Positions 1-64,000 of a stretch of DNA of 64,000 nucleotides are shown in pieces. Source of the DNA: Chryseobacterium sp. JUb7 (lineage in GTDB: Bacteria > Bacteroidota > Bacteroidia > Flavobacteriales > Weeksellaceae); NCBI RefSeq assembly GCF_024806495.1, contig NZ_JANUFF010000009.1, positions 62,001 through 126,000 of the forward strand. The letters run 5' to 3'. The notes below the pieces were generated by a model that worked only from the letters and a program-made list of their open reading frames with translations, was not told the origin of the DNA and did no database searches. The position numbers were made by a program, and so were the translations under genes. Within the stretch, counting starts at the first letter, position 1. The number at the start of each line of letters is the position of its first letter.

Positions 1-210
1 AGTAATCATAGCATCTTTAGAAGCTTGATCAGCAAAAGTTCCGCTTAGGTGTGCTTCTCCGTTTTTCACTTCTACACTTGCACCTGGATTAGAGGTTACG
101 ATAGTGGTAGCCTGAGTTTGAAGATCCGCATCGGAAACTTTCTTCTTACAAGAAACTGCTCCGAAAGACACAGCTACAGCCAATGCAGCCATTGCGATAG
201 TTTTTTTCAT
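1..210 (-). CDS. BON-like lipoprotein (5' part only; runs off the window)
   Basis: The gene begins at the ATG at 208-210 on the minus strand and is cut by the window edge after 70 codons. It opens with a lipoprotein signal (MKKTIAMAALAVAVSFGAVS then Cys21), so the product should be anchored in a membrane facing the periplasm. The segment after it (VEVKNGEAHLSGTFADQ) resembles the beta-strand turn of a BON domain, a small fold that binds phospholipid or other envelope ligands. The domain call rests on about 30 residues. The region 211-430 upstream is intergenic and also holds the divergent symporter promoter. Confidence 0.6.
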   Translation of the reverse strand, partial: MKKTIAMAALAVAVSFGAVSCKKKVSDADLQTQATTIVTSNPGASVEVKNGEAHLSGTFADQASKDAMIT

Positions 211-382
211 AGTTGTATATTTTGATGTTGTTAATACAAGTAAATGTAATAATAAAATTTATACCAAAAGGATTAAAACTCAATAAATCTTTTTAATTTT
301 TTTTGCAATATTTTCTGTACCAGGTTGTTAATTTTAATGGATTGATGTTTTCGTGTAAAAATTATCCTGTTTTAACAAAATA

Positions 383-411
383 TTGCACCAATTGTAAAAA
401 TATTATATTTG
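383..411 (+). promoter_or_regulatory. Bacteroidetes-type promoter for the GltP-like symporter
   Basis: TTG at 383-385, 18 nt spacer, TATATTTG at 404-411. This fits the Bacteroidetes primary sigma consensus (TTTG, about 19 nt, TAnnTTTG). It lies 19 nt before the start codon at 431, so the leader would be very short. Confidence 0.7.
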
Positions 412-430
412 CGAAACTTGAATTATTTAT

Positions 431-1687
431 ATGAAAGGACAGAATAAACTATTTATAGCGATTATTATTGCACTTGTAGTGGGAGTGGGAATTGGAGGAT
501 TGGTGCATATACAGTACCCCGAGAGTGCTGAACCTTTTTCTAAAAATATAAAACTTTTAGGAACGGTTTTCATCAGATTGGTACAGATGATTATTGCGCC
601 GTTGGTTTTTACCACTTTGGTCGTTGGAATTGCCAAAATGAGTGATATCAAAATGATTGGTAGAGTGGGAACTAAGGCGATGCTCTGGTTTATTTCTGCT
701 TCTTTGGTATCTCTTTTCATTGGTTTAATGCTTGTTAACTGGATGGAACCGGGACACGTTACAAAACTTCCGATTCAGGATGCCGCTTCTGCGGAAGAAT
801 TATTGAAAAGCAGCAAAGGTTTTTCAATGGAAGATTTCGTAAAACACATTATTCCTAAAAGTATTTTTGAAGCTTTTGCCACTAACGAAGTACTGCAGAT
901 TGTTGTATTTTCGATTATGTTTGGGGTAGCACTGGCAAATTTAGGAGAAGAATATGCTCAGCCGGTTATCAAATTATTTGATATTGTAGCCCACGGAATC
1001 CTGAAAATGGTAGGATATATCATGTGGTTTGCACCACTTGGAGTATTGGGAGCCATTGCCGCTGTTGTAGCGACAAATGGATTTGAAATTTTCAAAGTCT
1101 ATGCGGTTTATCTTAGAGACTTCTTCTTTGCACTGGGAATCCTTTGGCTGGTTCTTTTATTGGCAGGATATTTAATTTTAGGAAACAGACTTTTCGAGTT
1201 ATTAAGAAGAATAAAAGCCCCATTATTGATTGCATTTTCAACCACAAGTTCGGAGGCCGTTTTCCCGAAATTAGTAGAGGAGTTAGAGAGATTTGGCTGT
1301 AACAGCAGAGTGGTTTCTTTCATTTTACCATTGGGATATTCATTTAATCTGGACGGAAGTATGATGTATATGACGTTTGCCTCTATCTTTATCGCTCAGA
1401 TTTACGGGATTGAAATGACTTTGGGACAACAGATCACCATGCTTTTAGTATTAATGCTTACTTCAAAAGGGATTGCAGGAGTTCCGAGAGCTTCTTTGGT
1501 AATTATCGTGGCAACATGTTCAATGTTTGGAATTCCACCGGAAGGAATCGCCCTGATCTTACCTATTGATCACTTCTGTGATATGGGAAGAAGTATGACC
1601 AATGTTCTTGGAAATGCTCTGGCAACATCTGCCGTTTCCAAATGGGAAGGCCAGCTGGAACATGGCAACGGAAACGAGGTGGTCTAA
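431..1687 (+). CDS. Dicarboxylate/amino acid:cation symporter (GltP/DctA family)
   Basis: 418 aa, the usual length for this inner-membrane family that imports glutamate, aspartate or C4-dicarboxylates with Na+ or H+. Visible signatures are the serine-rich reentrant loop (AFSTTSSEA, about residues 268-276), NLDGSMM (about 305) in place of the common NMDGT, and the substrate-site segment CDMGRSMTNVLGN (about 381-393), which keeps the Asp, Arg and Asn that contact substrate. The C-terminal SKWEGQL is typical of bacterial GltP proteins. The Arg in CDMGR favours an acidic amino acid over a plain dicarboxylate, but the substrate cannot be fixed from sequence. It appears monocistronic. Confidence 0.9.
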   Translation: MKGQNKLFIAIIIALVVGVGIGGLVHIQYPESAEPFSKNIKLLGTVFIRLVQMIIAPLVFTTLVVGIAKMSDIKMIGRVGTKAMLWFISASLVSLFIGLMLVNWMEPGHVTKLPIQDAASAEELLKSSKGFSMEDFVKHIIPKSIFEAFATNEVLQIVVFSIMFGVALANLGEEYAQPVIKLFDIVAHGILKMVGYIMWFAPLGVLGAIAAVVATNGFEIFKVYAVYLRDFFFALGILWLVLLLAGYLILGNRLFELLRRIKAPLLIAFSTTSSEAVFPKLVEELERFGCNSRVVSFILPLGYSFNLDGSMMYMTFASIFIAQIYGIEMTLGQQITMLLVLMLTSKGIAGVPRASLVIIVATCSMFGIPPEGIALILPIDHFCDMGRSMTNVLGNALATSAVSKWEGQLEHGNGNEVV

Positions 1688-2032
1688 ATCATAAATTATT
1701 ATTTTAGCTTAGGCTAATCAATGGTCAATAGTGAATGTTTAATACGTTTATTATTGACCATTTTTTATTTGGAGCTGTTTCCCGCTTTTCATTGTATCTT
1801 TTTGGTTACGGGTTCCGCTTCGCTCCACCCGCAACCAAAAAGGATGTCATTTCAATCGGGGCTAGCTGGACCTGTCGAAGCCTCAGATATTAAGATCAAC
1901 AATCAAATTTTAAATACTTTTGTTTCTTAGTTGAATGAAAAGCCTTTGCGAACTCAAAATATTTTAATAGTTCTGAAGAAAATCTTCGATCTTTGCACGT
2001 GAAATAAATTCAATAAAAATCCTACTATTCAA
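1688..2032. other. Intergenic region carrying a hairpin element
   Basis: 345 bases without a convincing gene. A 69-codon open frame at 1721-1930 has no signal, no family features and runs through a hairpin element (1768-1866), so it is not counted. The 3' end holds GATCTTTGCA at 1989, a near match to the TAnnTTTG box, likely serving the gene at 2033. Confidence 0.7.
1768..1866 (+). repeat. Dispersed hairpin element, copy 1
   Basis: Conserved outer blocks TTTGGAGCTGTTTCCCGCTT (from 1768) and ATCGGGGCTA (1855-1864) flank a central hairpin. The hairpin arms are 1799-1813 and 1827-1841, 15 nt each with one mismatch. The same outer blocks flank a different hairpin on the opposite strand at 22502-22615, so the ends are conserved while the hairpin sequence varies. 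Confidence 0.75.
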
Positions 2033-2749
2033 ATGAACTTACAAAAACATAAAAACTCAATTACTGAAAAGGGCTTCACTGTGATCAACAGTATTTTTTC
2101 TGATGAAGAAATTAAAAAAATAAGTGAAGTTATTCAGGATATAGATACTTCAAAAGAGACTTTCAGGAAATCGGAGGACCTTTTTGCCATAAGACAGTTT
2201 TTAAAGGAAATTCCGGAGGTTAATGATTTGATTTTTAATGAAAATATTAAAACAATTATTAAAGACCTTTTCGGAGAACAGTATGTTGTGGTAAAGAGTA
2301 TTTATTTTGATAAGCCTGAAAAATCAAACTGGTATGTTGCCTATCATCAGGATTTAACAATCTCAGTAGATAAAAAAACTGAATTGCCGGACTTCGGACC
2401 CTGGACAACAAAACAGAACCAGTTTGCTGTACAGCCACCATTAAATATTCTGGAAAATATTTTTACGATAAGAATTCATTTAGATGATACCGATGAACAT
2501 AACGGTGCTTTAAAATTGGTTCCCAAATCACATGCAAAAGGAATTTACAGACCTGAAACGATCGACTGGAATGTAGAAACCGAAGAGATATGCAGGGTAG
2601 AAAAAGGCGGAATTATGATTATGAAACCTTTGATTCTTCACGGTTCCAATCGAACGACAAATGGTAAAAAAAGAAGAGTCATCCACATCGAATTTTCTGA
2701 TATGGAACTGCCGGAACAATTGAACTGGTCGGAGCGACTTTCATACTAA
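2033..2749 (+). CDS. Phytanoyl-CoA dioxygenase (PhyH) family protein
   Basis: 238 aa, soluble. The PhyH family are Fe(II)/2-oxoglutarate oxygenases that hydroxylate varied small molecules. The facial triad is visible as H105-x-D107 (YHQD) and H203 (LHGSNRTT), followed by R214/R215, where an Arg normally binds the 2-oxoglutarate carboxylate. A TTxxxHLDDTDEHNGALKLVP-like strand before the second His is also typical. No clustered partner suggests the substrate. A GATCTTTG box 37-44 nt upstream may be the promoter. Confidence 0.85.
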   Translation: MNLQKHKNSITEKGFTVINSIFSDEEIKKISEVIQDIDTSKETFRKSEDLFAIRQFLKEIPEVNDLIFNENIKTIIKDLFGEQYVVVKSIYFDKPEKSNWYVAYHQDLTISVDKKTELPDFGPWTTKQNQFAVQPPLNILENIFTIRIHLDDTDEHNGALKLVPKSHAKGIYRPETIDWNVETEEICRVEKGGIMIMKPLILHGSNRTTNGKKRRVIHIEFSDMELPEQLNWSERLSY

Positions 2750-2758
2750 GTCAGTACG

Positions 2759-2882
2759 CCGTCACTTCTAGTAACGAAACGAAGCAGTATATCGAGAAGT
2801 CTTTTAAATGATACAATTTCTTTTAATCATAAAGTTCTCGATATAAAATTATTTTTCAAATAATTTCTACTCGAACTGACGG
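2759..2882. repeat. Two-tier imperfect inverted repeat
   Basis: The outer arms at 2759-2773 and 2868-2882 match at 13 of 15 positions (CCGTCACTTCTAGTA against CCGTCAGTTCGAGTA on the other strand). The inner arms TATATCGAGAA (2788-2798) and TTCTCGATATA (2835-2845) are perfect. The structure lies in the gap between the convergent PhyH and response-regulator genes, and a second repeat type follows directly at 2888. Confidence 0.75.
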
Positions 2883-2887
2883 ATCGT

Positions 2888-2938
2888 GAAGCTGGACGCT
2901 AATAAAACCTCCAGTCTCCCTCTTCCAGCTTCCAACAA
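2888..2938 (-). repeat. GGAAGCTGGA-type dispersed repeat, copy 1
   Basis: Read on the minus strand this contains GGAAGCTGGAAGAGGGAG, then ACTGGAGGTTTTATTAGC. Related sequences occur at 41508-41606, 54177-54245 and 62891-62977, all intergenic. Confidence 0.6.
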
Positions 2939-2943
2939 TTTAA

Positions 2944-3654
2944 CTATTTATATTTTTCCACCACTTTACCCAGATAAGCTTTATATTTTTCACTTACCGG
3001 AATTCTTTCGTTTCCGATAGTAAGGGTGTTTTTTCCGATACTTTGGAGGTGTTGAAGTGATATGATGTGTGAATTATGAACTCGGATAAAGTTTTCAGAT
3101 TCTATTTTTTCCATGATAGATTTCATTGTCTGATGCACAATCAGTTTCCGGGTTTCTGTATAAATGATAATGTAGTCTTTCAAAGCATTGATGCGGGTAA
3201 TTTCACTTAAATTCAATTTTACATCTTCATTATTCGAACGAACGAAAATAAAAGACTCTTTAAAAAAATTCTGGGTACTTTTTTCCTGTAGAAGTTTAGA
3301 ATTATTATGTTGATTATAGCTTTTATAAACGGCTTTAAGAAACCTTTCAAAAGAAAAAGGTTTTAATAAATAGTCTACCACACCCATCTCAAAGCCCTGT
3401 ACCGCAGAATCATCATAGGCTGTTGTAATAATAACATCCGGAAGCTTGTTGAAGCTTTTTAAAAATTCTATTCCGGTAATATTGGGAAGATTGATGTCAA
3501 GAAAAATAAGGTCGATATTTTCATTCTGTAGAACGGGTATCGTCTCCTGAATATCGTAGCAGTTTTTAACCAGATTCAGAAAAGGAATTCTTGAGATATA
3601 TTCTTCAATAACGTGATGCGCCAGTTCTTCATCGTCAACAATTAAGCAATTCAT
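2944..3654 (-). CDS. LytTR-family response regulator
   Basis: 236 aa. Residues 1-120 form a receiver domain with acidic pocket D7-D8, phospho-acceptor D53 (FLDINLP) and K98 (LLKPF). Residues about 135-236 form a LytTR DNA-binding domain (INALKDYIIIYTE; FIRVHNSHIISL). The gene starts 3 nt after the stop of the sensor kinase gene, so the two form one operon and presumably one phosphorelay. LytTR regulators bind direct repeats upstream of their targets. The nearby surface cluster (kelch, DUF4270) is a plausible but unproven target. Confidence 0.95.
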   Translation of the reverse strand: MNCLIVDDEELAHHVIEEYISRIPFLNLVKNCYDIQETIPVLQNENIDLIFLDINLPNITGIEFLKSFNKLPDVIITTAYDDSAVQGFEMGVVDYLLKPFSFERFLKAVYKSYNQHNNSKLLQEKSTQNFFKESFIFVRSNNEDVKLNLSEITRINALKDYIIIYTETRKLIVHQTMKSIMEKIESENFIRVHNSHIISLQHLQSIGKNTLTIGNERIPVSEKYKAYLGKVVEKYK

Positions 3655-3657
3655 CTT

Positions 3658-4701
3658 TTAATTCAACTGAAGTTTTAAGTTAATTTTATATTCTGAGCCA
3701 TTATCACTGATATCCAGTTTGTATTTGTCAGGATACAGTAGATTGAGCTTCATTTTGGTATTTTCTATTCCCAGTTTGCTGTCGTCCGATTTTTCATAAT
3801 TTTTGTTTTCATAGAAATTTCTGATATCGAAGTCGAGCAGTCCGTTTTCGAGATGTACTTTGATATTCAGTGGGCCTTTTCTAAGATCTGCATACTTAAA
3901 AGCATTTTCTACAAATGTTAAAAGCAAAAGGGGCTCAATTTCGTAAGAATCAAAATTACCATCGAATTTACAATGAATATTATTGAATTTGTTAAACCGA
4001 ATCGATTGTATTTCAACGTATTTCTTGATATTGGTAATTTCATCGTTCAGATTGTTTTTCTGTTTGTTTTTATTATTAAGAACGTATCTCATAATATCAG
4101 ATAAAATCAAAATTACTCTTGGAGTATCCTTAGACTGAATAATGGAGAGCGAATAAATACTGTTGAGGGCATTAAAGAAGAAATGAGGATTGATTTGTTC
4201 GCGCAGGATCTTTAGCTCACTCGACTGTCTTTCGAATTCCAGAGCACTTATTTTTTTTCCGTTTTCCATCCATTTGTCGACAAAGAAAAGGAGGGTGCTG
4301 AAAATCATGGAAAATATTCCTATTCTGAAAAAAACATCATACAGATTGATATCGTGGTGGAAAGGTCTCATTCTTCCGTGTCTGGGAAAATCTTTTGGTG
4401 GAAACGGCGGATGTTGCGGAAATGGTGGAAAGAAAATGATCATCAGCGAAACATATACTACAGCAAATGAAACAGTAATGATAAGAATCTTTTTAGGAGT
4501 CTGGCGGATGATATAGGGTAAAAATACGTAGTAATTAACGTAGAATAAAATAAGAGAAACCAAAAATATTTTCAGGTTCATCACGAGAAGAAAACTCCCG
4601 AAAACAGAATAATCCATGATCAGCTTAAAGAAAATTAGAATGATCCAGATGATCCAGTGATAAATGTAAGTGGTTTGTATTTGTTTAAAAAATGCAGTCA
4701 T
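3658..4701 (-). CDS. LytS-type sensor histidine kinase (His_kinase/HATPase)
   Basis: An in-frame ATG at 4740 would give 360 aa. The ATG at 4701 (MTAFFKQ..., 347 aa) is preferred because the upstream 13 residues are not family-like. About four membrane helices come first, with a striking His/Pro-rich loop (FPPFPQHPPFPPKDFPRHG and onward) just after the third. The kinase motif REQINPHFFFNALNSI holds the phosphorylated His (H173 from the short start). An HATPase part follows (VENAFKYA; KLGIENTKMKL). It is the cognate kinase of the response regulator encoded 3 nt downstream. The loop could sense metal or cell-wall state, which is inference only. Confidence 0.9.
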   Translation of the reverse strand: MTAFFKQIQTTYIYHWIIWIILIFFKLIMDYSVFGSFLLVMNLKIFLVSLILFYVNYYVFLPYIIRQTPKKILIITVSFAVVYVSLMIIFFPPFPQHPPFPPKDFPRHGRMRPFHHDINLYDVFFRIGIFSMIFSTLLFFVDKWMENGKKISALEFERQSSELKILREQINPHFFFNALNSIYSLSIIQSKDTPRVILILSDIMRYVLNNKNKQKNNLNDEITNIKKYVEIQSIRFNKFNNIHCKFDGNFDSYEIEPLLLLTFVENAFKYADLRKGPLNIKVHLENGLLDFDIRNFYENKNYEKSDDSKLGIENTKMKLNLLYPDKYKLDISDNGSEYKINLKLQLN

Positions 4702-4776
4702 AAAAATAATTTTTCGTTGATGAGCACAAAATTCCCTCAATAAAAAATTGAAGGAATTCCCAGTGTATTAAAGCAA

Positions 4777-5082
4777 TTAATATTCGATTTTCATAGAATC
4801 CAGTTCATGTATAGAAACTTTTGGTAAAGAATATCGATGTATTTTACTCATGACAAGCTCAGCAGTCTTGTGGGCATCTGTCTCATTTTTGAATGTTTTT
4901 TCTCCCTGTATGGCTGGGATATAAGGCTGATTGATGAGTATCTTTTTATTTTTTAAGATCTGGTAACCATATCCTCCTGAAGTCTGCCGGGTAACTTTAA
5001 CATCAAAATCTTTGTTTTTCTTTTCGCAGCTGATTAAAAAAACAGCTGATAAAAAGAATATTTTCAAATAGGTTTTAGTCAT
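4777..5082 (-). CDS. DUF4907-type lipoprotein
   Basis: 101 aa from the ATG at 5082 (MTKTYLKIFFLSAVFLIS then Cys19, a clear lipobox). An ATG at 5088 is also possible. Both starts overlap the 3' end of the kelch gene, whose stop is at 5075-5077, so translation is likely coupled. The mature part (TSGGYGYQILKNKKILINQP; FKNETDAHKTAELVMSKI) matches my memory of DUF4907, a family of unknown function found beside kelch and DUF4270 proteins in Bacteroidetes. A longer frame to 5166 exists but would bury the signal peptide internally. Confidence 0.75.
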   Translation of the reverse strand: MTKTYLKIFFLSAVFLISCEKKNKDFDVKVTRQTSGGYGYQILKNKKILINQPYIPAIQGEKTFKNETDAHKTAELVMSKIHRYSLPKVSIHELDSMKIEY

Positions 5083-6058
5083 CGTCATTCTCACTTTCAT
5101 TCGGATGGAATACCCAGATATCATCAAAGTAAGACGATCCGCTGTTTCCGGTAAGTACATAACCATAATTTCCTATTGAAAATGCACATGCACTTTCTCT
5201 GGAAGAACCCTCGAATGATGTTCGTTGCGTCCAGTCATTGGTGGAAGGGTTGTATTCCCAGGTTGTATTTCCTACACCGCTTGTAGAGCCTGTAGCAACA
5301 TACCCTAAACCGTTGGCGGCAAAAGCGGCAGTTGAAGTCCGGTTTTGGGTATCATCGTCATTGCTGGTGTCTACTTTTCTTGTCCATGTTTCTGAAGATG
5401 GATCGTATGCCCAAAAATCAGAAACGAGGCTTCCGTTATTGCTTCCAAATCCGACATAGGCAATATTGTTGATGACAAAAGCAGCCCCGTCTCTTCTTTT
5501 AGAACCTCCCAGACTTGTCATTGAGCTCCATGATGAGGTAGATTCATTGTATTTGTAAAAATCCTTCAGCTCACTTCCGTCATATCCAGTTCCTACATAG
5601 CCATTATTTTCAATTCCGAAGGCTAAAGCTGCATACCTTTCTGTGCCCGGAAAATCAGCAATCTGGTTCCATGAATTAGATGAAGGATCATATTTGTAAA
5701 AATCTTTAAGTTTATTCAATCCATCATATCCGGTTCCTACATATCCGTACGAGTTGGTGGCAAAACCTACGGCTGAGCTTCTTTTTGATCCCGGAAAATC
5801 TGCTTTCTGGGTCCATGCATTGGCATTGGGATCATAACTCCATAAGTCATTGTAATAATATTCGCCATCATAGCCTCCAGTGATGTATCCTTTTCCGTTT
5901 ACGACAAATGCTGAAGCATTGGAACGGGGTTTACCGTCCAGATCCGAAACCCTTACCCAGTTTCCTATCAGTTCATCATCGTCATCGTCATTTCGGCAGC
6001 TTATTACTAAAAATGTTCCTACTAGGGTAAGCGCTAAGATTGAAAGTTTACCATTCAT
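5075..6058 (-). CDS. Kelch-repeat lipoprotein
   Basis: 327 aa. The lipoprotein signal ends FLVIS-Cys21 and is followed by an acidic stretch (RNDDDDDE) typical of surface-exported Bacteroidetes lipoproteins. The rest is about six repeats of roughly 48 residues with the kelch pattern (GYITGGYDG...NDLWSYDPNANAWTQ), which should fold as a beta-propeller on the cell surface. The C-terminus ends in Asp residues (ESENDDD). It is the first gene of an operon with the DUF4907 lipoprotein, divergent from the DUF4270 gene. Ligand unknown. Confidence 0.9.
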   Translation of the reverse strand: MNGKLSILALTLVGTFLVISCRNDDDDDELIGNWVRVSDLDGKPRSNASAFVVNGKGYITGGYDGEYYYNDLWSYDPNANAWTQKADFPGSKRSSAVGFATNSYGYVGTGYDGLNKLKDFYKYDPSSNSWNQIADFPGTERYAALAFGIENNGYVGTGYDGSELKDFYKYNESTSSWSSMTSLGGSKRRDGAAFVINNIAYVGFGSNNGSLVSDFWAYDPSSETWTRKVDTSNDDDTQNRTSTAAFAANGLGYVATGSTSGVGNTTWEYNPSTNDWTQRTSFEGSSRESACAFSIGNYGYVLTGNSGSSYFDDIWVFHPNESENDDD

Positions 6059-6268
6059 TATTCATTCTTTTTGGTGCAAAAGAATTCTATTCTGAAGTAT
6101 TCTGAAAATCTTTTAGACGAATGGCTGTTTTTTATAGTCAAATGCTGTGATTGTTCTGACGGATTAGATATTTAACTAGAAATCAACAGCTATCTATGCA
6201 GATCTCAGTGTTGTCTACAACTATCCTTGAAAGGGAGAATAAATTTTACCTCAATACTATGTTCACGT

Positions 6269-6276
6269 TATGTTTG
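6269..6276 (+). promoter_or_regulatory. -7 box (TATGTTTG) for the DUF4270 gene
   Basis: TATGTTTG matches TAnnTTTG and ends 10 nt before the ATG at 6287. A transcript from here could not contain the alternative ATG at 6227, which supports the later start. No good -33 TTG is seen. Confidence 0.5.
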
Positions 6277-6286
6277 CGAAAAAAAG

Positions 6287-7627
6287 ATGTATAAATATCT
6301 GTTATTATGTATTTCGTTATTGTTTTTATGTTCCTGTGAAGATGAAAGCAATACTTATGAAGTGGGAAGTTCCTGGATGGATGCTGATTCAAAAATTGTG
6401 ATGATCGATACACTTACCATGAAGATGTCTACCATTATGATGGATTCGGTGATCACTTCAGGAAAGAGTGTCATGATGATCGGAAACATTAAAGATCACA
6501 CCTTCGGACGGGTATCTTCTTCTTCTCTATTTGAACTTACTCCTGCAAGCTATACTCTGACTTCTCCTACCAATGCTGTTTTTGATTCCGTTGTAATGTA
6601 TCTTACCAATACCGATTTTTATTACGGAGATACGCTTAAAACCTATAAGCTGAATGTGCATCCTCTCACAGACAGGATAAAACTGAATAACGGATATCTT
6701 TATAATAAAAGTAATTTCAATTACTCACCTAATTCCATAGGCAGCGCAGAATTTTATCCAAGACCCAATACAGACAGCAGCTATGTGAAAATCCGTCTGG
6801 ATCAGTCTTATGGGCAAACCCTTTTTAACATATTGAAAAACAGTGATGTCAACAATCAGGAATATTTTCTGAATTTTTATAAGGGTCTGGCTTTAGTTCC
6901 TTCTTCGGATAACGATGCTATGCTGCGCTTCGGAATTAATTCTTCTTATCTGGTGCAGATTAATAAAAGTACCAAGGAAAAGGTTTCAAATATGGTGAGA
7001 ATGTATTATCACACTACTTCACAAAACGGTACTGAGCTTGTAAAATATACTTTAGATCTGAATCCGAGTACCAATTATCAATATAATAAAATTCAAAGTG
7101 ATTTTACAGGATCCGAACTGGCCGGTCTTACTCCAACGAACCCGATACCCTCTGCAAATTTAGGAAACAAAACCTATCTTATGGCGGGAATCGGAGTGTA
7201 TACAAAGGTAGAAATCCCTTATTTAAAATCTCTGAAAAATGTATATGAAAACTATAAAATCATTGATGCAACGCTTACAGTAAGCCCTGTTGCGGGGTAT
7301 TATTCTAATCAGTTTTATAATCCGAACCCGCTTTATTACTATGTCGGTGATAAATTAAATCATATTATAAGCAGCTATACTTCCGACGGAAGTACCGAGA
7401 TTACTGCCAGTTTATCAGACAGCAGTGAGTTTCAGAATGAGCATGCCTATAATTTTTCATTAAGCAGTTATTTCAATACGATACTTACGGAAACTGTAAA
7501 TTCTAACTACAATACATTGATATATCCTTCTTCCTACAGAGACGTACTTTCCGGAAAAACAGTGTTTGGAGATCAGAAAAATAAAACAAATCCGGCGAAA
7601 CTTAAGGTTTACATTTTAGGATATTAA
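6287..7627 (+). CDS. DUF4270 family lipoprotein
   Basis: 446 aa from the ATG at 6287. An in-frame ATG 60 nt upstream adds residues that hide the lipobox (MYKYLLLCISLLFLCS then Cys17). The body carries the DUF4270 pattern: DSVVMYL, YGDTLKTYKLNVHPLTDRI, an ELxP-like LYNKSNFN, and GSAEFYPRPNTDSSYVKIRL. Function is unknown; members are outer-membrane lipoproteins of Bacteroidetes. The stop overlaps the next start by one base (TAATG), so it is coupled to the barrel protein. It is divergent from the kelch/DUF4907 operon. Confidence 0.85.
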   Translation: MYKYLLLCISLLFLCSCEDESNTYEVGSSWMDADSKIVMIDTLTMKMSTIMMDSVITSGKSVMMIGNIKDHTFGRVSSSSLFELTPASYTLTSPTNAVFDSVVMYLTNTDFYYGDTLKTYKLNVHPLTDRIKLNNGYLYNKSNFNYSPNSIGSAEFYPRPNTDSSYVKIRLDQSYGQTLFNILKNSDVNNQEYFLNFYKGLALVPSSDNDAMLRFGINSSYLVQINKSTKEKVSNMVRMYYHTTSQNGTELVKYTLDLNPSTNYQYNKIQSDFTGSELAGLTPTNPIPSANLGNKTYLMAGIGVYTKVEIPYLKSLKNVYENYKIIDATLTVSPVAGYYSNQFYNPNPLYYYVGDKLNHIISSYTSDGSTEITASLSDSSEFQNEHAYNFSLSSYFNTILTETVNSNYNTLIYPSSYRDVLSGKTVFGDQKNKTNPAKLKVYILGY

Positions 7628-8874
7628 TGCAGAATAATTTTATGAATAAAAAAAATAAAGCAGGTGTGGCATTGCTCTTATCCTGTGCTTTTACCTCAGT
7701 ATTATACGCTCAAAATTCATCACCTTATTCTTATTTTGGAATAGGAGGCTTTAATAATGTGGATGATGCCCGGAACATCGCTTTAGGAAATACGGGAATT
7801 GCTTTGGATGCCCCTGACTATATCAATTCGAAAAACTCTGCGTCCATGACAGGTATTTCCACAAGGAATGTTATTTTTAATGTAAGTGGAATTTTAAAGT
7901 ACAATAGCATTTCCAGTAATTTAGGAACTGATAAGAGGCTGAATTCAAATTTTACCAATTTCAGTGCTGCCCTGCGGATTTCAAAGAATGCATTTGTGGG
8001 GATCAGTATACAATCGACTACTTCTTCTGATTATAAAATATCATCCACTATTCCTATTGAAGGTACTTCCAATGAATATCCCGTTACTTATGAAGGCAGC
8101 GGCGGTCTTTCAAACTGGGGAATTAGTTTGGCTTATAAAATCAATGATAACTGGAGTTTTGGAGGGAAAATAAAAAATAATTTCGGAACTATTGTGCGTA
8201 AAGAAACCATTTCAACAATATCGGAAGTGGAGATCAGCCGAAATATACGGTATACAGGTTTCAGCTATAATTTGGGGACGCAGTTTAAAAAAGATTTTAC
8301 AGATAATTTTCAGCTGACTTTGGGTGGAACTGTAAATTTCGGAAGCAAGCTTGTCTCAAAAAGAGAGGTTTCCTACACGGAAGATCAGGATTATACAAAT
8401 ACAGTTACTTCTAAACTTTCTTCCAGAGATTCTTCACTTCCTCTGGAAATGGGAGTAGGGATCGGTATTTTAGCGAAGGAAAGATACCGTATGACTTTTG
8501 ATTTTACCCAAAATAACTGGGATAAAGTAAAAAATACAGAAACTTCCGAACAATATTACAGACAGAATGTTTATGGCTTGGGCTTTGAAATTCTTCCCGG
8601 GAAAAAAAGGTTTGAGAATATTTCTGAAGCTTTTATCTATCGTTTCGGACTGAATTATGATACCGGGTATTATACCATTAATAAAGCTAAAATTGATAAA
8701 CTTGAAATCACAGCGGGTCTTGGAATTCCTTTAAATAAAGTTAACCTGAATATTGGCTACGGCTACGGAATTCATGGCTTTCAAAAAAATGTTTCCATTA
8801 AAGAAAACTATCATATGCTTAATATCAGTATGAATATTCTGGATACCTGGTTTAGAAAAAAATATATTGAGTAA
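7627..8874 (+). CDS. Outer-membrane beta-barrel protein
   Basis: 415 aa. The coupled ATG at 7627 and a second ATG at 7642 (MNKKNKAGVALLLSCAF) both precede a signal peptide ending LYAQ. The mature protein starts SSPYSYFGIGGFNN and consists of alternating strands with aromatic ends (YNLGTQFKKDFTDNFQLTLGG), ending in a Phe/Tyr-rich segment. This is typical of FadL-like or general Bacteroidetes outer-membrane barrels. It is translationally coupled to the DUF4270 lipoprotein and probably forms a complex with it. Cargo unknown. Confidence 0.75.
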   Translation: MQNNFMNKKNKAGVALLLSCAFTSVLYAQNSSPYSYFGIGGFNNVDDARNIALGNTGIALDAPDYINSKNSASMTGISTRNVIFNVSGILKYNSISSNLGTDKRLNSNFTNFSAALRISKNAFVGISIQSTTSSDYKISSTIPIEGTSNEYPVTYEGSGGLSNWGISLAYKINDNWSFGGKIKNNFGTIVRKETISTISEVEISRNIRYTGFSYNLGTQFKKDFTDNFQLTLGGTVNFGSKLVSKREVSYTEDQDYTNTVTSKLSSRDSSLPLEMGVGIGILAKERYRMTFDFTQNNWDKVKNTETSEQYYRQNVYGLGFEILPGKKRFENISEAFIYRFGLNYDTGYYTINKAKIDKLEITAGLGIPLNKVNLNIGYGYGIHGFQKNVSIKENYHMLNISMNILDTWFRKKYIE

Positions 8875-8910
8875 GATATTTGAACATAAAAAATATTCAG
8901 TATTAGTGAT

Positions 8911-8939
8911 GTTATCCTGAGCGCGAAGCAGTCGAAGGA
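8911..8939. repeat. GTCATCCTGAGC-type dispersed element, copy 1
   Basis: A 29-nt sequence beginning GTTATCCTGAGCGCGAAGCA recurs at 56794-56822 with a single mismatch. Shorter variants occur at 38783-38802 (inverted) and 38846-38865. All are intergenic. Confidence 0.7.
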
Positions 8940-8975
8940 CTTCATCCATGTAAATTTCATATTAAAATTGCTTTA

Positions 8976-9012
8976 AAAAATCCCCTCCGAAAATTTCGAA
9001 GGGGATTTGATT
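8976..9012. terminator. Bidirectional terminator
   Basis: Arms AAATCCCCT (8978-8986) and AGGGGATTT (9000-9008), with A-rich and T-rich flanks, between the convergent barrel and NTR genes. Confidence 0.85.
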
Positions 9013-9013
9013 T

Positions 9014-9775
9014 TTACCATTCACTGGAAATAACTTCTCCGTATTTTTTATCAATATTATCTTTCAAATATAAAAGTAATATGAGATATTCATCCGATTC
9101 ATTTTTTGCAAATCCAGGAATATCAACAGTCATATTATTCATCATTATTTTTTCAATGACTTTGTCTTTGTTTCCAAAAGTTGTTATTGGTGTTATTTTT
9201 TCAATTTTGGAAAGGTCATTAATTTTGATTTTATAAATTGCAAAAGGGTTTTTAGGTGAAAAATTCTTAATGCCAGAAAGTGATGATTTATCACCTTTTT
9301 GCAACTCATCATAACAACTTGTAAATTCTAATCCGATGAATCTGAATTTGTTTTTATCTATATAGGCAAAGGTTTTTTCCAATGCTTTTAGATTTTCCTT
9401 TTCTTTTTTTGGATTAACACGATATTTAGGAGAACACGAAGAAATACCATAACTATTGTTGTATTTACTTAACAATATCAGGTATTCTTCTCCGACTTTA
9501 ACACTTGTTTCACAGGCTCCAGATGAAGGATTTCCTATGAGACCTCTTACATTTAAAGTTTTAAATCTTTCGCCTTTATAGATTTTTTCAAATTCAACAT
9601 CAGCTTTGTGAGTTCTTTCCACATCGTTTTCATCATAAACTTTTATGATTTTTATAACGCCTACAACATCGGCAGATAAATAATTTTCGACTAGAGTTTT
9701 TGTAACGCACTTACAAGCGGAAACTTTTATCAGACCAATTGTTAAAATTAATATGAGGAATAATTTTTTCATCAT
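9014..9775 (-). CDS. Secreted NTR/TIMP-like domain protein
   Basis: 253 aa. A signal peptide is followed by C21-K-C23. The order then runs VVGVIKI, IYKGERFKTLNVRG, SSGACETSVKVGEEYLILL and GISSCSPKYR. This is the arrangement of the netrin-like (NTR/TIMP) fold, where an N-terminal Cys-x-Cys pairs with later cysteines. The segment VSAC also fits a lipobox, so Cys21 could instead be lipidated. NTR proteins bind other proteins, and animal TIMPs inhibit metalloproteases; the bacterial role is unknown. The C-terminal 110 residues match nothing I recognise. It starts 8 nt after the GH92 gene, so co-transcription is likely. Confidence 0.7.
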   Translation of the reverse strand: MMKKLFLILILTIGLIKVSACKCVTKTLVENYLSADVVGVIKIIKVYDENDVERTHKADVEFEKIYKGERFKTLNVRGLIGNPSSGACETSVKVGEEYLILLSKYNNSYGISSCSPKYRVNPKKEKENLKALEKTFAYIDKNKFRFIGLEFTSCYDELQKGDKSSLSGIKNFSPKNPFAIYKIKINDLSKIEKITPITTFGNKDKVIEKIMMNNMTVDIPGFAKNESDEYLILLLYLKDNIDKKYGEVISSEW

Positions 9776-9783
9776 TGTAATTT

Positions 9784-12588
9784 TTATTTCACAGAAATCT
9801 CATCAATAAAAATATAAGCATCACCACCGGCACCCTGATGCCACTCAGGAAGCTTTCCGAAATGATAGGCTTTTACTTTAATATAACGCGCTTCGGTTGG
9901 TAAAATTTCAGCAGAAAGTGCTTTCACCTGTACCTTTTCATCTTTTGGATCAAGAGAATTATTTACTGTTGCCAGAAGAATGTAGTCTCTGCCATTCATT
10001 GATGCATAATATTCAACCTTTTTAGGTAATAAAATCCATGCTTTGCTGTCCTGAAGGAATGTAGAAATAAGCTGGGTGATTTTCTGAGGAGATTTCATAT
10101 CGATAATCGCTTCGAAAGTCTGTCCCTGATAGCCCAGCCATTCGCCTTTTCTCCAGTTGGCATCACCATTGATTCCGTCAATTAAAGATAATTTTCCGCT
10201 TGCCGTATATTGTGGAGTAGGGGTAGAATTCACTGTGATATCCCAGTTATTCGGTCTTCTGTTGAAGTTAGCGGTCACGATTGAGCTTTTCTCACCTTTT
10301 CTTTCTGCGTATGCTGAAACCTGTGTTGTTTTTGTAATCGTAAACGGACCTTTGTAAGCAGTGAAAGTCTTTCTCACATTACTATCCCCTTCATCCATGG
10401 TCATGTAGTAGATTTTATCATTTGGATTCAGTGCGGTAATTTCTACTTTTGTATTTAAATCAAAAATTCTTGCCGCTGCAATAACAGGCGTTGCTGTTAA
10501 TTCATCATACTTATAATCTTTAAACGACTTTGTATTTTCAAAGCCCAGTTTTTTAAGTTCGTCTTTGCCTGTGTTTTTTGTAATCACTTTTGTCGTTCCG
10601 TCTTCAAGATGGATTTTGACCTCATCAAAATAAGGCTTCGTTGTCTGCCATTCCGGTAATCCGGGAGTTACGGAATAAATTCCCATGGTACTCAGAATAT
10701 ACCAAGCACTCATTTGCCCGCAGTCTTCATTTCCTATCAGACCATCCGGTGCATTTTTGTAATAATTATCAAGAATATACTTGATTTTTGCATCCGTTTT
10801 TTCAGGTTTATCTACATAATTATAAAGATAGGCGATGTGATGACTCGGCTCGTTTCCCTGAGCATATTGTCCGATCAAACCAGTGATATCCACCTGTTCT
10901 CTGCCAGTCGTTTTATCCGGTGCCGAGAAAATAGCATCAATAAACTGTTCGAATTTTTCTTTTCCACCATGAGCAGCGATCAATCCCGGAATATCCTGCT
11001 GAACAGAGTAGGAGTAGTGCCAGGAATTTCCTTCAGTGTAATTATTATTCACCTCTCTCGGCTCGAATGGTTCATACCAGTTTCCGTTCTTTCTAGGCTG
11101 CATAAAACCGTTCTTTGGATTGTATAAATTTTTCCAGTTCTGAGAACGTTTCATGAAATACTGATAATCTTCTTTTTTGCCTAAAATTTTAGCCATTTGA
11201 GCGATACACCAGTCGTCATAAGCATATTCCACGGTTTTAGAAACACTTTCGTGCTCGTCGTCGATAGCGATATAATTGTTTTGTTTGTAAGCATTTAAAC
11301 CAAAAATATCCAACATTGCAGAGTTTTTCGAAGCCTGGAATGCTTTTTCATAATCAAATCCGGTGATTCCTTTTGACATTGCGTCTGCAATGACAGAAAC
11401 CGAGTGGTAACCGATCATACATTCCGTTTCGTTGGAAGCCAGTTCCCAGACCGGTAGTTTACCGCCCTGCTCGTATTGTTTGATAAAGGTATTAATAAAA
11501 TCTGCGGTTCTCTTTCTGTCGATTAAAGTCATCAGTGGGTGTGCTCCTCTGAAGGTATCCCAAAGGGAGAAAACAGAATAATAATCGAAGCCTTTCGCCA
11601 TATAAAATTTATTATCGCGACCTCTGTATTTTCCATCAACATCCATATTGATGTTTGGTTGAGTGAAAACATGATACATTGCCGTATAGAAAACCGTCAG
11701 TTTATCTTTATCGGAAGATTTAACTTCTATTTTTGATAATTCTTTGTCCCATTCTGAAACAGCCTGTTTCTGAATTGCTGAGAAATCATTGGATTTTCCT
11801 TCAGCCAGCATATTTTTTCCGGCGCCTTCATAACCTGTTGGAGAAATTGCCACTTTTACACTGATTTTTTCTCCTTTTTTTACAGAAGTTGAAAGAGCCA
11901 ATGCCAATTTTGTTCCTGTGAAAAGATTATTTTCGTCCTTACCGTTAACCAGTTTTTTTGAAATTTTCAATGGTTTTGAAAACTCAATTCTTGCATAGAT
12001 ATATTGGTTGGTTGCCCAGGCCTCACTTCTGCGGAAAACTTCGATCGTTTTATCATCGATTATTTTAACTTCACCTTCAAGCAGTTTATCTCTATGGTTG
12101 AGGTCTAAAATAATGTTTGCATTTCCTGCATTATTGAACGTGTATTCGTGATAGCCGACTCTTTTGGTTGTCGTTAAACGAACATCGATGTTGTTTTTGT
12201 CTAATTTAACGGAATAAAATCCAGCCGAAGCCTTTTCGTTTTTATGAGAAAATTTTGAAGAATAGTCTTTATTATCCAAGCTTGGATTTCCCATAGTAGG
12301 CATCAGCATGATATCGCCGTAGTCGGAAACCCCTGTGCCGTTTAAATGCGTATGTGAAAAACCGTAGATTACAGAATCTGAGTAATGATAACCGCTGCAG
12401 CCATCCCAACTTCCGTCTACTCTGGTGTCCGGTGAAAGCTGTACCATTCCGAATGGAACAATGGCGCCGGGAAAGGTATGTCCGTGGCCGCCGGTTCCAA
12501 TAAAAGGATTTACATATTGCGAATAATTTTGAGAAAATAAATTATGGGCAACAATTCCTAAAAGAACGACTAATATTTTTTTCATCAT
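9784..12588 (-). CDS. GH92 family alpha-mannosidase, secreted
   Basis: 934 aa with a signal peptide (MMKKILVVLLGIVAHNLFSQ). The N-terminal hallmark YVNPFIGTGGHGHTFPGA and the catalytic-domain segments NNNYTEGNSWHYSY (acid Glu near residue 518) and GNEDCGQMSAWY identify GH92, a Ca2+-dependent exo-alpha-mannosidase family acting on N-glycans and yeast mannan. After about residue 700 there is an Ig-like linker (AYAERKGEKSSIV) and a C-terminal discoidin/F5-8C-like module (RYIKVKAYHFGKLPEWHQG). Expected to be periplasmic or surface. The ATG-ATG start leaves a one-residue ambiguity. It is divergent from mrp. Confidence 0.95.
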   Translation of the reverse strand: MMKKILVVLLGIVAHNLFSQNYSQYVNPFIGTGGHGHTFPGAIVPFGMVQLSPDTRVDGSWDGCSGYHYSDSVIYGFSHTHLNGTGVSDYGDIMLMPTMGNPSLDNKDYSSKFSHKNEKASAGFYSVKLDKNNIDVRLTTTKRVGYHEYTFNNAGNANIILDLNHRDKLLEGEVKIIDDKTIEVFRRSEAWATNQYIYARIEFSKPLKISKKLVNGKDENNLFTGTKLALALSTSVKKGEKISVKVAISPTGYEGAGKNMLAEGKSNDFSAIQKQAVSEWDKELSKIEVKSSDKDKLTVFYTAMYHVFTQPNINMDVDGKYRGRDNKFYMAKGFDYYSVFSLWDTFRGAHPLMTLIDRKRTADFINTFIKQYEQGGKLPVWELASNETECMIGYHSVSVIADAMSKGITGFDYEKAFQASKNSAMLDIFGLNAYKQNNYIAIDDEHESVSKTVEYAYDDWCIAQMAKILGKKEDYQYFMKRSQNWKNLYNPKNGFMQPRKNGNWYEPFEPREVNNNYTEGNSWHYSYSVQQDIPGLIAAHGGKEKFEQFIDAIFSAPDKTTGREQVDITGLIGQYAQGNEPSHHIAYLYNYVDKPEKTDAKIKYILDNYYKNAPDGLIGNEDCGQMSAWYILSTMGIYSVTPGLPEWQTTKPYFDEVKIHLEDGTTKVITKNTGKDELKKLGFENTKSFKDYKYDELTATPVIAAARIFDLNTKVEITALNPNDKIYYMTMDEGDSNVRKTFTAYKGPFTITKTTQVSAYAERKGEKSSIVTANFNRRPNNWDITVNSTPTPQYTASGKLSLIDGINGDANWRKGEWLGYQGQTFEAIIDMKSPQKITQLISTFLQDSKAWILLPKKVEYYASMNGRDYILLATVNNSLDPKDEKVQVKALSAEILPTEARYIKVKAYHFGKLPEWHQGAGGDAYIFIDEISVK

Positions 12589-12687
12589 GTAAAAAATTAA
12601 AATTCCCCTAAAGTACTACAAAATTTGGATTCACAAAAGAAAATATCTATCATTGCGTTTACTTATTCTAAATAGGTAAAATTTCCG

Positions 12688-12695
12688 TAAATTTG
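12688..12695 (+). promoter_or_regulatory. -7 box (TAAATTTG) for mrp
   Basis: TAAATTTG fits TAnnTTTG and lies 19 nt before the ATG at 12715. No TTG is seen at the right distance, so this is a half-supported promoter. Confidence 0.45.
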
Positions 12696-12714
12696 TAAAC
12701 AATTTATTTAGTTT

Positions 12715-13821
12715 ATGTTGACGAAAGAAAAGGTACAAAATTTCCTTAAAGAGATAGAAGTTGATGACTTGGTAAGTAACTTCCAGGTTATGGGCAACGA
12801 TGTATATATTGATATGACAGCGCATTCGCCTGCCATGCACGAAAAGAAAAAACTGGAGGCTGCAATGAAACAGGCTTTCGCAAGTGAATTCGGAGAAGAA
12901 ATTAACTTAAAATTGAAAATTGTTTCTCCTGAACCAAGCGAAATTCAGCAAAGTCAGATCAAAGGAAAACAAATCCCGGGAATTCAAAATATTATTGCCA
13001 TTGCCTCCGGAAAAGGTGGAGTTGGTAAGTCTACGGTTTCTGCAAATATGGCAGTTACTTTAGCAAAAATGGGCTTTAAGGTAGGTTTATTGGATGCCGA
13101 TATTTACGGACCATCTGTTCCTACAATGTTCGATACAGAAGGTCAGAAACCTATTTCTGTAGAAGTGAACGGTAAAAACTTAATGAAACCTATTGAAAAT
13201 TATGGCGTGAAAATGCTGTCAATAGGATATTTTTCAGGGTCTAATCAGGCCGTGGTTTGGAGAGGTCCGATGGCTTCAAAAGCATTGAACCAAATGATAA
13301 GAGATGCAGATTGGGGCGAATTGGATTTCTTATTAATTGATCTTCCTCCGGGAACAGGTGATATTCACTTGTCAATTATCCAGGAGGTTCCTGTAACGGG
13401 AGCGGTGATTGTAAGTACACCTCAGCATGTAGCTTTGGCAGACGTAAGAAAAGGAATTGCAATGTTCCAGATGGAAAGCATTAACATTCCTGTTCTTGGA
13501 TTAGTCGAAAATATGGCGTATTTTACACCGGAAGAATTACCGGACAATAAATACTATATCTTTGGAAACCAGGGAGCACAATATTTGGCGGATGACTTAG
13601 GAATCCCTGTGTTAGGAGAAATCCCTTTGATTCAAAGTATCAGAGAGGCGGGAGATGTAGGCAGACCGGCTGCTTTACAGGAAAATTCTAAAATTGCTGA
13701 CATCTACACAGAAACTGCCCGTAAAATGGTGGAAAGTCTGGTAGAAAGAAATAAATTCCTTCCTCCGACAGAAGCCGTAAAAATTACAACAATGGCGGGA
13801 TGCTCGCCAAAAGCAAAATAA
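12715..13821 (+). CDS. mrp: Mrp/NBP35-family iron-sulfur carrier ATPase
   Basis: 368 aa. The N-terminal about 85 residues form a MIP18/DUF59 domain. Then comes a P-loop ATPase with deviant Walker A GKGGVGKS (about residues 99-106), switch I LLDADIYGPS and LLIDLPPGTGDIHLS. Such proteins hold and transfer Fe-S clusters. The CxxC found in many Mrp proteins is replaced by ELPDNKYYIFG; from memory this is common in Bacteroidetes homologues, so it is not a defect. A Cys near the C-terminus (MAGCSPKAK) remains. The adjacent Nfu scaffold gene 44 nt downstream supports a role in Fe-S assembly. Confidence 0.93.
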   Translation: MLTKEKVQNFLKEIEVDDLVSNFQVMGNDVYIDMTAHSPAMHEKKKLEAAMKQAFASEFGEEINLKLKIVSPEPSEIQQSQIKGKQIPGIQNIIAIASGKGGVGKSTVSANMAVTLAKMGFKVGLLDADIYGPSVPTMFDTEGQKPISVEVNGKNLMKPIENYGVKMLSIGYFSGSNQAVVWRGPMASKALNQMIRDADWGELDFLLIDLPPGTGDIHLSIIQEVPVTGAVIVSTPQHVALADVRKGIAMFQMESINIPVLGLVENMAYFTPEELPDNKYYIFGNQGAQYLADDLGIPVLGEIPLIQSIREAGDVGRPAALQENSKIADIYTETARKMVESLVERNKFLPPTEAVKITTMAGCSPKAK

Positions 13822-13865
13822 TTATTTTCAATTTTGAAAAACCGAATTGAACTGAAGAAAAAAAT

Positions 13866-14114
13866 ATGGAAACAAATATAACACACGAAGATACCGTAAC
13901 AAGAGTAATGGAAGCTTTAGAAAGCATTCGTCCATTCCTTAATAAAGACGGTGGAGACATTGAGCTTATTGACGTGAAAGACAATTTAGTGTATGTTAAA
14001 TTGTTGGGAAACTGTTCCGGTTGTTCATTAAATTATTCAACTCTTAAATTAGGGGTAGAAAATACAATCAAGCAACACGCTCCCGAAATTGAAAAAGTGA
14101 TAAGCGTAGAGTAA
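13866..14114 (+). CDS. NifU C-terminal domain (Nfu) Fe-S scaffold
   Basis: 82 aa, a single Nfu domain. It carries LNKDGGDIEL and the cluster-binding C50-S-G-C53 (GNCSGCSLNYSTLKLGVE). Nfu proteins receive and pass on [4Fe-4S] clusters, usually as dimers bridged by the CxxC pair. It is transcribed with mrp and closed by a terminator at 14141, so the two-gene unit is a compact Fe-S module. Confidence 0.93.
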   Translation: METNITHEDTVTRVMEALESIRPFLNKDGGDIELIDVKDNLVYVKLLGNCSGCSLNYSTLKLGVENTIKQHAPEIEKVISVE

Positions 14115-14140
14115 AAAAATTATAATTCATATATTTTTTA

Positions 14141-14166
14141 AGGCAGGTTTTTTACCTGCCTTTTTT
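14141..14166 (+). terminator. Rho-independent terminator after nfu
   Basis: Stem AGGCAGGT / ACCTGCCT with a T-rich loop, followed by TTTTTT. Confidence 0.9.
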
Positions 14167-14171
14167 GTTGT

Positions 14172-14210
14172 TTTCAGTTTTCGGCGAGCGAAGCTCGCCG
14201 AAAACTGAAA
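14172..14210. repeat. 18-bp perfect palindrome (hairpin)
   Basis: Arms 14172-14189 and 14193-14210 are perfectly complementary around GAA, with core TTTTCGGCGAGC. It sits between the convergent nfu and ACT genes and may terminate transcription from the right. The core resembles the arms of the larger palindrome at 22531-22583. Confidence 0.8.
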
Positions 14211-14213
14211 CTT

Positions 14214-14606
14214 TTATTCTGAAAACTTTGAAAGTACTTTCATTGCCGGTTCGATATCTTTTATATCCACAAAAATATGATCATGATAATACGCAGCAAC
14301 GACATTGCAGCTTATATTATTTTCGGATAAAGCTTTCGAAAAGGCAGCTGTCAAGCCAACAGCTTCCAACGAAGAGTGCACGGTAAGCGTTATCCATGAT
14401 GCAACATATGAATATTCTAAGTTAAGTTCATCAGCATCTTCTTTTTTTAAGATCAATGTTATTTCTTCATCCTCTCGGAAGAGCATTACGATTTTATTTA
14501 GATCAAAATTTGCTATATTTTTTACAGCGCAGAAAACATATTCTCCTTCGTTATGCTTTGGATGCATCGTTTTTAATAATTTTTCTAAGTCTTTTTCTCC
14601 GGTCAT
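14214..14606 (-). CDS. ACT domain protein
   Basis: 130 aa, soluble. It shows two ACT-like halves: residues about 1-65 (GEYVFCAVKN, EEITLILKKEDAD) and 70-130 (WITLTVHSSLEAVGLTAAFSKALSENNISCNVVAAYYHDHIFV). This matches a stand-alone double-ACT family (COG3602-like) whose ligand is unknown; ACT domains generally bind amino acids. The C-terminal VPxxxAxxAL-type segment is present as DIEPAMKVL. It may be the last gene of a unit with the barstar-like locus upstream. Confidence 0.85.
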   Translation of the reverse strand: MTGEKDLEKLLKTMHPKHNEGEYVFCAVKNIANFDLNKIVMLFREDEEITLILKKEDADELNLEYSYVASWITLTVHSSLEAVGLTAAFSKALSENNISCNVVAAYYHDHIFVDIKDIEPAMKVLSKFSE

Positions 14607-14627
14607 ATTAAGGTTGTTGAAATATTT

Positions 14628-15010
14628 TTATTCTAAAGTAATTTTAATGTTGTGATCTTCAAAAATTTTAATAATATCTTCAAATTTTGTTTTAAAAAGT
14701 TTCTTACTTCTTTTGTGGTTTTTCCAGATTAATTCTGAGACTGACTTTACACAAAAATCTCCGCGCATACAATCATATAAAGCATATAATTGTCTTCCGA
14801 AATATCCTCCTGCTCCATGAACTTCTTCACCAAGTGTACAATAAAATTCATCGAGATTATGAAAATGATTATCATCGAGTTGGATGATGATATTTTCTTT
14901 ATCAGAAACTTTTTTAGGATTATTTAAAGCTGCAACAAGCCAACCCTGTAATTCGTCTTTCTGAAAATTCTTCCAGACATTTTTTCTATAATCTCTTTAT
15001 TGACAATCAT
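14628..15010 (-). pseudogene. Barstar-family immunity protein, frameshifted
   Basis: Read from the stop at 14628-14630, one frame encodes a barstar-like fold: ENIIIQLDDNHFHNLDEFYC, then GAGGYFGRQLYALYDCMRGD, then SELIWKNHKRSKKLF. Barstar proteins inhibit secreted ribonucleases or other polymorphic toxins. That frame has no ATG, GTG or TTG start and hits a stop at 14997-14999. The overlapping frame from the ATG at 15010 reads MIVNKEIIEK, and one extra A in the six-A run (T-run 14980-14985) would join it to NVWKNFQKDELQGWLVAAL. The gene is therefore either broken by one base or mis-sequenced there. No complete toxin gene is visible beside it. Confidence 0.7.
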
Positions 15011-15063
15011 TTTATAAGCCTTATGAAAGCCTTTGGGTTTATGCCATACATGGCCGCTTAATG

Positions 15064-15366
<303 letters not shown>

Positions 15367-15367
15367 A

Positions 15368-16192
15368 TTAATTCAAATTTTTATTAATTTCCTTAATCAC
15401 CTTCAAAACCTCCGTCGATTTCTCTCTAATGATTAATTTATTCTTTTTATTTTTAATCAATTCTGTAAAATTATTGTCTTCTGTATTAATGTCGACAATC
15501 GTAGCTCCATATTTCAAGGCTGTTTCCGCAATAGCAATGGGTAGACTCGTTGCTCCGGAAGTTCCGACTATGAAAAGAATTCCACTGTTTTTGGCTACTT
15601 TGAGTGAACTGAATCTTTTATTCGTTTTTTCATCGTAATATTCATCAAACCAAAGAATATTCGGGCGCATCCAATGTCCGCAATTTTGACAGGTTAAAAG
15701 TTCGATATCTCGTTTTGTAAGATCTTCATCTATATTTTTTCCTTTAATTTCTTCGGGAAGGTTTAAAATTTCCTTACAACCATTTGAACATTTGATTTCG
15801 CGATTGTTTCCATGAATTTCATAAATCCTCTGCGTTCCTGAACGTCTGTGAAGATTATCAATATTTTGAGTAATTAAATGAAACCTGTCCTGCAACATAT
15901 TTTCAATTTCAGCCAATTCAAAATGGCTTTGATTGGGTTCCGAATCTTCAAACATTTTCTTTCGGAATAACGAATACTGCAAAACTTCTTCAGGATTTTG
16001 TTTAAAATATTTCAGTGTTCCAAATTCTTCAGGCTTATGAAACTGAGTTCCTTTGACCCAAATTCCGTCAATACCGCGATATGTCGGAATTCCGCTGTCA
16101 GATGAGATTCCCGCGCCCGTCAAAAAAGTGAAAAGATTTCGCTTTTCTTTATGATAAATCTGATGGATAATTTCTTCTAACCGTTCTTTCAT
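15368..16192 (-). CDS. Sir2-family NAD-dependent protein deacylase
   Basis: 274 aa. It shows the NAD-binding GAG at 26-28 (LTGAGISSDSGIPTYRG), TQNIDNLH (108-115), catalytic H127 (EIHGN), a zinc site from C135, C139, C168 and C171, and the C-terminal GTSGATSLPIA and VDINTEDN segments. Sirtuins remove acyl groups from lysine using NAD+. The length and the order of motifs are those of a metabolic sirtuin rather than the large defence-type SIR2 fusions. It heads a unit with the poly-Ile ORF and the barstar-like remnant. Confidence 0.92.
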   Translation of the reverse strand: MKERLEEIIHQIYHKEKRNLFTFLTGAGISSDSGIPTYRGIDGIWVKGTQFHKPEEFGTLKYFKQNPEEVLQYSLFRKKMFEDSEPNQSHFELAEIENMLQDRFHLITQNIDNLHRRSGTQRIYEIHGNNREIKCSNGCKEILNLPEEIKGKNIDEDLTKRDIELLTCQNCGHWMRPNILWFDEYYDEKTNKRFSSLKVAKNSGILFIVGTSGATSLPIAIAETALKYGATIVDINTEDNNFTELIKNKKNKLIIREKSTEVLKVIKEINKNLN

Positions 16193-16228
16193 GTTTTTAT
16201 AAAGTTTAAAACTAATGAATTTTCAAAC

Positions 16229-16256
16229 AACAAAAAAGCCTGCACTAAGGCAGACT
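16229..16256 (-). terminator. Terminator after the S74 protein gene
   Basis: Read on the minus strand: AGTCTGC, loop, GCAGGCT, then T-run. One G-T wobble. Confidence 0.75.
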
Positions 16257-16314
16257 TGCAATTATAATTGGGAACTCAAAATTATTATAGTGTTTTTAGA
16301 ATCTGGCGAAAAAA

Positions 16315-17970
16315 TTATTTCTGTTTTTTCAATTCTGAATTTTCGGATTCCAGCTTTTGAACTTTAGAAGTAAGCTCATTTACTTTTGTATTTAATTCCT
16401 GAATTGCTTTTGTGAGTACAGGAACCAAAGAATCATAATTTACGGATAGCAATTTATCTGCATCATCAGTTTCCTTTACGACATCGGGGAGAATTTTACG
16501 GATTTCCTGAGCAATAAAGCCGATTTCTTTCGTATTATATTCTTTTGATTCTAAGCTATTTTTCTTCTCGTAGCTTACCGGGTTTAATTTTAATATTGTT
16601 TCAAGTCCGTTTTCTACAGGTTTAATATTTCTTTTTAAACGGATATCTGAGGTAGGTGTAAATGAAGCGGCAGACCAGTTTCCGTTAATATCCAAAAAGG
16701 AAAGAGAATTGGCTAAAGTGGGCGTTCCTGAAGTAAGGCTGTAAAAACGGTGACCTCCATTTCCTGTTCCACGATAGTTTACATATTCATTAAAACCTAC
16801 ACCCGGCTGAATGACATTCCAACCGAAAGCGCCTAAGTTTGTCGTAGTTGGAAAAGTCCCTGTTGAAATTCCAATAATTCCGGTTACTTCCAGCCTTACA
16901 CGTGGTGCTGCAGCTCCAATACCTACAAAACCTGTTCCTGTTACCGTAAGATTATTTCCTGCATTGGCAATATTGGTAGCTTCAGAAAGTGTACCTCCAA
17001 GTTTTACATCGTTTCCTGAGGCATTAAGACCATTACTTGCTGTAACATTATTATTGATAATGGTTGTATTTCCGCCACCTCCTCCGCACGCATTTAGCTG
17101 TTTTATCATAGCATAAGACTGGTTACCCCGCATTTCTGCGGTTCCATTTGAGGATAGAATACGTAATGCAACGGTAAGGTTTGTGTTGGGAGTGATAACG
17201 GCTTTAGAAACCTGCATCTCACTGTTGCTTGTTGTAGTATAGCTTACCGCGTAAAATTCTGCTACTGTAGAACCCGCTAAAGGTGAATTATTGGATGCAT
17301 CTACCCATTGTCCGGATATATAACCTCCTGTCGGATTACTGAAATTGACACCAAAAAGATGACCTTCCAGTTCATAGGTTTTACCCGCCTGAAGGGTGAA
17401 AGTACCATTGCTTACGGTTATTCCGTTGCTTGATTTTATCGTGTTAAAATTAATGGTTGTGTTTCCTCCAACACCCGTTTGTGTAGATCCCGGAATAGTT
17501 GCAAAAATATAATCAGGTACACAGCTTGCACCGGTTGTAGAAGTACCGTTATAACCTAATACTTCCCAGGTTGCTGCTGCTCCGGTAAGTCCGGTATTAA
17601 TTAATTGTACACTTTGATTGGCTGATAAGGTGACACTTGTGTTTCCATTGATAGTCTCAGAGCCTGCAGGATTTATGGTTACAGTAAATGTCGTATTATT
17701 TTTGACAGTATACATTCGACCTTTGAAATTTCCGATACCACTGATGGCTGTAGGAAGTGTAAGGGTAGAATTGGAAGCCCCGTTGTAGGATACATAATAA
17801 TCTGTATCGATCATAGAATAAGTTGGAGCTGTAATGGCATTGTATTGCGCAGCCAATGAACCGTTAATGTCTAAAGTCGAACCAGGATTGGCTTTGTTAA
17901 CTCCTACTTGAGCCATAATTGATGAGCTTCCTATTAACAATAGGAATAAAGGGGAAATTAGTCTTTTCAT
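16315..17970 (-). CDS. Secreted protein with C-terminal S74 chaperone domain
   Basis: 551 aa with a signal peptide (MKRLISPLFLLLIGSSSIMA). The middle is Gly/Thr/Asn-rich beta structure like phage tail fibres. The last about 120 residues are a peptidase S74 intramolecular chaperone: SDIRLKRNIKPVENGL with the Ser-Lys self-cleavage pair (S and K five apart), YNTKEIGFIAQEIRKILPDVV, then a coiled coil (IQELNTKVNELTSKVQKLES). Such domains drive trimerisation of fibres and then cut themselves off. Outside phage these proteins are common in Bacteroidetes as presumed surface fibres. It has its own terminator and no phage neighbours. Confidence 0.85.
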   Translation of the reverse strand: MKRLISPLFLLLIGSSSIMAQVGVNKANPGSTLDINGSLAAQYNAITAPTYSMIDTDYYVSYNGASNSTLTLPTAISGIGNFKGRMYTVKNNTTFTVTINPAGSETINGNTSVTLSANQSVQLINTGLTGAAATWEVLGYNGTSTTGASCVPDYIFATIPGSTQTGVGGNTTINFNTIKSSNGITVSNGTFTLQAGKTYELEGHLFGVNFSNPTGGYISGQWVDASNNSPLAGSTVAEFYAVSYTTTSNSEMQVSKAVITPNTNLTVALRILSSNGTAEMRGNQSYAMIKQLNACGGGGGNTTIINNNVTASNGLNASGNDVKLGGTLSEATNIANAGNNLTVTGTGFVGIGAAAPRVRLEVTGIIGISTGTFPTTTNLGAFGWNVIQPGVGFNEYVNYRGTGNGGHRFYSLTSGTPTLANSLSFLDINGNWSAASFTPTSDIRLKRNIKPVENGLETILKLNPVSYEKKNSLESKEYNTKEIGFIAQEIRKILPDVVKETDDADKLLSVNYDSLVPVLTKAIQELNTKVNELTSKVQKLESENSELKKQK

Positions 17971-18166
17971 GTTAAGAATTTAGTATGTTATCTGAAATTG
18001 TGGTATCGATTGCATTAAAAAATCTATCGAACGGTAAAAATTCAATGAATACATATCACTTTGTGAATATATGTAATAAAAAATCAATTTATAATATTTG
18101 ATTTTAACATTTTTTAATTATTTATGAATTGTTTTAATTAATAAATGATTATAGATAAAATATAAA

Positions 18167-18187
18167 AGCCCCGAATTGTTCAGGGCT
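18167..18187 (-). terminator. Terminator after the choice-of-anchor I gene
   Basis: Minus strand AGCCCTGAA, CAA loop, TTCGGGGCT, followed by T-rich sequence. One G-T wobble. Confidence 0.85.
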
Positions 18188-18214
18188 CATTTTTAATCAA
18201 CTAAATAATATATT

Positions 18215-21200
18215 CTATTTTACAATCACTCTTTTCAGTTCTCCTTCAGAAGTTTTTACCAGATAAACTCCTGTAGAAAGTTTCGAAGTATCAATTGTTA
18301 AAGCTTTTTTATCTTTTCCGATCAATTTTCCGGACATATCATACAGCTCATAATCCTGAACTCTGTTGAAATATAAAGTATTTCCTTTTGCAACAGGATT
18401 TGGGAATACATTGAAGGTAGTCTTTTCAGATTTTACTTCACCTGTAGCCAATGTTCCTGAACCACCGACTTCATACATTGATAATGTGCCGCTGATTTCG
18501 TTGGCTATAATTACATATCCTTTTCCGGTAGTCGTATTTTCCGGAGCAATATAAATGATCCCTTCCGGACCATTGTCGCCACCGTAAGCTGAAGTGGAAC
18601 GAGAATTTTTATAATCCGTAAAAGTAGGATTGTTCGGATCTGTAATATTGTATACCATTACACCTCCCGTTCTTTCGATGGTGATGAAAGCATAAGTCTG
18701 ACCGTTAATTGTTCCTAACGTTACCCCTTCCGGTTCAGGACCTTTTGCACGGCTTCTGTTTTTAACGGTATTTGATTCGTTATCTGCATTAAAAATCAAA
18801 GGATGATTGGCTGCGATATATCTTTCAAATCGGTCACCACTGTCATAAACGATCTGTTTTGTATCTGCATTAAAAATAGAGAATGAGCGAGCTCCCAATG
18901 CTGAAATTTCTTCAAATTCTGAATCTCCATCAGTATTTCCTGTTGCATTCGTAACTCTAAATCTTCCTAAATTATAAGAAGCCTTTAAAATCGCTGATTG
19001 TGGGAAAAGAGCAGGATCCAAAGTATAATCATTCGCTCCTACGGTTGTTCTTTCACTAAATCCTGAAAGATCTTTTTCATCCCCTTCATTGGCTGTTACG
19101 ATATAATTCGTATTTCCTACTTTATAATTCTGAACGGCATCTGGGGTGTAATATGTTTTTACAGGCCAGTTTGCAATAAGAACCTCACCGTTGTTATCTG
19201 AAGCATCAAATCCGTTTCCTGGAAGACTCATATCTTTTTTACCTAATCCCCAGATTCCTGTGATTGTTTTTGTTGCTAAATTCACTTCTGCAATTGCATT
19301 GTTTTCCTGAAGCGTAACCCAAGCTTTCTGGCTGTCCGAGCTTATGGTAACATATTCAGGTTCCAAATCCTGAGAAAGGGTATTGTTTGTTCTTACTTTT
19401 CTTAAACCTGTTGCGGTTAAAGCAGCAACCTGAGAATCAAAAGCATTGAAATTAAGGGTGGTTACATTACTTTGAGTTAAGTTTCCGATTCCTCCCGAAA
19501 TATCAATAATACTGATTGTTCCTTCAGGATCTACCGTGTAAGCATCATTAGGCTCTCCTTCATTGGCTGTAATTACTTTTGTGCCGTCCGGAGAGAAAGT
19601 CACCATATCCGGTAAAGCTCCAACAGTCACCTGCTTCAGGAAGTTTCCGTTAATATCAAAGAAAACGACAGAGCCATTTTGCTGAGGATTGGTATTTGGA
19701 GAGGCAGCTGCGATGATCCCGTTTTTCACGGCAATACTTGTAATTCCGCCATAAGGAGCCATATTGATCGTGTTAATAACGGTCGGAGTATTTGGATTAC
19801 TGAAATTGATAATATCAAAAACATCTGTTATCGAACTGATTGTAAATAATCTTTGCGTAGATGGATCATGAACAACAATTTCAGTAGAGCTGCTGTTGTT
19901 TCCTGAAGGATCAAAACTGCCGATATAATTTAACTGAATCTGATTTGACGGTACCGGAGCTGGTTTATCATTATCAACAATATAAACCGTTGCATTGCTG
20001 TCACCGGAAATGCTGGCTCCGACAGGGTTTTCAAGACTTACCACAAAATATTCTGCATGTTGCTCTTCCAGTGTATCATCAATAATAGGAATATTAACGG
20101 TGTAGCTGGTTGTTGACGGACTAATATTAATTGTCTGATTCGCTAAAGTGAAATCACTGCTGTCAGCTGTACTGAAAGGTGCCGGTTTTACTACCAGATT
20201 AACCGTAGAGGTAGAAGGGTTGGCAATATTAATTTTGAATGCCAGATTTCCCGCATTTTCATTGACTTTAACAAAATTTTTATCCAAAGAAATAGAAGTT
20301 CCGGCGGTTGTAAATACCGTAGAAGTTGCTGCTGTTACTGCATTATCACTGGTATCTTCCACCATATTAGGTTTTAAGGCCAGATAATAGGTTTGGTTGG
20401 GGACTAAACCGGAAGTTGGGATTACAGTGATTTTATTATTGCTGAAAGTTGTTGTGAAGGGAATTTGTGTACCTGAAGCATTTCCAATACGGAAATCAAC
20501 AAGTGTTTGTGCATTAGAATCGTTGATCGTGGAGTTGTCTGTCAATCTTACATTTTCATTAAAAGAAATAGTGGGATTTACAGTAGTTGAGGCATTATTT
20601 GTGTTGTTTGTAGGAAGATAGGTAACCGTAGGTGGAGTGGTGTCTGTACCATTTACAGCTGTTGCATCAACGGTGAAGTTGTCGAAACGGTTATTTCCAA
20701 CATTTCCACCTGTACCTGTTGAAAATTCAACTTTTAGTTTAAAATTCGGATTGTTTGCAACGCCTGAAATTGCAGAAAAATCAAAAGTAACCAACTGCGG
20801 GTTTGCATCCTGCGGAGAAACTGTCTGATAAGTTTGAAAAGTGGTCCCATCTGTTGAGTAAGACCAGGTTTGTGTTCCAGCGCCGGAACCTGATCTTCTG
20901 GTTGTAAATTTTACAACTACATTATGATAACCCGTTGTCGGTAAGTTGAACTGTAAATTACCATTGATCGGGAAGTTATATCTCAAATGCGTTCCGGAAA
21001 CATCTCCGTTTCTTGCATTTAAATTGTCGACATTGAAGTTTTGCCCTGTACCTCCTGCGAAATCCACTTCTGTTGTTCCGCTCGTTACGGCTGCCAAAGA
21101 TCCGCCTACCAGTGTTGAAGTAGGTGCAGTAATGGCAGCTGCAGAAGAATTGTTGTTAAAATTCCAGTAATGGATAAGAGTCGTTTGCCCAAAAAGTGCA

Positions 21201-21256
21201 CCTTGTAGAAAAAATGCGGCAATTACAGACCCTTTTAACAAGTAGTTATTAGTCAT
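18215..21256 (-). CDS. Choice-of-anchor I propeller protein with T9SS signal
   Basis: 1013 aa. In order: signal peptide; jelly-roll-like module (about 25-200, IHYWNFNNNSSAA); SbsA/Big_5-like Ig module (about 205-315, PTVTYLPTNN...NENVRL); Calx-beta module (about 318-430, ISLDKNFVKVNENAG); a choice-of-anchor I beta-propeller (about 440-930, ITANEGEPNDAYTVDPEGTI; TANEGDEKDL); and a type IX secretion sorting domain (about 940-1013, FNVFPNPVAKGNTLYF to GVYLVKTSEGELKRVIVK). The propeller family is related to extracellular alkaline phosphatase-like proteins, but activity is unproven. The product should be exported by T9SS and attached to the surface or released. Confidence 0.9.
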   Translation of the reverse strand: MTNNYLLKGSVIAAFFLQGALFGQTTLIHYWNFNNNSSAAAITAPTSTLVGGSLAAVTSGTTEVDFAGGTGQNFNVDNLNARNGDVSGTHLRYNFPINGNLQFNLPTTGYHNVVVKFTTRRSGSGAGTQTWSYSTDGTTFQTYQTVSPQDANPQLVTFDFSAISGVANNPNFKLKVEFSTGTGGNVGNNRFDNFTVDATAVNGTDTTPPTVTYLPTNNTNNASTTVNPTISFNENVRLTDNSTINDSNAQTLVDFRIGNASGTQIPFTTTFSNNKITVIPTSGLVPNQTYYLALKPNMVEDTSDNAVTAATSTVFTTAGTSISLDKNFVKVNENAGNLAFKINIANPSTSTVNLVVKPAPFSTADSSDFTLANQTINISPSTTSYTVNIPIIDDTLEEQHAEYFVVSLENPVGASISGDSNATVYIVDNDKPAPVPSNQIQLNYIGSFDPSGNNSSSTEIVVHDPSTQRLFTISSITDVFDIINFSNPNTPTVINTINMAPYGGITSIAVKNGIIAAASPNTNPQQNGSVVFFDINGNFLKQVTVGALPDMVTFSPDGTKVITANEGEPNDAYTVDPEGTISIIDISGGIGNLTQSNVTTLNFNAFDSQVAALTATGLRKVRTNNTLSQDLEPEYVTISSDSQKAWVTLQENNAIAEVNLATKTITGIWGLGKKDMSLPGNGFDASDNNGEVLIANWPVKTYYTPDAVQNYKVGNTNYIVTANEGDEKDLSGFSERTTVGANDYTLDPALFPQSAILKASYNLGRFRVTNATGNTDGDSEFEEISALGARSFSIFNADTKQIVYDSGDRFERYIAANHPLIFNADNESNTVKNRSRAKGPEPEGVTLGTINGQTYAFITIERTGGVMVYNITDPNNPTFTDYKNSRSTSAYGGDNGPEGIIYIAPENTTTGKGYVIIANEISGTLSMYEVGGSGTLATGEVKSEKTTFNVFPNPVAKGNTLYFNRVQDYELYDMSGKLIGKDKKALTIDTSKLSTGVYLVKTSEGELKRVIVK

Positions 21257-21418
21257 TTTTTGCTTATATTAATTTATGCAAAAATGATCTTTATACTTTG
21301 TAAGTGTTTTAAGGTAATTTTAAGAAATGTTTAATAAATAGGTAATACAATTAGGAGATATAAAAACACAATATCAGTAGATTAATTTAAAAACCAATAT
21401 ACTCATTAGAATAACTGT

Positions 21419-21571
21419 TTATTTTACTTTCTGTCCCGAAAGATTCATATTCTGTCCGGTTGATTTTTTTCCTTCAAGGGGATGTTTTTGCATGTAGAAA
21501 AATCCTGAAATGGCAGTCAGGACCAGTAGGATAAAAGCAACCAGAAAAATTCTTTTTAACATTTCTTTCAT
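21419..21571 (-). CDS. Small single-pass membrane protein, coupled to the SDR gene
   Basis: 50 aa: a basic start, one hydrophobic helix (about residues 8-26, IFLVAFILLVLTAISGFF), then a polar tail (KHPLEGKKSTGQNMNLSGQK). Its ATG overlaps the stop of the SDR gene upstream (ATGA), which argues for a real, translationally coupled gene. No family recognised. It may anchor or regulate the SDR-like protein at the membrane, which is inference. Confidence 0.6.
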   Translation of the reverse strand: MKEMLKRIFLVAFILLVLTAISGFFYMQKHPLEGKKSTGQNMNLSGQKVK

Positions 21572-22221
21572 ATGGCTAGGTTTTTTATGTCCTTAATTTC
21601 TAAAACTGAAGTAGGGTATCCTTTCTGAACAGCATTAATCATTGCTTTCCCGACCTCGTGTAAAGTTAATGATTTTGAAGGTAATATAATAGGGAAAATC
21701 CAAATAATAGGTTTAAAAAACCATTTCACATTTTCCTGACCGTCAACAGGTTTCATAAATCCGGGACGAAAGTTGTATTCGCCTCTGAAACCCAATTTCT
21801 TTAAAGCATTTTCTGTTCTTCCTTTTACCCTTGCCCACATTAGTTTTCCGCTTTCTGTTTTATCGGTATGGGCGCCCGAAACATAGTTGAAAACCATACC
21901 CGGGTTTTGGCTTAATACAGCTTTTGCAAAGTGTAATGTAGTATCATAAGTGATTTTTGTATAATCTTCTTCATTCATTCCTACGCTGCTGATTCCGGCG
22001 CAAAAGAAAACAGCATCATAACCTTTTAGATTTTCATCATTAGGGTCAATATTCAGGAAATCTGAAACGATATATTCTTTTAACTTGGCGTGTTTTTTTC
22101 CTGAAGGCTTTCTGCTGACACTCAGAATTTCTGAAACATTAGGGTTTTCAAGACATTCCATTAAAACGCCTTCTCCTACCATACCTGTTGCTCCTGTTAT
22201 AATTATCTTGATTGAGTTCAT
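21568..22221 (-). CDS. Atypical SDR, NAD(P)-binding epimerase-like protein
   Basis: 217 aa. Nucleotide-binding loop ITGATGMVGEGVLMEC near the N-terminus, AVFFCAGISSVGM (like the strand-4 region of SDRs), FNYVSGAHTDKTESGKLMWARVKG and NFRPGFMKPVDG. This is the HTATIP2-like/NAD(P)H-binding group, which often lacks the full Tyr-x3-Lys and may act as a sensor rather than an enzyme. The stop overlaps the start of a small membrane protein gene. Confidence 0.8.
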   Translation of the reverse strand: MNSIKIIITGATGMVGEGVLMECLENPNVSEILSVSRKPSGKKHAKLKEYIVSDFLNIDPNDENLKGYDAVFFCAGISSVGMNEEDYTKITYDTTLHFAKAVLSQNPGMVFNYVSGAHTDKTESGKLMWARVKGRTENALKKLGFRGEYNFRPGFMKPVDGQENVKWFFKPIIWIFPIILPSKSLTLHEVGKAMINAVQKGYPTSVLEIKDIKNLAI

Positions 22222-22501
22222 TTTGTTGATGTTATTATTGTTGATGACGTTCTGTCTTTATTTTTACTTTAAATTAAATGCAAAAATTATACTGTTTTTT
22301 TAGTTTATTGTTAGAAGTATTTAATAAAATATTTTTATTGATGTTATAATTTTATAAACCAATACGTTATATCTGTGTAATTCCTTTTTTGTGAAAAATG
22401 GATATAATTAAGAAGTGTTATCAGATGAGGTGGTTTTATCAATTTGATTAATGAAACTTGTTTTGTTTTAATAATCAGTTTTGAATAAAAGACGAAATTC
22501 T

Positions 22502-22615
22502 TAGCCCCGATCGTGCAATTGTCTGAGCTCATTTTTAAGTTTCGGCGGCCTCGTCAAAGACGAGGCCGCCGAAACTTAAAAATAGCGAGTGCTAAGAGCG
22601 GGAAATAGCTCCAAA
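22502..22615 (-). repeat. Dispersed hairpin element, copy 2
   Basis: Read on the minus strand: TTTGGAGCTATTTCCCGCT, a spacer, a hairpin, then ATCGGGGCTA, as in copy 1 at 1768-1866. The hairpin here has perfect 25-bp arms (22531-22555 and 22559-22583, core TTTCGGCGGCCTCGTC) around AAA. Only the outer blocks are shared with copy 1. Confidence 0.8.
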
Positions 22616-22633
22616 CAAAAGCTGATAAAAAAT

Positions 22634-22658
22634 AAAACCGATCTAAGTGACCGGTTTT
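22634..22658 (-). terminator. Terminator after ppx
   Basis: Minus strand AAAACCGGTC, loop, ATCGGTTTT, then TATTTTTT. Confidence 0.8.
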
Positions 22659-22677
22659 AATATAGGTGTTGCAAAAA

Positions 22678-23562
22678 TTATTTTTTATTGTGTAACTGAC
22701 TGTAAATATTATGAATCAATCCATCCGCAACAGAAATTTTAGGAACAAAAATTTTGTTGATTTCCGACCAAGACATTACATTATTGAAGATCTTGATGGC
22801 ATGTACCAAAACATCCGCTCTGTCTTCTCTCATATTATATTTAGTCATTCTTTCATCGACGGTCATATCGTCAAATTCCTTGTGAACTTTTTTCAGATGA
22901 GAAAGTGACATCGGTTTTCCGTCTTTGGTTTTGCTCATTGAGAAAACTTTGTTGATATTTCCTCCCGATCCAATGGCTACAACAGGCTTTTTACTGTTAA
23001 TATTTTTTCTGATCTCTTCTTTCATCTCCTGCCAGTTATTTGGAGTCACCAGATTGTTCAGTAATCGGATCGTTCCGATGTTGAAAGATTTTTCGTAGAT
23101 CATTTTGCCGTTTTCGTAGAACGTCAGCTCTGTAGAACCTCCACCTACGTCAATATAGAGATAGGCAAATTCTTTGTCCAGACCTTCCGCTACGTGATTT
23201 TCGAAAACCAAAGTTGCCTCTTCATCCCCGGAAATAATTTCAATATTGATTCCTGATGTTTCTTTTACTTCCCGGATGATATCCTGCCCGTTGGCAGCAT
23301 CTCGCATAGCACTTGTAGCACAGGCTCTGTAATGCTCGACATTATAAATTTTCATCAGATCGCTGAAAATTTTCATTGAATCGATGACCATTTTTTCTCT
23401 TTCTTCCCCGATCTTTCCCAACGTAAAAACGTCCATTCCCAATCGCAAAGGTATTCTTAGCAGATTGAGTTTGATGAATTCCGGCTTTTTGTTATTGATT
23501 TTTACTTCATTAATTAAAAGTCTTGCTGCATTACTTCCTATATCTATGGCTGCAATCTTCAT
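22678..23562 (-). CDS. ppx: Ppx/GppA-family phosphatase (exopolyphosphatase)
   Basis: 294 aa, the short form with only the actin-like ASKHA core. Phosphate loops AAIDIGSNAARLLI (residues 3-16) and IDVGGGSTELTFYENGKM, plus EEATLVF with the catalytic Glu and VAIGSGGNINKVF. Members remove phosphates from polyphosphate or cleave pppGpp. Its ATG overlaps the stop of ppk1 by 4 nt, so synthesis and breakdown of polyphosphate are encoded in one operon, which favours polyphosphate as substrate. Confidence 0.9.
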   Translation of the reverse strand: MKIAAIDIGSNAARLLINEVKINNKKPEFIKLNLLRIPLRLGMDVFTLGKIGEEREKMVIDSMKIFSDLMKIYNVEHYRACATSAMRDAANGQDIIREVKETSGINIEIISGDEEATLVFENHVAEGLDKEFAYLYIDVGGGSTELTFYENGKMIYEKSFNIGTIRLLNNLVTPNNWQEMKEEIRKNINSKKPVVAIGSGGNINKVFSMSKTKDGKPMSLSHLKKVHKEFDDMTVDERMTKYNMREDRADVLVHAIKIFNNVMSWSEINKIFVPKISVADGLIHNIYSQLHNKK

Positions 23563-25631
23563 TTTTTGTTCGTTTTAGCTTTTAAATATCTGTATGTTTC
23601 CACCTGAGAACGGCATTCTTCCTTATCATTGCTGATATACTCGTTGCTCAATTTTTTGTCTAAAATACGAGCTTTTACATTATCTTTCAACTGAATGTCG
23701 AGAATATCTTTTAATTCTTTTTTTAAATTTTTATCACTTATTTTAGCGGCAGCTTCAATTCTGTAATCTAAATTTCTCGTCATCCAGTCAGCTGACGAAA
23801 TGTACATGTCTTCTGAACCTTTGTTATAGAAATACATGACTCTGGCATGTTCAAGATATTCATCTACGATACTGATGCCTTTTATTTTTTCTTTAAATTC
23901 TTTTTGATTGATGGCACAATAAATTCCTCTTACAATCATCTTGACAACCACTCCCGCTTCAGCAGCAGCATATAGTTTTTCAATTAAGGCCCGATCGCTT
24001 ACAGAATTAGCTTTGATGATCATCTCAGCTCTCCTTCCAGCCCTTGCTTCCTCAATTTCCTTATCAATATAATGAACAATCTTTTCACGCATGAACTGAG
24101 GGCAAACCAATAAGTTTTTACACGTTTTTAAAATTGGTAAGTAATCTTCTTTTGGTTTTTTTAATACATTAAAAACTTTATTAATATCTGCCATTATACT
24201 TCGGTCAGCAGTCATTAATAAATGATCTCCATAAATCCTGGCTGTTTTTTCGTTAAAGTTCCCGGTGCTTACAAACCCATACTGAATGGTTTTGTTGTGA
24301 GCTCTTTTTTTGATCACGCAAAGTTTAGCGTGTACTTTTTTATCAGGAATCCCAACTAAGACAGTGATTCCTTCCGGCTCCAGCATTTCTTTCCATTCCA
24401 GATTGGACTCTTCATCGAATCTTGCCTGAAGTTCAAGCATTACCGTTACTTCCTTACCGTTTCTGGCGGCATAAATCAGTGCATTAATGATTTTTGAACT
24501 GCTGGCCAGTCGATAGGCCGTGATTTGAATAGATTTTACATCAGGATCCATGGCTGCTTCACGCAGAAGGTCGATAACGGGATTATATTTATGATAAGGG
24601 AAAGTTAAAAGAACATCGTGCTTCAAAATAACATCGGTTACTCTTTCGCCATGTTCAAATGCCTGATGCGTAAAAGATGTTCTTTCTACCGGTCTAGTAT
24701 ATTTTTCGAAAACATCCGGAAAATCCATAAAATGTTTAAAATTATGAATCTTTCCGCCAGGAATAATACTGTCTTTTTTAGTCAGATTTAGTTTTCGGAT
24801 AAGCAGTTCAAGCAAGGCCTTGTCCATATCTTTATCAAAAACAAAACGGGTAGGTTTTCCTTTTCTTCTGTTTTTAAGCCCTTTTTCTATTTTCTCTGCA
24901 AAATTGGTTTTGATATCATTGTCAAGATCCATTTCTGCATCTTTTGTTACTTTGAAAGCATTGGCAGCAAACTCATCATAGCCGAAGTAAGAAAAAATAT
25001 GCGGAAGATTGAAGGTAATGACATCTTCCAGCAGCATTACATTTTTTTCCTCAGGATCTTCTGTCGGAAGAAGTACAAATCGACCGACAAATCTTGACGG
25101 AATTTCGATAATCGCATAATTACTTGAATATTGCCAGTCTTTTTTTCGCATAGCCACTCCCAGATAGAGACTTTTATCTCTCATATAAGGCATGGGCGTA
25201 TTTTCATGAAGTAAAATCGGAATCACATTGGATTCTACGACTTCATCAAAGTAATTTCTGACAAATTCTTTTTGTTTTGCAGTTAAATTTTTTGAAGTTT
25301 TAATAGATACCTTATGATCAGCCATTTCTTCCTGAATTTTTTTCCAGGTTTTATCAAAGTTTTGCTGATGTCTTATAACAATCTCGTTAATCTTCTGGAG
25401 AATTTTTGAAGGTGGCTGATAAAAAGATTCTGCAATCACTTTTTCCTTAAAATCCATCGCACGCTTTAATCCGGCAACCCGTACTCTGAAAAATTCATCT
25501 AAATTGTTGGAGAAAATTCCTAAAAAACGAATTCTCAGATGTAAAGGTACTTTTTCATCCATCGCTTCCTGCAGAACCCTTTCATTGAAGGCAAGCCATG
25601 TAATATCTCTCGGATTAAAGTGTAATGACAT
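23559..25631 (-). CDS. ppk1: Polyphosphate kinase 1
   Basis: 690 aa, full length. N-terminal FNPRDITWLAFNERVLQEA, the middle domain, and two C-terminal domains with the catalytic histidine motif DKKVHAKLCVIKKR and the second conserved His in YLEHARVMYFYNKG. It transfers the gamma phosphate of ATP onto a growing polyphosphate chain. It is the first gene of the ppk1-ppx operon, with a 4-nt overlap. Polyphosphate serves as phosphate and energy store and stress chaperone. Confidence 0.96.
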   Translation of the reverse strand: MSLHFNPRDITWLAFNERVLQEAMDEKVPLHLRIRFLGIFSNNLDEFFRVRVAGLKRAMDFKEKVIAESFYQPPSKILQKINEIVIRHQQNFDKTWKKIQEEMADHKVSIKTSKNLTAKQKEFVRNYFDEVVESNVIPILLHENTPMPYMRDKSLYLGVAMRKKDWQYSSNYAIIEIPSRFVGRFVLLPTEDPEEKNVMLLEDVITFNLPHIFSYFGYDEFAANAFKVTKDAEMDLDNDIKTNFAEKIEKGLKNRRKGKPTRFVFDKDMDKALLELLIRKLNLTKKDSIIPGGKIHNFKHFMDFPDVFEKYTRPVERTSFTHQAFEHGERVTDVILKHDVLLTFPYHKYNPVIDLLREAAMDPDVKSIQITAYRLASSSKIINALIYAARNGKEVTVMLELQARFDEESNLEWKEMLEPEGITVLVGIPDKKVHAKLCVIKKRAHNKTIQYGFVSTGNFNEKTARIYGDHLLMTADRSIMADINKVFNVLKKPKEDYLPILKTCKNLLVCPQFMREKIVHYIDKEIEEARAGRRAEMIIKANSVSDRALIEKLYAAAEAGVVVKMIVRGIYCAINQKEFKEKIKGISIVDEYLEHARVMYFYNKGSEDMYISSADWMTRNLDYRIEAAAKISDKNLKKELKDILDIQLKDNVKARILDKKLSNEYISNDKEECRSQVETYRYLKAKTNKK

Positions 25632-25751
25632 TCTCTAGTTTATATTTTATCAAAAATAATAATTCATTACGTTTCTTTTCCTATTTTCTAAGTTAAACTT
25701 TGATTAATTTTTTACATTTTGTCTGGCTATAATGTGTCTAAAGTTGCCGTA

Positions 25752-25775
25752 TTTATCATTGTTTGTAATGATAAA
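25752..25775. promoter_or_regulatory. 9-bp inverted repeat upstream of dnaK
   Basis: TTTATCATT (25752-25760) and AATGATAAA (25767-25775), perfect, 6-nt loop. It lies about 100 nt before the dnaK start in the region shared with ppk1. It is not a CIRCE element. It may be a regulator site or chance in AT-rich DNA. Confidence 0.35.
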
Positions 25776-25876
25776 ATGCCGGAATGTGTCAATTTGTCAT
25801 AAATTTTCCTCTGGTACAGATATTGAGAAATTGAGAGTGTAAATTAAACTTTAAAATAGAAAAAATAAAAAATATT

Positions 25877-27772
25877 ATGAGTAAAATAATTGGAATCGAC
25901 TTAGGAACAACGAATTCGTGTGTTGCAGTAATGGAGGGTAAAGACCCGGTAGTAATCCCTAACGCGGAAGGTAAAAGAACAACACCTTCTATCGTAGCAT
26001 TTACAGAAGATGGAGAAAGAAAAGTAGGAGATCCTGCAAAAAGACAGGCTGTAACCAACCCAAAGAAAACAGTATACTCTATTAAAAGATTTATTGGTAC
26101 GCACTTCAAAGAAGACGCTAAAGAAATCTCAAGAGTACCTTACGAAGTAGTTTCAGGACCAAACGATACCGTAAAAGTAAAAATCGACGACAGAGAATAT
26201 ACTCCACAGGAAATTTCTGCAATGACCCTTCAGAAAATGAAGAAAACGGCTGAAGATTATCTTGGACAAGAAGTAACAAGAGCGGTAATCACTGTTCCTG
26301 CATACTTTAACGATGCACAGAGACAAGCGACTAAAGAGGCTGGTGAAATTGCAGGTCTTAAAGTTGAAAGAATTATCAACGAACCTACAGCTGCAGCATT
26401 AGCTTACGGTTTAGATAAATCTCATAAAGATCAAAAAATCGCTGTATATGACCTTGGTGGTGGTACTTTCGATATCTCTATCCTTGATTTGGGAGACGGT
26501 GTATTTGAAGTATTGTCTACAAACGGAGATACACACTTAGGTGGTGATGATTTTGATGATGTGATCATCAACTGGATGGCAGACGAATTCAAAGCTGAAG
26601 AAGGAGTAGAATTGAAATCTGATGCAATTGCATTACAAAGATTGAAAGAAGCTGCTGAAAAAGCAAAAATCGAATTGTCTTCTTCTCCACAAACAGAAAT
26701 CAACCTTCCATATATTACAGCTACAGCTACAGGTCCTAAACACTTAGTGAAGACTTTAACTAAAGCTAAATTTGAGCAATTAGCTGCTGACCTTGTAAGA
26801 AGATCTATGGAGCCAGTTGCTAAAGCGTTGAAAGATGCAGGTTTATCAACTTCTGATATCGATGAGGTAATCTTGGTAGGAGGTTCTACAAGAATCCCGA
26901 TCATCCAGGAAGAAGTAGAAAAATTCTTCGGTAAAAAACCATCTAAAGGAGTTAACCCGGATGAGGTTGTAGCAATTGGTGCAGCGATTCAGGGTGGTGT
27001 ATTGACAGGTGATGTAAAAGACGTTCTTTTATTAGATGTGACTCCACTTTCTCTAGGTATCGAAACGATGGGTTCTGTTTTCACTAAATTAATTGAAGCG
27101 AACACTACGATCCCAACTAAAAAATCTGAAGTATTCTCTACAGCTTCTGACAACCAGCCGGCTGTAAGCATCAGAGTAGGGCAGGGAGAAAGATCAATGT
27201 TCAACGATAACAAAGAAATCGGTAGATTCGACCTTACAGATATTCCACCAGCACCAAGAGGAGTTCCTCAAATCGAAGTTACTTTCGATATCGATGCGAA
27301 TGGTATCTTAAGTGTATCTGCAAAAGATAAAGGAACTGGTAAAGAGCAGACTATCAAAATTCAGGCTTCTTCAGGTCTTTCTGACGAAGAAATCGAAAGA
27401 ATGAAGAAAGAAGCTCAGGAAAATTCTGCAGCGGATGCTAAAAGAAAAGAAGAAGTTGAAGTATTCAACAAAGCTGACGGATTGATCTTCCAGACTGAAA
27501 AACAACTGAAAGAGTTTGGTGATAAATTATCTGCAGATAAAAAAGCAGCAATCGAAGCAGCTCACGCAGAATTAAAAACTGCTTTTGAAGCTAAAAACGG
27601 AGATGATGTAAAAGCTAAAACAGAAGCTTTAGATGCAGCTTGGATGGCAGCTTCAGAAGAATTGTATGCAGCAGGACAAGGTGCTCAGGGTGCAGACGGA
27701 GGAGCTCAGAATGCTGGAAATGCAGGTGGAGCAGAAGATGTACAAGATGCAGACTTCGAAGAAGTAAAATAA
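25877..27772 (+). CDS. dnaK: Molecular chaperone DnaK (Hsp70)
   Basis: 631 aa, complete. ATPase domain with [50 protein letters not shown] and [10 protein letters not shown]. Substrate-binding domain from about 390 ([16 protein letters not shown]) and a helical lid ending in a Gly/Ala/Gln-rich tail and the acidic DADFEEVK. It folds and refolds cytosolic proteins with DnaJ and GrpE, whose genes are not adjacent here. A terminator follows directly, so it is transcribed alone. No CIRCE site is seen upstream. Confidence 0.98.
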
Positions 27773-27801
27773 TTAGATTATATCTAAATTTTAATAAAAA
27801 T

Positions 27802-27832
27802 AAATCCTCAAGTGAAAACTTGGGGATTTTTT
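27802..27832 (+). terminator. Terminator after dnaK
   Basis: AAATCCTCAAG, loop, CTTGGGGATTT, then TTTTA. One G-T wobble. Confidence 0.85.
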
Positions 27833-27948
27833 ATGTTAAAGTTGAGAATTTTTTTCTTTTTTTGAATATTCGTTAAATATTATCTTTTTAAAAATAATAT
27901 TTTTGGTAAATTAATTCACGTTATATTGAACTTAATTTTACGACACAT

Positions 27949-29571
27949 ATGAGAAGAAAAAATTTTATCCTTTTGTTATTACTATGCTTACAGATGGGTT
28001 TTGCACAGTATAAAATGCCAGTAGCTTTTGTGAGCTCATTACAACCAGCACAACCGGGACAGGAAGCCGGAATGTGTAATGATAATAATGCCAATACATT
28101 ATATCATTCCCGCTATAATTTAACTACTGCTATGCCTGATCAGCTGAGCTTTAATTTTTCAAACCGTGTAAAAAGCGTAAATAGGTTGGTGTATAAACCC
28201 AGACTTGCCGGCCCAAACGGAATATGGACAAGTGTTAAAATTTCATATTCTACACAAACGAATCCAAACGTTTTCGTGGATGCAACGGGGATTATTACTT
28301 GGGCAGCGAATAATACAGCAAAAACCATTGATTTACCCACAGTTATTATCAAACCGGCGGTGATCAAAGTGGATGTGTTATCGGCTCAGAATAATTTTTC
28401 GAGCTGTGCCGAAATGGAGTTCTATTCTGATGAGCAGGTAGATCCCATACAGTCAGAATGTGTATTGCCTGCCAATGAGTTCGCTGCTTACACCGATATC
28501 CCGGTCTTGCCACAGGTTTCAGGATCATCAGCTTCAAGCATTCAGGCAGGAGAAGGCATTGAGAAATCTTTTGATGGTAATATAAATACTCTATATCATT
28601 GTGACTGGAATGCTACAGCTGCTACTTTCCCAATTTCTTTGGTTTACAGATTTGACGGACAGACTGCAATGAATTATTTGCGCTATACACCACGCCAAGA
28701 TGGCGGACCAAACGGACTTTTTGGAAATGTAAAGATCAGTTATAACACCGTTTCCAATCCCAATTATATTGATCTGTCAATACAAAATTTCGGACAAACG
28801 AATACCATAAAAACAGTTGTTTTCCCTTCAGCAATTACTCCGTTAAATATAAAAATTGAAGTTCTGGACGGGAAAAATAATTTTGCAAGTTGTGCCGAAA
28901 TGGAGTTTTTCAGGACTAATCCGAATAGTTTTGATCTTTCTGCCTATTCAAATATTTTTAATGATACGATATTAAGCACTTTAAAACCATCGGTCAGCCA
29001 GCAGGATATTAATGCAATTTCTTCACCTTTTATTAAAGGTTTAGCACAATGTTTATTTAATAATACATATCATAAAAAGTATAGGGTTCAGACGTTTTCA
29101 GCCTATAAAACAATTGAATCAATCAATACACAATACAAAATAGGGAACTATAATAATTATGAAAATCCAACAGGAATCGTATTTCAGACCAATACGACTG
29201 CTATTGTTTTTGCAAAAGATATTACTGCTGCCCATAAGGTATATTTAAAAATAAGAGATTTTGCCACTGAAGGCTCTTCTCCTGAAAAATCTTATGAACT
29301 GAAAAATGGACTGAATATTTTAAATATTACCAATGCCGGTTTAGGATATATATCTTATTATACCGATGATACCAATGCAGCTCCGATATCTGTAAATATT
29401 ACTGCGGGAATTGTAAATGGTATTTACAAAAAAGGAACAGCTTCAGCGGAATGGACCGCAATGCTTACTAATGATGTTTATCCGAAAATTGATATAGAAG
29501 GCTATTACACAAAGCTTGTGATAAATAAATCAGCGGTAAGTAATTTTCTTTTACAAATCCTCAGCCGCTGA
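27949..29571 (+). pseudogene. M60-like peptidase, N-terminal fragment before a frameshift
   Basis: 540 aa frame with a signal peptide (LLLLLCLQMGFAQ), two discoidin-like modules of about 145 residues (each ending in SCAEMEF) and the N-terminal part of an M60 domain (TTAIVFAKDITAAHKVYL). It ends in NFLLQILSR. The intact paralogue at 31200 reads NFHYTTPQPLIDKYD at this point; the alignment shows one missing base around 29544-29552 (TTTTCTTTTAC). The rest of the protein follows in another frame. If the base is really absent, this fragment has no catalytic site. Confidence 0.8.
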
Positions 29572-29609
29572 TCGATAAATATGATGCGATTACAAAATCA
29601 GAAAGAGAA

Positions 29610-31064
29610 ATGATGGGCTTTTTTAAATTTAATAAAAATATAAAAAACAGACAGCTTGTCTATACAGAATCTACGGGAGGCTGGTTTGCAGGAGGTCTGG
29701 GCGTTCATTTAGATCTTACATGGGGGCTTTCAAATTCCGCTTCGGCAACCGGACTTGATATTTGGGGAGTTGGTCATGAATTGGGACACGTCAATCAGGT
29801 ACGACCTGGATTGAAATGGATAGGAACGACAGAAATTACCAATAATTTATACTCGTTATGGGCATATTATAATTTATATTCACCTACGGGAAGCAACAGG
29901 TTTACAAGGCTTGAAGGAGAAACTGCAGATAAAACGACTTTTCCTAAAGTGGCAGGAAACAGATTTGGAGAAATTATCATTCAGACACAGATCAATGGAA
30001 AAAATATTATGGATCAGTTCAGAATAGATTATGTGAATGCACTTGACGCTAACTTCAGAAGTCTTGTTCCGTTCTGGCAGTTAGAGTTATATTATCAGTT
30101 GGCGGGCGCTTCAAAAGGCGCTCAGAGACTGGCTTTTGATTCGGATATGTCTGATGAGGATACACAAACGCCTTCAGGTCCGGGAACAGGAGTGGACTAT
30201 GCCCATTGGTTTGCCACGGTAGCAGAGAAGGTGAGAAATACAGATGAATCTCAGCTTAATCAAGGGCAGCTGATGATGAATTTTGTTAAAAATACATGCG
30301 ATGCGGTACAGGAAGATCTTACTGATTTTTTTACAAGTACAGGTTTTTTAAGACCTATTAACGGGACTATTTCAGATTATTCGACAGATCAGCTTACTGT
30401 TACACAGAGCATGATTGATGATGTGAAAGCTTATATATTATCAAAAGGATATGCCAAACCGGTTTCACCAGTGATCAATTATCTTTCTGCAAATAGTGTG
30501 AATGCCTTTAAGGATCTTTTACCGGTTTCAGGAGTAACAGGAGTCGGAGCCCAGATTACCAATAATGCTCAGGGACAGTTTTTATTAGTTGACAATTCAA
30601 AATGGACTAATGCTGTTGCATTCGAAACTTACACTGCTGCCAATCAATTGATCAGCGTGTCTATTGTGGGGACGGGAGATACAACATTAGCGAATACGTA
30701 TGTTGATTTTCCTTCTAATGCACAGAAAGTATATGCAGTTGGATATGATGGGCAAAAAATTCTGGTTTATCCGGCAAGCAGCCTGGCAGCTGAAGATGTG
30801 AAAGGAAGTAATAATGATTTTACTGTTTATCCTAATCCTGTAAAAAATGATGACAGGATAACCATCAGTATCAAAGATGCGAAAGGAAATTATACCTGCA
30901 AAATTCATACTGTTGCAGGGCAGTTCTTATCAGAATTTAAAGGCAATTCCGAAGAGATTAATCGTAGGGTGAATACTCAGTTCAACGGATTAACGAAGGG
31001 TGTATATATCCTCTCTTTTTCCAATGGAAATGAAAGTTATGCCACTAAAATAATCAAGAATTAA
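29610..31064 (+). pseudogene. M60-like peptidase, C-terminal fragment after a frameshift
   Basis: 484 aa from the first ATG; the shifted frame is open from about 29549. It contains the zinc gluzincin motif H56-E-L-G-H60 (WGVGHELGHVNQV) with the downstream Glu (GTTEITNN) and a C-terminal type IX secretion domain (FTVYPNPVKNDDRITI to YILSFSNGNESYATKIIKN). M60-like peptidases (PF13402 type) cut mucin-like glycoproteins. Without the signal peptide in the other frame it would not be exported, so the locus is probably inactive unless the frameshift is a sequencing error or is bypassed. Confidence 0.8.
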
Positions 31065-31174
31065 TACTAAGTATTGAATTATTTATGAGGATGTAGTATC
31101 ATTAAAAGGTTTGATTATTTAAAATTAACTAATAATTTATTTTATTAGTTAATTTTATTTTGGCACGATATTTT

Positions 31175-31182
31175 TATCTTTG
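31175..31182 (+). promoter_or_regulatory. -7 box (TATCTTTG) for the intact M60-like gene
   Basis: TATCTTTG matches TAnnTTTG, 17 nt before the ATG at 31200. The nearest TTG (31160-31162) is only 12 nt away, shorter than usual. Confidence 0.5.
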
Positions 31183-31199
31183 CAGGATAAACACACACA

Positions 31200-34100
31200 A
31201 TGGAAAAAAAATTATTATTCATTGTACTTTTCTGGAGTACAATGATCTTTGCTCAGCAGGAATATAAAATTCCTGCGATGAATGTGACTTCTCTACAAAC
31301 TCCACAGACAGGACATGAAACATGGCAATGTAATGATGAAAATGTAAATACGCTTTATATTTCCAACAATAGCTTAAATATCGGAATACCGGACCGGCTG
31401 GATTTTAATTTCTCTAAAACAGTCAAAAGTGTCAACAAATTGGTATATAAACCAAGAGCCACAGGAACAGACGGAATATGGACGAGTGTTAAAATTTCTT
31501 ACTCTACGCAAGCAAATCCATCAGTATTTATAAATGCAACAGGAATTATTTCTTTAGCAGAAGACAATACGGCCAAGACCATCACTTTGCCCAATCCGAT
31601 CGTTAAGCCGGCTATGATAAGAATTGATGTGTTAGGCGGGAAAAATAATTTCTCAAGTTGTGCCGAAATGGAGTTTTATTCATCAGAAAATATGACTTCC
31701 GCATCTACTGAATGTGCACTTCCAACTAGTGGTATTTCGAATTATCAGGATGTAAAAGTTACTCCTCAGGTTAATGGTTCGTCAGCTTCCAGTTTTCAGA
31801 ATGGTTATAATATTGAGAAATCTTTTGATGGAGACCCGACAACCCTTTATCATTCATCATGGTCTTCAGCAACTGTTTTTCCGGTAAAACTGATTTATAG
31901 ATTTAACGGGCAAACTCCGATTAATTATCTGAAATATATTCCGAGACCCGGAGGTGGCAGCCATAATGGTTTTTTCGGGAATATAAAAATAAGTTATAAT
32001 ACTTCTTCTAATGCCAATTATATAGTTATTGCAACCCAAAATTTTCAGCAGAACGGTACTGCCAGAACAGTATATTTCCCCAATACCATCACTCCACTGA
32101 ACATTAAAATTGAGGTTTTGGATGGCTTCGGTAATTATGCCAGCTGTGCAGAAATGGAATTTTACAGAAATAATCCGAACAGCTTAAATCCTTTAGCTTA
32201 TGCCAATATTTTTAATGATACTATTTTTGGCGGTCTGAAAAGTAATGTAACTCAACAGAATATCAATGCCATAAGCTCACCTTTTGTAAAAGCTTTAGCA
32301 CAGTGTTTATTTAACAATACTTACAATAAGAAATACAGGGTAAAAGAATTTCGTCCTTATAAAACATTAGAAAGCATTAATACTCAATATAAAATAGGAG
32401 GATATAATCCTTTTGAAAATGCGACAGGAATTGTATTCGAAGCGAATACTACGGCAGTAATTTTTGCAAAGGATATTACGGATGAATCGCCCGTAAATTT
32501 AAGAGTGAAAAACTTTGCGAATGAAACAAATGCTGAAAACAGTATTTATCCTTTAAAGAATGGGCTTAATATTATTAATATAACAAATAAAGGGTTAGGA
32601 TATATTTCGTATTTCACGGATAAGGCATCTGCACCTACTGTTAAATTGAATATCACAACAGGGATTATCAATGGGATCTACACAACAGGAATTACAGATT
32701 CTAAAGACTGGATAGAAATGCTAGGAAATGGGGTTTATCCTAAAGTAGATATAGAAGGGCACTATGCTCAATTGCTAATTGATAAGTCTGCCATTAAAAA
32801 TTTTCATTATACAACTCCTCAGCCTTTAATTGACAAATATGATGTTATTACAAAATCTGAGCGCGAAATGATGGGCTTTTTTAAGTTTAATAAAAATTTT
32901 AAAAACAGACAGTTCGTATATACAGCATCTCAGGGAGGATGGTTTGCTGGAGGGATAGGAGTACACTTAGACCTTACCTGGGGAGTACCTCGTGCTGTTT
33001 CAGCTTCAAATCTTGCCATCTGGGGAGTTGCCCATGAACTGGGGCATGTTAATCAGGTAAGCCCTGGTATAAGATGGGTAGGAACTACCGAAATTACCAA
33101 TAATATCTATTCTTTATGGGCTGATTATAATCTTTATCCCCCTGTAGATAATAAAAAGCTTACAGGTATAGAGCGGGAAATTGCATATAAAACAGCCTTT
33201 CCAAGTGTAGTAGGAAACAGATTTGGGGAATTTATTATTCAGACAAAAATAAATGGTAAAAGCTTTTCAGATCAGCTTCGAGCAGATTTTGTAAATCCTA
33301 AGGATCAGCAGATCAGGACTCTTGTTCCGTTTTGGCAACTGATGTTATATTATCAGATAGCCGGAGCATCGAAAAATGCACCTGCTCTGGCATTTGATAC
33401 TAATATGTCGGATGAAAATACGGCTACAAATCCTACGTCTCCTCCTGCGGGAACTCCTGATTATGCACACTGGTTCGGAACTGTTGTAGAAAAAGTCAGA
33501 AATACAAATGAGTCCCAGCTTACCAACGGACAGCTGGTGATGAATTTTGTGAAAAATACCTGTGATGCGGTACATGAAGATTTAACAGATTTCTTTACGA
33601 CGACAGGATTTTTGGTTCCGATTAATGCTACTATCAAAGATTACTCTAACGGTCAGCTTACAATTACTCAAAGTATGATTGATGAGGTGAAAGCATACGT
33701 TGCATCTAAAGGATACGCAAAACCGACTTCACCTGTTATTAGTTATATTTCTGCAAATAGTGTGAATATTTATAAGAATAAATTACCACTTTCAGGAGTA
33801 ACAGGAGTTGGAGCCCAGGTAATGAGCAATGCTCAGGGACAGTTTTTATTAGTTGACAATTCAAAATGGAACAATGCAGTTGCATTCGAAACATATGATA
33901 CAAACAGTAAATTGATCAGCGTATCTGTGGTGGGAACAGGAGATCTGTCGATGGTCAATACATATGTTGATTTTCCTTCTAATGCACAGAAAGTATATGC
34001 TGTTGGATATGATGGGCAAAAAATATTGGTTTACCCGGCAAGTACACTGGCGACTGAAGAAGTTGTATTAAAAGACAGTAAGCTGATTATCTATCCTAAT

Positions 34101-34328
34101 CCTGTAAAAAACGGCGACAGAGTTACGATCAGTATAAAAAATGCCAAAGGAAAGTATACCGCCAAAATTCATAATCTTTCAGGGCAGTCTGTATTTGAAT
34201 ATAATGGTACTATTGAAGAAATTAACGAAAAAATAAATAATCAATTCAACAGATTACTTCAAGGGATGTATATTATTTCTCTCTCCAATGGAAATGAAAA
34301 CTATACAGGTAAAATAATTAAGAATTAA
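31200..34328 (+). CDS. M60-like secreted metallopeptidase with T9SS signal
   Basis: 1042 aa. Signal peptide (LLFIVLFWSTMIFAQ), two discoidin-like modules (about 20-165 and 175-325, each ending SCAEMEFY), M60 domain (about 340-800) with zinc motif H612-E613-L-G-H616 and E631 (GTTEITNN), a beta-rich region (about 850-960) and a type IX secretion domain at the end (LIIYPNPVKNGDRVTI to YIISLSNGNENYTGKIIKN). It should cut O-glycosylated proteins such as mucins outside the cell. It is a tandem paralogue of the broken gene upstream; some stretches are nearly identical at DNA level, which suggests recent duplication or gene conversion. Confidence 0.92.
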   Translation: MEKKLLFIVLFWSTMIFAQQEYKIPAMNVTSLQTPQTGHETWQCNDENVNTLYISNNSLNIGIPDRLDFNFSKTVKSVNKLVYKPRATGTDGIWTSVKISYSTQANPSVFINATGIISLAEDNTAKTITLPNPIVKPAMIRIDVLGGKNNFSSCAEMEFYSSENMTSASTECALPTSGISNYQDVKVTPQVNGSSASSFQNGYNIEKSFDGDPTTLYHSSWSSATVFPVKLIYRFNGQTPINYLKYIPRPGGGSHNGFFGNIKISYNTSSNANYIVIATQNFQQNGTARTVYFPNTITPLNIKIEVLDGFGNYASCAEMEFYRNNPNSLNPLAYANIFNDTIFGGLKSNVTQQNINAISSPFVKALAQCLFNNTYNKKYRVKEFRPYKTLESINTQYKIGGYNPFENATGIVFEANTTAVIFAKDITDESPVNLRVKNFANETNAENSIYPLKNGLNIINITNKGLGYISYFTDKASAPTVKLNITTGIINGIYTTGITDSKDWIEMLGNGVYPKVDIEGHYAQLLIDKSAIKNFHYTTPQPLIDKYDVITKSEREMMGFFKFNKNFKNRQFVYTASQGGWFAGGIGVHLDLTWGVPRAVSASNLAIWGVAHELGHVNQVSPGIRWVGTTEITNNIYSLWADYNLYPPVDNKKLTGIEREIAYKTAFPSVVGNRFGEFIIQTKINGKSFSDQLRADFVNPKDQQIRTLVPFWQLMLYYQIAGASKNAPALAFDTNMSDENTATNPTSPPAGTPDYAHWFGTVVEKVRNTNESQLTNGQLVMNFVKNTCDAVHEDLTDFFTTTGFLVPINATIKDYSNGQLTITQSMIDEVKAYVASKGYAKPTSPVISYISANSVNIYKNKLPLSGVTGVGAQVMSNAQGQFLLVDNSKWNNAVAFETYDTNSKLISVSVVGTGDLSMVNTYVDFPSNAQKVYAVGYDGQKILVYPASTLATEEVVLKDSKLIIYPNPVKNGDRVTISIKNAKGKYTAKIHNLSGQSVFEYNGTIEEINEKINNQFNRLLQGMYIISLSNGNENYTGKIIKN

Positions 34329-34346
34329 CAATATTATTTAGATAGT

Positions 34347-34381
34347 AAAAACTCCCCGAGCGTCAGCGAGGGGAGTTTTTT
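34347..34381 (+). terminator. Terminator after the M60-like gene
   Basis: AACTCCCC / GGGGAGTT arms around GAGCGTCAGCGA, then TTTTTT. Confidence 0.9.
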
Positions 34382-34512
34382 ATGGTTTTTGATTTAATGT
34401 GTGAAGTTTTTTCAGGCTTACATATTCATTTTTTTGAAATAATTACACACTTTAATTTTCTCCATCTTTTTTCCTGGCAACTGAACGGTTATCATTTAAA
34501 TAAACGGACAAG

Positions 34513-34540
34513 AAAAATCCCCAAACAAAAAGTTTGAGGA
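34513..34540 (-). terminator. Terminator after cassette 1
   Basis: Minus strand TCCTCAAAC, T5 loop, GTTTGGGGA, then TTTTTC. One wobble. Confidence 0.8.
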
Positions 34541-34560
34541 GTATTATTTTTACTTAAATT

Positions 34561-34956
34561 TTACTTGCCGAAGAATATTCGATCCTGTTTTTGCTGATCA
34601 TTATAAATAACCTGAAAATTGACCGGCATATACTGGTAAAGAAGCTTCCAGTGTTGAATTTTAGTATGTTTTTTAAAACTTTCAAATGACCTTACGAAAA
34701 TGTTTTCAATAATATCTTTTACATAAGAATCTCCGACTTTGTAAATCAGATCCATCAGCTTGATGTGATGGGCAATAATATTCACTTTTGATTCCTGTAA
34801 AAGGTTTTTCAAATAATTTACCGTTGCCTGCATAATCCCTGCAAAGTTGTCTTGTTTAGACAGTTGTGCAATCTCATTGCGAAGTGGTGGATAGAAAAAT
34901 TTTAAATATTCAATAGCTATTTTTTGATTAATAGTTTGCATTTGTACATTCATCAT
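34561..34956 (-). CDS. Soluble helical protein, cassette 1 (unknown function)
   Basis: 131 aa, helical, no signal or membrane segment. It shares with the protein at 35221 the pattern IYKVGDSYVKDIIENIFVRS (IYKNGDQLLKNAVENTFIYS there) and the overall length. I think it belongs to a recently named Chryseobacterium DUF (possibly DUF7674) but cannot confirm this. A small membrane-peptide gene (35007-35138) lies 50 nt upstream on the same strand, and the paralogue has the same partner. The ATG-ATG start is ambiguous by one residue. Confidence 0.7.
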   Translation of the reverse strand: MMNVQMQTINQKIAIEYLKFFYPPLRNEIAQLSKQDNFAGIMQATVNYLKNLLQESKVNIIAHHIKLMDLIYKVGDSYVKDIIENIFVRSFESFKKHTKIQHWKLLYQYMPVNFQVIYNDQQKQDRIFFGK

Positions 34957-35006
34957 AATTAATATTTTTCAGAACTCTTTTACTGCGGCGAAAACTGTAC
35001 CAAAGT

Positions 35007-35138
35007 TTATAAACAGGCAGCAAAAATAAATACACCGATAATCACGGCAATGTGAGTCGCTAAAATCTCTATATTGTGTTTGTTGGTCGATGTTTTCCAG
35101 GTTTTCCAGTCAGATATTTTTCTTATTTTTGTTTTCAT
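35007..35138 (-). CDS. Small membrane peptide, cassette 1
   Basis: 43 aa: a basic, Trp-containing N-terminus (MKTKIRKISDWKTWKTS), then a C-terminal hydrophobic helix (about 24-43, EILATHIAVIIGVFIFAACL). It has ATG and TAA in frame and matches the layout of the peptide at 35595. The pairing of a tiny one-helix peptide with a soluble helical protein, seen twice in a row, suggests a functional unit. No family recognised. Confidence 0.55.
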   Translation of the reverse strand: MKTKIRKISDWKTWKTSTNKHNIEILATHIAVIIGVFIFAACL

Positions 35139-35220
35139 AAAGGCTTGATTTTTAATAGGTTTTTATTTTGTGAATTTTAGTTCATTTGTAATAAAACGGA
35201 CAAAAAATGTAATAAAAATT

Positions 35221-35577
35221 TTATGTGCCATGGGTGTAGATCTGCTTGGCATATATTTTCAGCAAATCTTCAGAAAGATGACTGAATATTACTTTTCTGA
35301 ATTCCTGGCTGCAAAAAACCATTACACCATCCAAGGAATAGATAAAAGTGTTTTCTACAGCATTTTTTAATAACTGATCACCATTTTTGTAAATTTTGCC
35401 CATCTTATCCAAACTTTTAAATAAAACATTCCTGTCATTCTGTCGAATCATATTTTTTATACAATTGGTAAAAGTCTGGATGACATAATAAGAGTTTTGA
35501 GTCTTATTCTCTGTGAGTTCGTTTTGAATATCGGGAACAACATCAGAGATTTCCTGAACAGCTTCTAAATAATTCAT
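35221..35577 (-). CDS. Soluble helical protein, cassette 2 (unknown function)
   Basis: 118 aa from the ATG at 35577 (MNYLEAVQEISDVVPDIQ). A longer frame to 35670 would overlap the small peptide gene upstream in another frame, so the shorter start is preferred. It is a homologue of the protein at 34561. The gap to the upstream peptide stop (35595) is 17 nt, so the two are co-transcribed. No catalytic motif is visible. Confidence 0.7.
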   Translation of the reverse strand: MNYLEAVQEISDVVPDIQNELTENKTQNSYYVIQTFTNCIKNMIRQNDRNVLFKSLDKMGKIYKNGDQLLKNAVENTFIYSLDGVMVFCSQEFRKVIFSHLSEDLLKIYAKQIYTHGT

Positions 35578-35594
35578 ATTTAAATAATTATGTT

Positions 35595-35747
35595 TTAAAT
35601 TTTTTGAAAAAAGAACCAGATCAGCATTAATACGACAGCTAATGCCAACATTTTGTAGGATTTCAGCCATTTCGGAGTTTCCGGACCTTTACTTTTTAAT
35701 CTTCTTAGTGTATCAAGGCGGTTTAATGTTTTTAAGTCCATTTTCAT
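35595..35747 (-). CDS. Small membrane peptide, cassette 2
   Basis: 50 aa: charged N-terminal half (MKMDLKTLNRLDTLRRLKSK), then GPETPKWLKS, then a hydrophobic C-terminal helix (KMLALAVVLMLIWFFFQKI). It ends 17 nt before the soluble partner. The same basic N-half plus C-terminal helix layout as the peptide at 35007, with little sequence identity. Confidence 0.6.
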   Translation of the reverse strand: MKMDLKTLNRLDTLRRLKSKGPETPKWLKSYKMLALAVVLMLIWFFFQKI

Positions 35748-35919
35748 ATGTTTTGAGAATCATAATGCCAAATAGTATTCCTTTAGAGGTTGTTTTGATT
35801 TAATTGATTGTTTTATAGTGGTTTATTTTATTTTTATTTAAATTTTAAATAAAAAAATCATGTCAAAATGATAAGGTTTTTATCAGAATGAAATACTGCT
35901 GATTCTCTGAGATAATTAA

Positions 35920-35927
35920 TATCTTTG
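35920..35927 (+). promoter_or_regulatory. -7 box (TATCTTTG) for the nucleoid protein gene
   Basis: TATCTTTG followed by CA, 18 nt before the ATG at 35946. A transcript from here would exclude the alternative ATG at 35925. No clear -33. Confidence 0.5.
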
Positions 35928-35945
35928 CAATCCAAAATATTTAAG

Positions 35946-36959
35946 ATGTTTTCAAAAATCGTAGTACACAGAGTCGGAAATAAAATCAACGGAGAATCTT
36001 TAACGCTTTCTCAGGAAGAGTTGCAGTTGGAAGAAGGAATGGCAGAATTGCTTGAAGATTACTTTTTAGGATCTTTTAAATCGGAAGAAACATTCCATTT
36101 TTACAGTGATACCTATTTGGTTAATAATGCTGTTTTCAGTTCTGTATCTGAAATTTTTGATGATAAAGCCAAATTTCTTTGGGAATCTGAAAATATTGCA
36201 AAACACCTTTTTGAAGCTGCTGAAAATCCAAGAGTTCAGGGTGGAGAATTATTTATCGTATATTTTGAAGACGAAAGAGAAGGCACAGAAAGAGTGGATA
36301 AAATCGGAATTTTCAAAACTGAAAAAAGAGAATCTTTCCTTAAAATTTCTCCTAATCAGGAAACTTTTGATATCGAAAAAGATCAGGGAATCGGCTTGTC
36401 GAAAATTGATAAGGCTGCTTTAATCTATAATAATGATAAAGAAACGGGGTATGTACTTTCTGTGGTTGATAACAACAAAAACGGAGATATGTATTACTGG
36501 TTCGAAGATTTCTTAAAAGTAAAACAGCGTGATGATGAATATTTCCACACCCAGGAAGCATTGATGGTGTATAAAGATTATATCACAAAACAGCTACCTC
36601 AGGAATTTGAAGTTTCGAAGGCAGATCAGGCAGATTTTTTAAATAAATCAATCAATTTCTTTAAAGAAAAAGAAGAGTTTAAATTAGATGAATTTGCAAC
36701 GGAAGTATTGGGAGATGAGCATGTAATTGAAAGTTTTAATAATTTTAAAACAGATTATGAGCAGGATATGCAGATCAATATTGCTGAGGAATTCCCGATC
36801 AGTGAAGCGGCTGTTAAGAAGACTCAGAGACATTTCAAGAGCATTATTAAATTAGATAAAAATTTCCACATCTACATCCATGGAGATCGTCAGAAACTGG
36901 CTACGGGAGAAGATGAAAAAGGGAAATATTATATGTTGTATTTCGATAAAGAAGTTTAA
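35946..36959 (+). CDS. Nucleoid-associated protein (NdpA/YejK family)
   Basis: 337 aa from the ATG at 35946 (MFSKIVVHRVGNKINGE); the ATG at 35925 lies within the predicted promoter. Family features: IVVHRVGNK at the N-terminus, YFEDEREGTERVDKIGIFK, FLKISPNQETFDIEKDQGIGL and the C-terminal IKLDKNFHIYIHGD. E. coli YejK binds the nucleoid; the molecular role in Bacteroidetes is unclear. It appears monocistronic. Confidence 0.88.
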   Translation: MFSKIVVHRVGNKINGESLTLSQEELQLEEGMAELLEDYFLGSFKSEETFHFYSDTYLVNNAVFSSVSEIFDDKAKFLWESENIAKHLFEAAENPRVQGGELFIVYFEDEREGTERVDKIGIFKTEKRESFLKISPNQETFDIEKDQGIGLSKIDKAALIYNNDKETGYVLSVVDNNKNGDMYYWFEDFLKVKQRDDEYFHTQEALMVYKDYITKQLPQEFEVSKADQADFLNKSINFFKEKEEFKLDEFATEVLGDEHVIESFNNFKTDYEQDMQINIAEEFPISEAAVKKTQRHFKSIIKLDKNFHIYIHGDRQKLATGEDEKGKYYMLYFDKEV

Positions 36960-37023
36960 ACTATAGAATTGCCCGGTTAATTAATAAAATGATAACTTTA
37001 TAACCAATCACAAAATATTCGTT

Positions 37024-37986
37024 ATGAAGTTCATGATCATTTTCTGGGCGCTTTATATGTTGTTTTTCTGCATACCGTTTCCAATTATCATTTATATGGC
37101 AACTTCGGAAACGCTTTTAGAACCAAGAAATTCGCTGATTGTCAGCTATATTTATCTTGGTTTTTCTGTTTTAGTATGGTTGTATGTGATTATATTTTTC
37201 ATCAATAATCTTTTCGTAAAAACTTTTAAAGCTAAAAATACGATCAGTAATATTCTCAAAAACGGAACACCGAGAGACGCGAAAATTATTGATTATCAAT
37301 TGATAAAATATAATGCTAAATCGAACATCAATGCCATTCAGATCAAACTTTCTTTTCAGAATTTGAGGAATGTTTTGATTGAACATGAGCTACTTTTTCA
37401 TGATATTAAACCTCAGGAAAAGAGATTTGATGCTGGCAAAATAGTTAAAGTTTTATTGAATCCGGATATATCGGAAGAACCTTATTTTATTTTAAGCGGC
37501 CAACAGACCAAATTTAATCCTGTCGGAATGGTCTTAAGAATTTTGTTTGTGGTTTTTATGATCGCTTACGTTATTGGACTGTATTACTATTTCTACACAA
37601 CAGAATCCTTTGATTTTGGATGGCGGTTTCTGACTTTCATGCATCCGATTATTTTCAGTGGAGTGATGTTTTTATTGACCATTTTCGTCTATCAAATGAT
37701 TGTCGGAAAGTTTTTTAAGAAAACAAAAGAAGAACGCATTCTTTTTGCCGGAAGAAATGCCGAGGCCGAAATTATCAGCGTAAGTCAAACGGGTTTAACG
37801 GTGAATGATCAACCTCAGATTATGTTTCAGGTGAGTTTTAAAGATTTTAAGGGTAAAGAACATATTACAGTTTTCAAGAAAATAGTTAATCTTCTGGATT
37901 TGGCTTCTGTTCCCAGACAAGGTAAAATCGAGATTATGTATGATGAAAATAATCCTTCGAAAATTACAATTCCGAGGATGAATTAA
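37024..37986 (+). CDS. Membrane protein with two DUF3592-like modules
   Basis: 320 aa. Four hydrophobic helices (about 5-27, 38-62, 168-192, 205-230) alternate with two related soluble beta modules: residues 80-160 (AKIIDYQLIKYNAKSN...) and 240-320 (AEIISVSQTGLTVNDQPQIMFQVSF...GKIEIMYDENNPSKI). The second module has the DUF3592-like pattern for small OB-like domains at the membrane. Function unknown. The internal duplication is visible directly. Confidence 0.65.
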   Translation: MKFMIIFWALYMLFFCIPFPIIIYMATSETLLEPRNSLIVSYIYLGFSVLVWLYVIIFFINNLFVKTFKAKNTISNILKNGTPRDAKIIDYQLIKYNAKSNINAIQIKLSFQNLRNVLIEHELLFHDIKPQEKRFDAGKIVKVLLNPDISEEPYFILSGQQTKFNPVGMVLRILFVVFMIAYVIGLYYYFYTTESFDFGWRFLTFMHPIIFSGVMFLLTIFVYQMIVGKFFKKTKEERILFAGRNAEAEIISVSQTGLTVNDQPQIMFQVSFKDFKGKEHITVFKKIVNLLDLASVPRQGKIEIMYDENNPSKITIPRMN

Positions 37987-37995
37987 ATTAAAATA

Positions 37996-38745
37996 TTACT
38001 TCTTCCTAAAAAACAAAGCTCTGCTATATTCATAATTCATTCTTGCGATATTTAATACAGAAATTCCTTGTGGACATTCAACTTCACAGGCCTCGGTATT
38101 GGAACAGTGCCCAAAATGCTCGGAATCCATTTGCTTTACCATATTCAAAACGCGGTTGCTTCGTTCTTCTTTTCCTTGTGGAAGCAAAACCATATGGGTG
38201 ATTTTTGCTGAAGTAAATAACGCTGCACTTCCGTTTTTACAGGTTGCAACACACGCACCACAACCAATACATGCCGCAGAATCAAAGGCTTCTTCGGCAG
38301 TTTGATGCGTAACTGCAATGGCTGTTGCATCGGGAGCCTGTCCTGTATTTACAGAAACAAATCCACCTGAAGAAATAATCCTGTCAAATGCAGAGCGGTC
38401 AACTTTTAAATCTCTTTTTACGGGAAAGGCTTCAGCCCGGAAAGGCTCTATTAAAACGGTTTCTCCATCTTTAAAAGAACGTAAATGAAGCTGACAGGTT
38501 GTCGTGTGTTCCAACGGTCCGTGAGCCAATCCGTTGATCATCATTCCGCATTGTCCGCAGATCCCTTCACGACAGTCGTGATCGAATTCTACGGGTTCAT
38601 CGCCTTCAACGATTAATTTCTCATTTAAAGTGTCCAGCATTTCAAGGAAAGACATGTGAGGATTCAATGCTGTCAAATCATAATTCACCAGTTTTCCTTC
38701 GCTCTGGTGGTCTTTCTGTCTCCATATTTTCAGATGTAAATCCAT
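37996..38745 (-). CDS. sdhB: Succinate dehydrogenase/fumarate reductase iron-sulfur subunit
   Basis: 249 aa from the ATG at 38745 (MDLHLKIWRQ); an in-frame ATG 45 nt upstream adds non-family residues. A [2Fe-2S] site (CREGICGQCG...TTTCQL) is followed by CIGCGACVATC and the late CSNTEACEVECPQG that hold the other two clusters. It passes electrons from SdhA to the quinone site in SdhC. A 151-nt gap with repeat elements separates it from sdhA, longer than the sdhC-sdhA gap. Confidence 0.95.
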   Translation of the reverse strand: MDLHLKIWRQKDHQSEGKLVNYDLTALNPHMSFLEMLDTLNEKLIVEGDEPVEFDHDCREGICGQCGMMINGLAHGPLEHTTTCQLHLRSFKDGETVLIEPFRAEAFPVKRDLKVDRSAFDRIISSGGFVSVNTGQAPDATAIAVTHQTAEEAFDSAACIGCGACVATCKNGSAALFTSAKITHMVLLPQGKEERSNRVLNMVKQMDSEHFGHCSNTEACEVECPQGISVLNIARMNYEYSRALFFRKK

Positions 38746-38782
38746 AATTTTTGTGTTTTGATAATGGTTTTTAATAAAATTC

Positions 38783-38865
38783 TTCGACAAGCTCAGCCTG
38801 ACCCTGTGGATAGTTATATATTAATTTAGCATATAGTATTAGATTGTCATCCTGAGCTTGTCAAA
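38783..38865. repeat. Inverted GTCATCCTGAGC-type pair between sdhA and sdhB
   Basis: TTCGACAAGCTCAGCCTGAC (38783-38802) is close to the reverse complement of GTCATCCTGAGCTTGTCAAA (38846-38865). The pair brackets 43 nt of AT-rich DNA inside what should be an operon and could fold as a hairpin in the mRNA between the two genes. Confidence 0.7.
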
Positions 38866-38896
38866 AGGTTTTTACAATCCTACATTTAAAATATTT

Positions 38897-40813
38897 TTAT
38901 TTATAACTTCTTACCGTCGGTTGTATTTGTTCAAAAATCAAAGGTTCTTTAATCAATTCCGGTTCATTATTTTCTCCGGTCCAGGCCCAGGCTGAGATGA
39001 ACTGAAATTCAGCATCATTCCTCAATGCCTCTCCATCCGGAGTTTGATATTCTTCGCGAAAATGGGCACCACAAGATTCGTTTCGGGTTAAAGCATCGTA
39101 ACACATCAGTTCACCAATTTCAAAATAATCGGCTACACGACCTGCTTTTTCGAGTTCGGTATTCATTGTGTTGCCTTGTCCGGAAACTTTGACGTCTTTA
39201 TAAAACTCATTTTTCAACTTTCTGATTTCTTCGATGGCAAATTTTAGCCCCGCTTCATTTCGGGCTAAACCACAATAATCGTAGAGTAATTTCCCTAAGG
39301 TTTTATGAAAGTAATCCACTGTTTTTGTTCCCTTAATGTGGATGAAATTTTCAATCTGTTGTTTTACGTGACTTTCGGCTTTTTCAAATTCTATATCATC
39401 CGTTGAAATTTTTCCGGTATGAATTTCCTGAGCTAAATAATTTGCAATCGTGTAGGGCGCGATAAAATACCCATCAACAGAAGCCTGAAGTAAAGAATTT
39501 GCACCCAGTCGATTCGCACCATGATCAGCAAAATTAGCTTCACCTAATGCAAATAATCCGGGAATAGTAGTCATTAATTCATAATCTACCCAAAGCCCGC
39601 CCATCGAAAAGTGTGCAGAAGGCGAGATCATCATCGGCTCCTGATACGCATCATATCCTGTAATTTTAAGATACATGTCAAATAAATTTCCATATTTCTC
39701 CTGAATTTTTTCTTTTCCCTGCTCTTTAATAGCTTTAGAAAAATCAAGATAGACCGCATTTTTTAAAGGACCGATTCCGAAGCCTGCATCTATTCTTTCT
39801 TTGGCAGCTCTCGAAGAAATATCTCTTGGTGCTAAATTTCCAAAAGCAGGATATCGTCTTTCCAGATAATAATCTCTTTCATTTTCCAGGATATCATTGG
39901 GCTTTCTGGTTTCATTTTCATTTAAAGGAACCCAGATTCTGCCATCATTTCGCAAAGATTCAGACATCAAGGTTAATTTCGACTGATAATCTCCGGATTG
40001 TGGCAGTGAAGTAGGATGCACCTGAATCCAGCTCGGAGAAGCCATTAGTGCGCCTTTTTTATGTGCTCTCCAAATCGCAGAACCATTACAGCCCATTGCT
40101 AAAGTAGATAAGTAGTAGATTTTTCCATACCCGCCTGTTGCCAGAATAACAGCGTGGGCGGCATGCCTTTCAATTTCTCCGGTATCTAAATTTCTGACGA
40201 TAATTCCTCTGGCTTTTCCGTCTATCATCACTAAATCCAGCATTTCGTGTCTTGAAAATAACTGCACGCTTTTCTTTCCAACTTGTCGCATCAATGCCTG
40301 ATAAGCACCCAAAAGCAATTGCTGTCCGGTCTGTCCTCTTGCATAGAAAGTCCGGCTCACCTGAACCCCTCCAAAAGAACGGTTGTTCAGATAACCTCCG
40401 TATTCTCTCCCAAATGGAACGCCTTGTGCAACGGCCTGGTCGATGAGGTTCAGAGAACATTCTGCCATACGGTATACGTTAGCTTCACGGGCTCTGAAAT
40501 CTCCGCCCTTCAGGGTGTCAACAAACATTCTGTAGACACTGTCACCATCATTTTTATAATTTTTGGCAGCATTTACACCGCCTTGTGCAGCTACGGAATG
40601 TGCTCTTCTCGGGCTGTCCTGAAAACAGAATGATTTTACATTATAGCCCATTTCACCCAGTGAAGCGGCAATGGAGCTTCCCGCTAATCCGGTCCCGACA
40701 ACGATGATGTCTAATTTTTTTCGGTTGGCAGGATTGACAAGCTTGGCTGTTTTTTTATAGTTTTCCCATTTTTTATCGAGGGATCCTTCCGGTATTTTTG
40801 AATTTAAAATCAT
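38897..40813 (-). CDS. sdhA: Succinate dehydrogenase/fumarate reductase flavoprotein subunit
   Basis: 638 aa. FAD-binding [21 protein letters not shown], the covalent-flavin region with [13 protein letters not shown], the active-site segments HPTSLP and [11 protein letters not shown], and [20 protein letters not shown]. It oxidises succinate to fumarate (or the reverse) in the TCA cycle at the inner membrane. The length and the order C-A-B are those of the Bacteroidetes type B enzyme. It begins 12 nt after sdhC. Confidence 0.96.
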
Positions 40814-40825
40814 GATTTTTTCAAT

Positions 40826-41482
40826 TTAACGGTACGTGAAGAATACATAAACCGGCATTAAGGCAAATCCAACACTGATGATGATTGAATAAGCGATTCC
40901 AACAGTTTTAAACCATTGTACAAACTTGGGATGAAATAATCCCAGGGTTCTGACAGCGCTGTAAATTCCATGAATCAAATGATAACACAAAGCAATCATC
41001 GAAATGACATAAATAACAACGTACCACCATTCTTTGAAGACAGTGACCACCAGAATGTACAGATCTTTATTTCCATTATTGTCTAAAGGAGGGTTTCCGA
41101 ATTTATAGATATACCAGAAATTCTGAAAATGGATCACCTGGAAAATTAATAACAAAGTTCCTAAAATCCCCATATTTCTGGAATACCATTTACTGGCTCT
41201 TCCGCGTCTGTCGGATTGATAGTTGGCTCCTGATTTTTTATTTTTTAAGGTGATTATTAAACCATCTAAAGCATGAAGAATAATACTCGCATACAAAACA
41301 TAGGAAACGATTTTAATCACAATATTTCCCGACAGAAAATGCGAATATGCATTAAACTGGAGATGTGCCTGCTCCTGTGGTAAAAAAAGCTGGAGATTGC
41401 CCAAGAAATGAATCAGCAGAAAGAAGCTCAGGAAAAGTCCTGTAAGACACATCAGCATTTTTCTTGATAAGGTTGACAGCAT
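40826..41482 (-). CDS. sdhC: Succinate dehydrogenase cytochrome b subunit
   Basis: 218 aa, five hydrophobic helices, the single-subunit type B anchor with two hemes. Candidate heme histidines lie in LIHFLGN (about 25), SIILHALDG, FQVIHFQNF and YHLIHGIYSA. It anchors SdhAB and delivers electrons to menaquinone. It is the first gene of the sdhCAB operon. Its upstream region (41483-41608) is largely a repeat element, so the promoter position is unclear. Confidence 0.93.
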   Translation of the reverse strand: MLSTLSRKMLMCLTGLFLSFFLLIHFLGNLQLFLPQEQAHLQFNAYSHFLSGNIVIKIVSYVLYASIILHALDGLIITLKNKKSGANYQSDRRGRASKWYSRNMGILGTLLLIFQVIHFQNFWYIYKFGNPPLDNNGNKDLYILVVTVFKEWWYVVIYVISMIALCYHLIHGIYSAVRTLGLFHPKFVQWFKTVGIAYSIIISVGFALMPVYVFFTYR

Positions 41483-41507
41483 GTTTTTTGATTTTTGTGT
41501 TAAATTA

Positions 41508-41606
41508 GAAATGGAGGTTGGAGGAGGGAAGCTGGAGGTTTATTAACGTATATTAACAGCATTTTTCATAAACTTCCAGCCTCCAGCCTCGTGCTTCGAG
41601 CTTCCG
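41508..41606 (+). repeat. GGAAGCTGGA-type dispersed repeat, copy 2
   Basis: GGAGGAGGGAAGCTGGAGG and TTTATTAACG on the left, AACAGCATTTTTCATAAACT in the middle, and CCAGCCTCCAGCCT on the right form an imperfect inverted repeat of about 99 nt. It fills the gap between the DASS transporter stop and the sdhC start. Confidence 0.7.
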
Positions 41607-41608
41607 TT

Positions 41609-43039
41609 TTAATAATATCCTAAAACTTTCATCCAAAGTCCACCGACTCCCATGTAAATGATCAACAGGACAATTCCGATTTCAAGTCCTCGGAGCCACC
41701 ATGCTTTTAAGTCGACATATCCGCTTCCGAAAAATACAGGTGCAGGACCGTGACCGTAATGCGTCAGTACTCCATAAATTGAACCTAAGAAACCAAGCAT
41801 CATAGCCAGCAGCATCGGAGGAATTCCGACTGCTACGCCAACTCCCAGTAAAGCGGCATACATGGCTGCAACGTGAGCTGTTGCACTCGCGAAAATATAG
41901 TGGCTGAAAAAGTATACGAGTATAATCACGGGAAAAGCAACCGTCCAGGTCATATGCCCGATTTTAACTTTAATCAGATCACTGAACCATCCGATGAATC
42001 CCAATTCATTGAGAGAACTGGCCATCATTACCAATACCGCAAACCAAACGATAGTGTCCCAGGCTCCTTTTTCAGATTTTACGTCTTCCCAGGTTAATAC
42101 TGAGGTTAATAAAAGCAAAGTTAAGCCAATGAAAGCCGTTGTGGTTGCATCAATAGACAGCGCGCCACCGAAAATCCAAAGTCCCAATAGAATGAAGAAT
42201 GCCAATAACATCAGCCATTCATTTTTAGAAATTGGTCCCATTTCTTTTAATTTTTGAGCCGCCATTTTCGGAGCATCACCTGTTTTCTTTAATTCTGGCG
42301 GATATAATTTGTATAACACTAAAGGCACTACAAAGAAAGCGACCAATCCAGGAACAAAACCCGCGGCAGCCCAGGACATCCAGGTAATATTTATGCCCAG
42401 ATTCGCTGCAAATTTCTGACACATCGGATTACTCGCCGTTCCTGTAAGAAACATGGAAGATGCGATGAGGTTCATATAATAACTGTTTAATGTTAAATAA
42501 GAGCCTAATTTTCTATGTGTTTCCGGTTTATCAGGAACAGAATCGAAACTGATGGCCATAGATTTCATAATCGGATAAATAATACCACCACCTCTGGCTG
42601 TATTACTTGGAATAGCCGGGGCTAAACAGACATCAGCCAGTCCTAATCCATATGCCAGTCCCAGAGAGCTTTTTCCAAAAATTCTGATGAATAAAAAAGC
42701 AATTCTGTTTCCCAAACCTGTTTTGATAAATCCTCTTGCGATAAAGAACGAAATCCCGATCAGCCAGATCACTTTATCTCCAAATCCGGAAAGTGCTTTT
42801 GTGATTGATTTTCCTCCATCGCCAGGGGCGACAACCTGTGTAAGTGCAGTGAACCCGATTGCCATCATACACATCGTTCCCATCGGGGCAGCTTTTAGGA
42901 TAATTCCTAAAATAGTCGCTGCAAAAATAGCAAAAAGATGCCAGGCATTTTCGGTTACTCCTTCCGGTACAGGAATAAACCATATAATGAGCGCGACAGC
43001 AAAGGTTATCGCTACATTTCTAATATTAATTTCTTTCAT
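41609..43039 (-). CDS. DASS-family dicarboxylate/anion transporter (SLC13 type)
   Basis: 476 aa, about 12 hydrophobic segments. Signature features of the divalent anion:Na+ symporter family: LAPAIPSNTARGGGIIYPI (SNT motif), MFLTGTASNP, and the second SNT-like motif near SATAHVAAMYAALL. Members carry succinate, malate, citrate or 2-oxoglutarate across the inner membrane. It lies 21 nt downstream of a porin gene and just before sdhCAB, which supports a C4-dicarboxylate substrate by context. Confidence 0.88.
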   Translation of the reverse strand: MKEINIRNVAITFAVALIIWFIPVPEGVTENAWHLFAIFAATILGIILKAAPMGTMCMMAIGFTALTQVVAPGDGGKSITKALSGFGDKVIWLIGISFFIARGFIKTGLGNRIAFLFIRIFGKSSLGLAYGLGLADVCLAPAIPSNTARGGGIIYPIMKSMAISFDSVPDKPETHRKLGSYLTLNSYYMNLIASSMFLTGTASNPMCQKFAANLGINITWMSWAAAGFVPGLVAFFVVPLVLYKLYPPELKKTGDAPKMAAQKLKEMGPISKNEWLMLLAFFILLGLWIFGGALSIDATTTAFIGLTLLLLTSVLTWEDVKSEKGAWDTIVWFAVLVMMASSLNELGFIGWFSDLIKVKIGHMTWTVAFPVIILVYFFSHYIFASATAHVAAMYAALLGVGVAVGIPPMLLAMMLGFLGSIYGVLTHYGHGPAPVFFGSGYVDLKAWWLRGLEIGIVLLIIYMGVGGLWMKVLGYY

Positions 43040-43060
43040 AATAGTTTGTTTTTTTTATGT

Positions 43061-44221
43061 TTAAAATCTACTCTGTACCTGAACAATGAATAAATTATTA
43101 TCGTATTGTGATGTATTTTCTACCTGGTATTTATATCGGTCAAACTGAACACCCAGCTGGATTCTGGCACCGTAATTTTTTAAGAACTCAAGTCCGAACA
43201 TAGGAGTGATCGTCTGTCTCGGATTGGAGTTTAATCTGAAATTGGTATCCAGATATTCATAACGGCATGAAAGTTCAAAAGCACTCAGGTTTTTATGATT
43301 GATCTCGTACCGTAAATTGGGTAAGAAATAAGCGCCACGAATCAAATATTCATCAGGATTTGAAGGTCTTAACTCCGGAGCTACAGCAAAATACAACGGA
43401 TGATTGGTGGCCTGTTTAGCTTCCAGCTGCATATCCAGACTCCATCTCGGATCAAAATTGACGAGTGAATTTAAGTCGACTCCCACAGCATAAATTTTCT
43501 TGCCGAAAACTTCTCCGATTCCCCCATTTAGACCAAGGTTCAGGTTATATTTTTTTACCAGACCAAAAACTAGCCTGGTGGAATACTGCTTTCCGTTATC
43601 GTTATCATTCACTTGGTTTTTTCCGTTTCCATTCACGACAGAAACAGCATATTGAAAGGGGATTTTACCTAATTCCAGCTGTCCGGTTGCAGAAAGTCCG
43701 ATCTGAAAACTGGTCCATCCCAATTTTCCGAATTCGGTATACTGATTAGACCAGTCCAGAGATTTAATAATATCGATCGGGTAGGTTTCTTCAATTCCGA
43801 ACCATGGTCTGAACTGTCCTACTGTAAAGGCTAATTTCGGATTGAAGGTGTATTTTAAATAAGCATTTTCCAGAACTCTTGATTTGGGGTCATTTTTAAA
43901 GTCTGCTAAATTGGCAAGCGCTACCACTTCAGTCCGTTTACTGATCTGAGCCCGGACCTGCACTCTCATGTATTTTACCATAAAATTATTACTGGTTCCG
44001 GATTCATCCGAATGATGAAGCCCGTTTACATCTACATCTTTTGTCATCCCGACCAGATAGCGTGCCTGAAATAGACCTTTTATCTGAAGTTGAGGATATT
44101 TTACATGATCTTCCTCCTGTTGTTTGGATTGTAGAGAATCCGGTATTTGTGCACGAACTGATAACGAAAACAGCATAAAGCAAAATAAAAGATTGCTCTT
44201 TTTTGTTGAAAAAAAGGTCAT
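43061..44221 (-). CDS. Outer-membrane porin (OprO/OprP-like)
   Basis: 386 aa with a signal peptide ending VRAQ. Beta-strand pattern of phosphate-selective porin O/P: IKGLFQARYL at the start, MVKYMRVQVRAQISKR, FTVGQFRPWFGIEE, and a C-terminal aromatic-ending strand (NNLFIVQVQSRF) as required by the BAM machinery. It probably admits anions for the DASS transporter encoded 21 nt downstream, which is inference from gene order. Confidence 0.8.
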   Translation of the reverse strand: MTFFSTKKSNLLFCFMLFSLSVRAQIPDSLQSKQQEEDHVKYPQLQIKGLFQARYLVGMTKDVDVNGLHHSDESGTSNNFMVKYMRVQVRAQISKRTEVVALANLADFKNDPKSRVLENAYLKYTFNPKLAFTVGQFRPWFGIEETYPIDIIKSLDWSNQYTEFGKLGWTSFQIGLSATGQLELGKIPFQYAVSVVNGNGKNQVNDNDNGKQYSTRLVFGLVKKYNLNLGLNGGIGEVFGKKIYAVGVDLNSLVNFDPRWSLDMQLEAKQATNHPLYFAVAPELRPSNPDEYLIRGAYFLPNLRYEINHKNLSAFELSCRYEYLDTNFRLNSNPRQTITPMFGLEFLKNYGARIQLGVQFDRYKYQVENTSQYDNNLFIVQVQSRF

Positions 44222-44259
44222 AGTGGTTGTGTTTTAATGAACGAAATATTTTTTTGAAT

Positions 44260-45309
44260 TTAATTAAGCCCTAAAAATTTAAAAGGCTTTGATTCTTTGA
44301 AATCTTTATTTGATTTTCCGTTGTAAGTCTGAAAATTACTTAGATCCAGTTTCATCACTTTTCCTTTTGAGCTTAAATCAAAGTCTTTAAGATCTACCCA
44401 GAAGGTGTTGGGAGTAAAAACGGTCTCAAAATAGTAGACCAGGTTTTTCTGATCGGAAACTGAGCGCCATCTTGTAGATGAAATATTAGGTTCGGTTTCT
44501 GAAGAAATTCCATAAGGAACAGAACAGTTTCTGATCACGCTGAAAACACTTGCTACAGCCGTTCTCGGATCTGAAGTCTGTGGAATTGCATTGATGTAAT
44601 AAGAGGCTCTTACAAAACGGTCTGCAGCACGGTTGGTACCCGGAAGCATTACCGTTCCCGGAATACCTTTCCAATAATTATTTAAAGCCAATTGCTCGTT
44701 GAAAACCGGAGAATTGGTCATCACAGTATATTCCGGAGAATGATGAATGACTAATTTCCCGTTAATATATTCAAAAACGGCATTGTCTCCTGAAGCATCA
44801 GAAAGCGAAAGATGAATGGTTGTAAATCTTTCTGTTCCCGGAATATAATCGCTTACAATAGCGAAAGTTTCTTTTTGTGCATATTCCACAGCTTCTTTTA
44901 CTGTGGCAAAATTATCAAGAAAATATTGAGCCCATAGAGAAATGGCAATCCCTTTTTGTTTGCCTTTCGGATTGAATTTTGGATATTGAGATTCTCCCAG
45001 CCAGAGAAGATTGGCTACCAGACCTTTTTCATTCATTCCGTCTGAAGAGGCGATATCCCATGAAGTACTCACAATACTTCCGTATCTGGATTTCCATTTC
45101 TCAGAAAGAGACCCGACTTCTCCGGTTCTTTCGATCCCTTTTGGAAGAATCCACAAGTTAGCAGGAATCTCATCTCGCCAGTCCATGGATCGGGCAGTGA
45201 TCACGGTGTTTTCAGGACCTTTGTAGACGACCCTTGTACAGGCTTCATATTCACTCCAAACTCCTAATGACAGAATAAAAGAAAAAAGAATTGAGGGGAA
45301 ATTTTTCAT
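44260..45309 (-). CDS. Choloylglycine hydrolase / penicillin V acylase family (Ntn)
   Basis: 349 aa with a signal peptide; C24 (YEACTRVVYKG) would be the N-terminal nucleophile after processing. Family residues: R and D in ITARSMDWRDE, NEKGLVANLLWLGES, the Asn of TVMTNSP and the Arg near NRAADRFVRA. Linear amide C-N hydrolases cut bile salts, penicillin V or N-acyl-homoserine lactones. Export suggests an extracytoplasmic amide. It heads a unit with the porin (gap 38 nt) and DASS transporter, so its carboxylate product could be imported by them. Confidence 0.88.
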   Translation of the reverse strand: MKNFPSILFSFILSLGVWSEYEACTRVVYKGPENTVITARSMDWRDEIPANLWILPKGIERTGEVGSLSEKWKSRYGSIVSTSWDIASSDGMNEKGLVANLLWLGESQYPKFNPKGKQKGIAISLWAQYFLDNFATVKEAVEYAQKETFAIVSDYIPGTERFTTIHLSLSDASGDNAVFEYINGKLVIHHSPEYTVMTNSPVFNEQLALNNYWKGIPGTVMLPGTNRAADRFVRASYYINAIPQTSDPRTAVASVFSVIRNCSVPYGISSETEPNISSTRWRSVSDQKNLVYYFETVFTPNTFWVDLKDFDLSSKGKVMKLDLSNFQTYNGKSNKDFKESKPFKFLGLN

Positions 45310-45689
45310 AATAATATTTTTAAGTTAGGTGAATTTTTATATTGAATTTCTAACAAGAATATTTTAATGATTTTTAATGGTTTTCAATATTTGGTGATAT
45401 AAATTTAACTAATTTTGTTTAATTAACATAAATTTTTTAAAAATTAATATTCAATTCATGCTAATAATCACATTTACAAAATTTTGCATTGAAAATCGTT
45501 GGAATTTCCGTATATTATAAATAAAACAGCATTTAAATGTTAAAAATTGAAATGATTTTTTGCCTGAAAAAAGATGTATTTTCTCTACGTATCTACCGAA
45601 TGGCGCGTGTTTTAACACTTTTAAGATTTGATACCACAAAGTAATATTGCTTTAAAAAATTCGTTATATTTGATACATCAAAGTAATAT
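45310..45689. other. Divergent control region, AT-rich, with direct repeats
   Basis: 380 bases between the hydrolase and phytochrome genes. The left 300 are AT-rich with no gene. The right end holds the -7 box and two 21-nt direct repeats described separately. Confidence 0.7.
45627..45689 (+). promoter_or_regulatory. Promoter and twin operator-like repeats of the phytochrome gene
   Basis: Two 21-nt direct repeats (45627-45647 and 45669-45689) agree at 19 positions and start 42 bp apart. Both begin TTTGATAC and end CAAAGTAATAT. The second contains the palindrome TTTGATACATCAAA, overlaps the -7 box TATATTTG (45665-45672) and abuts the ATG at 45690. The spacing of about four helical turns fits a regulator binding on one face of the DNA. 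Confidence 0.6.
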
Positions 45690-47882
45690 ATGAATTTTGT
45701 AGAATGTCATGAAGAGCCCATCCATATTCCGGGCTATATACAAAGTTTTGGATATCTTATTGGCATCGATGCAATATCTCATTCCATAGCTTTTTTTAGT
45801 CAGAATATTAAGGATATTTTTACGATCGAAAACACCGAACAGCTTTTCGATAAGAAGATTACGGATTTTCCTGAAAGTTTTCAGGACATTATACAGTCAG
45901 ACATTTACAATTCGCTCAATAATTTCGCAAGACGAGAAAATGAAACGTATTTTGATAAAATTGTTATCAAGGATAAGGAATATCATTTCTCGGTTTTCAG
46001 AAGTGGTAAAAATATCTTTCTGGAGTTTGAAGGTGTTTCAACCAATCCTAACAAAAGGATATCCAATAAGTACGATAATTTCTACATCATTGATGACGAA
46101 CAGGAGCTTTGGGATCAGCTTTTAAGTACGCTTTCCAAAATTGTGAATTATGACCGGATGATGGTCTATAAATTCATGATGGACGGCTCGGGAAAGGTGA
46201 TCGCTGAGAAAAGAGATGATAATATGGAAAGTTATCTTGGGCTGCATTACCCGGAATCAGATATTCCGAGACAGGCCCGTGAACTCTATCTCAAAAAAAG
46301 AAAAAGAATTTTCAGTAATGTGTACGCAGAAACTGTTCCGGTGCTGAGTAAAAGCAGTAAACCTATTGATCTTACTTTTACGGCAACGCGTGCTATGTCG
46401 CCTATTCATGGGCAGTATATTAAAAACTCGGGAGCTTCTTCGAGCTTTAGTGTTTCTATCATTATTGATGATCATCTCTGGGGGCTGGTAACCTGCCAGA
46501 ATTCTGAACCTAAACATATAGATCTTGAAGACAGAGTGCAGGCTGGAATTTTTACTGCCCTGGCATCCAATGCCTATTCTTCTTTTAAGTCTAAAAAAGA
46601 ATTGAACTACCGACTGGAGCTTAATGAAGTATCTTCACAGCTTAAATCAGAATTTTTAAAACATAACAGTCTATTTGATTCTTTGGTCGAAAATAAAGCT
46701 GAAATCAAAGATCTTCCTGAAGCTGATGGTTTAGCCATTGTTTCAGATGAAAATATTGTGACAGAAGGGATCGTTCCGGACAATGAAATGATTAAAAGAA
46801 TCGTCGACTGGGCTCATGAAAATACCGATGAGGTTGTTTATTCCAACAGAAGTTTTCTGAAAAATTATGGCGAAACGCTTCGCTTGGATGAGAACAGTGC
46901 CGGAATCATTATTTATTTTGTTGAAAAGAGTAAAAATGAAATGTTGATATGGTTCCGAAAAGAATTTGATGAACATATCAACTGGGCCGGAAATCCAGAG
47001 AAGAAAATAGGTGTATTTTCTCAAAACGGTGAGGAGAAGCAAATTGTCTCGCCAAGAACTTCTTTTCATCTGTTTACAGAAAATATCAAAGGAAATTCAA
47101 AGCGGTGGAATTCAAGAAATATCGCTGCAGTACAGGCTGTGCGTGATCTTATTCTTGAAACTTCCCATAAAAATTATATTACCATCAAAAGGCTTAATGA
47201 TGAGCTTAAGCAGGTGAATGAAGAGCTGGACAGTTTTTCATATACCATTTCACATGATTTGGGAACTCCTTTAACGGTGATGAAGCTGAATGCTCAGATG
47301 TTATTGAACAGTCTTACAGACGGCTCTGAAAAAAGTAAAAATAAAATCAACTCCATTATTGAAGAGATTGATAATATGGCAGAAATGATGCATGACGTTT
47401 TACAGCTGAGCCGCGCAAAACATAGCGAAATTGAGCTGGAGAATATTGAAACTATTAAAACCATTCAAAAGATCTCCGAAAACGCAAAAATTACTTTTGA
47501 CAGTCCGAGAAGTGAAATTATTATCAAAGATTGTCCTGATGTTTTAGCGGATAAAACTATGCTTCACCAGGTCTTTTTAAATATCATCAACAATGCGGTT
47601 AAATATTCTTCACAAAGCGAGCAACCCAGAGTTGAAATTGAAGGTACAGAAGACGGACAGACGATTATTTACAGAATTTCTGATAACGGAATAGGAATTC
47701 CCGAAGAGGAAAAATATAAGATGTTTAAAATTTTCAACAGAATGGATAATGCGAAAAAATTTAAAGGAAATGGAGTAGGATTATCCATCGTACACCGAAT
47801 TATGAAAAGAATTGGTGGAAATGTTGATTATAATAGCAATAAAGAGGGGACAAGTTTCATTTTAACGTTTAAAAAACCTTAA
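45690..47882 (+). CDS. Bacteriophytochrome histidine kinase
   Basis: 730 aa. PAS-like N-terminus with the biliverdin-binding Cys6 (ECHEEPIHIPG), GAF domain with the chromophore-pocket segment PESDIPRQARELY (about 190-203), PHY domain (about 320-500), then HisKA with H522 (SYTISHDLGTPLTVMK) and an HATPase domain (NIINNAVKYSS, GNGVGLSIVHRI). It is a red/far-red light sensor that autophosphorylates. The response regulator is not adjacent. A heme oxygenase gene 27 nt downstream supplies the biliverdin. The start is fixed by the promoter and the Cys6 position. Confidence 0.95.
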   Translation: MNFVECHEEPIHIPGYIQSFGYLIGIDAISHSIAFFSQNIKDIFTIENTEQLFDKKITDFPESFQDIIQSDIYNSLNNFARRENETYFDKIVIKDKEYHFSVFRSGKNIFLEFEGVSTNPNKRISNKYDNFYIIDDEQELWDQLLSTLSKIVNYDRMMVYKFMMDGSGKVIAEKRDDNMESYLGLHYPESDIPRQARELYLKKRKRIFSNVYAETVPVLSKSSKPIDLTFTATRAMSPIHGQYIKNSGASSSFSVSIIIDDHLWGLVTCQNSEPKHIDLEDRVQAGIFTALASNAYSSFKSKKELNYRLELNEVSSQLKSEFLKHNSLFDSLVENKAEIKDLPEADGLAIVSDENIVTEGIVPDNEMIKRIVDWAHENTDEVVYSNRSFLKNYGETLRLDENSAGIIIYFVEKSKNEMLIWFRKEFDEHINWAGNPEKKIGVFSQNGEEKQIVSPRTSFHLFTENIKGNSKRWNSRNIAAVQAVRDLILETSHKNYITIKRLNDELKQVNEELDSFSYTISHDLGTPLTVMKLNAQMLLNSLTDGSEKSKNKINSIIEEIDNMAEMMHDVLQLSRAKHSEIELENIETIKTIQKISENAKITFDSPRSEIIIKDCPDVLADKTMLHQVFLNIINNAVKYSSQSEQPRVEIEGTEDGQTIIYRISDNGIGIPEEEKYKMFKIFNRMDNAKKFKGNGVGLSIVHRIMKRIGGNVDYNSNKEGTSFILTFKKP

Positions 47883-47909
47883 ATTTGGGAAACTTTTTAA
47901 AACCTTATT

Positions 47910-48461
47910 ATGGTATCAGAATATCTTAAACAAAATACTGCTGAGTTTCACGATGCGGCTGAGAAATTATTTAGTTCTGAAAAAATCTTTAGCAGAACTT
48001 TCACTTTAGAAGACTATAAAAAAATCATCCATACCAACTATTTGATGCTTCTTCACTCTGAAGACAAAATTTTCAGCAGTCTTGCAGATAAGTTTTCTGA
48101 TAAACTTCAGTTAACGGACAGAAAAAAGCTTCCTCTTATAGAAAAAGATCTTGAAAGTCTGGCTTTAGAAAATCAGGCTGCCTCTCATACTCTTGAATTT
48201 GATAATGAAAATGAGGCTTTGGGAGCCATGTATGTGATCGAAGGTTCTACTCTGGGAGGGAATGTAATTGCTAAGCAGCTTTCTAAAACAGAAGGATTTG
48301 ATAACGTAACATTTAATTTCTTCGGATGTTATCAGGAAAATACAGGGCCTATGTGGAAAAGCTTCAAAGAAGTTCTGGATACTGAAGTAAAAGAGGAAAA
48401 CTACAACGAAGTATTGTCCGGCGCTAAAAAGCTATATACGTTCTTATTAAACGTTAATTAA
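47910..48461 (+). CDS. bphO: Biliverdin-producing heme oxygenase
   Basis: 183 aa. Proximal heme ligand H14 (TAEFHDAAEKLF) and the distal helix signature GAMYVIEGSTLGGNVIAKQL, where glycines allow oxygen to bind. It opens heme to biliverdin, CO and iron. Its place directly behind the bacteriophytochrome gene is the classic bphP-bphO arrangement, in which it makes the light-sensing chromophore. A hairpin follows at 48478. Confidence 0.93.
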   Translation: MVSEYLKQNTAEFHDAAEKLFSSEKIFSRTFTLEDYKKIIHTNYLMLLHSEDKIFSSLADKFSDKLQLTDRKKLPLIEKDLESLALENQAASHTLEFDNENEALGAMYVIEGSTLGGNVIAKQLSKTEGFDNVTFNFFGCYQENTGPMWKSFKEVLDTEVKEENYNEVLSGAKKLYTFLLNVN

Positions 48462-48477
48462 TACACTTTATAATTAA

Positions 48478-48511
48478 AATTCCTGAAAGATTGCCCAATT
48501 TTTCAGGAATT
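48478..48511. terminator. 11-bp hairpin between bphO and mdh
   Basis: AATTCCTGAAA (48478-48488) and TTTCAGGAATT (48501-48511), perfect, 12-nt loop, no long T-run. It probably ends the bphP-bphO transcript but overlaps the TTG of the mdh promoter. Confidence 0.6.
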
Positions 48512-48521
48512 GTTAAATTTG
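48491..48521 (+). promoter_or_regulatory. Promoter for mdh
   Basis: TTG (48491-48493), 20-nt spacer, TAAATTTG (48514-48521). It fits the Bacteroidetes consensus. The start codon is 54 nt further on. Confidence 0.6.
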
Positions 48522-48575
48522 GGCTGTTTCAATTGTAAACTAAACTTAAACGAATAATTTAAAAAATAAATCAAA

Positions 48576-49502
48576 ATGAAAGTAACTGTAGTAGGAGCAG
48601 GCGCTGTAGGAGCTAGCTGTGCAGAATACATCGCAATGAAAAACTTCTGTTCAGAAGTAGTTTTAGTAGACATTAAAGAAGGATTTGCTGAAGGTAAAGC
48701 AATGGATTTGATGCAGACAGCATCTCTTAACGGATTCGATACAAAAATTACCGGAACAACAGGAGATTACAGCAAAACTGCAGGTTCTCATGTAGCGGTT
48801 ATTACTTCAGGAATTCCAAGAAAACCGGGAATGACAAGAGAAGAATTAATCGGGATCAACGCAGGAATCGTAAAAGACGTTACTGCCAACTTGGTAAAAC
48901 ATTCTCCGGAAGTGATCATTATTGTGGTTTCTAACCCAATGGATACTATGGCATATTTGGTACACAAAACTTCAGGTCTTCCTAAGCACAAAATCATCGG
49001 AATGGGTGGTGCTTTAGATTCTGCAAGATTCAAATACAGATTGGCGGAGGCTTTAGAAGCTCCAATTTCTGACGTAGACGGAATGGTAATCGCTGCTCAC
49101 AGTGATACGGGGATGCTTCCTCTATTGAGCAAGGCGACAAGAAACGGTGTTCCTGTAACTGAGTTCTTAGATGACGAACAACAAAAATATGTTATCGAAG
49201 AAACTAAAGTAGGTGGTGCTACGCTTACTAAATTATTAGGAACTTCTGCTTGGTATGCTCCAGGTGCTGCTGTGTCTGTAATGGTACAGGCAATTGCTTG
49301 CGACCAAAAGAAAATGATCCCTTGTTCTCTAATGCTTGAAGGAGAATATGGACAAAATGATATCTGCCTAGGTGTTCCTGCTATTATCGGAGCAAATGGT
49401 GTAGAAAAAATCGTAAACGTTACCCTTACTGCTGACGAGCAGTTGAAATTTGCTGAAGCTGCTAAAGCGGTAAGAGAAGTGAATGGGGATTTGAAGTTTT
49501 AA
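48576..49502 (+). CDS. mdh: Malate dehydrogenase
   Basis: 308 aa of the LDH-like type. NAD-binding VVGAGAVGASCAEYI, Asp at the end of strand 2 (VLVDIKEG), substrate arginines in GIPRKPGMTREEL and ALDSARFKY, and the catalytic His in AAHSDTGMLPL. It interconverts malate and oxaloacetate with NAD+ in the TCA cycle. It has its own promoter and terminator, so it is transcribed alone. Confidence 0.96.
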   Translation: MKVTVVGAGAVGASCAEYIAMKNFCSEVVLVDIKEGFAEGKAMDLMQTASLNGFDTKITGTTGDYSKTAGSHVAVITSGIPRKPGMTREELIGINAGIVKDVTANLVKHSPEVIIIVVSNPMDTMAYLVHKTSGLPKHKIIGMGGALDSARFKYRLAEALEAPISDVDGMVIAAHSDTGMLPLLSKATRNGVPVTEFLDDEQQKYVIEETKVGGATLTKLLGTSAWYAPGAAVSVMVQAIACDQKKMIPCSLMLEGEYGQNDICLGVPAIIGANGVEKIVNVTLTADEQLKFAEAAKAVREVNGDLKF

Positions 49503-49524
49503 TTAAAAACTTAATATATAGATA

Positions 49525-49555
49525 GAGCCTGAAATTTAATTTTCAGGCTTTTTTA
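49525..49555 (+). terminator. Terminator after mdh
   Basis: GCCTGAAA / TTTCAGGC with T6 following. Confidence 0.92.
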
Positions 49556-49601
49556 TACTTTATCTATTCAAGTTCTTGACTATTCCCTTGAGTAAAAGAA
49601 A

Positions 49602-50141
49602 TTAATTTATGTCAATCGTTTGTACTAAACTTTCCCAGTTATTATTTTCATAATAATCCAGCTTGCTGTAGCCGTTGATATTATTAATTGTATAAGTTGC
49701 TTTTATATTTTTCAAATCACTTTCTTCGATATACATTCCGGTTAAGGGATTATCAGGGAATCTTGCTGAATTTGGTTTTTTAAAGAAAACTAAAATTTGG
49801 AAATAACCATTATTATATTCAGGTTTGGCAGTTAGGCAATAGTCTTTTAATTGTTCCGAACTAATATCTTTATCAACTTCGAAAAGTGTCATTTGATTAA
49901 AATTGCCATCACTTCTGGCTTCTTCTTTACTGTCAATTTTCTTAATTTTACTGTTGTCATATTCAGACTTTAGTTGATGCTTTGATACTTCCATACTATA
50001 TTTATGTGTATTATAATCTATAATTGAAATGCTATCTGCTGAAGTTGTTACTGATTTATTTTCTTTCTGATTTTTATTACAGCTTAATAAAACTAATAAA
50101 ATAATTCCCTTTTTTAAACTATGTCTTTTATTCATTATCAT
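49602..50141 (-). CDS. Lipoprotein of unknown function
   Basis: 179 aa. The signal KKGIILLVLLS is followed by lipobox Cys21, then a Ser/Thr/Lys-rich linker (NKNQKENKSVTTSADS). The mature part has beta-rich stretches (GYFQILVFFKKPNSARFPDN; YTINNINGYSKLDYYENNNW). No family recognised. The start could be the Met two residues in. It is a stand-alone gene with a 190-nt gap on the right. Confidence 0.65.
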   Translation of the reverse strand: MIMNKRHSLKKGIILLVLLSCNKNQKENKSVTTSADSISIIDYNTHKYSMEVSKHQLKSEYDNSKIKKIDSKEEARSDGNFNQMTLFEVDKDISSEQLKDYCLTAKPEYNNGYFQILVFFKKPNSARFPDNPLTGMYIEESDLKNIKATYTINNINGYSKLDYYENNNWESLVQTIDIN

Positions 50142-50276
50142 TTTTTATAGTTATTTAAAACTAAAAAATGATGATGTTAGATTATTACGGAAAACCATAA
50201 CAGAAAACGATATGGTCAAATAAAATGATTAATTTTTTAATGTCTTGAATTTATTTCTAAATCAATTATTTAAGAA

Positions 50277-50307
50277 CAAAAAAAGACAGAACTATAAAAT
50301 TCTGTCT
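50277..50307 (-). terminator. Terminator of the duplicated secreted-protein cluster
   Basis: Minus strand AGACAGAA, loop, TTCTGTCT, then T7. Confidence 0.9.
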
Positions 50308-50332
50308 TCATTTTGATAGTTAATAAAGTATA

Positions 50333-50869
50333 TTAATTAATAAATACGACAACATTGCCGCTAGTAGGATTTCCAACGTAGTTCCATGTTGCGGTGATAC
50401 CGGTTGGTGTGCTGTCATTGAAGCCTCCATTGCCACTGTTAACAAATCCACAGTCTCTTCCAAGCTGTAAAAATTCACCGTTAGCAAAATTTAAATCAAT
50501 AGATTGCCAAGAAGTTACATTGGTGATTGCGGGGCTTATCATAACTCCTGCAGAAGTATTGTAAGTCTGACCGGGAATTCCAATAGCTTCAGAAATAACA
50601 GCCCATTCATTGATATGTGGAGCTGTAATAGGCACTGGTGTATGGCTCGTATTGTATTGAGAATACGTTACCATGCTTGATGGTGGTAATGGCGTGGCGG
50701 AAATCCCTTGAACGATGGGTTGGCAGTCAATAGGCTGCGTGTTGTCGTTCGTACCTACGAGTCTTAAATTGACACTTTGTGAAGAAAAGTTATAGATCGT
50801 CATTGTCCCGCTCTGAGCGTATGCGATAGTTCCGATTAATAATAAAAGGAATAATGAGATTTTTTTCAT
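50333..50869 (-). CDS. Secreted protein, unknown family (copy B of a duplicated pair)
   Basis: 178 aa with signal peptide MKKISLFLLLLIGTIAYAQ, identical in sequence to that of the copy at 51297. The mature part begins with a beta strand (GTMTIYNFSSQSVNLRLVG), contains two conserved cysteines (IDCQPIV and LGRDCGF, probably a disulfide) and ends NVVVFIN. There is no catalytic motif or sorting domain. It is the fourth gene of a tandem duplication (lipoprotein, secreted, lipoprotein, secreted). The N-terminal strand faintly recalls thaumatin-like or pore-forming folds, too weakly to call. Confidence 0.7.
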   Translation of the reverse strand: MKKISLFLLLLIGTIAYAQSGTMTIYNFSSQSVNLRLVGTNDNTQPIDCQPIVQGISATPLPPSSMVTYSQYNTSHTPVPITAPHINEWAVISEAIGIPGQTYNTSAGVMISPAITNVTSWQSIDLNFANGEFLQLGRDCGFVNSGNGGFNDSTPTGITATWNYVGNPTSGNVVVFIN

Positions 50870-50893
50870 GTAAATTTTGTTAAAGCATAAAGA

Positions 50894-51259
50894 TTAAAGA
50901 GAAGAATTTGGATAACTGTCCTGGAAAATTTCCATTGCCCATGCAATCATTTTTGCTTTATCACCATGGGTTGTTTTTTCGATTTGCTCCTCTTTTATTC
51001 CTGTTGACTTGATAAGGTCTTTCGCGGCAGGAAGGAGAATGTCTTTTCTTTGTTCACTCATTTCTGGGAACGGGACATTCTTGCGTTTTTTCTCAAACAT
51101 AGGAATATCTTTAGCATTGTTGAAGGTAATGATTGCCTTCTTAAAATTCTGAACAGCTTCAGCCGTTTGATTTTCCTGAGCCATAGCCGGAATACTTTCA
51201 TTACTGCATGAAGTCATAGCAAAGAAGCATGCAACTGCAAACAAAAAAGTTTTTTTCAT
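50894..51259 (-). CDS. Small lipoprotein (copy B of a duplicated pair)
   Basis: 121 aa; signal MKKTFLFAVACFFAMTS then Cys18. The mature part is helical (ENQTAEAVQNFKKAIITFNN; MSEQRKDILLPAAKDLIKST; EEQIEKTTHGDKAKMIAWAM) and shares most positions with the copy at 51826. The next gene starts 24 nt downstream. No family recognised. The constant pairing with a secreted partner suggests that the lipoprotein assists, tethers or neutralises it. Confidence 0.7.
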   Translation of the reverse strand: MKKTFLFAVACFFAMTSCSNESIPAMAQENQTAEAVQNFKKAIITFNNAKDIPMFEKKRKNVPFPEMSEQRKDILLPAAKDLIKSTGIKEEQIEKTTHGDKAKMIAWAMEIFQDSYPNSSL

Positions 51260-51296
51260 AGTTATTTAAATTTAGCCTGTAGTTTTTATGATACAA

Positions 51297-51803
51297 TTAG
51301 TTAATGAATACTATGACATTATTTCCCAGAGCGTTCCATGTTGCTGTTATATTACCTGTGGTTGCTCCGCTAAATATCCCGGTACCGCCACCTCCACAAT
51401 GTACACCCAGGTTGATGAATCCGCCGTTTGAAAAGTTAAGATCGATGGTATGCCACGCTGTAAGATTTGAAAGTTGTGGTGGAATGGTAGCTCCTGTTGA
51501 TACATTATAATTCTGGCTTGGAATACTATTTTCGTCCGAGATTACATACCATTCGTTGATAGCAGGGGTTTGCAGATAACTGGAATTATATGTTGGATAA
51601 GTTACAGAGCTTGAAGGAGCTAAAGGAGCCACAGGATAACCTGTAACCACCGGCTGACAGTCAATATTAAAGGCATTGAGTTGAGAACCTACCAGTCTGT
51701 ACGTAACATTGTATGCTGAGAAATTATAGATGGTAATAGCTCCTGCCTGAGCGTATGCGATAGTTCCGATTAATAATAAAAGGAATAGTGATATTTTTTT
51801 CAT
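51297..51803 (-). CDS. Secreted protein, unknown family (copy A of a duplicated pair)
   Basis: 168 aa from the ATG at 51803; a frame to 51914 would overlap the lipoprotein gene and bury the signal peptide. Same layout as copy B: signal ending AYAQ, AITIYNFSAYNVTYRLVG, conserved Cys in IDCQPVV and LGVHCGG, ending NNVIVFIN. The first about 60 nt of the two genes are almost identical while the middle has diverged, as expected after tandem duplication with selection on the exposed part. Confidence 0.7.
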   Translation of the reverse strand: MKKISLFLLLLIGTIAYAQAGAITIYNFSAYNVTYRLVGSQLNAFNIDCQPVVTGYPVAPLAPSSSVTYPTYNSSYLQTPAINEWYVISDENSIPSQNYNVSTGATIPPQLSNLTAWHTIDLNFSNGGFINLGVHCGGGGTGIFSGATTGNITATWNALGNNVIVFIN

Positions 51804-51825
51804 AAGAATTCTGTTAGGATAAAGG

Positions 51826-52194
51826 TTATAAAGAAGCGTTTTTGTAGTTGTTCTGGAAAATTTCCATGGCCCATAGAATGGTCTTTGTTTTATCCCCTTT
51901 GGTTGCCTTTTCAATTTGCTCCTCCTTTACTCCTGTAGATTTAATAAGATGCTTTGCAGCAGGTAGAAGAATGTCTTTTCTCTGTTCGCTCATCTGGAAG
52001 GACTGATATTCGGTATTGAGCTTTCCATCAGTTACCGGAAGGTCTTTCGAGTTATTCACGGTGATGATGGCACGTTTAAAATTCTGAACAGCTTCAGCAG
52101 TCTGATTTTCCTGATTTACTGTCTGGATGCTTTCATTATTGCATGATGTTGTGATAATAAAGCATGCAATAGCTAAAAAAAATGTTTTTTTCAT
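51826..52194 (-). CDS. Small lipoprotein (copy A of a duplicated pair)
   Basis: 122 aa; signal MKKTFFLAIACFIITTS then Cys18. Mature part as in copy B (ENQTAEAVQNFKRAIITVNN; QMSEQRKDILLPAAKHLIKS; EEQIEKATKGDKTKTILWAM). It is the first gene of the four-gene cluster. A perfect 13-bp inverted repeat lies 22-58 nt upstream of its start and is the likely control site. Confidence 0.7.
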   Translation of the reverse strand: MKKTFFLAIACFIITTSCNNESIQTVNQENQTAEAVQNFKRAIITVNNSKDLPVTDGKLNTEYQSFQMSEQRKDILLPAAKHLIKSTGVKEEQIEKATKGDKTKTILWAMEIFQNNYKNASL

Positions 52195-52215
52195 AGATAT
52201 TAATGTTGGGTTTGC

Positions 52216-52252
52216 GATATTATAAAATGTAGAATTTAGATTTTATAATATC
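52216..52252. promoter_or_regulatory. 13-bp perfect inverted repeat upstream of the duplicated cluster
   Basis: GATATTATAAAAT (52216-52228) and ATTTTATAATATC (52240-52252), loop 11 nt. It lies just upstream of the start at 52194. An operator or a 5' leader hairpin are both possible. Confidence 0.5.
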
Positions 52253-52521
52253 TTGGAATATGAATAAAGTTTTAATTGATAAAAACAAACTGTATCATCT
52301 GAGCCAGGAACTCACGAAGAAACATGGAATAAAATGCAAATATGTTTTTTCATAGTTAAGTATAATGTTTTGGTTGGCATAAAAATAAATAAAATACTAT
52401 ATATTTCAACAAAAAGTGATAAAAATTAAGTTTTATTGGTTTCTTAATTATGCAATGCAATGAATAGCAATTGTTTATTGTTTAAAAATTAAATAAGAAA
52501 TAAGGTTTTTATACATCATAA

Positions 52522-52555
52522 AGACTTTATATTGCTATAAAGTCTAATTTTTTTT
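52522..52555 (+). terminator. Orphan plus-strand terminator (possible small RNA 3' end)
   Basis: AGACTTTATA, TTGC loop, TATAAAGTCT (perfect 10-bp stem), then AA and T8. No coding gene on the plus strand lies within 3 kb upstream. Confidence 0.65.
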
Positions 52556-52668
52556 CACAAAAAAGTGATGTTTGTGGTTTTTATTTCAGAAATTTTGTTA
52601 GCTATCTAAAATAGAAGTGATTTTGTTATGATATTTTATCTCAAGGATTTCTTTCTATTGGAAAAGCA

Positions 52669-53028
52669 TCATTTCTTTATAAGCTTTAAGATAATAAATG
52701 TGAAATAAGAAAAGATAAAAATAAATAAAGGAAGTGTAAAACCAAAGTAGTTAAACTCTTTTAACGGTATTTGTAATAGTCGGCTTACGATAGGTGAAAG
52801 TATTAAGATAAAACTTATTGCCGATTTTAAAAGATCATGCTTCCAACTCACGAAATTTAAAATAATTCCGATAATTCCCAATATTGCAAACACCTGATCT
52901 GTAATTCCAGATGAAAAAACAGCTACAATAAGCCATAGAAAGAATAGAACAGGAATTATCATTCCCATCAGAAATATAAAACAGTAAGATATAACGGACG
53001 TAATTTTTAAAATACTGATTATGCCCAT
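52669..53028 (-). CDS. Small integral membrane protein, unknown
   Basis: 119 aa, nearly all hydrophobic, about four helices (10-37, 41-60, 66-85, 92-117) with few charges (SWKHDLLKS between helices 2 and 3). No family recognised. It lies 100 nt after the RDD protein gene on the same strand and may be its partner. Confidence 0.6.
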   Translation of the reverse strand: MGIISILKITSVISYCFIFLMGMIIPVLFFLWLIVAVFSSGITDQVFAILGIIGIILNFVSWKHDLLKSAISFILILSPIVSRLLQIPLKEFNYFGFTLPLFIFIFSYFTFIILKLIKK

Positions 53029-53128
53029 TTTTAAATGCTTGCTATTTTAATTTCCTGTTGCTGATTTCTTCTTTAAATTTATTCTAGGTTTTAATATTTA
53101 TGATCAATCTGGGCAGTTGCAGACGAAA

Positions 53129-54070
53129 TTATTTAAAATCTTTTTTCCACTCGGAGATGGGCTTAAAAAAATTGAAAGACTGATATTTTGAAGCAATTCC
53201 GATATTGTATCCTGAAACCACCATTACGTTTAAAATATCCTGGTCAGATTCGTAAGCAGAACTTTTGATAAAAGCTTTCACAGTCTCCTGAAGCTCAGGA
53301 TTACTGATGCTTTGGTCCTGCGGAATTTCATCAATGTTGATTCTAACGGTGTAGGTGTAATGTTTATTTTCCTTGTTCCCTCCAATTAATGGATTCATAG
53401 ATACAGAAGCGTTTGTTACATGATCCTGCTGAAGTATTTCTTCATACATGGGAACAAGCTTGGTAAGTGTGGAATTGCTGTTTAAACTGTAAACGGATCC
53501 GCATACTATCAGCAGAAAAATACCTCCTGTAATGTAGTAGGGTAGTTTTTCAATTTTTGGCATAAAAGAAATATCTTCACTTCTCTGCATTTTAACGACA
53601 TATGTTTTTGCTGCAATATCATGAAGAGACTGTCTGGTTGTTTTGTTAAAGATATAAAAAACAATAATGCCCAGGCCCACTGTGAAAATGATCATTCCCT
53701 GAATAACGGTAACTGGAGAGAATAATGAGATGCCTTTGATTTTAAAACCATTAAGGAAAAAAGGAGTTGTATAGACTAAAGCTCTTATGAATGAGGTTTT
53801 CAGACTGATCAAATGCCCATGAATATTCACCACCTGAATTTTCATGATTTTTTTTCCTAAGGTCTGTCCATTATTTATTTTAGAATTTAATAAAGTCAGG
53901 TAAAGTAATGAAATGATCCAGCCAATGATTTTTGCATTTTCGCCGAGAGAAATAAAAAAAGTATTGAAAATAAGTCCTAAAATATATCCGAAAATTCCAA
54001 GTATGAGAGAATCGAGAAGCATTGCCCAGATTCTTGTCCAGAATTTTGACAATATCAGATTGTTTTCCAT
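53129..54070 (-). CDS. RDD-family membrane protein
   Basis: 313 aa. RDD domain in residues 1-160: SKFWTRIWAMLLDSLILGIFGY (conserved Arg and Asp), NGQTLGKKIMKIQVVN and TTRQSLHDIAAKTYVV. A further helix (about 180-197) and a periplasmic or cytosolic C-terminal part (200-313) follow and match nothing I know. RDD proteins are proposed transporters, some Na+/H+ antiporters; the role here is unknown. Confidence 0.8.
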   Translation of the reverse strand: MENNLILSKFWTRIWAMLLDSLILGIFGYILGLIFNTFFISLGENAKIIGWIISLLYLTLLNSKINNGQTLGKKIMKIQVVNIHGHLISLKTSFIRALVYTTPFFLNGFKIKGISLFSPVTVIQGMIIFTVGLGIIVFYIFNKTTRQSLHDIAAKTYVVKMQRSEDISFMPKIEKLPYYITGGIFLLIVCGSVYSLNSNSTLTKLVPMYEEILQQDHVTNASVSMNPLIGGNKENKHYTYTVRINIDEIPQDQSISNPELQETVKAFIKSSAYESDQDILNVMVVSGYNIGIASKYQSFNFFKPISEWKKDFK

Positions 54071-54176
54071 GATTAATTATAAAATTAGATCTCAAAAATA
54101 ATCAATTTCTAATCCTGTACCTATAAAATAAAGTCTTAATAGAGGGTTAATTAAAGTTTTTTTCAGATTTTGGTAA

Positions 54177-54245
54177 TGGAGGGAGGACGCTATTGTTAGC
54201 TGGCTATTTTTATATATCAGAAACTTCCGGCTTCCCACCTCCAAG
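54177..54245 (+). repeat. GGAAGCTGGA-type dispersed repeat, copy 3
   Basis: GGAGGGAGGACGC on the left and AAACTTCCGGCTTCCCACCT on the right, an imperfect inverted repeat in the gap left of the SDR stop. Confidence 0.55.
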
Positions 54246-54252
54246 CCTACAA

Positions 54253-55047
54253 TTAAAGTATAGTTTTCAAAACTCCGCCATCCGCTCTCAAACTCGCACC
54301 ATTCGTAGCAATCGATAACGGGCTTGAAAGATAAGCTGCAAGATTGGCTATTTCTTTAGGCTCAATAAACCTTTGTAATAAAGAATCAGGATTGGTTTGC
54401 TGAACAATAGCGGCTTTCATCTGATCAATACTGATATTTTGAAGCTTTGCAAAATGTTCCACAGTTCCTGCAACGCCATCAGAATACGTTGGTCCGCCGA
54501 GAATCGTATTTACGGTAACCCCGGTTCCTTTCGTCAATTTAGACAATCCATTGCTGATCGCCATCATCGATGCTTTTGTTACTCCGTAATGGATCATATT
54601 TCCGGGAATATTTACACCCGATTCACTGCTGATGAAAATAATTCTTCCCCAGTTTTTCGCCAGCATTTTAGAGAAAAGCTGTCTTGATAATTTAACGGCA
54701 CTCATTACATTCACCTCAAAAATATGATGCCAGTCTTCATCAGAGATGGTTTCAAAATCTTTCAGTTCGAAAATTCCGACATTATTAATTAAAATGTCAA
54801 TATCATTCAGCTGTTCAAGTAAATTATTTATCTGTTCTTTTTTAGAAAAATCTGCTGCAAGTCCGGTAACTTTTGCGTTGGGAAACTGTTGCTGCAATTG
54901 TAGAACAGCTTTTTCAGTTTTGTCTTTTTGTCTGCCATTGATGATTACTTCTGCACCTTCTTCCAATAATTGTTGAGCAATGGCAAATCCAATACCTTGG
55001 GTAGAACCACTGATAAAAGCTTTTTTTGATGTTAATTCTAAATTCAT
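54253..55047 (-). CDS. SDR-family oxidoreductase (TetR-linked, pair 1)
   Basis: 264 aa classical SDR. Cofactor loop ISGSTQGIGFAIA, NNVGIFELKDF (NNAG-like), Ser in FISSESGVNIPG and the catalytic Y-x3-K (HYGVTKASMM). The substrate is unknown. It lies 51 nt downstream of a TetR gene on the same strand, and both carry the same 25-nt operator-like sequence before their starts, so the regulator probably controls it. Confidence 0.88.
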   Translation of the reverse strand: MNLELTSKKAFISGSTQGIGFAIAQQLLEEGAEVIINGRQKDKTEKAVLQLQQQFPNAKVTGLAADFSKKEQINNLLEQLNDIDILINNVGIFELKDFETISDEDWHHIFEVNVMSAVKLSRQLFSKMLAKNWGRIIFISSESGVNIPGNMIHYGVTKASMMAISNGLSKLTKGTGVTVNTILGGPTYSDGVAGTVEHFAKLQNISIDQMKAAIVQQTNPDSLLQRFIEPKEIANLAAYLSSPLSIATNGASLRADGGVLKTIL

Positions 55048-55062
55048 TCTAATTAAATTTTA

Positions 55063-55087
55063 TTTTTGTAATGATCAATCCAAAAAT
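55063..55087 (-). promoter_or_regulatory. TetR operator-like site before the SDR gene (pair 1)
   Basis: 25 nt starting TTTTTGTAATGATCAATC on the plus strand, identical to 55685-55709 at 23 of 25 positions. Inverted ends TTTTTG / CAAAAA. Confidence 0.65.
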
Positions 55088-55098
55088 GGATAAAAAAA

Positions 55099-55680
55099 TT
55101 AGCTGAGAACAGCCAATTGCATTTCTATTTGTTGAGAAAGTACTTTTTTGTCAGGATACATTCTTCTTAATGTATTCAGACCACACCAGAAAGTGATGAG
55201 GTATTTGCCTAGTACAGAAGCTTCGGCTGTATTTTTCAGATCTCCTTTTTTCTGAGCTTTTCGGATGGCCTCCGTGTACATTTCCTCAACTTCTTGGAGA
55301 ATTTGTATGGCCTCATTTTCCAGTTCATCATCAATATAGGCCATTTCTACAACCGTGTTTGCGATGATGCAGCCCTTCATATGGGATGTCTGATCTTCAA
55401 AAGCTATATTTCTGAAAAAAGCTTTAATCAGCTCAATTGGAGATTCACTTTTTTCCAGTTCGTTTTTAAATTCATCAAAAAGCTGTCTTCTTTGGTTGAG
55501 TGCTTCTTTGAAAACCTGTTTTTTTCCGCCTTTAAAAGTATTGTAAAAACTTCCGCTTCCCGCTCCTGTAATGGTCAAAAGATCGTTCAAAGAAGTTGCC
55601 GTATACCCTTTTTTCCAAAAAATATCCTGTGCTTTCTGAATCAGTTCCGAGTTGTCGTGAATGTTGGGTCTTCCTCTCAT
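55099..55680 (-). CDS. TetR/AcrR-family regulator (pair 1)
   Basis: 193 aa. N-terminal HTH: FWKKGYTATSLNDLLTITGAGSGSFYNTF; the remainder is the ligand-binding helical domain with two cysteines (KGCIIAN; FWCGLN). Its start is 5 nt after an operator-like palindrome that also precedes the SDR gene downstream, so autoregulation and control of the SDR are likely. Ligand unknown. Confidence 0.9.
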   Translation of the reverse strand: MRGRPNIHDNSELIQKAQDIFWKKGYTATSLNDLLTITGAGSGSFYNTFKGGKKQVFKEALNQRRQLFDEFKNELEKSESPIELIKAFFRNIAFEDQTSHMKGCIIANTVVEMAYIDDELENEAIQILQEVEEMYTEAIRKAQKKGDLKNTAEASVLGKYLITFWCGLNTLRRMYPDKKVLSQQIEMQLAVLS

Positions 55681-55684
55681 TTTA

Positions 55685-55710
55685 TTTTTGTAATGATCGA
55701 TACAAAAATA
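55685..55710 (-). promoter_or_regulatory. TetR operator-like site and -7 box before the TetR gene (pair 1)
   Basis: Near-palindrome TTTTTGTAATGATCGATACA and AAAAT (25 nt). On the minus strand TATTTTTG (55703-55710) is a TAnnTTTG box that overlaps the site, so bound repressor would block it. Confidence 0.65.
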
Positions 55711-55757
55711 AAGAAAATATTTTAATCGTTAAAATATTGGCTGTAAAAATGGAATTT

Positions 55758-56678
55758 TTAGTTAAAAGTCTGCCTGAATTCGAGAGGTGAAATTTTCGTT
55801 TTATTTTTAAATAATTTACTGAACGACTGAGGATGTTCGAAGCCCAGTTCATAGGCAATTTCACTGATTGATAGTGGAGTGGTAGATAGTTTTTCCTTAG
55901 CTTTTTCGATCAGTTTTTCATGAATATGCTGTTGGGTGCTTTGTCCCGTTAAGACTTTTAAAAGTCCGGTTAAATAACTTGGAGAAACATTTAACTGATC
56001 TGCCACAAATTGTACAGAAGGAAGGCCTTTTGTAATTAAATCTTCATTATTAAAATAATCCGTTAATAACTTTTCTAATGAATCAAGGATTTTATGATTG
56101 GAAATTTTTCGTGTAATAAACTGTCGCTGATAAAAACGTTCAGCATAGTTCAATAAAGTTTCTGTTTGCGAAATAATGATGTTTTGGCTAAATTTATCAA
56201 TATTAGAATGATATTCCTGTTGAATGTTTTCGATAATACTGTAAATGGTATTTTCTTCTTTTTCGGAAAGAAATAAAGCTTCGTTGACAGAATAATCAAA
56301 AAATTCATATTGTCTTATTTTTTTGGCTAAAGAAGTATTCCAGAAAAAATCGGGATGAATAAGTAAAATCCATCCCGTATGTTGTGCCCGTACATTTGGA
56401 TCGGGGTCAATAGTTACACTGAAAACCTGCCCCGGAGCCATAAAAAACATCATCCCTTCATCAAAATCATATTCCTGCTGGCCATAGGTTATTTTGGCAT
56501 TGGAAGTTCTTTTTGCTGAAATTGAATAAAAATCAAGAACCCAGCTCAACTCTTTCACATCAACATCATGACTGATTGTACTGTAATCAATCACACTGAT
56601 CAATGGATGTTCAGGTTTCGGAAGTCCACGGAACTGATGAAATTCGCTGATTGTTTTGATTCTGATAGGCTGTTTCAT
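55758..56678 (-). CDS. AraC-family regulator
   Basis: 306 aa. N-terminal cupin-like sensing domain (DEGMMFFMAPGQVFSVTID) and two C-terminal helix-turn-helix units (PSVQFVADQLNVSPSYLTGL; SISEIAYELGFEHPQSFSK). It is on the same strand as the upstream NmrA-like gene (56848) and the TetR gene downstream. Ligand unknown. Helix-type regulators of this kind usually control a neighbouring redox gene. Confidence 0.92.
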   Translation of the reverse strand: MKQPIRIKTISEFHQFRGLPKPEHPLISVIDYSTISHDVDVKELSWVLDFYSISAKRTSNAKITYGQQEYDFDEGMMFFMAPGQVFSVTIDPDPNVRAQHTGWILLIHPDFFWNTSLAKKIRQYEFFDYSVNEALFLSEKEENTIYSIIENIQQEYHSNIDKFSQNIIISQTETLLNYAERFYQRQFITRKISNHKILDSLEKLLTDYFNNEDLITKGLPSVQFVADQLNVSPSYLTGLLKVLTGQSTQQHIHEKLIEKAKEKLSTTPLSISEIAYELGFEHPQSFSKLFKNKTKISPLEFRQTFN

Positions 56679-56793
56679 ACTATAAAGTTAATTGATTTTT
56701 CAATGACTTTTAACTTAAAAGATGATAAAAATTTTCGACTCTGAACAGACTGAGAACCTTTAAAAGACCAATCTAAAGGATAGTATTAGCTGT

Positions 56794-56822
56794 GTCATCC
56801 TGAGCGCGAAGCAGTCGAAGGA
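56794..56822. repeat. GTCATCCTGAGC-type dispersed element, copy 2
   Basis: 29 nt identical to 8911-8939 except one base; intergenic between the AraC and NmrA-like genes. Confidence 0.7.
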
Positions 56823-56847
56823 TTCTATAGAATTTCAGAAAAGAAAT

Positions 56848-57750
56848 TTAAAGATTAAAATACATTTTAGCAAAGTCTACTGCAAAATCCTTAAGTTTCG
56901 TTTTTCCTAAAACTGGTCTGTTTTTATAATAATCTTCATACAAAACGTTTCCTCGTCTCGCCATGTTCATTTCCACAAAACCTTTTGCTGTTTCGGGATT
57001 CATGCCAACTTTTATTAGATTATTCAGCAGGTTTTCATCAGAAATTTCCAGCCACTTTAGATCGGGATTTCTGATCGCTTCGCCAAGAGTTTTTGCAATT
57101 TCATTGGGTGAAATTTCTTCACTTGCAATGTATCTGATCTGCCTTCCGTTAAAAGGTTTCTCGATTTCCTCAGCAATGACAGAAGCAATATCTAAAGGTG
57201 AAACCCATGGTTCCTTATCATCACCGCCATAATTTTGAATAATCAAATTCTGTGATTTTATGGTTGGCATAAAAGAGTGCATGTTATAGTAAAATCCAAC
57301 CGGGCGCATGAATTTAATGGAAACATCATCAGGAAGCTGATTCAAGACTTTTTCGGCTTCGTGATGAAATTTCAAAATTCCGTTTCCGCTTTCCATGTGA
57401 GCCCCGATACTGCTCAAATGAATAATATTCTTTACTCCGGATTTTTCAATCGCTATTTTATAATTTTTCGCAATCTGAATATTTGCATTAATAAAATCAA
57501 TATCATGATTAAAAAATACTCCTGCATTCAAAGCTTCCATTGCATAAATAATATCCGCTCCTTTGAAAGTTTCAGTTAAAAATTCTACATCTTCCATTGT
57601 ACCGATCGCTGCTTTCGCTCCTAATTTTTCAATGTCGGATTGTCTTTCAGTATTGCTGCTTATTACAGTTACATCATGTCCTTTGCTGATTAGTTCCTGT
57701 GTTAATGGCTTACTGATATTTCCTAAAGAACCTGTTACAATAATTTTCAT
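56848..57750 (-). CDS. NmrA-like NAD(P)H-binding protein
   Basis: 300 aa. Rossmann loop IIVTGSLGNISKPLTQELIS, then SDIEKLGAKAAIGTMEDVEF, HLSSIGAHMESG and MRPVGFYYNM. This matches the NmrA/QOR2-like atypical SDR group that binds NAD(P)H and acts as quinone reductase or redox sensor. The catalytic Tyr-x3-Lys is absent, as usual in this group. The AraC regulator gene downstream on the same strand is a likely partner. Confidence 0.85.
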   Translation of the reverse strand: MKIIVTGSLGNISKPLTQELISKGHDVTVISSNTERQSDIEKLGAKAAIGTMEDVEFLTETFKGADIIYAMEALNAGVFFNHDIDFINANIQIAKNYKIAIEKSGVKNIIHLSSIGAHMESGNGILKFHHEAEKVLNQLPDDVSIKFMRPVGFYYNMHSFMPTIKSQNLIIQNYGGDDKEPWVSPLDIASVIAEEIEKPFNGRQIRYIASEEISPNEIAKTLGEAIRNPDLKWLEISDENLLNNLIKVGMNPETAKGFVEMNMARRGNVLYEDYYKNRPVLGKTKLKDFAVDFAKMYFNL

Positions 57751-58160
57751 TTCTTATTTTTTTGTTGAAACAAAGTTCAAGATTGTGCAAAATGTTGACG
57801 TAGCCGAATCTACTTTTTGTGTAGCCAAAAAAATCAAATTAATTATCTATTGTTATTTAATTTGATCAGAAATAAAAATATTTTAATGATCAACCTTTAT
57901 ATCATTTTCCTTTATGGTATACCATTTTAAAAATTTATTATACTCTTCCTCACTACTATTTTTCCAGGTTTTATATGCTTGCTCATCGTCTATTTGGAAG
58001 ATTCTTGAGCATTAAAAACTTGAATTGGAATGATTACCAGGACAATTTATGTTTTTTTCATAAATCATTACTTTTATTTTTCAAATATGCAGATTTTCCC
58101 AATAAGTTTAAAAATAAAAAGAGCGGAAAAACCGCCCTCAAAGTATCTAACAAAAATTTT
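57751..58160. other. Gap with an open-frame remnant
   Basis: 410 bases. On the minus strand 57883-58011 is open for 43 codons without a start and reads QIDDEQAYKTWKNSSEEEYN, then KFLKWYTIKENDIKVDH. It looks like the C-terminal end of a lost gene. The right end holds the terminator of the double-glycine peptide gene. Confidence 0.45.
58115..58138 (-). terminator. Terminator after the Cys-rich peptide gene
   Basis: Minus strand AGGGCGG, T5 loop, CCGCTCT, then TTTTA. One wobble. Confidence 0.8.
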
Positions 58161-58403
58161 TTAAATATAAACACATCCGCAACCTGTCTCCCAAGATTCG
58201 CATAGATGCTGGGGTTCCATACATCCGGGGCTTCCACCGCCACCGCCATTGGAAACTCTGTAACAAATCCCATCACTGCAGTAAGTCGAATACCCGGGGA
58301 ATGTTCTTGGGCAATTGCCATCAACATCACAAAGAGCATAAGGTGTGTCGCCTCCGCTGATCAGAGACAATTCTTTTCTAGCTAGTTTCTTTAGATTTTT
58401 CAT
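58161..58403 (-). CDS. Double-glycine leader, Cys-rich bacteriocin-like peptide
   Basis: 80 aa from the ATG at 58403; a longer frame to 58442 adds 13 non-leader residues. The leader MKNLKKLARKELSLISGG has the classic ELxxISGG cleavage site used by C39 peptidase transporters. The 62-residue core has eight Cys (ALC, GNC, TYC, GIC, PGC, HLC, TGC, GC), a Gly5 run and ends CGCVYI. Such peptides are exported as bacteriocins or signals. No transporter, modification enzyme or immunity gene is adjacent, so export would rely on a system elsewhere. An AraC gene lies upstream on the same strand. Confidence 0.8.
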   Translation of the reverse strand: MKNLKKLARKELSLISGGDTPYALCDVDGNCPRTFPGYSTYCSDGICYRVSNGGGGGSPGCMEPQHLCESWETGCGCVYI

Positions 58404-58492
58404 AGTGATTAATATTTTAATTTGCTGATTACTAATATACAAATAAATTTTAATACACTTTATTGTGATTTAAAATATTTAACGGAAAAAAT

Positions 58493-59287
58493 TTACGATT
58501 TGAATGGGCTTACTTCAGATGGAGAAATTCCATATTGTTTTTTAAATACAAAAGAAAAATGAGACAGATCCTCAAACCCTAGATCAATATAAATATCAGA
58601 TGGCTTTTTATGTTCTTTATCCAAAAGGAAATGGGCTTCCTGAAGGCGTCTGTTTATCAGCCATTTTCCGGGAGAAGTGTTAAAAATAGCTTTAAATTCC
58701 CTTTTAAAAGTTGAAAGGCTGCGTCCGGTCATAAAAGCGAAACGCTCCAAGCTGATGTTGAATTTATAATGATGATTCATAAATAACTCAAGATCAATTT
58801 TATGCGGAACACTGAAATTGAAGAAAATATTTTTAAGATCAGGATTGCTCTTAATTAAAATCATCAGTAATTCTTCGCGTTTGATATCTGCAAAAGCATC
58901 ATCCAGCTGTTCTGTTCCATTATAATAAGGCTCCAGAGATTGAATAAAGTTTTTAATCAGTTGATCTTCATTGATGAATAAAAAAGAGTCATTATTGTTG
59001 GTTGGCTCAACCTGATAAGGATGACGGTCCAGAAATCTTCTTAGAAATGCTTCATCAAAAGCAATAATGACCTTCTCAAAACCACCGCTTTCTTTATATT
59101 TTGTATACCGAACCAGATGATTTTTTCTTGCGATACAATAATCACCGGGCTTCATAGAATAATGCTTATATCCATCATACGAAACCATCGATCCTTTCAG
59201 TAAAAACAAAAAGAAATGCTCAGGAATAAACTGTTCCAGTGATATTTCGGGACCTAAATGACAGGATTGTATGTTATTGAATTTCAT
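58493..59287 (-). CDS. AraC-family regulator
   Basis: 264 aa. N-terminal sensing half (FFLFLLKGSMVSYDGYKHYS, MKPGDYCIARKNHLVRYTKY), then two helix-turn-helix units (SLERFAFMTGRSLSTFKREF; PSDIYIDLGFEDLSHFSFVF). It is 89 nt upstream of the Cys-rich peptide gene on the same strand and could control it. The N-terminal half resembles AraC members that respond to small organic ligands. Confidence 0.9.
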   Translation of the reverse strand: MKFNNIQSCHLGPEISLEQFIPEHFFLFLLKGSMVSYDGYKHYSMKPGDYCIARKNHLVRYTKYKESGGFEKVIIAFDEAFLRRFLDRHPYQVEPTNNNDSFLFINEDQLIKNFIQSLEPYYNGTEQLDDAFADIKREELLMILIKSNPDLKNIFFNFSVPHKIDLELFMNHHYKFNISLERFAFMTGRSLSTFKREFKAIFNTSPGKWLINRRLQEAHFLLDKEHKKPSDIYIDLGFEDLSHFSFVFKKQYGISPSEVSPFKS

Positions 59288-59302
59288 TTTATTATTAATT
59301 AA

Positions 59303-59479
59303 TTTCTTTTGCCTTGAAGCAAAAGAAACAAAAGTTCAAGACTTGGAAACTTTCGCTAAAAATTTAAATTAACTCCTAAAATTTCCAAAACTTGTGCGAA
59401 TTCAAGATTTGTTTACATCTCAACGTTGGTGTCGCACTTCGAACAGTGGAAATTTTTCAACGGATTTAATTTAAATTTT
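59303..59479. repeat. Noncoding inverted-repeat element
   Basis: A perfect hairpin TTTCTTTTGC / GCAAAAGAAA (59303-59312 and 59319-59328) is followed by 14-nt inverted arms AAAATTTAAATTAA (59359-59372) and TTAATTTAAATTTT (59466-59479) bracketing 93 nt. It occupies most of the 236-nt gap between two accessory genes. No coding signal. Confidence 0.6.
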
Positions 59480-59523
59480 CTTAACGCTCAATTTTCCTAG
59501 GTCGGTTAAAATCAGATATAAAT

Positions 59524-60501
59524 TTATGATTTTTTCATCAAACTATCCGCACTTGCCAGCAACGCTTCTTCACGGTTTCTTGGGTTCCAGTTAAGAATAG
59601 TTTTTGCTTTTTCATTGGACATTTCTTTGTAGAATTCTTCGCCGATTGGTTCTAATTTATGAATATTTTCCGCGTATTGTGGTCTTTCTTTTTTGAATAA
59701 TTCGGCAACATCGTAGAAACTCATCACACCATCTGAAGTTGCAATAAAACGTTCTCCGACAGCTTTCGGACTCAACATTGCTTTGATATGAATATCCACA
59801 ACATCTCTCACATCGACAACGCCCATCGTAAAAGTGGGAGTGTAGTTCAAAGTTCCGCTTAGAATTCCTGAAACCGCGTTATCCAATGAAGCAGAAGTAA
59901 TTCCACCAATGGCAGGACCGAAGATTCCGACTGGATTAATCACTGATAATTCCAAGCCGTTGCCTTCTTTTTTGATGAACTCCCAAGCCGATTTTTCAGC
60001 AACCGTTTTCGATTTGATGTAAGCTGGAAGTTCAGCATTTATATCCGTCCAGTCTTCTTCCGTGAAAACATGGTCCTGAATTTCTTTGCTGTAACCGACT
60101 GCCGCGAAAGAAGAGGTCAAAACCACTCTTTTCACACCCGCATCACGCGAGGCTTTCAAAACACGCAAAGCTCCGTCTCTCGCAGGAATAATGAGTTCAT
60201 TTTCATCTTGTGGATCCTGAGCAGGGAAGGGTGATGCAACGTGAAGAACATACTCGCAATCTTTGACGGCTTCGTCCCAATTGTTGTCGTTTGTAAGGTC
60301 TGCTTCAATGAATGAAAGTTGCGAAAAATCTTTAATTCCGCCTTCTTCCAATGCTTTGATGATGGTGTCTTTTTTTGCAAATGAACGAAGTGTTGTTTTC
60401 ACTTCATATCCTTGTAGTAATAATTGCAGAACGGTATGAACTCCCAAAAATCCTGTTCCTCCCGTTACCAAAACTGTTGTTTTTGTCTGTACGTTTTTCA
60501 T
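59524..60501 (-). CDS. Extended SDR, dihydroflavonol-reductase/aldehyde reductase type
   Basis: 325 aa. Cofactor loop VLVTGGTGFLGVHTVLQLL, VLHVASPFP, VVLTSSFAAVGYS and the catalytic Y-x3-K in PAYIKSKTVAEK. Related proteins reduce aldehydes or ketones such as methylglyoxal with NADPH. The base composition is somewhat higher in GC than in the neighbouring caspase-like gene. No operon partner is visible. Confidence 0.88.
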   Translation of the reverse strand: MKNVQTKTTVLVTGGTGFLGVHTVLQLLLQGYEVKTTLRSFAKKDTIIKALEEGGIKDFSQLSFIEADLTNDNNWDEAVKDCEYVLHVASPFPAQDPQDENELIIPARDGALRVLKASRDAGVKRVVLTSSFAAVGYSKEIQDHVFTEEDWTDINAELPAYIKSKTVAEKSAWEFIKKEGNGLELSVINPVGIFGPAIGGITSASLDNAVSGILSGTLNYTPTFTMGVVDVRDVVDIHIKAMLSPKAVGERFIATSDGVMSFYDVAELFKKERPQYAENIHKLEPIGEEFYKEMSNEKAKTILNWNPRNREEALLASADSLMKKS

Positions 60502-60564
60502 TTTGATTTAAATTTTACAGTACAAAGTTGGGGATTATTTGGAGTTGGAGTTTTGTTGTGGGGT

Positions 60565-61941
60565 TCAAGTTTTGTTTGTTGTGGAGGTCAAAAGATCAGA
60601 TATTCTTTTATTCAATTTAAGTTTTTCTAATGAAATATCTATAAAACCTATTGCTTGTGATACTCTTGGCATATGATTAGATAGATACAAGTTTAAATAT
60701 TTTTCATTAAATGTAAAATCTATTTCATTTCGATTAATTTCATTAGAAATAATTGTTGTTGAAAAATGCTTTAATAATTCTTCCTTTATATCAATATCTT
60801 CATCAGAATTATTTATACAAAAAAGTATAAATTCACTTTGATATGAGTATTCACTCATATCAATTACATCATAAACTGAGATTTTTCTTTCCGGTTGATA
60901 AGTAAAGTTCAAAGTATAAAAATAATCATTTGGATGTAATGCCCTAGTGTAAGATTCATTTCTTGTGAAAAGAATACTCAAGAAATGAGAATTAATTATT
61001 TTTATATGATAGTGAAAATCTAAGCTATATACTTCATTTTTTTCTTCATCTTTAAGTTCATTGAAAGAACTTCTAGTATCGCTAATTATTGAATTCCCTA
61101 ATTGACTAATAAAGGAGTTGATAAATTCGTTGTCAAATAAGTCATTTTTAAGAAATTGAGGAAGTACAAAATTTCCATCAACATTTACATTAGAATGTAA
61201 TCTTAATGGTAAATTTATTTCTTTATATAATTCAGGTTCATTATCTAAAGTTTTGAATGTAAATGAACCACCATTATGCCCTGTGTTTTCTAACGAACCA
61301 AAAATTGGTGTTTGCTTCAATTCAGGATTAAAATTCAAAATTACTTTTTGTGAAAAATCTATAAATGACATATTATCATCCATATTTTCAGATAATATTT
61401 TTACAACAATTTGGTTAAATGGACTATTTTTGGATTTTCCATCAAGAACTTTTTCTTTACTCCCAGATGTTAATGCTTGTCTAGATATTTTATTTTCTAA
61501 AGCTGTAATTCCTCCACCTCGGTTTGTCTCAAATATCCCTCCAGAAAAGCAACTATCAGAAATAAGAGCTATATGTTTAGATTCCGATATTTCAAAAAAT
61601 TTTGTTATTTCATCTAAATTTAACCAAGTAATAATGTCTATATTTTTTGAATCTGAGGTTTGCCAATAAGTTGATTTTAATTTTGAATGATAAATTCCAT
61701 GCCCAGCAAAATAAATAAGATAATTGTCTTCTTTTAGAGCATTGCTGAAAATGTCAAATAGGCGGTTATAAATAAAACTTTTTGTAGTTTGTTCTTTTTC
61801 TTTTAATATTTCAAATTCATCAAATATATATTTTTGTGATAAAATTTGTACTAAAGCCTCAATATCATTAAGGCAATTATTTAAATTATTAATTAAAGGA
61901 TCATCATATTCATTTATTGCAATTCCTATAAATTTGTACAT
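60565..61941 (-). CDS. Caspase-like (peptidase C14) protein with DUF3298-like C-terminal region
   Basis: 458 aa, no signal peptide. Residues 1-240 form a caspase/metacaspase fold with catalytic H81 (YLIYFAGHGIYH) and C131 (ALISDSCFSGG). Residues about 245-458 look like an RsiV/DUF3298-type domain: SLDFHYHIKIINSHFLSILF, HPNDYFYTLNFTYQPERKIS, VYDVI, then FTFNEKYLNLYLSNHM. Such domains are usually extracytoplasmic, so a cytosolic fusion with a protease is unusual. The gene is AT-richer than its neighbours and likely acquired. Roles in cell death or defence are inference. Confidence 0.8.
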   Translation of the reverse strand: MYKFIGIAINEYDDPLINNLNNCLNDIEALVQILSQKYIFDEFEILKEKEQTTKSFIYNRLFDIFSNALKEDNYLIYFAGHGIYHSKLKSTYWQTSDSKNIDIITWLNLDEITKFFEISESKHIALISDSCFSGGIFETNRGGGITALENKISRQALTSGSKEKVLDGKSKNSPFNQIVVKILSENMDDNMSFIDFSQKVILNFNPELKQTPIFGSLENTGHNGGSFTFKTLDNEPELYKEINLPLRLHSNVNVDGNFVLPQFLKNDLFDNEFINSFISQLGNSIISDTRSSFNELKDEEKNEVYSLDFHYHIKIINSHFLSILFTRNESYTRALHPNDYFYTLNFTYQPERKISVYDVIDMSEYSYQSEFILFCINNSDEDIDIKEELLKHFSTTIISNEINRNEIDFTFNEKYLNLYLSNHMPRVSQAIGFIDISLEKLKLNKRISDLLTSTTNKT

Positions 61942-61993
61942 ACTATTAATCTATATTTTCAAATTTATAAATTATTTTTAATTAATTCTAACC

Positions 61994-62026
61994 AAAAAAA
62001 TCCCCCACGAAAAACTCGTGAGAGAT
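61994..62026 (-). terminator. Terminator after the SDR of pair 2
   Basis: Minus strand ATCTCTCACGA, loop, TCGTGGGGGAT, then T6; two wobbles. Confidence 0.8.
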
Positions 62027-62069
62027 AAAATATATGGAATCAACTCCTAATCAGGAATGATGAAATTTT

Positions 62070-62807
62070 TTAGTTATTGAACGTTGCAAAAGCACCTTCT
62101 GTAGCTGCAAAGAAGTTATCATAAATTAAACCTGTATTTCCTACACGAATTTCATATATGTTTTCCTGCAATGCTTTTACAAGGTCATTGGCAACATCTG
62201 AAGCCGGAATACCGTTTTCCAAACCGCCAATTTCTGCGGAGAAATCTGTGGCAACCAAAGGTGGCATCAATTCAAAAACTTTGATGTTGGTTTCTTTTGC
62301 CAGTTCGTATCTCAATAATCTTGTATGAGAGTGAAGCGCCGCTTTGGAATCCGAATACGTCGGAAGATGCGAACCCGGAACGAATCCAACAATTGAAGAA
62401 ACATTCACAATGGCTGCTTCGTTTTGCTCTTTTAATAACGGTAAAAACTTGTCTGTCAATCGAAGAGGAGCGAAGTAGTTTGTTGTAAATTCTGCCACTG
62501 CTTTGCTGTAAATATCTCCGTCTGTTGCAAGATTGTAAACGTAAGCATTTCCTGCATTGTTGATCAGAATATTGATTTCTCCGAAAGTAGTTTTTACTTC
62601 TTCGTACAATTTGTTAACATCATTTTCATTCGTAATATCTGCCTGAATCGTGAAAACATTTTCTAAGCCTTTTGCTGCAGCATCCAATTTTTCTTTGTTC
62701 CTTCCAACAATAATGATTTTATTCGCTGGACTTAATACTTTTGTAATTTCTAAACCGATTCCTGAACCTCCGCCAGTAATCAAAATTGTGTTGTCTGTAA
62801 TGTTCAT
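62070..62807 (-). CDS. SDR-family oxidoreductase (TetR-linked, pair 2)
   Basis: 245 aa, DltE-like classical SDR. Cofactor loop ILITGGGSGIGLEI, NNAGNAYVYN, Ser in IVNVSSIVGFVPG and catalytic Y-x3-K (YSDSKAALHS). Substrate unknown. A palindromic operator lies 39-61 nt before its start and recurs before the TetR gene upstream. Confidence 0.88.
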   Translation of the reverse strand: MNITDNTILITGGGSGIGLEITKVLSPANKIIIVGRNKEKLDAAAKGLENVFTIQADITNENDVNKLYEEVKTTFGEINILINNAGNAYVYNLATDGDIYSKAVAEFTTNYFAPLRLTDKFLPLLKEQNEAAIVNVSSIVGFVPGSHLPTYSDSKAALHSHTRLLRYELAKETNIKVFELMPPLVATDFSAEIGGLENGIPASDVANDLVKALQENIYEIRVGNTGLIYDNFFAATEGAFATFNN

Positions 62808-62845
62808 AATAATTTGTTTTAGTTTGATTTATATTCAATTTAAAT

Positions 62846-62868
62846 ATTGTACTATTTGGTACAAAATA
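62846..62868 (-). promoter_or_regulatory. TetR operator-like palindrome before the SDR gene (pair 2)
   Basis: Core TTGTACTATTTGGTACAA with 6-bp arms; 22 of 23 nt agree with 63596-63618. Confidence 0.7.
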
Positions 62869-62890
62869 TGATAAAAATTTTTATTTTGGT

Positions 62891-62977
62891 TAGGCTGGAA
62901 GCTGGAAGTTTGGTGCTGGAAGTTTAAACTCATCAAATCAACAGCATTATTTTAAAACCTCCATTATCCCGCTTCCC
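62891..62977 (+). repeat. GGAAGCTGGA-type dispersed repeat, copy 4
   Basis: GGCTGGAAGCTGGAAGTTTG on the left, AACAGCATTATTTTAAAACC in the middle (as in copy 2) and CGCTTCCCACCTC on the right, between the SDR and TetR genes of pair 2. Confidence 0.65.
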
Positions 62978-62980
62978 ACC

Positions 62981-63565
62981 TCATTCCAATACTCTCAAAT
63001 TCATTTCAATCATCGAACGAAGAATCTTTGGGGAGCTTTCCATGCGTCTTGTGACATGAATTCCATTCCATAAATTGGTTAAATGCCAAGCCAGAATTTC
63101 GGGATCTTCCTGAGTTTTCAGCTGTTTGCTTTGCTGGGCTTTTTGAATCGCTTTTGCAAAAATAATCTGTAAGCCTTTCAATAATTCTGCAGTTATTTGT
63201 TTGATATCCTCATCTTTTTCAGATAATTGAACGAGTGCATTTCCTAGATAACAACCTCTTTCAATATCGCAATCTTCAGCATCGGCAAGAATTAGAAAAA
63301 ACTGTCTGATAAACTCAATCTGATCTTCAGAATTTTCAAGGAGCTGAGTAATTTTTTTTGTGAAATTTTCCGAAAACTGTTTGATCGAGCGAACATATAA
63401 TTCCTGTTTTCCACCCTTAAAAGCCAAATAAAAACTCCCTTTCCCAATTCCCATGGCGTTCAATAATTCATCTGCAGATGCGGTGTCGTAGCCTTTATTT
63501 CTAAAGATCTCGGTCGCTTTTTGAATCGCTTCCTGCTCGTCGAATATTTTTGGTCTTCCCGCCAT
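62981..63565 (-). CDS. TetR/AcrR-family regulator (pair 2)
   Basis: 194 aa from the ATG at 63565 (MAGRPKIFDEQEA). An in-frame ATG at 63586 lies upstream of the predicted transcript start and is rejected. HTH: FRNKGYDTASADELLNAMGI, GKGSFYLAF; the C-terminal domain has the common DCDIERGCYLGN segment. It probably represses itself and the neighbouring SDR gene through the shared palindrome. Confidence 0.9.
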   Translation of the reverse strand: MAGRPKIFDEQEAIQKATEIFRNKGYDTASADELLNAMGIGKGSFYLAFKGGKQELYVRSIKQFSENFTKKITQLLENSEDQIEFIRQFFLILADAEDCDIERGCYLGNALVQLSEKDEDIKQITAELLKGLQIIFAKAIQKAQQSKQLKTQEDPEILAWHLTNLWNGIHVTRRMESSPKILRSMIEMNLRVLE

Positions 63566-63583
63566 TTCTTTATTTTGATGGGA

Positions 63584-63618
63584 CAAAGATATATAATTGT
63601 ACTAATTGGTACAAAATA
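63584..63618 (-). promoter_or_regulatory. Promoter and operator of the TetR gene (pair 2)
   Basis: On the minus strand TTTG (63612-63615), 20-nt spacer, TATCTTTG (63584-63591). The palindrome TTGTACTAATTGGTACAA lies within 63596-63618, exactly in the spacer and -33 region, so binding would block RNA polymerase. Confidence 0.75.
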
Positions 63619-63693
63619 AAAATTTAAATATCTTTTATAGTTTTTGTCGATAAAGTTTAAAGATGATCTGTCAGAATTTATGGGAGATTGATT

Positions 63694-64000
63694 TTAAACC
63701 AAAACATCAAAACTCATCAACAAAGCCGTCTCAAAAGAATCGTTGTAAAGTTTTGTATTCATTCCTGTAATAGAAAAACCTGTTTTTTGATAGAATTGAA
63801 TGGCCGGATAATTGGTGTTTTGTGTTTCCAGCTCGACCATTCTGCATTGCAGTTCTCTGGCTTTGCGATTAATGTTTTTAATGAATAATTTGCCAATATT
63901 CTGACCCCGATATTTCTCGCTGACCAGAATGTTCTCAATAAAAAGACTGTTGTTCCATTTTCTGAAATCACAAATTGCCCAACCCATTAATTCACCATTT
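63694..64000 (-). CDS. GNAT-family N-acetyltransferase (5' end beyond the window)
   Basis: The frame is open to the window edge (102 codons seen). The Met at 63987 is probably internal, since the residues before it (NGELMGWAI) are family-like. GNAT features: FIENILVSEKYRGQNIGKLF with the acetyl-CoA loop RGQNIGK, then VELETQNTNYPAIQFYQKTG. It transfers an acetyl group to an unknown amine. Confidence 0.88.
   Translation of the reverse strand, partial: NGELMGWAICDFRKWNNSLFIENILVSEKYRGQNIGKLFIKNINRKARELQCRMVELETQNTNYPAIQFYQKTGFSITGMNTKLYNDSFETALLMSFDVLV

Follow-up and report, generated by a model that had tools for sequence, protein, structure and literature searches.

A putative detached piece of the Kdp potassium-uptake system in Chryseobacterium encodes two membrane micropeptides and two DUF7674 proteins

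Four genes on the minus strand at 34561-35747 of the window (the whole stretch of 64,000 nucleotides of Chryseobacterium sp. JUb7 DNA that was analysed), in the order pepA, protA, pepB, protB, are best read from comparison with related genomes as a segment of the Kdp system that has moved to a site beside a nucleoid-protein gene. A link of these genes to Kdp and potassium is very probable. The best overall explanation, to which we give just better than even odds, is that the locus has been detached from Kdp, the high-affinity system for potassium uptake; for the narrower proposal that its products are membrane-anchored modulators acting on the pump itself we consider the chances evenly balanced. 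Rather than forming a toxin–antitoxin pair, the four genes probably assist or control the uptake of potassium. The features referred to below are as follows.

34518..34540, minus strand: terminator-like stem-loop with a T-run, downstream of protB (consensus match only)
34561..34956, minus strand: protB, DUF7674 (PF24722) protein of clade B, 131 aa, all-helical model
35007..35138, minus strand: pepB, predicted single-pass membrane peptide of 43 aa with M(K/R)xKIR...DW.. and a conserved hydrophobic end
35221..35577, minus strand: protA, DUF7674 (PF24722) protein of clade A, 118 aa, all-helical model
35595..35741, minus strand: pepA, predicted single-pass membrane peptide of 48 aa (50 aa when started at the ATG at 35747)
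35761..35772, minus strand: candidate control box, TTTGGCATTATG, containing TTGGCA, 30 nt upstream of the pepA start
35925..36959, plus strand: NA37 (nucleoid-associated) gene, divergent and upstream, the usual neighbour of the detached locus

An earlier, sequence-only reading had placed two small peptides and two soluble proteins here, and all four ORFs were confirmed; its outer limit at 35747 was revised, as the start of pepA conserved in relatives is the ATG at 35741, and protA is 118 aa long from its own conserved start. The terminator scan reported no stem-loop between protA and pepB which, together with the terminator-like stem after protB, is consistent with a single transcript. The NA37 gene is not taken to be a member of the system. 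Elsewhere in the window, a large secreted-protein gene occurs as tandem copies (27949-31064 and 31200-34328), the second a single ORF of 1042 aa and the first split into ORFs of 540 and 484 aa between 29571 and 29610; the three ORFs fall in one cluster (L082). A two-gene cassette, read from the sequence as a lipoprotein-like protein of 121-122 aa and a secreted-like protein of 178-205 aa, is present twice in tandem at 50333-52194. At 45690-48461 a phytochrome-type histidine kinase gene adjoins a heme-oxygenase gene, and in many congeners a pair of this kind (clusters c10 and c13) is found flanking the NA37 locus.

The two peptides are alike in layout and not in sequence, as had been claimed for them: each has a basic N-terminal part (33 residues with net charge +7 in pepA, 24 residues with +5 in pepB) and a hydrophobic C-terminal stretch (Kyte-Doolittle 2.25 and 2.54, respectively), and BLAST gave no alignment between them. 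Neither peptide was matched by Pfam or NCBIfam. A ..GPxTPKWLKPYH.. motif is kept in relatives of pepA. The hydrophobic end of pepB in the window is THIAVIIGVFIFAACL; a lipoprotein or pheromone interpretation of this C-terminus (AACL) was abandoned, since other rows of the alignment have M, I, V, F or L in place of the Cys. In 24 genomes carrying the complete set of four genes, amino-acid identity averaged 73% for pepA, 67% for protA, 82% for pepB and 83% for protB, and pN/pS was 0.24, 0.27, 0.19 and 0.14, respectively. When the peptides were divided, the N-half of pepA (0.12 vs 0.40) proved to be its constrained part, while in pepB both halves are constrained (0.18 for the N-half, 0.20 for the other). 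Judged by these substitution patterns, pepA and pepB are real genes, conserved in Chryseobacterium and under purifying selection, and the conservation of their basic N-terminal parts suggests a cytoplasmic partner.

The soluble proteins are homologous, in agreement with the sequence-only reading: protA and protB share 23% identity over 108 columns (E 3e-12 in a single comparison) and an IYK.GD...K...EN block. Both exceed the curated 27-bit cut-off of PF24722 (DUF7674), protA with 76.7 bits (positions 2-110 of 111) and protB with 74.9 bits (1-109), and they are the only two DUF7674 proteins found in their genome. The PF24722 entry describes a family of unknown function, without a stated role, and a literature search found no paper containing the name DUF7674. 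The predicted models are all-helical and confident (pLDDT 90.6 for protA, 92.9 for protB). Foldseek returned no structure at E <= 0.001 for either model; a second structural look, at the protB model only, gave a best Z of 6.4 against known helical folds (VHS, CID, 14-3-3, HEAT-like), and a sequence search of solved structures gave weak matches only. As there is no convincing fold relative, a peptide-binding helical scaffold is just a guess.

Peptides and soluble proteins occur together well beyond this genome. DUF7674 was present in all 35 congeners of the first search, and in a family-level sample of 246 genomes DUF7674 was found in 136, pepB in 114 and pepA in 71. Of the genomes with pepB, 113/114 also carry DUF7674 (Fisher P 2e-45, kinship ignored), as do all 71 with pepA (P 1e-23, kinship again ignored); pepB is missing from 23 of the 136 genomes that bear DUF7674. 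Within the genus pepB is present in 95/99 genomes. The sole pepB genome lacking DUF7674 (G124) gave no match to the clade-A profile either. The small ORFs are thus conserved beside the homologues, a point on which the sequence-only reading had staked itself in advance, and its proposal of a membrane peptide with a soluble partner is supported. In the best 80 of 85 loci retrieved with pepB (78 labelled Chryseobacterium, two Weeksellaceae), a sample that favours close relatives because it was chosen by pepB itself, the gene order was pepA-DUF7674-pepB-DUF7674 in 72, DUF7674-pepB-DUF7674 in five, and pepA-DUF7674-pepB, pepA-pepB-DUF7674 and pepB-DUF7674 in one each; NA37 adjoins 77 of these 80 loci.

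The evidence that ties the locus to potassium comes from relatives in which homologues of all four genes lie inside or at the head of kdp operons. The context there comprises an NtrC-type sigma-54 activator, DUF7674, pepB, further peptides, a KdpF-like peptide, KdpABC, a BBP2 porin and KdpD, and the typical order in the gap is DUF7674-A, pepB, pepD (a peptide of 26-28 aa usually ending in KI), sometimes DUF7674-B, the KdpF-like peptide (25 aa, mostly ending KPEKF), sometimes pepE (a further peptide of about 36-41 aa) and KdpA; the KdpA start was not found in three of the 31 loci in which peptides before kdpA were read (L218, L224, L237). KdpF is a peptide of about 25-30 aa, with an N-terminal transmembrane helix and a KPE-F-like end, encoded directly before kdpA. 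The likeness to KdpF is that pepB lies in this same stretch at kdp loci; the difference is that the loci have a separate KdpF-like ORF of 25 aa, with almost no N-terminal tail and with the KPEKF end that we take to be the mark of KdpF, whereas pepA and pepB have longer N-terminal parts and no KPEKF. Neither is therefore classed as KdpF.

Many kdp loci carry DUF7674-A and pepB without DUF7674-B, pepB often following a DUF7674 gene without preceding one, and two loci (L158, L160) keep pepA and pepB and lack protA. Of the 'twin cassette' first described, then, the adjacency stands and the pairing as a natural unit does not. In other genera (L140, L142-L144) a pepA-like gene (..PKWLKSYHLL..) heads a kdp-type run; NhaA is its divergent neighbour, and TrkH and TrkA lie farther away. 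One congener has a third, distant DUF7674 copy (L047) that stands alone, divergent from NhaA and likewise with TrkH and TrkA further out; the third copies of G034 (L048) and G006 (L049) were missed by our own profile in the locus maps. At the level of the phylum, DUF7674 and KdpA were together in 16 of 22 loci mapped, a map in which our profile missed the DUF7674 match in four loci (L196, L199, L211, L212) and which leaves aside 15 of the 37 matching genomes (eight in the family-level samples, two of genus g3 and five with weak matches, E 1e-5 to 5e-4). The other six mapped loci, among them L196, a 4-kb contig, showed no kdp gene; L213 and L214 have DUF7674 without kdp in the map. In genus g3 the two were together in all 14 mapped loci (16 g3 genomes had a match), and at least five g3 genomes had no DUF7674 match.

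The genome of the window has a kdp operon of its own, consisting of a response regulator with a sigma-54 activator domain, pepC, pepD, a KdpF-like peptide, KdpA, the P-type ATPase, KdpC, the BBP2 porin and KdpD, and no DUF7674 gene. The pump and the DUF7674/pepA/pepB part therefore occupy separate sites in this genome. pepC is a peptide of 35 aa with a basic N-terminal and a hydrophobic C-terminal part, and pepD is here 27 aa; by sequence both look like peptide families of their own. Three membrane micropeptide genes (35, 27 and 25 aa) stand in tandem before this kdpA (L168:8569-8850), the last ending KPEKF.

Placement relative to KdpA was compared in 59 congeners; a genome with both KdpA and pepB (G172) was left out of the congener counts, and two with KdpA and no pepB (G147, G200) were added only for a comparison of 61. 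In 12 of the 59, pepB and KdpA were no more than 6 kb apart, and none of these 12 has pepA; in the other 47 pepB lay elsewhere, and 39 of them have pepA. By this difference (Fisher 1e-7, kinship ignored) the kdp and detached arrangements tend to exclude each other. Among KdpA-bearing congeners pepB was present in 59/61, against 0/4 of those without KdpA (P 2e-5, kinship ignored), the only pepB match in the KdpA-less genomes being a weak one (E 0.09) within a 606-aa frame; clade-A DUF7674 was also found in 0/4. These four may not be independent losses. Each of them keeps one DUF7674 gene beside NA37, of clade B by profile score, and DUF7674-B thus outlives Kdp. G147 and G200 carry KdpA without pepB (G200 also without clade-A DUF7674), so Kdp does not require the module.

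In a tree of 147 DUF7674 sequences, which carried program warnings about the small number of columns and about long branches meeting, clade B (support 100/100) includes protB and holds 48 detached, 11 kdp and two other copies, the detached copies being nested. Clade A includes protA and has moderate support (82/72), with 40 detached and 18 kdp copies as sister groups, so that no direction of movement can be read from it. Further kdp copies, for example those of g3, fall outside both clades.

The candidate control box also connects the two sites, as the first peptide gene of the own kdp operon is preceded by a 12-mer identical to TTTGGCATTATG. A TTGGCA whose first base lies 25-40 nt upstream of the first start codon was found at 26/28 kdp loci beginning with DUF7674-A, 13/16 kdp loci beginning with pepC and 20/27 detached loci beginning with pepA, compared with 3/794 other genes in the loci and none before pepB (0/32), protA (0/26) or protB (0/29), although it should be noted that this test was designed after the motif was noticed and that many rows are close relatives. 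Among the best 80 of 85 pepB loci the box lies 27-36 nt upstream of pepA in 47/74. With a wider permitted distance from the start codon (60 to 15 nt) it was found at 32 of 917 genes of at least 100 aa, of which 21 are in the DUF7674 cluster. The exact 12-mer TTTGGCATNATG has three copies in the genome (upstream of pepA, upstream of the kdp peptide and within an apparent RNA polymerase sigma factor CDS), the same as its reversed control (three), and so is notable for position only. TTGGCA looks like a -24 element, and the kdp regulator combines a receiver with a sigma-54 activator; no canonical -12 GC was seen beside the box in the rows inspected, and we therefore do not claim it as a sigma-54 promoter. 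Given a post hoc motif, related rows and no -12 GC, control of the box by the NtrC-type activator is only putative. In g3 the kdp upstream regions (L045, L046, L200, L203, L204, L207-L209, L215) have a second TTGGCA box 68 nt upstream of the first.

On the preferred reading, potassium limitation would cause the NtrC-type response regulator to activate the detached unit along with kdp. pepA and pepB would insert in the inner membrane with the N-terminus inside, beside KdpFABC as KdpF does, and their tails would hold the DUF7674 proteins at the cytoplasmic face of KdpFABC, with DUF7674-A binding the tails; the DUF7674 proteins would then set the assembly or activity of KdpFABC, and DUF7674-B may have an additional role independent of Kdp. 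More speculatively, many Bacteroidota Kdp pumps could be larger than the E. coli model, KdpFABC being joined by pepA-pepE, which would dock one to three DUF7674 proteins at the cytoplasmic side as a potassium-responsive brake or assembly factor, with the Chryseobacterium module relocated together with a kdp-type box to act in trans and DUF7674-B re-used for another ion transporter; we offer this extended version as a tentative possibility, on the unlikely side.

The main rival is a signalling module, in which kdp transcription, and not the pump, would be tuned, much as small membrane peptides tune PhoQ, through binding of the peptides to the KdpD-type sensor kinase or of DUF7674 to the NtrC-type regulator. 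It gains its place from KdpF, a tiny Kdp subunit that is also reported to bind KdpD (in mycobacteria, by two-hybrid assay; PMC3618439), and DUF7674-A does come immediately after the gene for the regulator, with the pump genes following, while one locus (L197) has DUF7674 between the porin and KdpD genes, one other gene intervening. The same paper, however, gives KdpF no critical regulatory role on kdp expression, and the regulator also heads kdp in the own genome, G147 and G200, operons without DUF7674 or pepB, so that we consider signalling unlikely, if still a serious competitor. It is distinctly improbable that the peptides are extra KdpF-like structural subunits only and DUF7674 a separate cytoplasmic protein merely in the operon: the three small membrane ORFs in tandem before the own KdpA, with their terminal KPEKF, would suit such a view, but pepB is without a DUF7674 match in just one of 114 genomes and the low pN/pS of both basic N-terminal halves suggests a cytoplasmic partner. 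Chance ORFs are so improbable as to be negligible, short length being all that speaks for them against strong purifying selection, near-constant lengths and a constant order in tens of genomes.

A toxin–antitoxin or other addiction module, as the sequence-only reading had suggested, would be in keeping, in both size and layout, with a small basic membrane peptide beside a soluble protein. It was rejected, and is now very improbable, on conservation, location and kdp context: the genes are confined across a genus to two places on the chromosome, next to NA37 or within kdp (L039 and L043 are among the few exceptions), rather than showing the mobile or patchy distribution of such modules; plasmid and phage collections, searched with protB as the only one of the four, held no relative of it; parts are found apart from the supposed partner (L158, L160, G124); and homologues sit in an ion-transport operon. 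The other suggestion of that reading, a stress sensor, comes near the mark only where the stress is potassium limitation, and sensing is putative. A mobile element or defence function was likewise rejected, since there was no plasmid or phage match for protB and the PADLOC and NCBIfam matches were weak, namely a REase_I match to protA in PADLOC (E 4e-4) and one of protA to DSR2 anti-phage defence (NF041819; 15.7 bits against a cut-off of 1400, over a C-terminal stretch only).

Returning to the preferred reading of a detached piece of the Kdp system, the peptides would resemble AcrZ, MgrB, SafA and MgtR, peptides with one membrane pass each that bind to a larger membrane protein, altering its activity or stability. 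We know of no member of this type in which two peptides are combined, within the operon of a potassium pump, with a homologous pair of helical cytoplasmic proteins. Control of the Kdp pump after its synthesis is established in the form of KdpB Ser162 phosphorylation, for which a 2020 paper calls the kinase system 'still unknown' (PMC7535926); this is a covalent change on KdpB, unlike the proposed DUF7674 module, although both would be post-synthesis control of the pump. TGES is kept in 35/35 KdpB-like sequences (picked by a motif that itself required TGE), so DUF7674 need not replace Ser162 control, and the known brake may exist in these KdpB as well. A comparative study of Chryseobacterium that mentions Kdp genes and salt tolerance names kdpA-D and no such peptides in the portion available (PMC10634447), and our literature search found no title or abstract opening describing such a peptide/DUF7674/kdp arrangement.

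We class pepA, pepB and DUF7674 as apparently unstudied accessory parts of a known pump, with the link to potassium being new. To our knowledge parts of this type are absent from the E. coli Kdp model. The analysis provides a testable functional hypothesis, potassium, for DUF7674, whose function is not assigned, and for several peptide families that lack annotation, and describes a segment of a transport operon that seems to have been relocated to a new site together with its control box. It also suggests that potassium uptake in a large bacterial group uses parts that lie outside the E. coli model.
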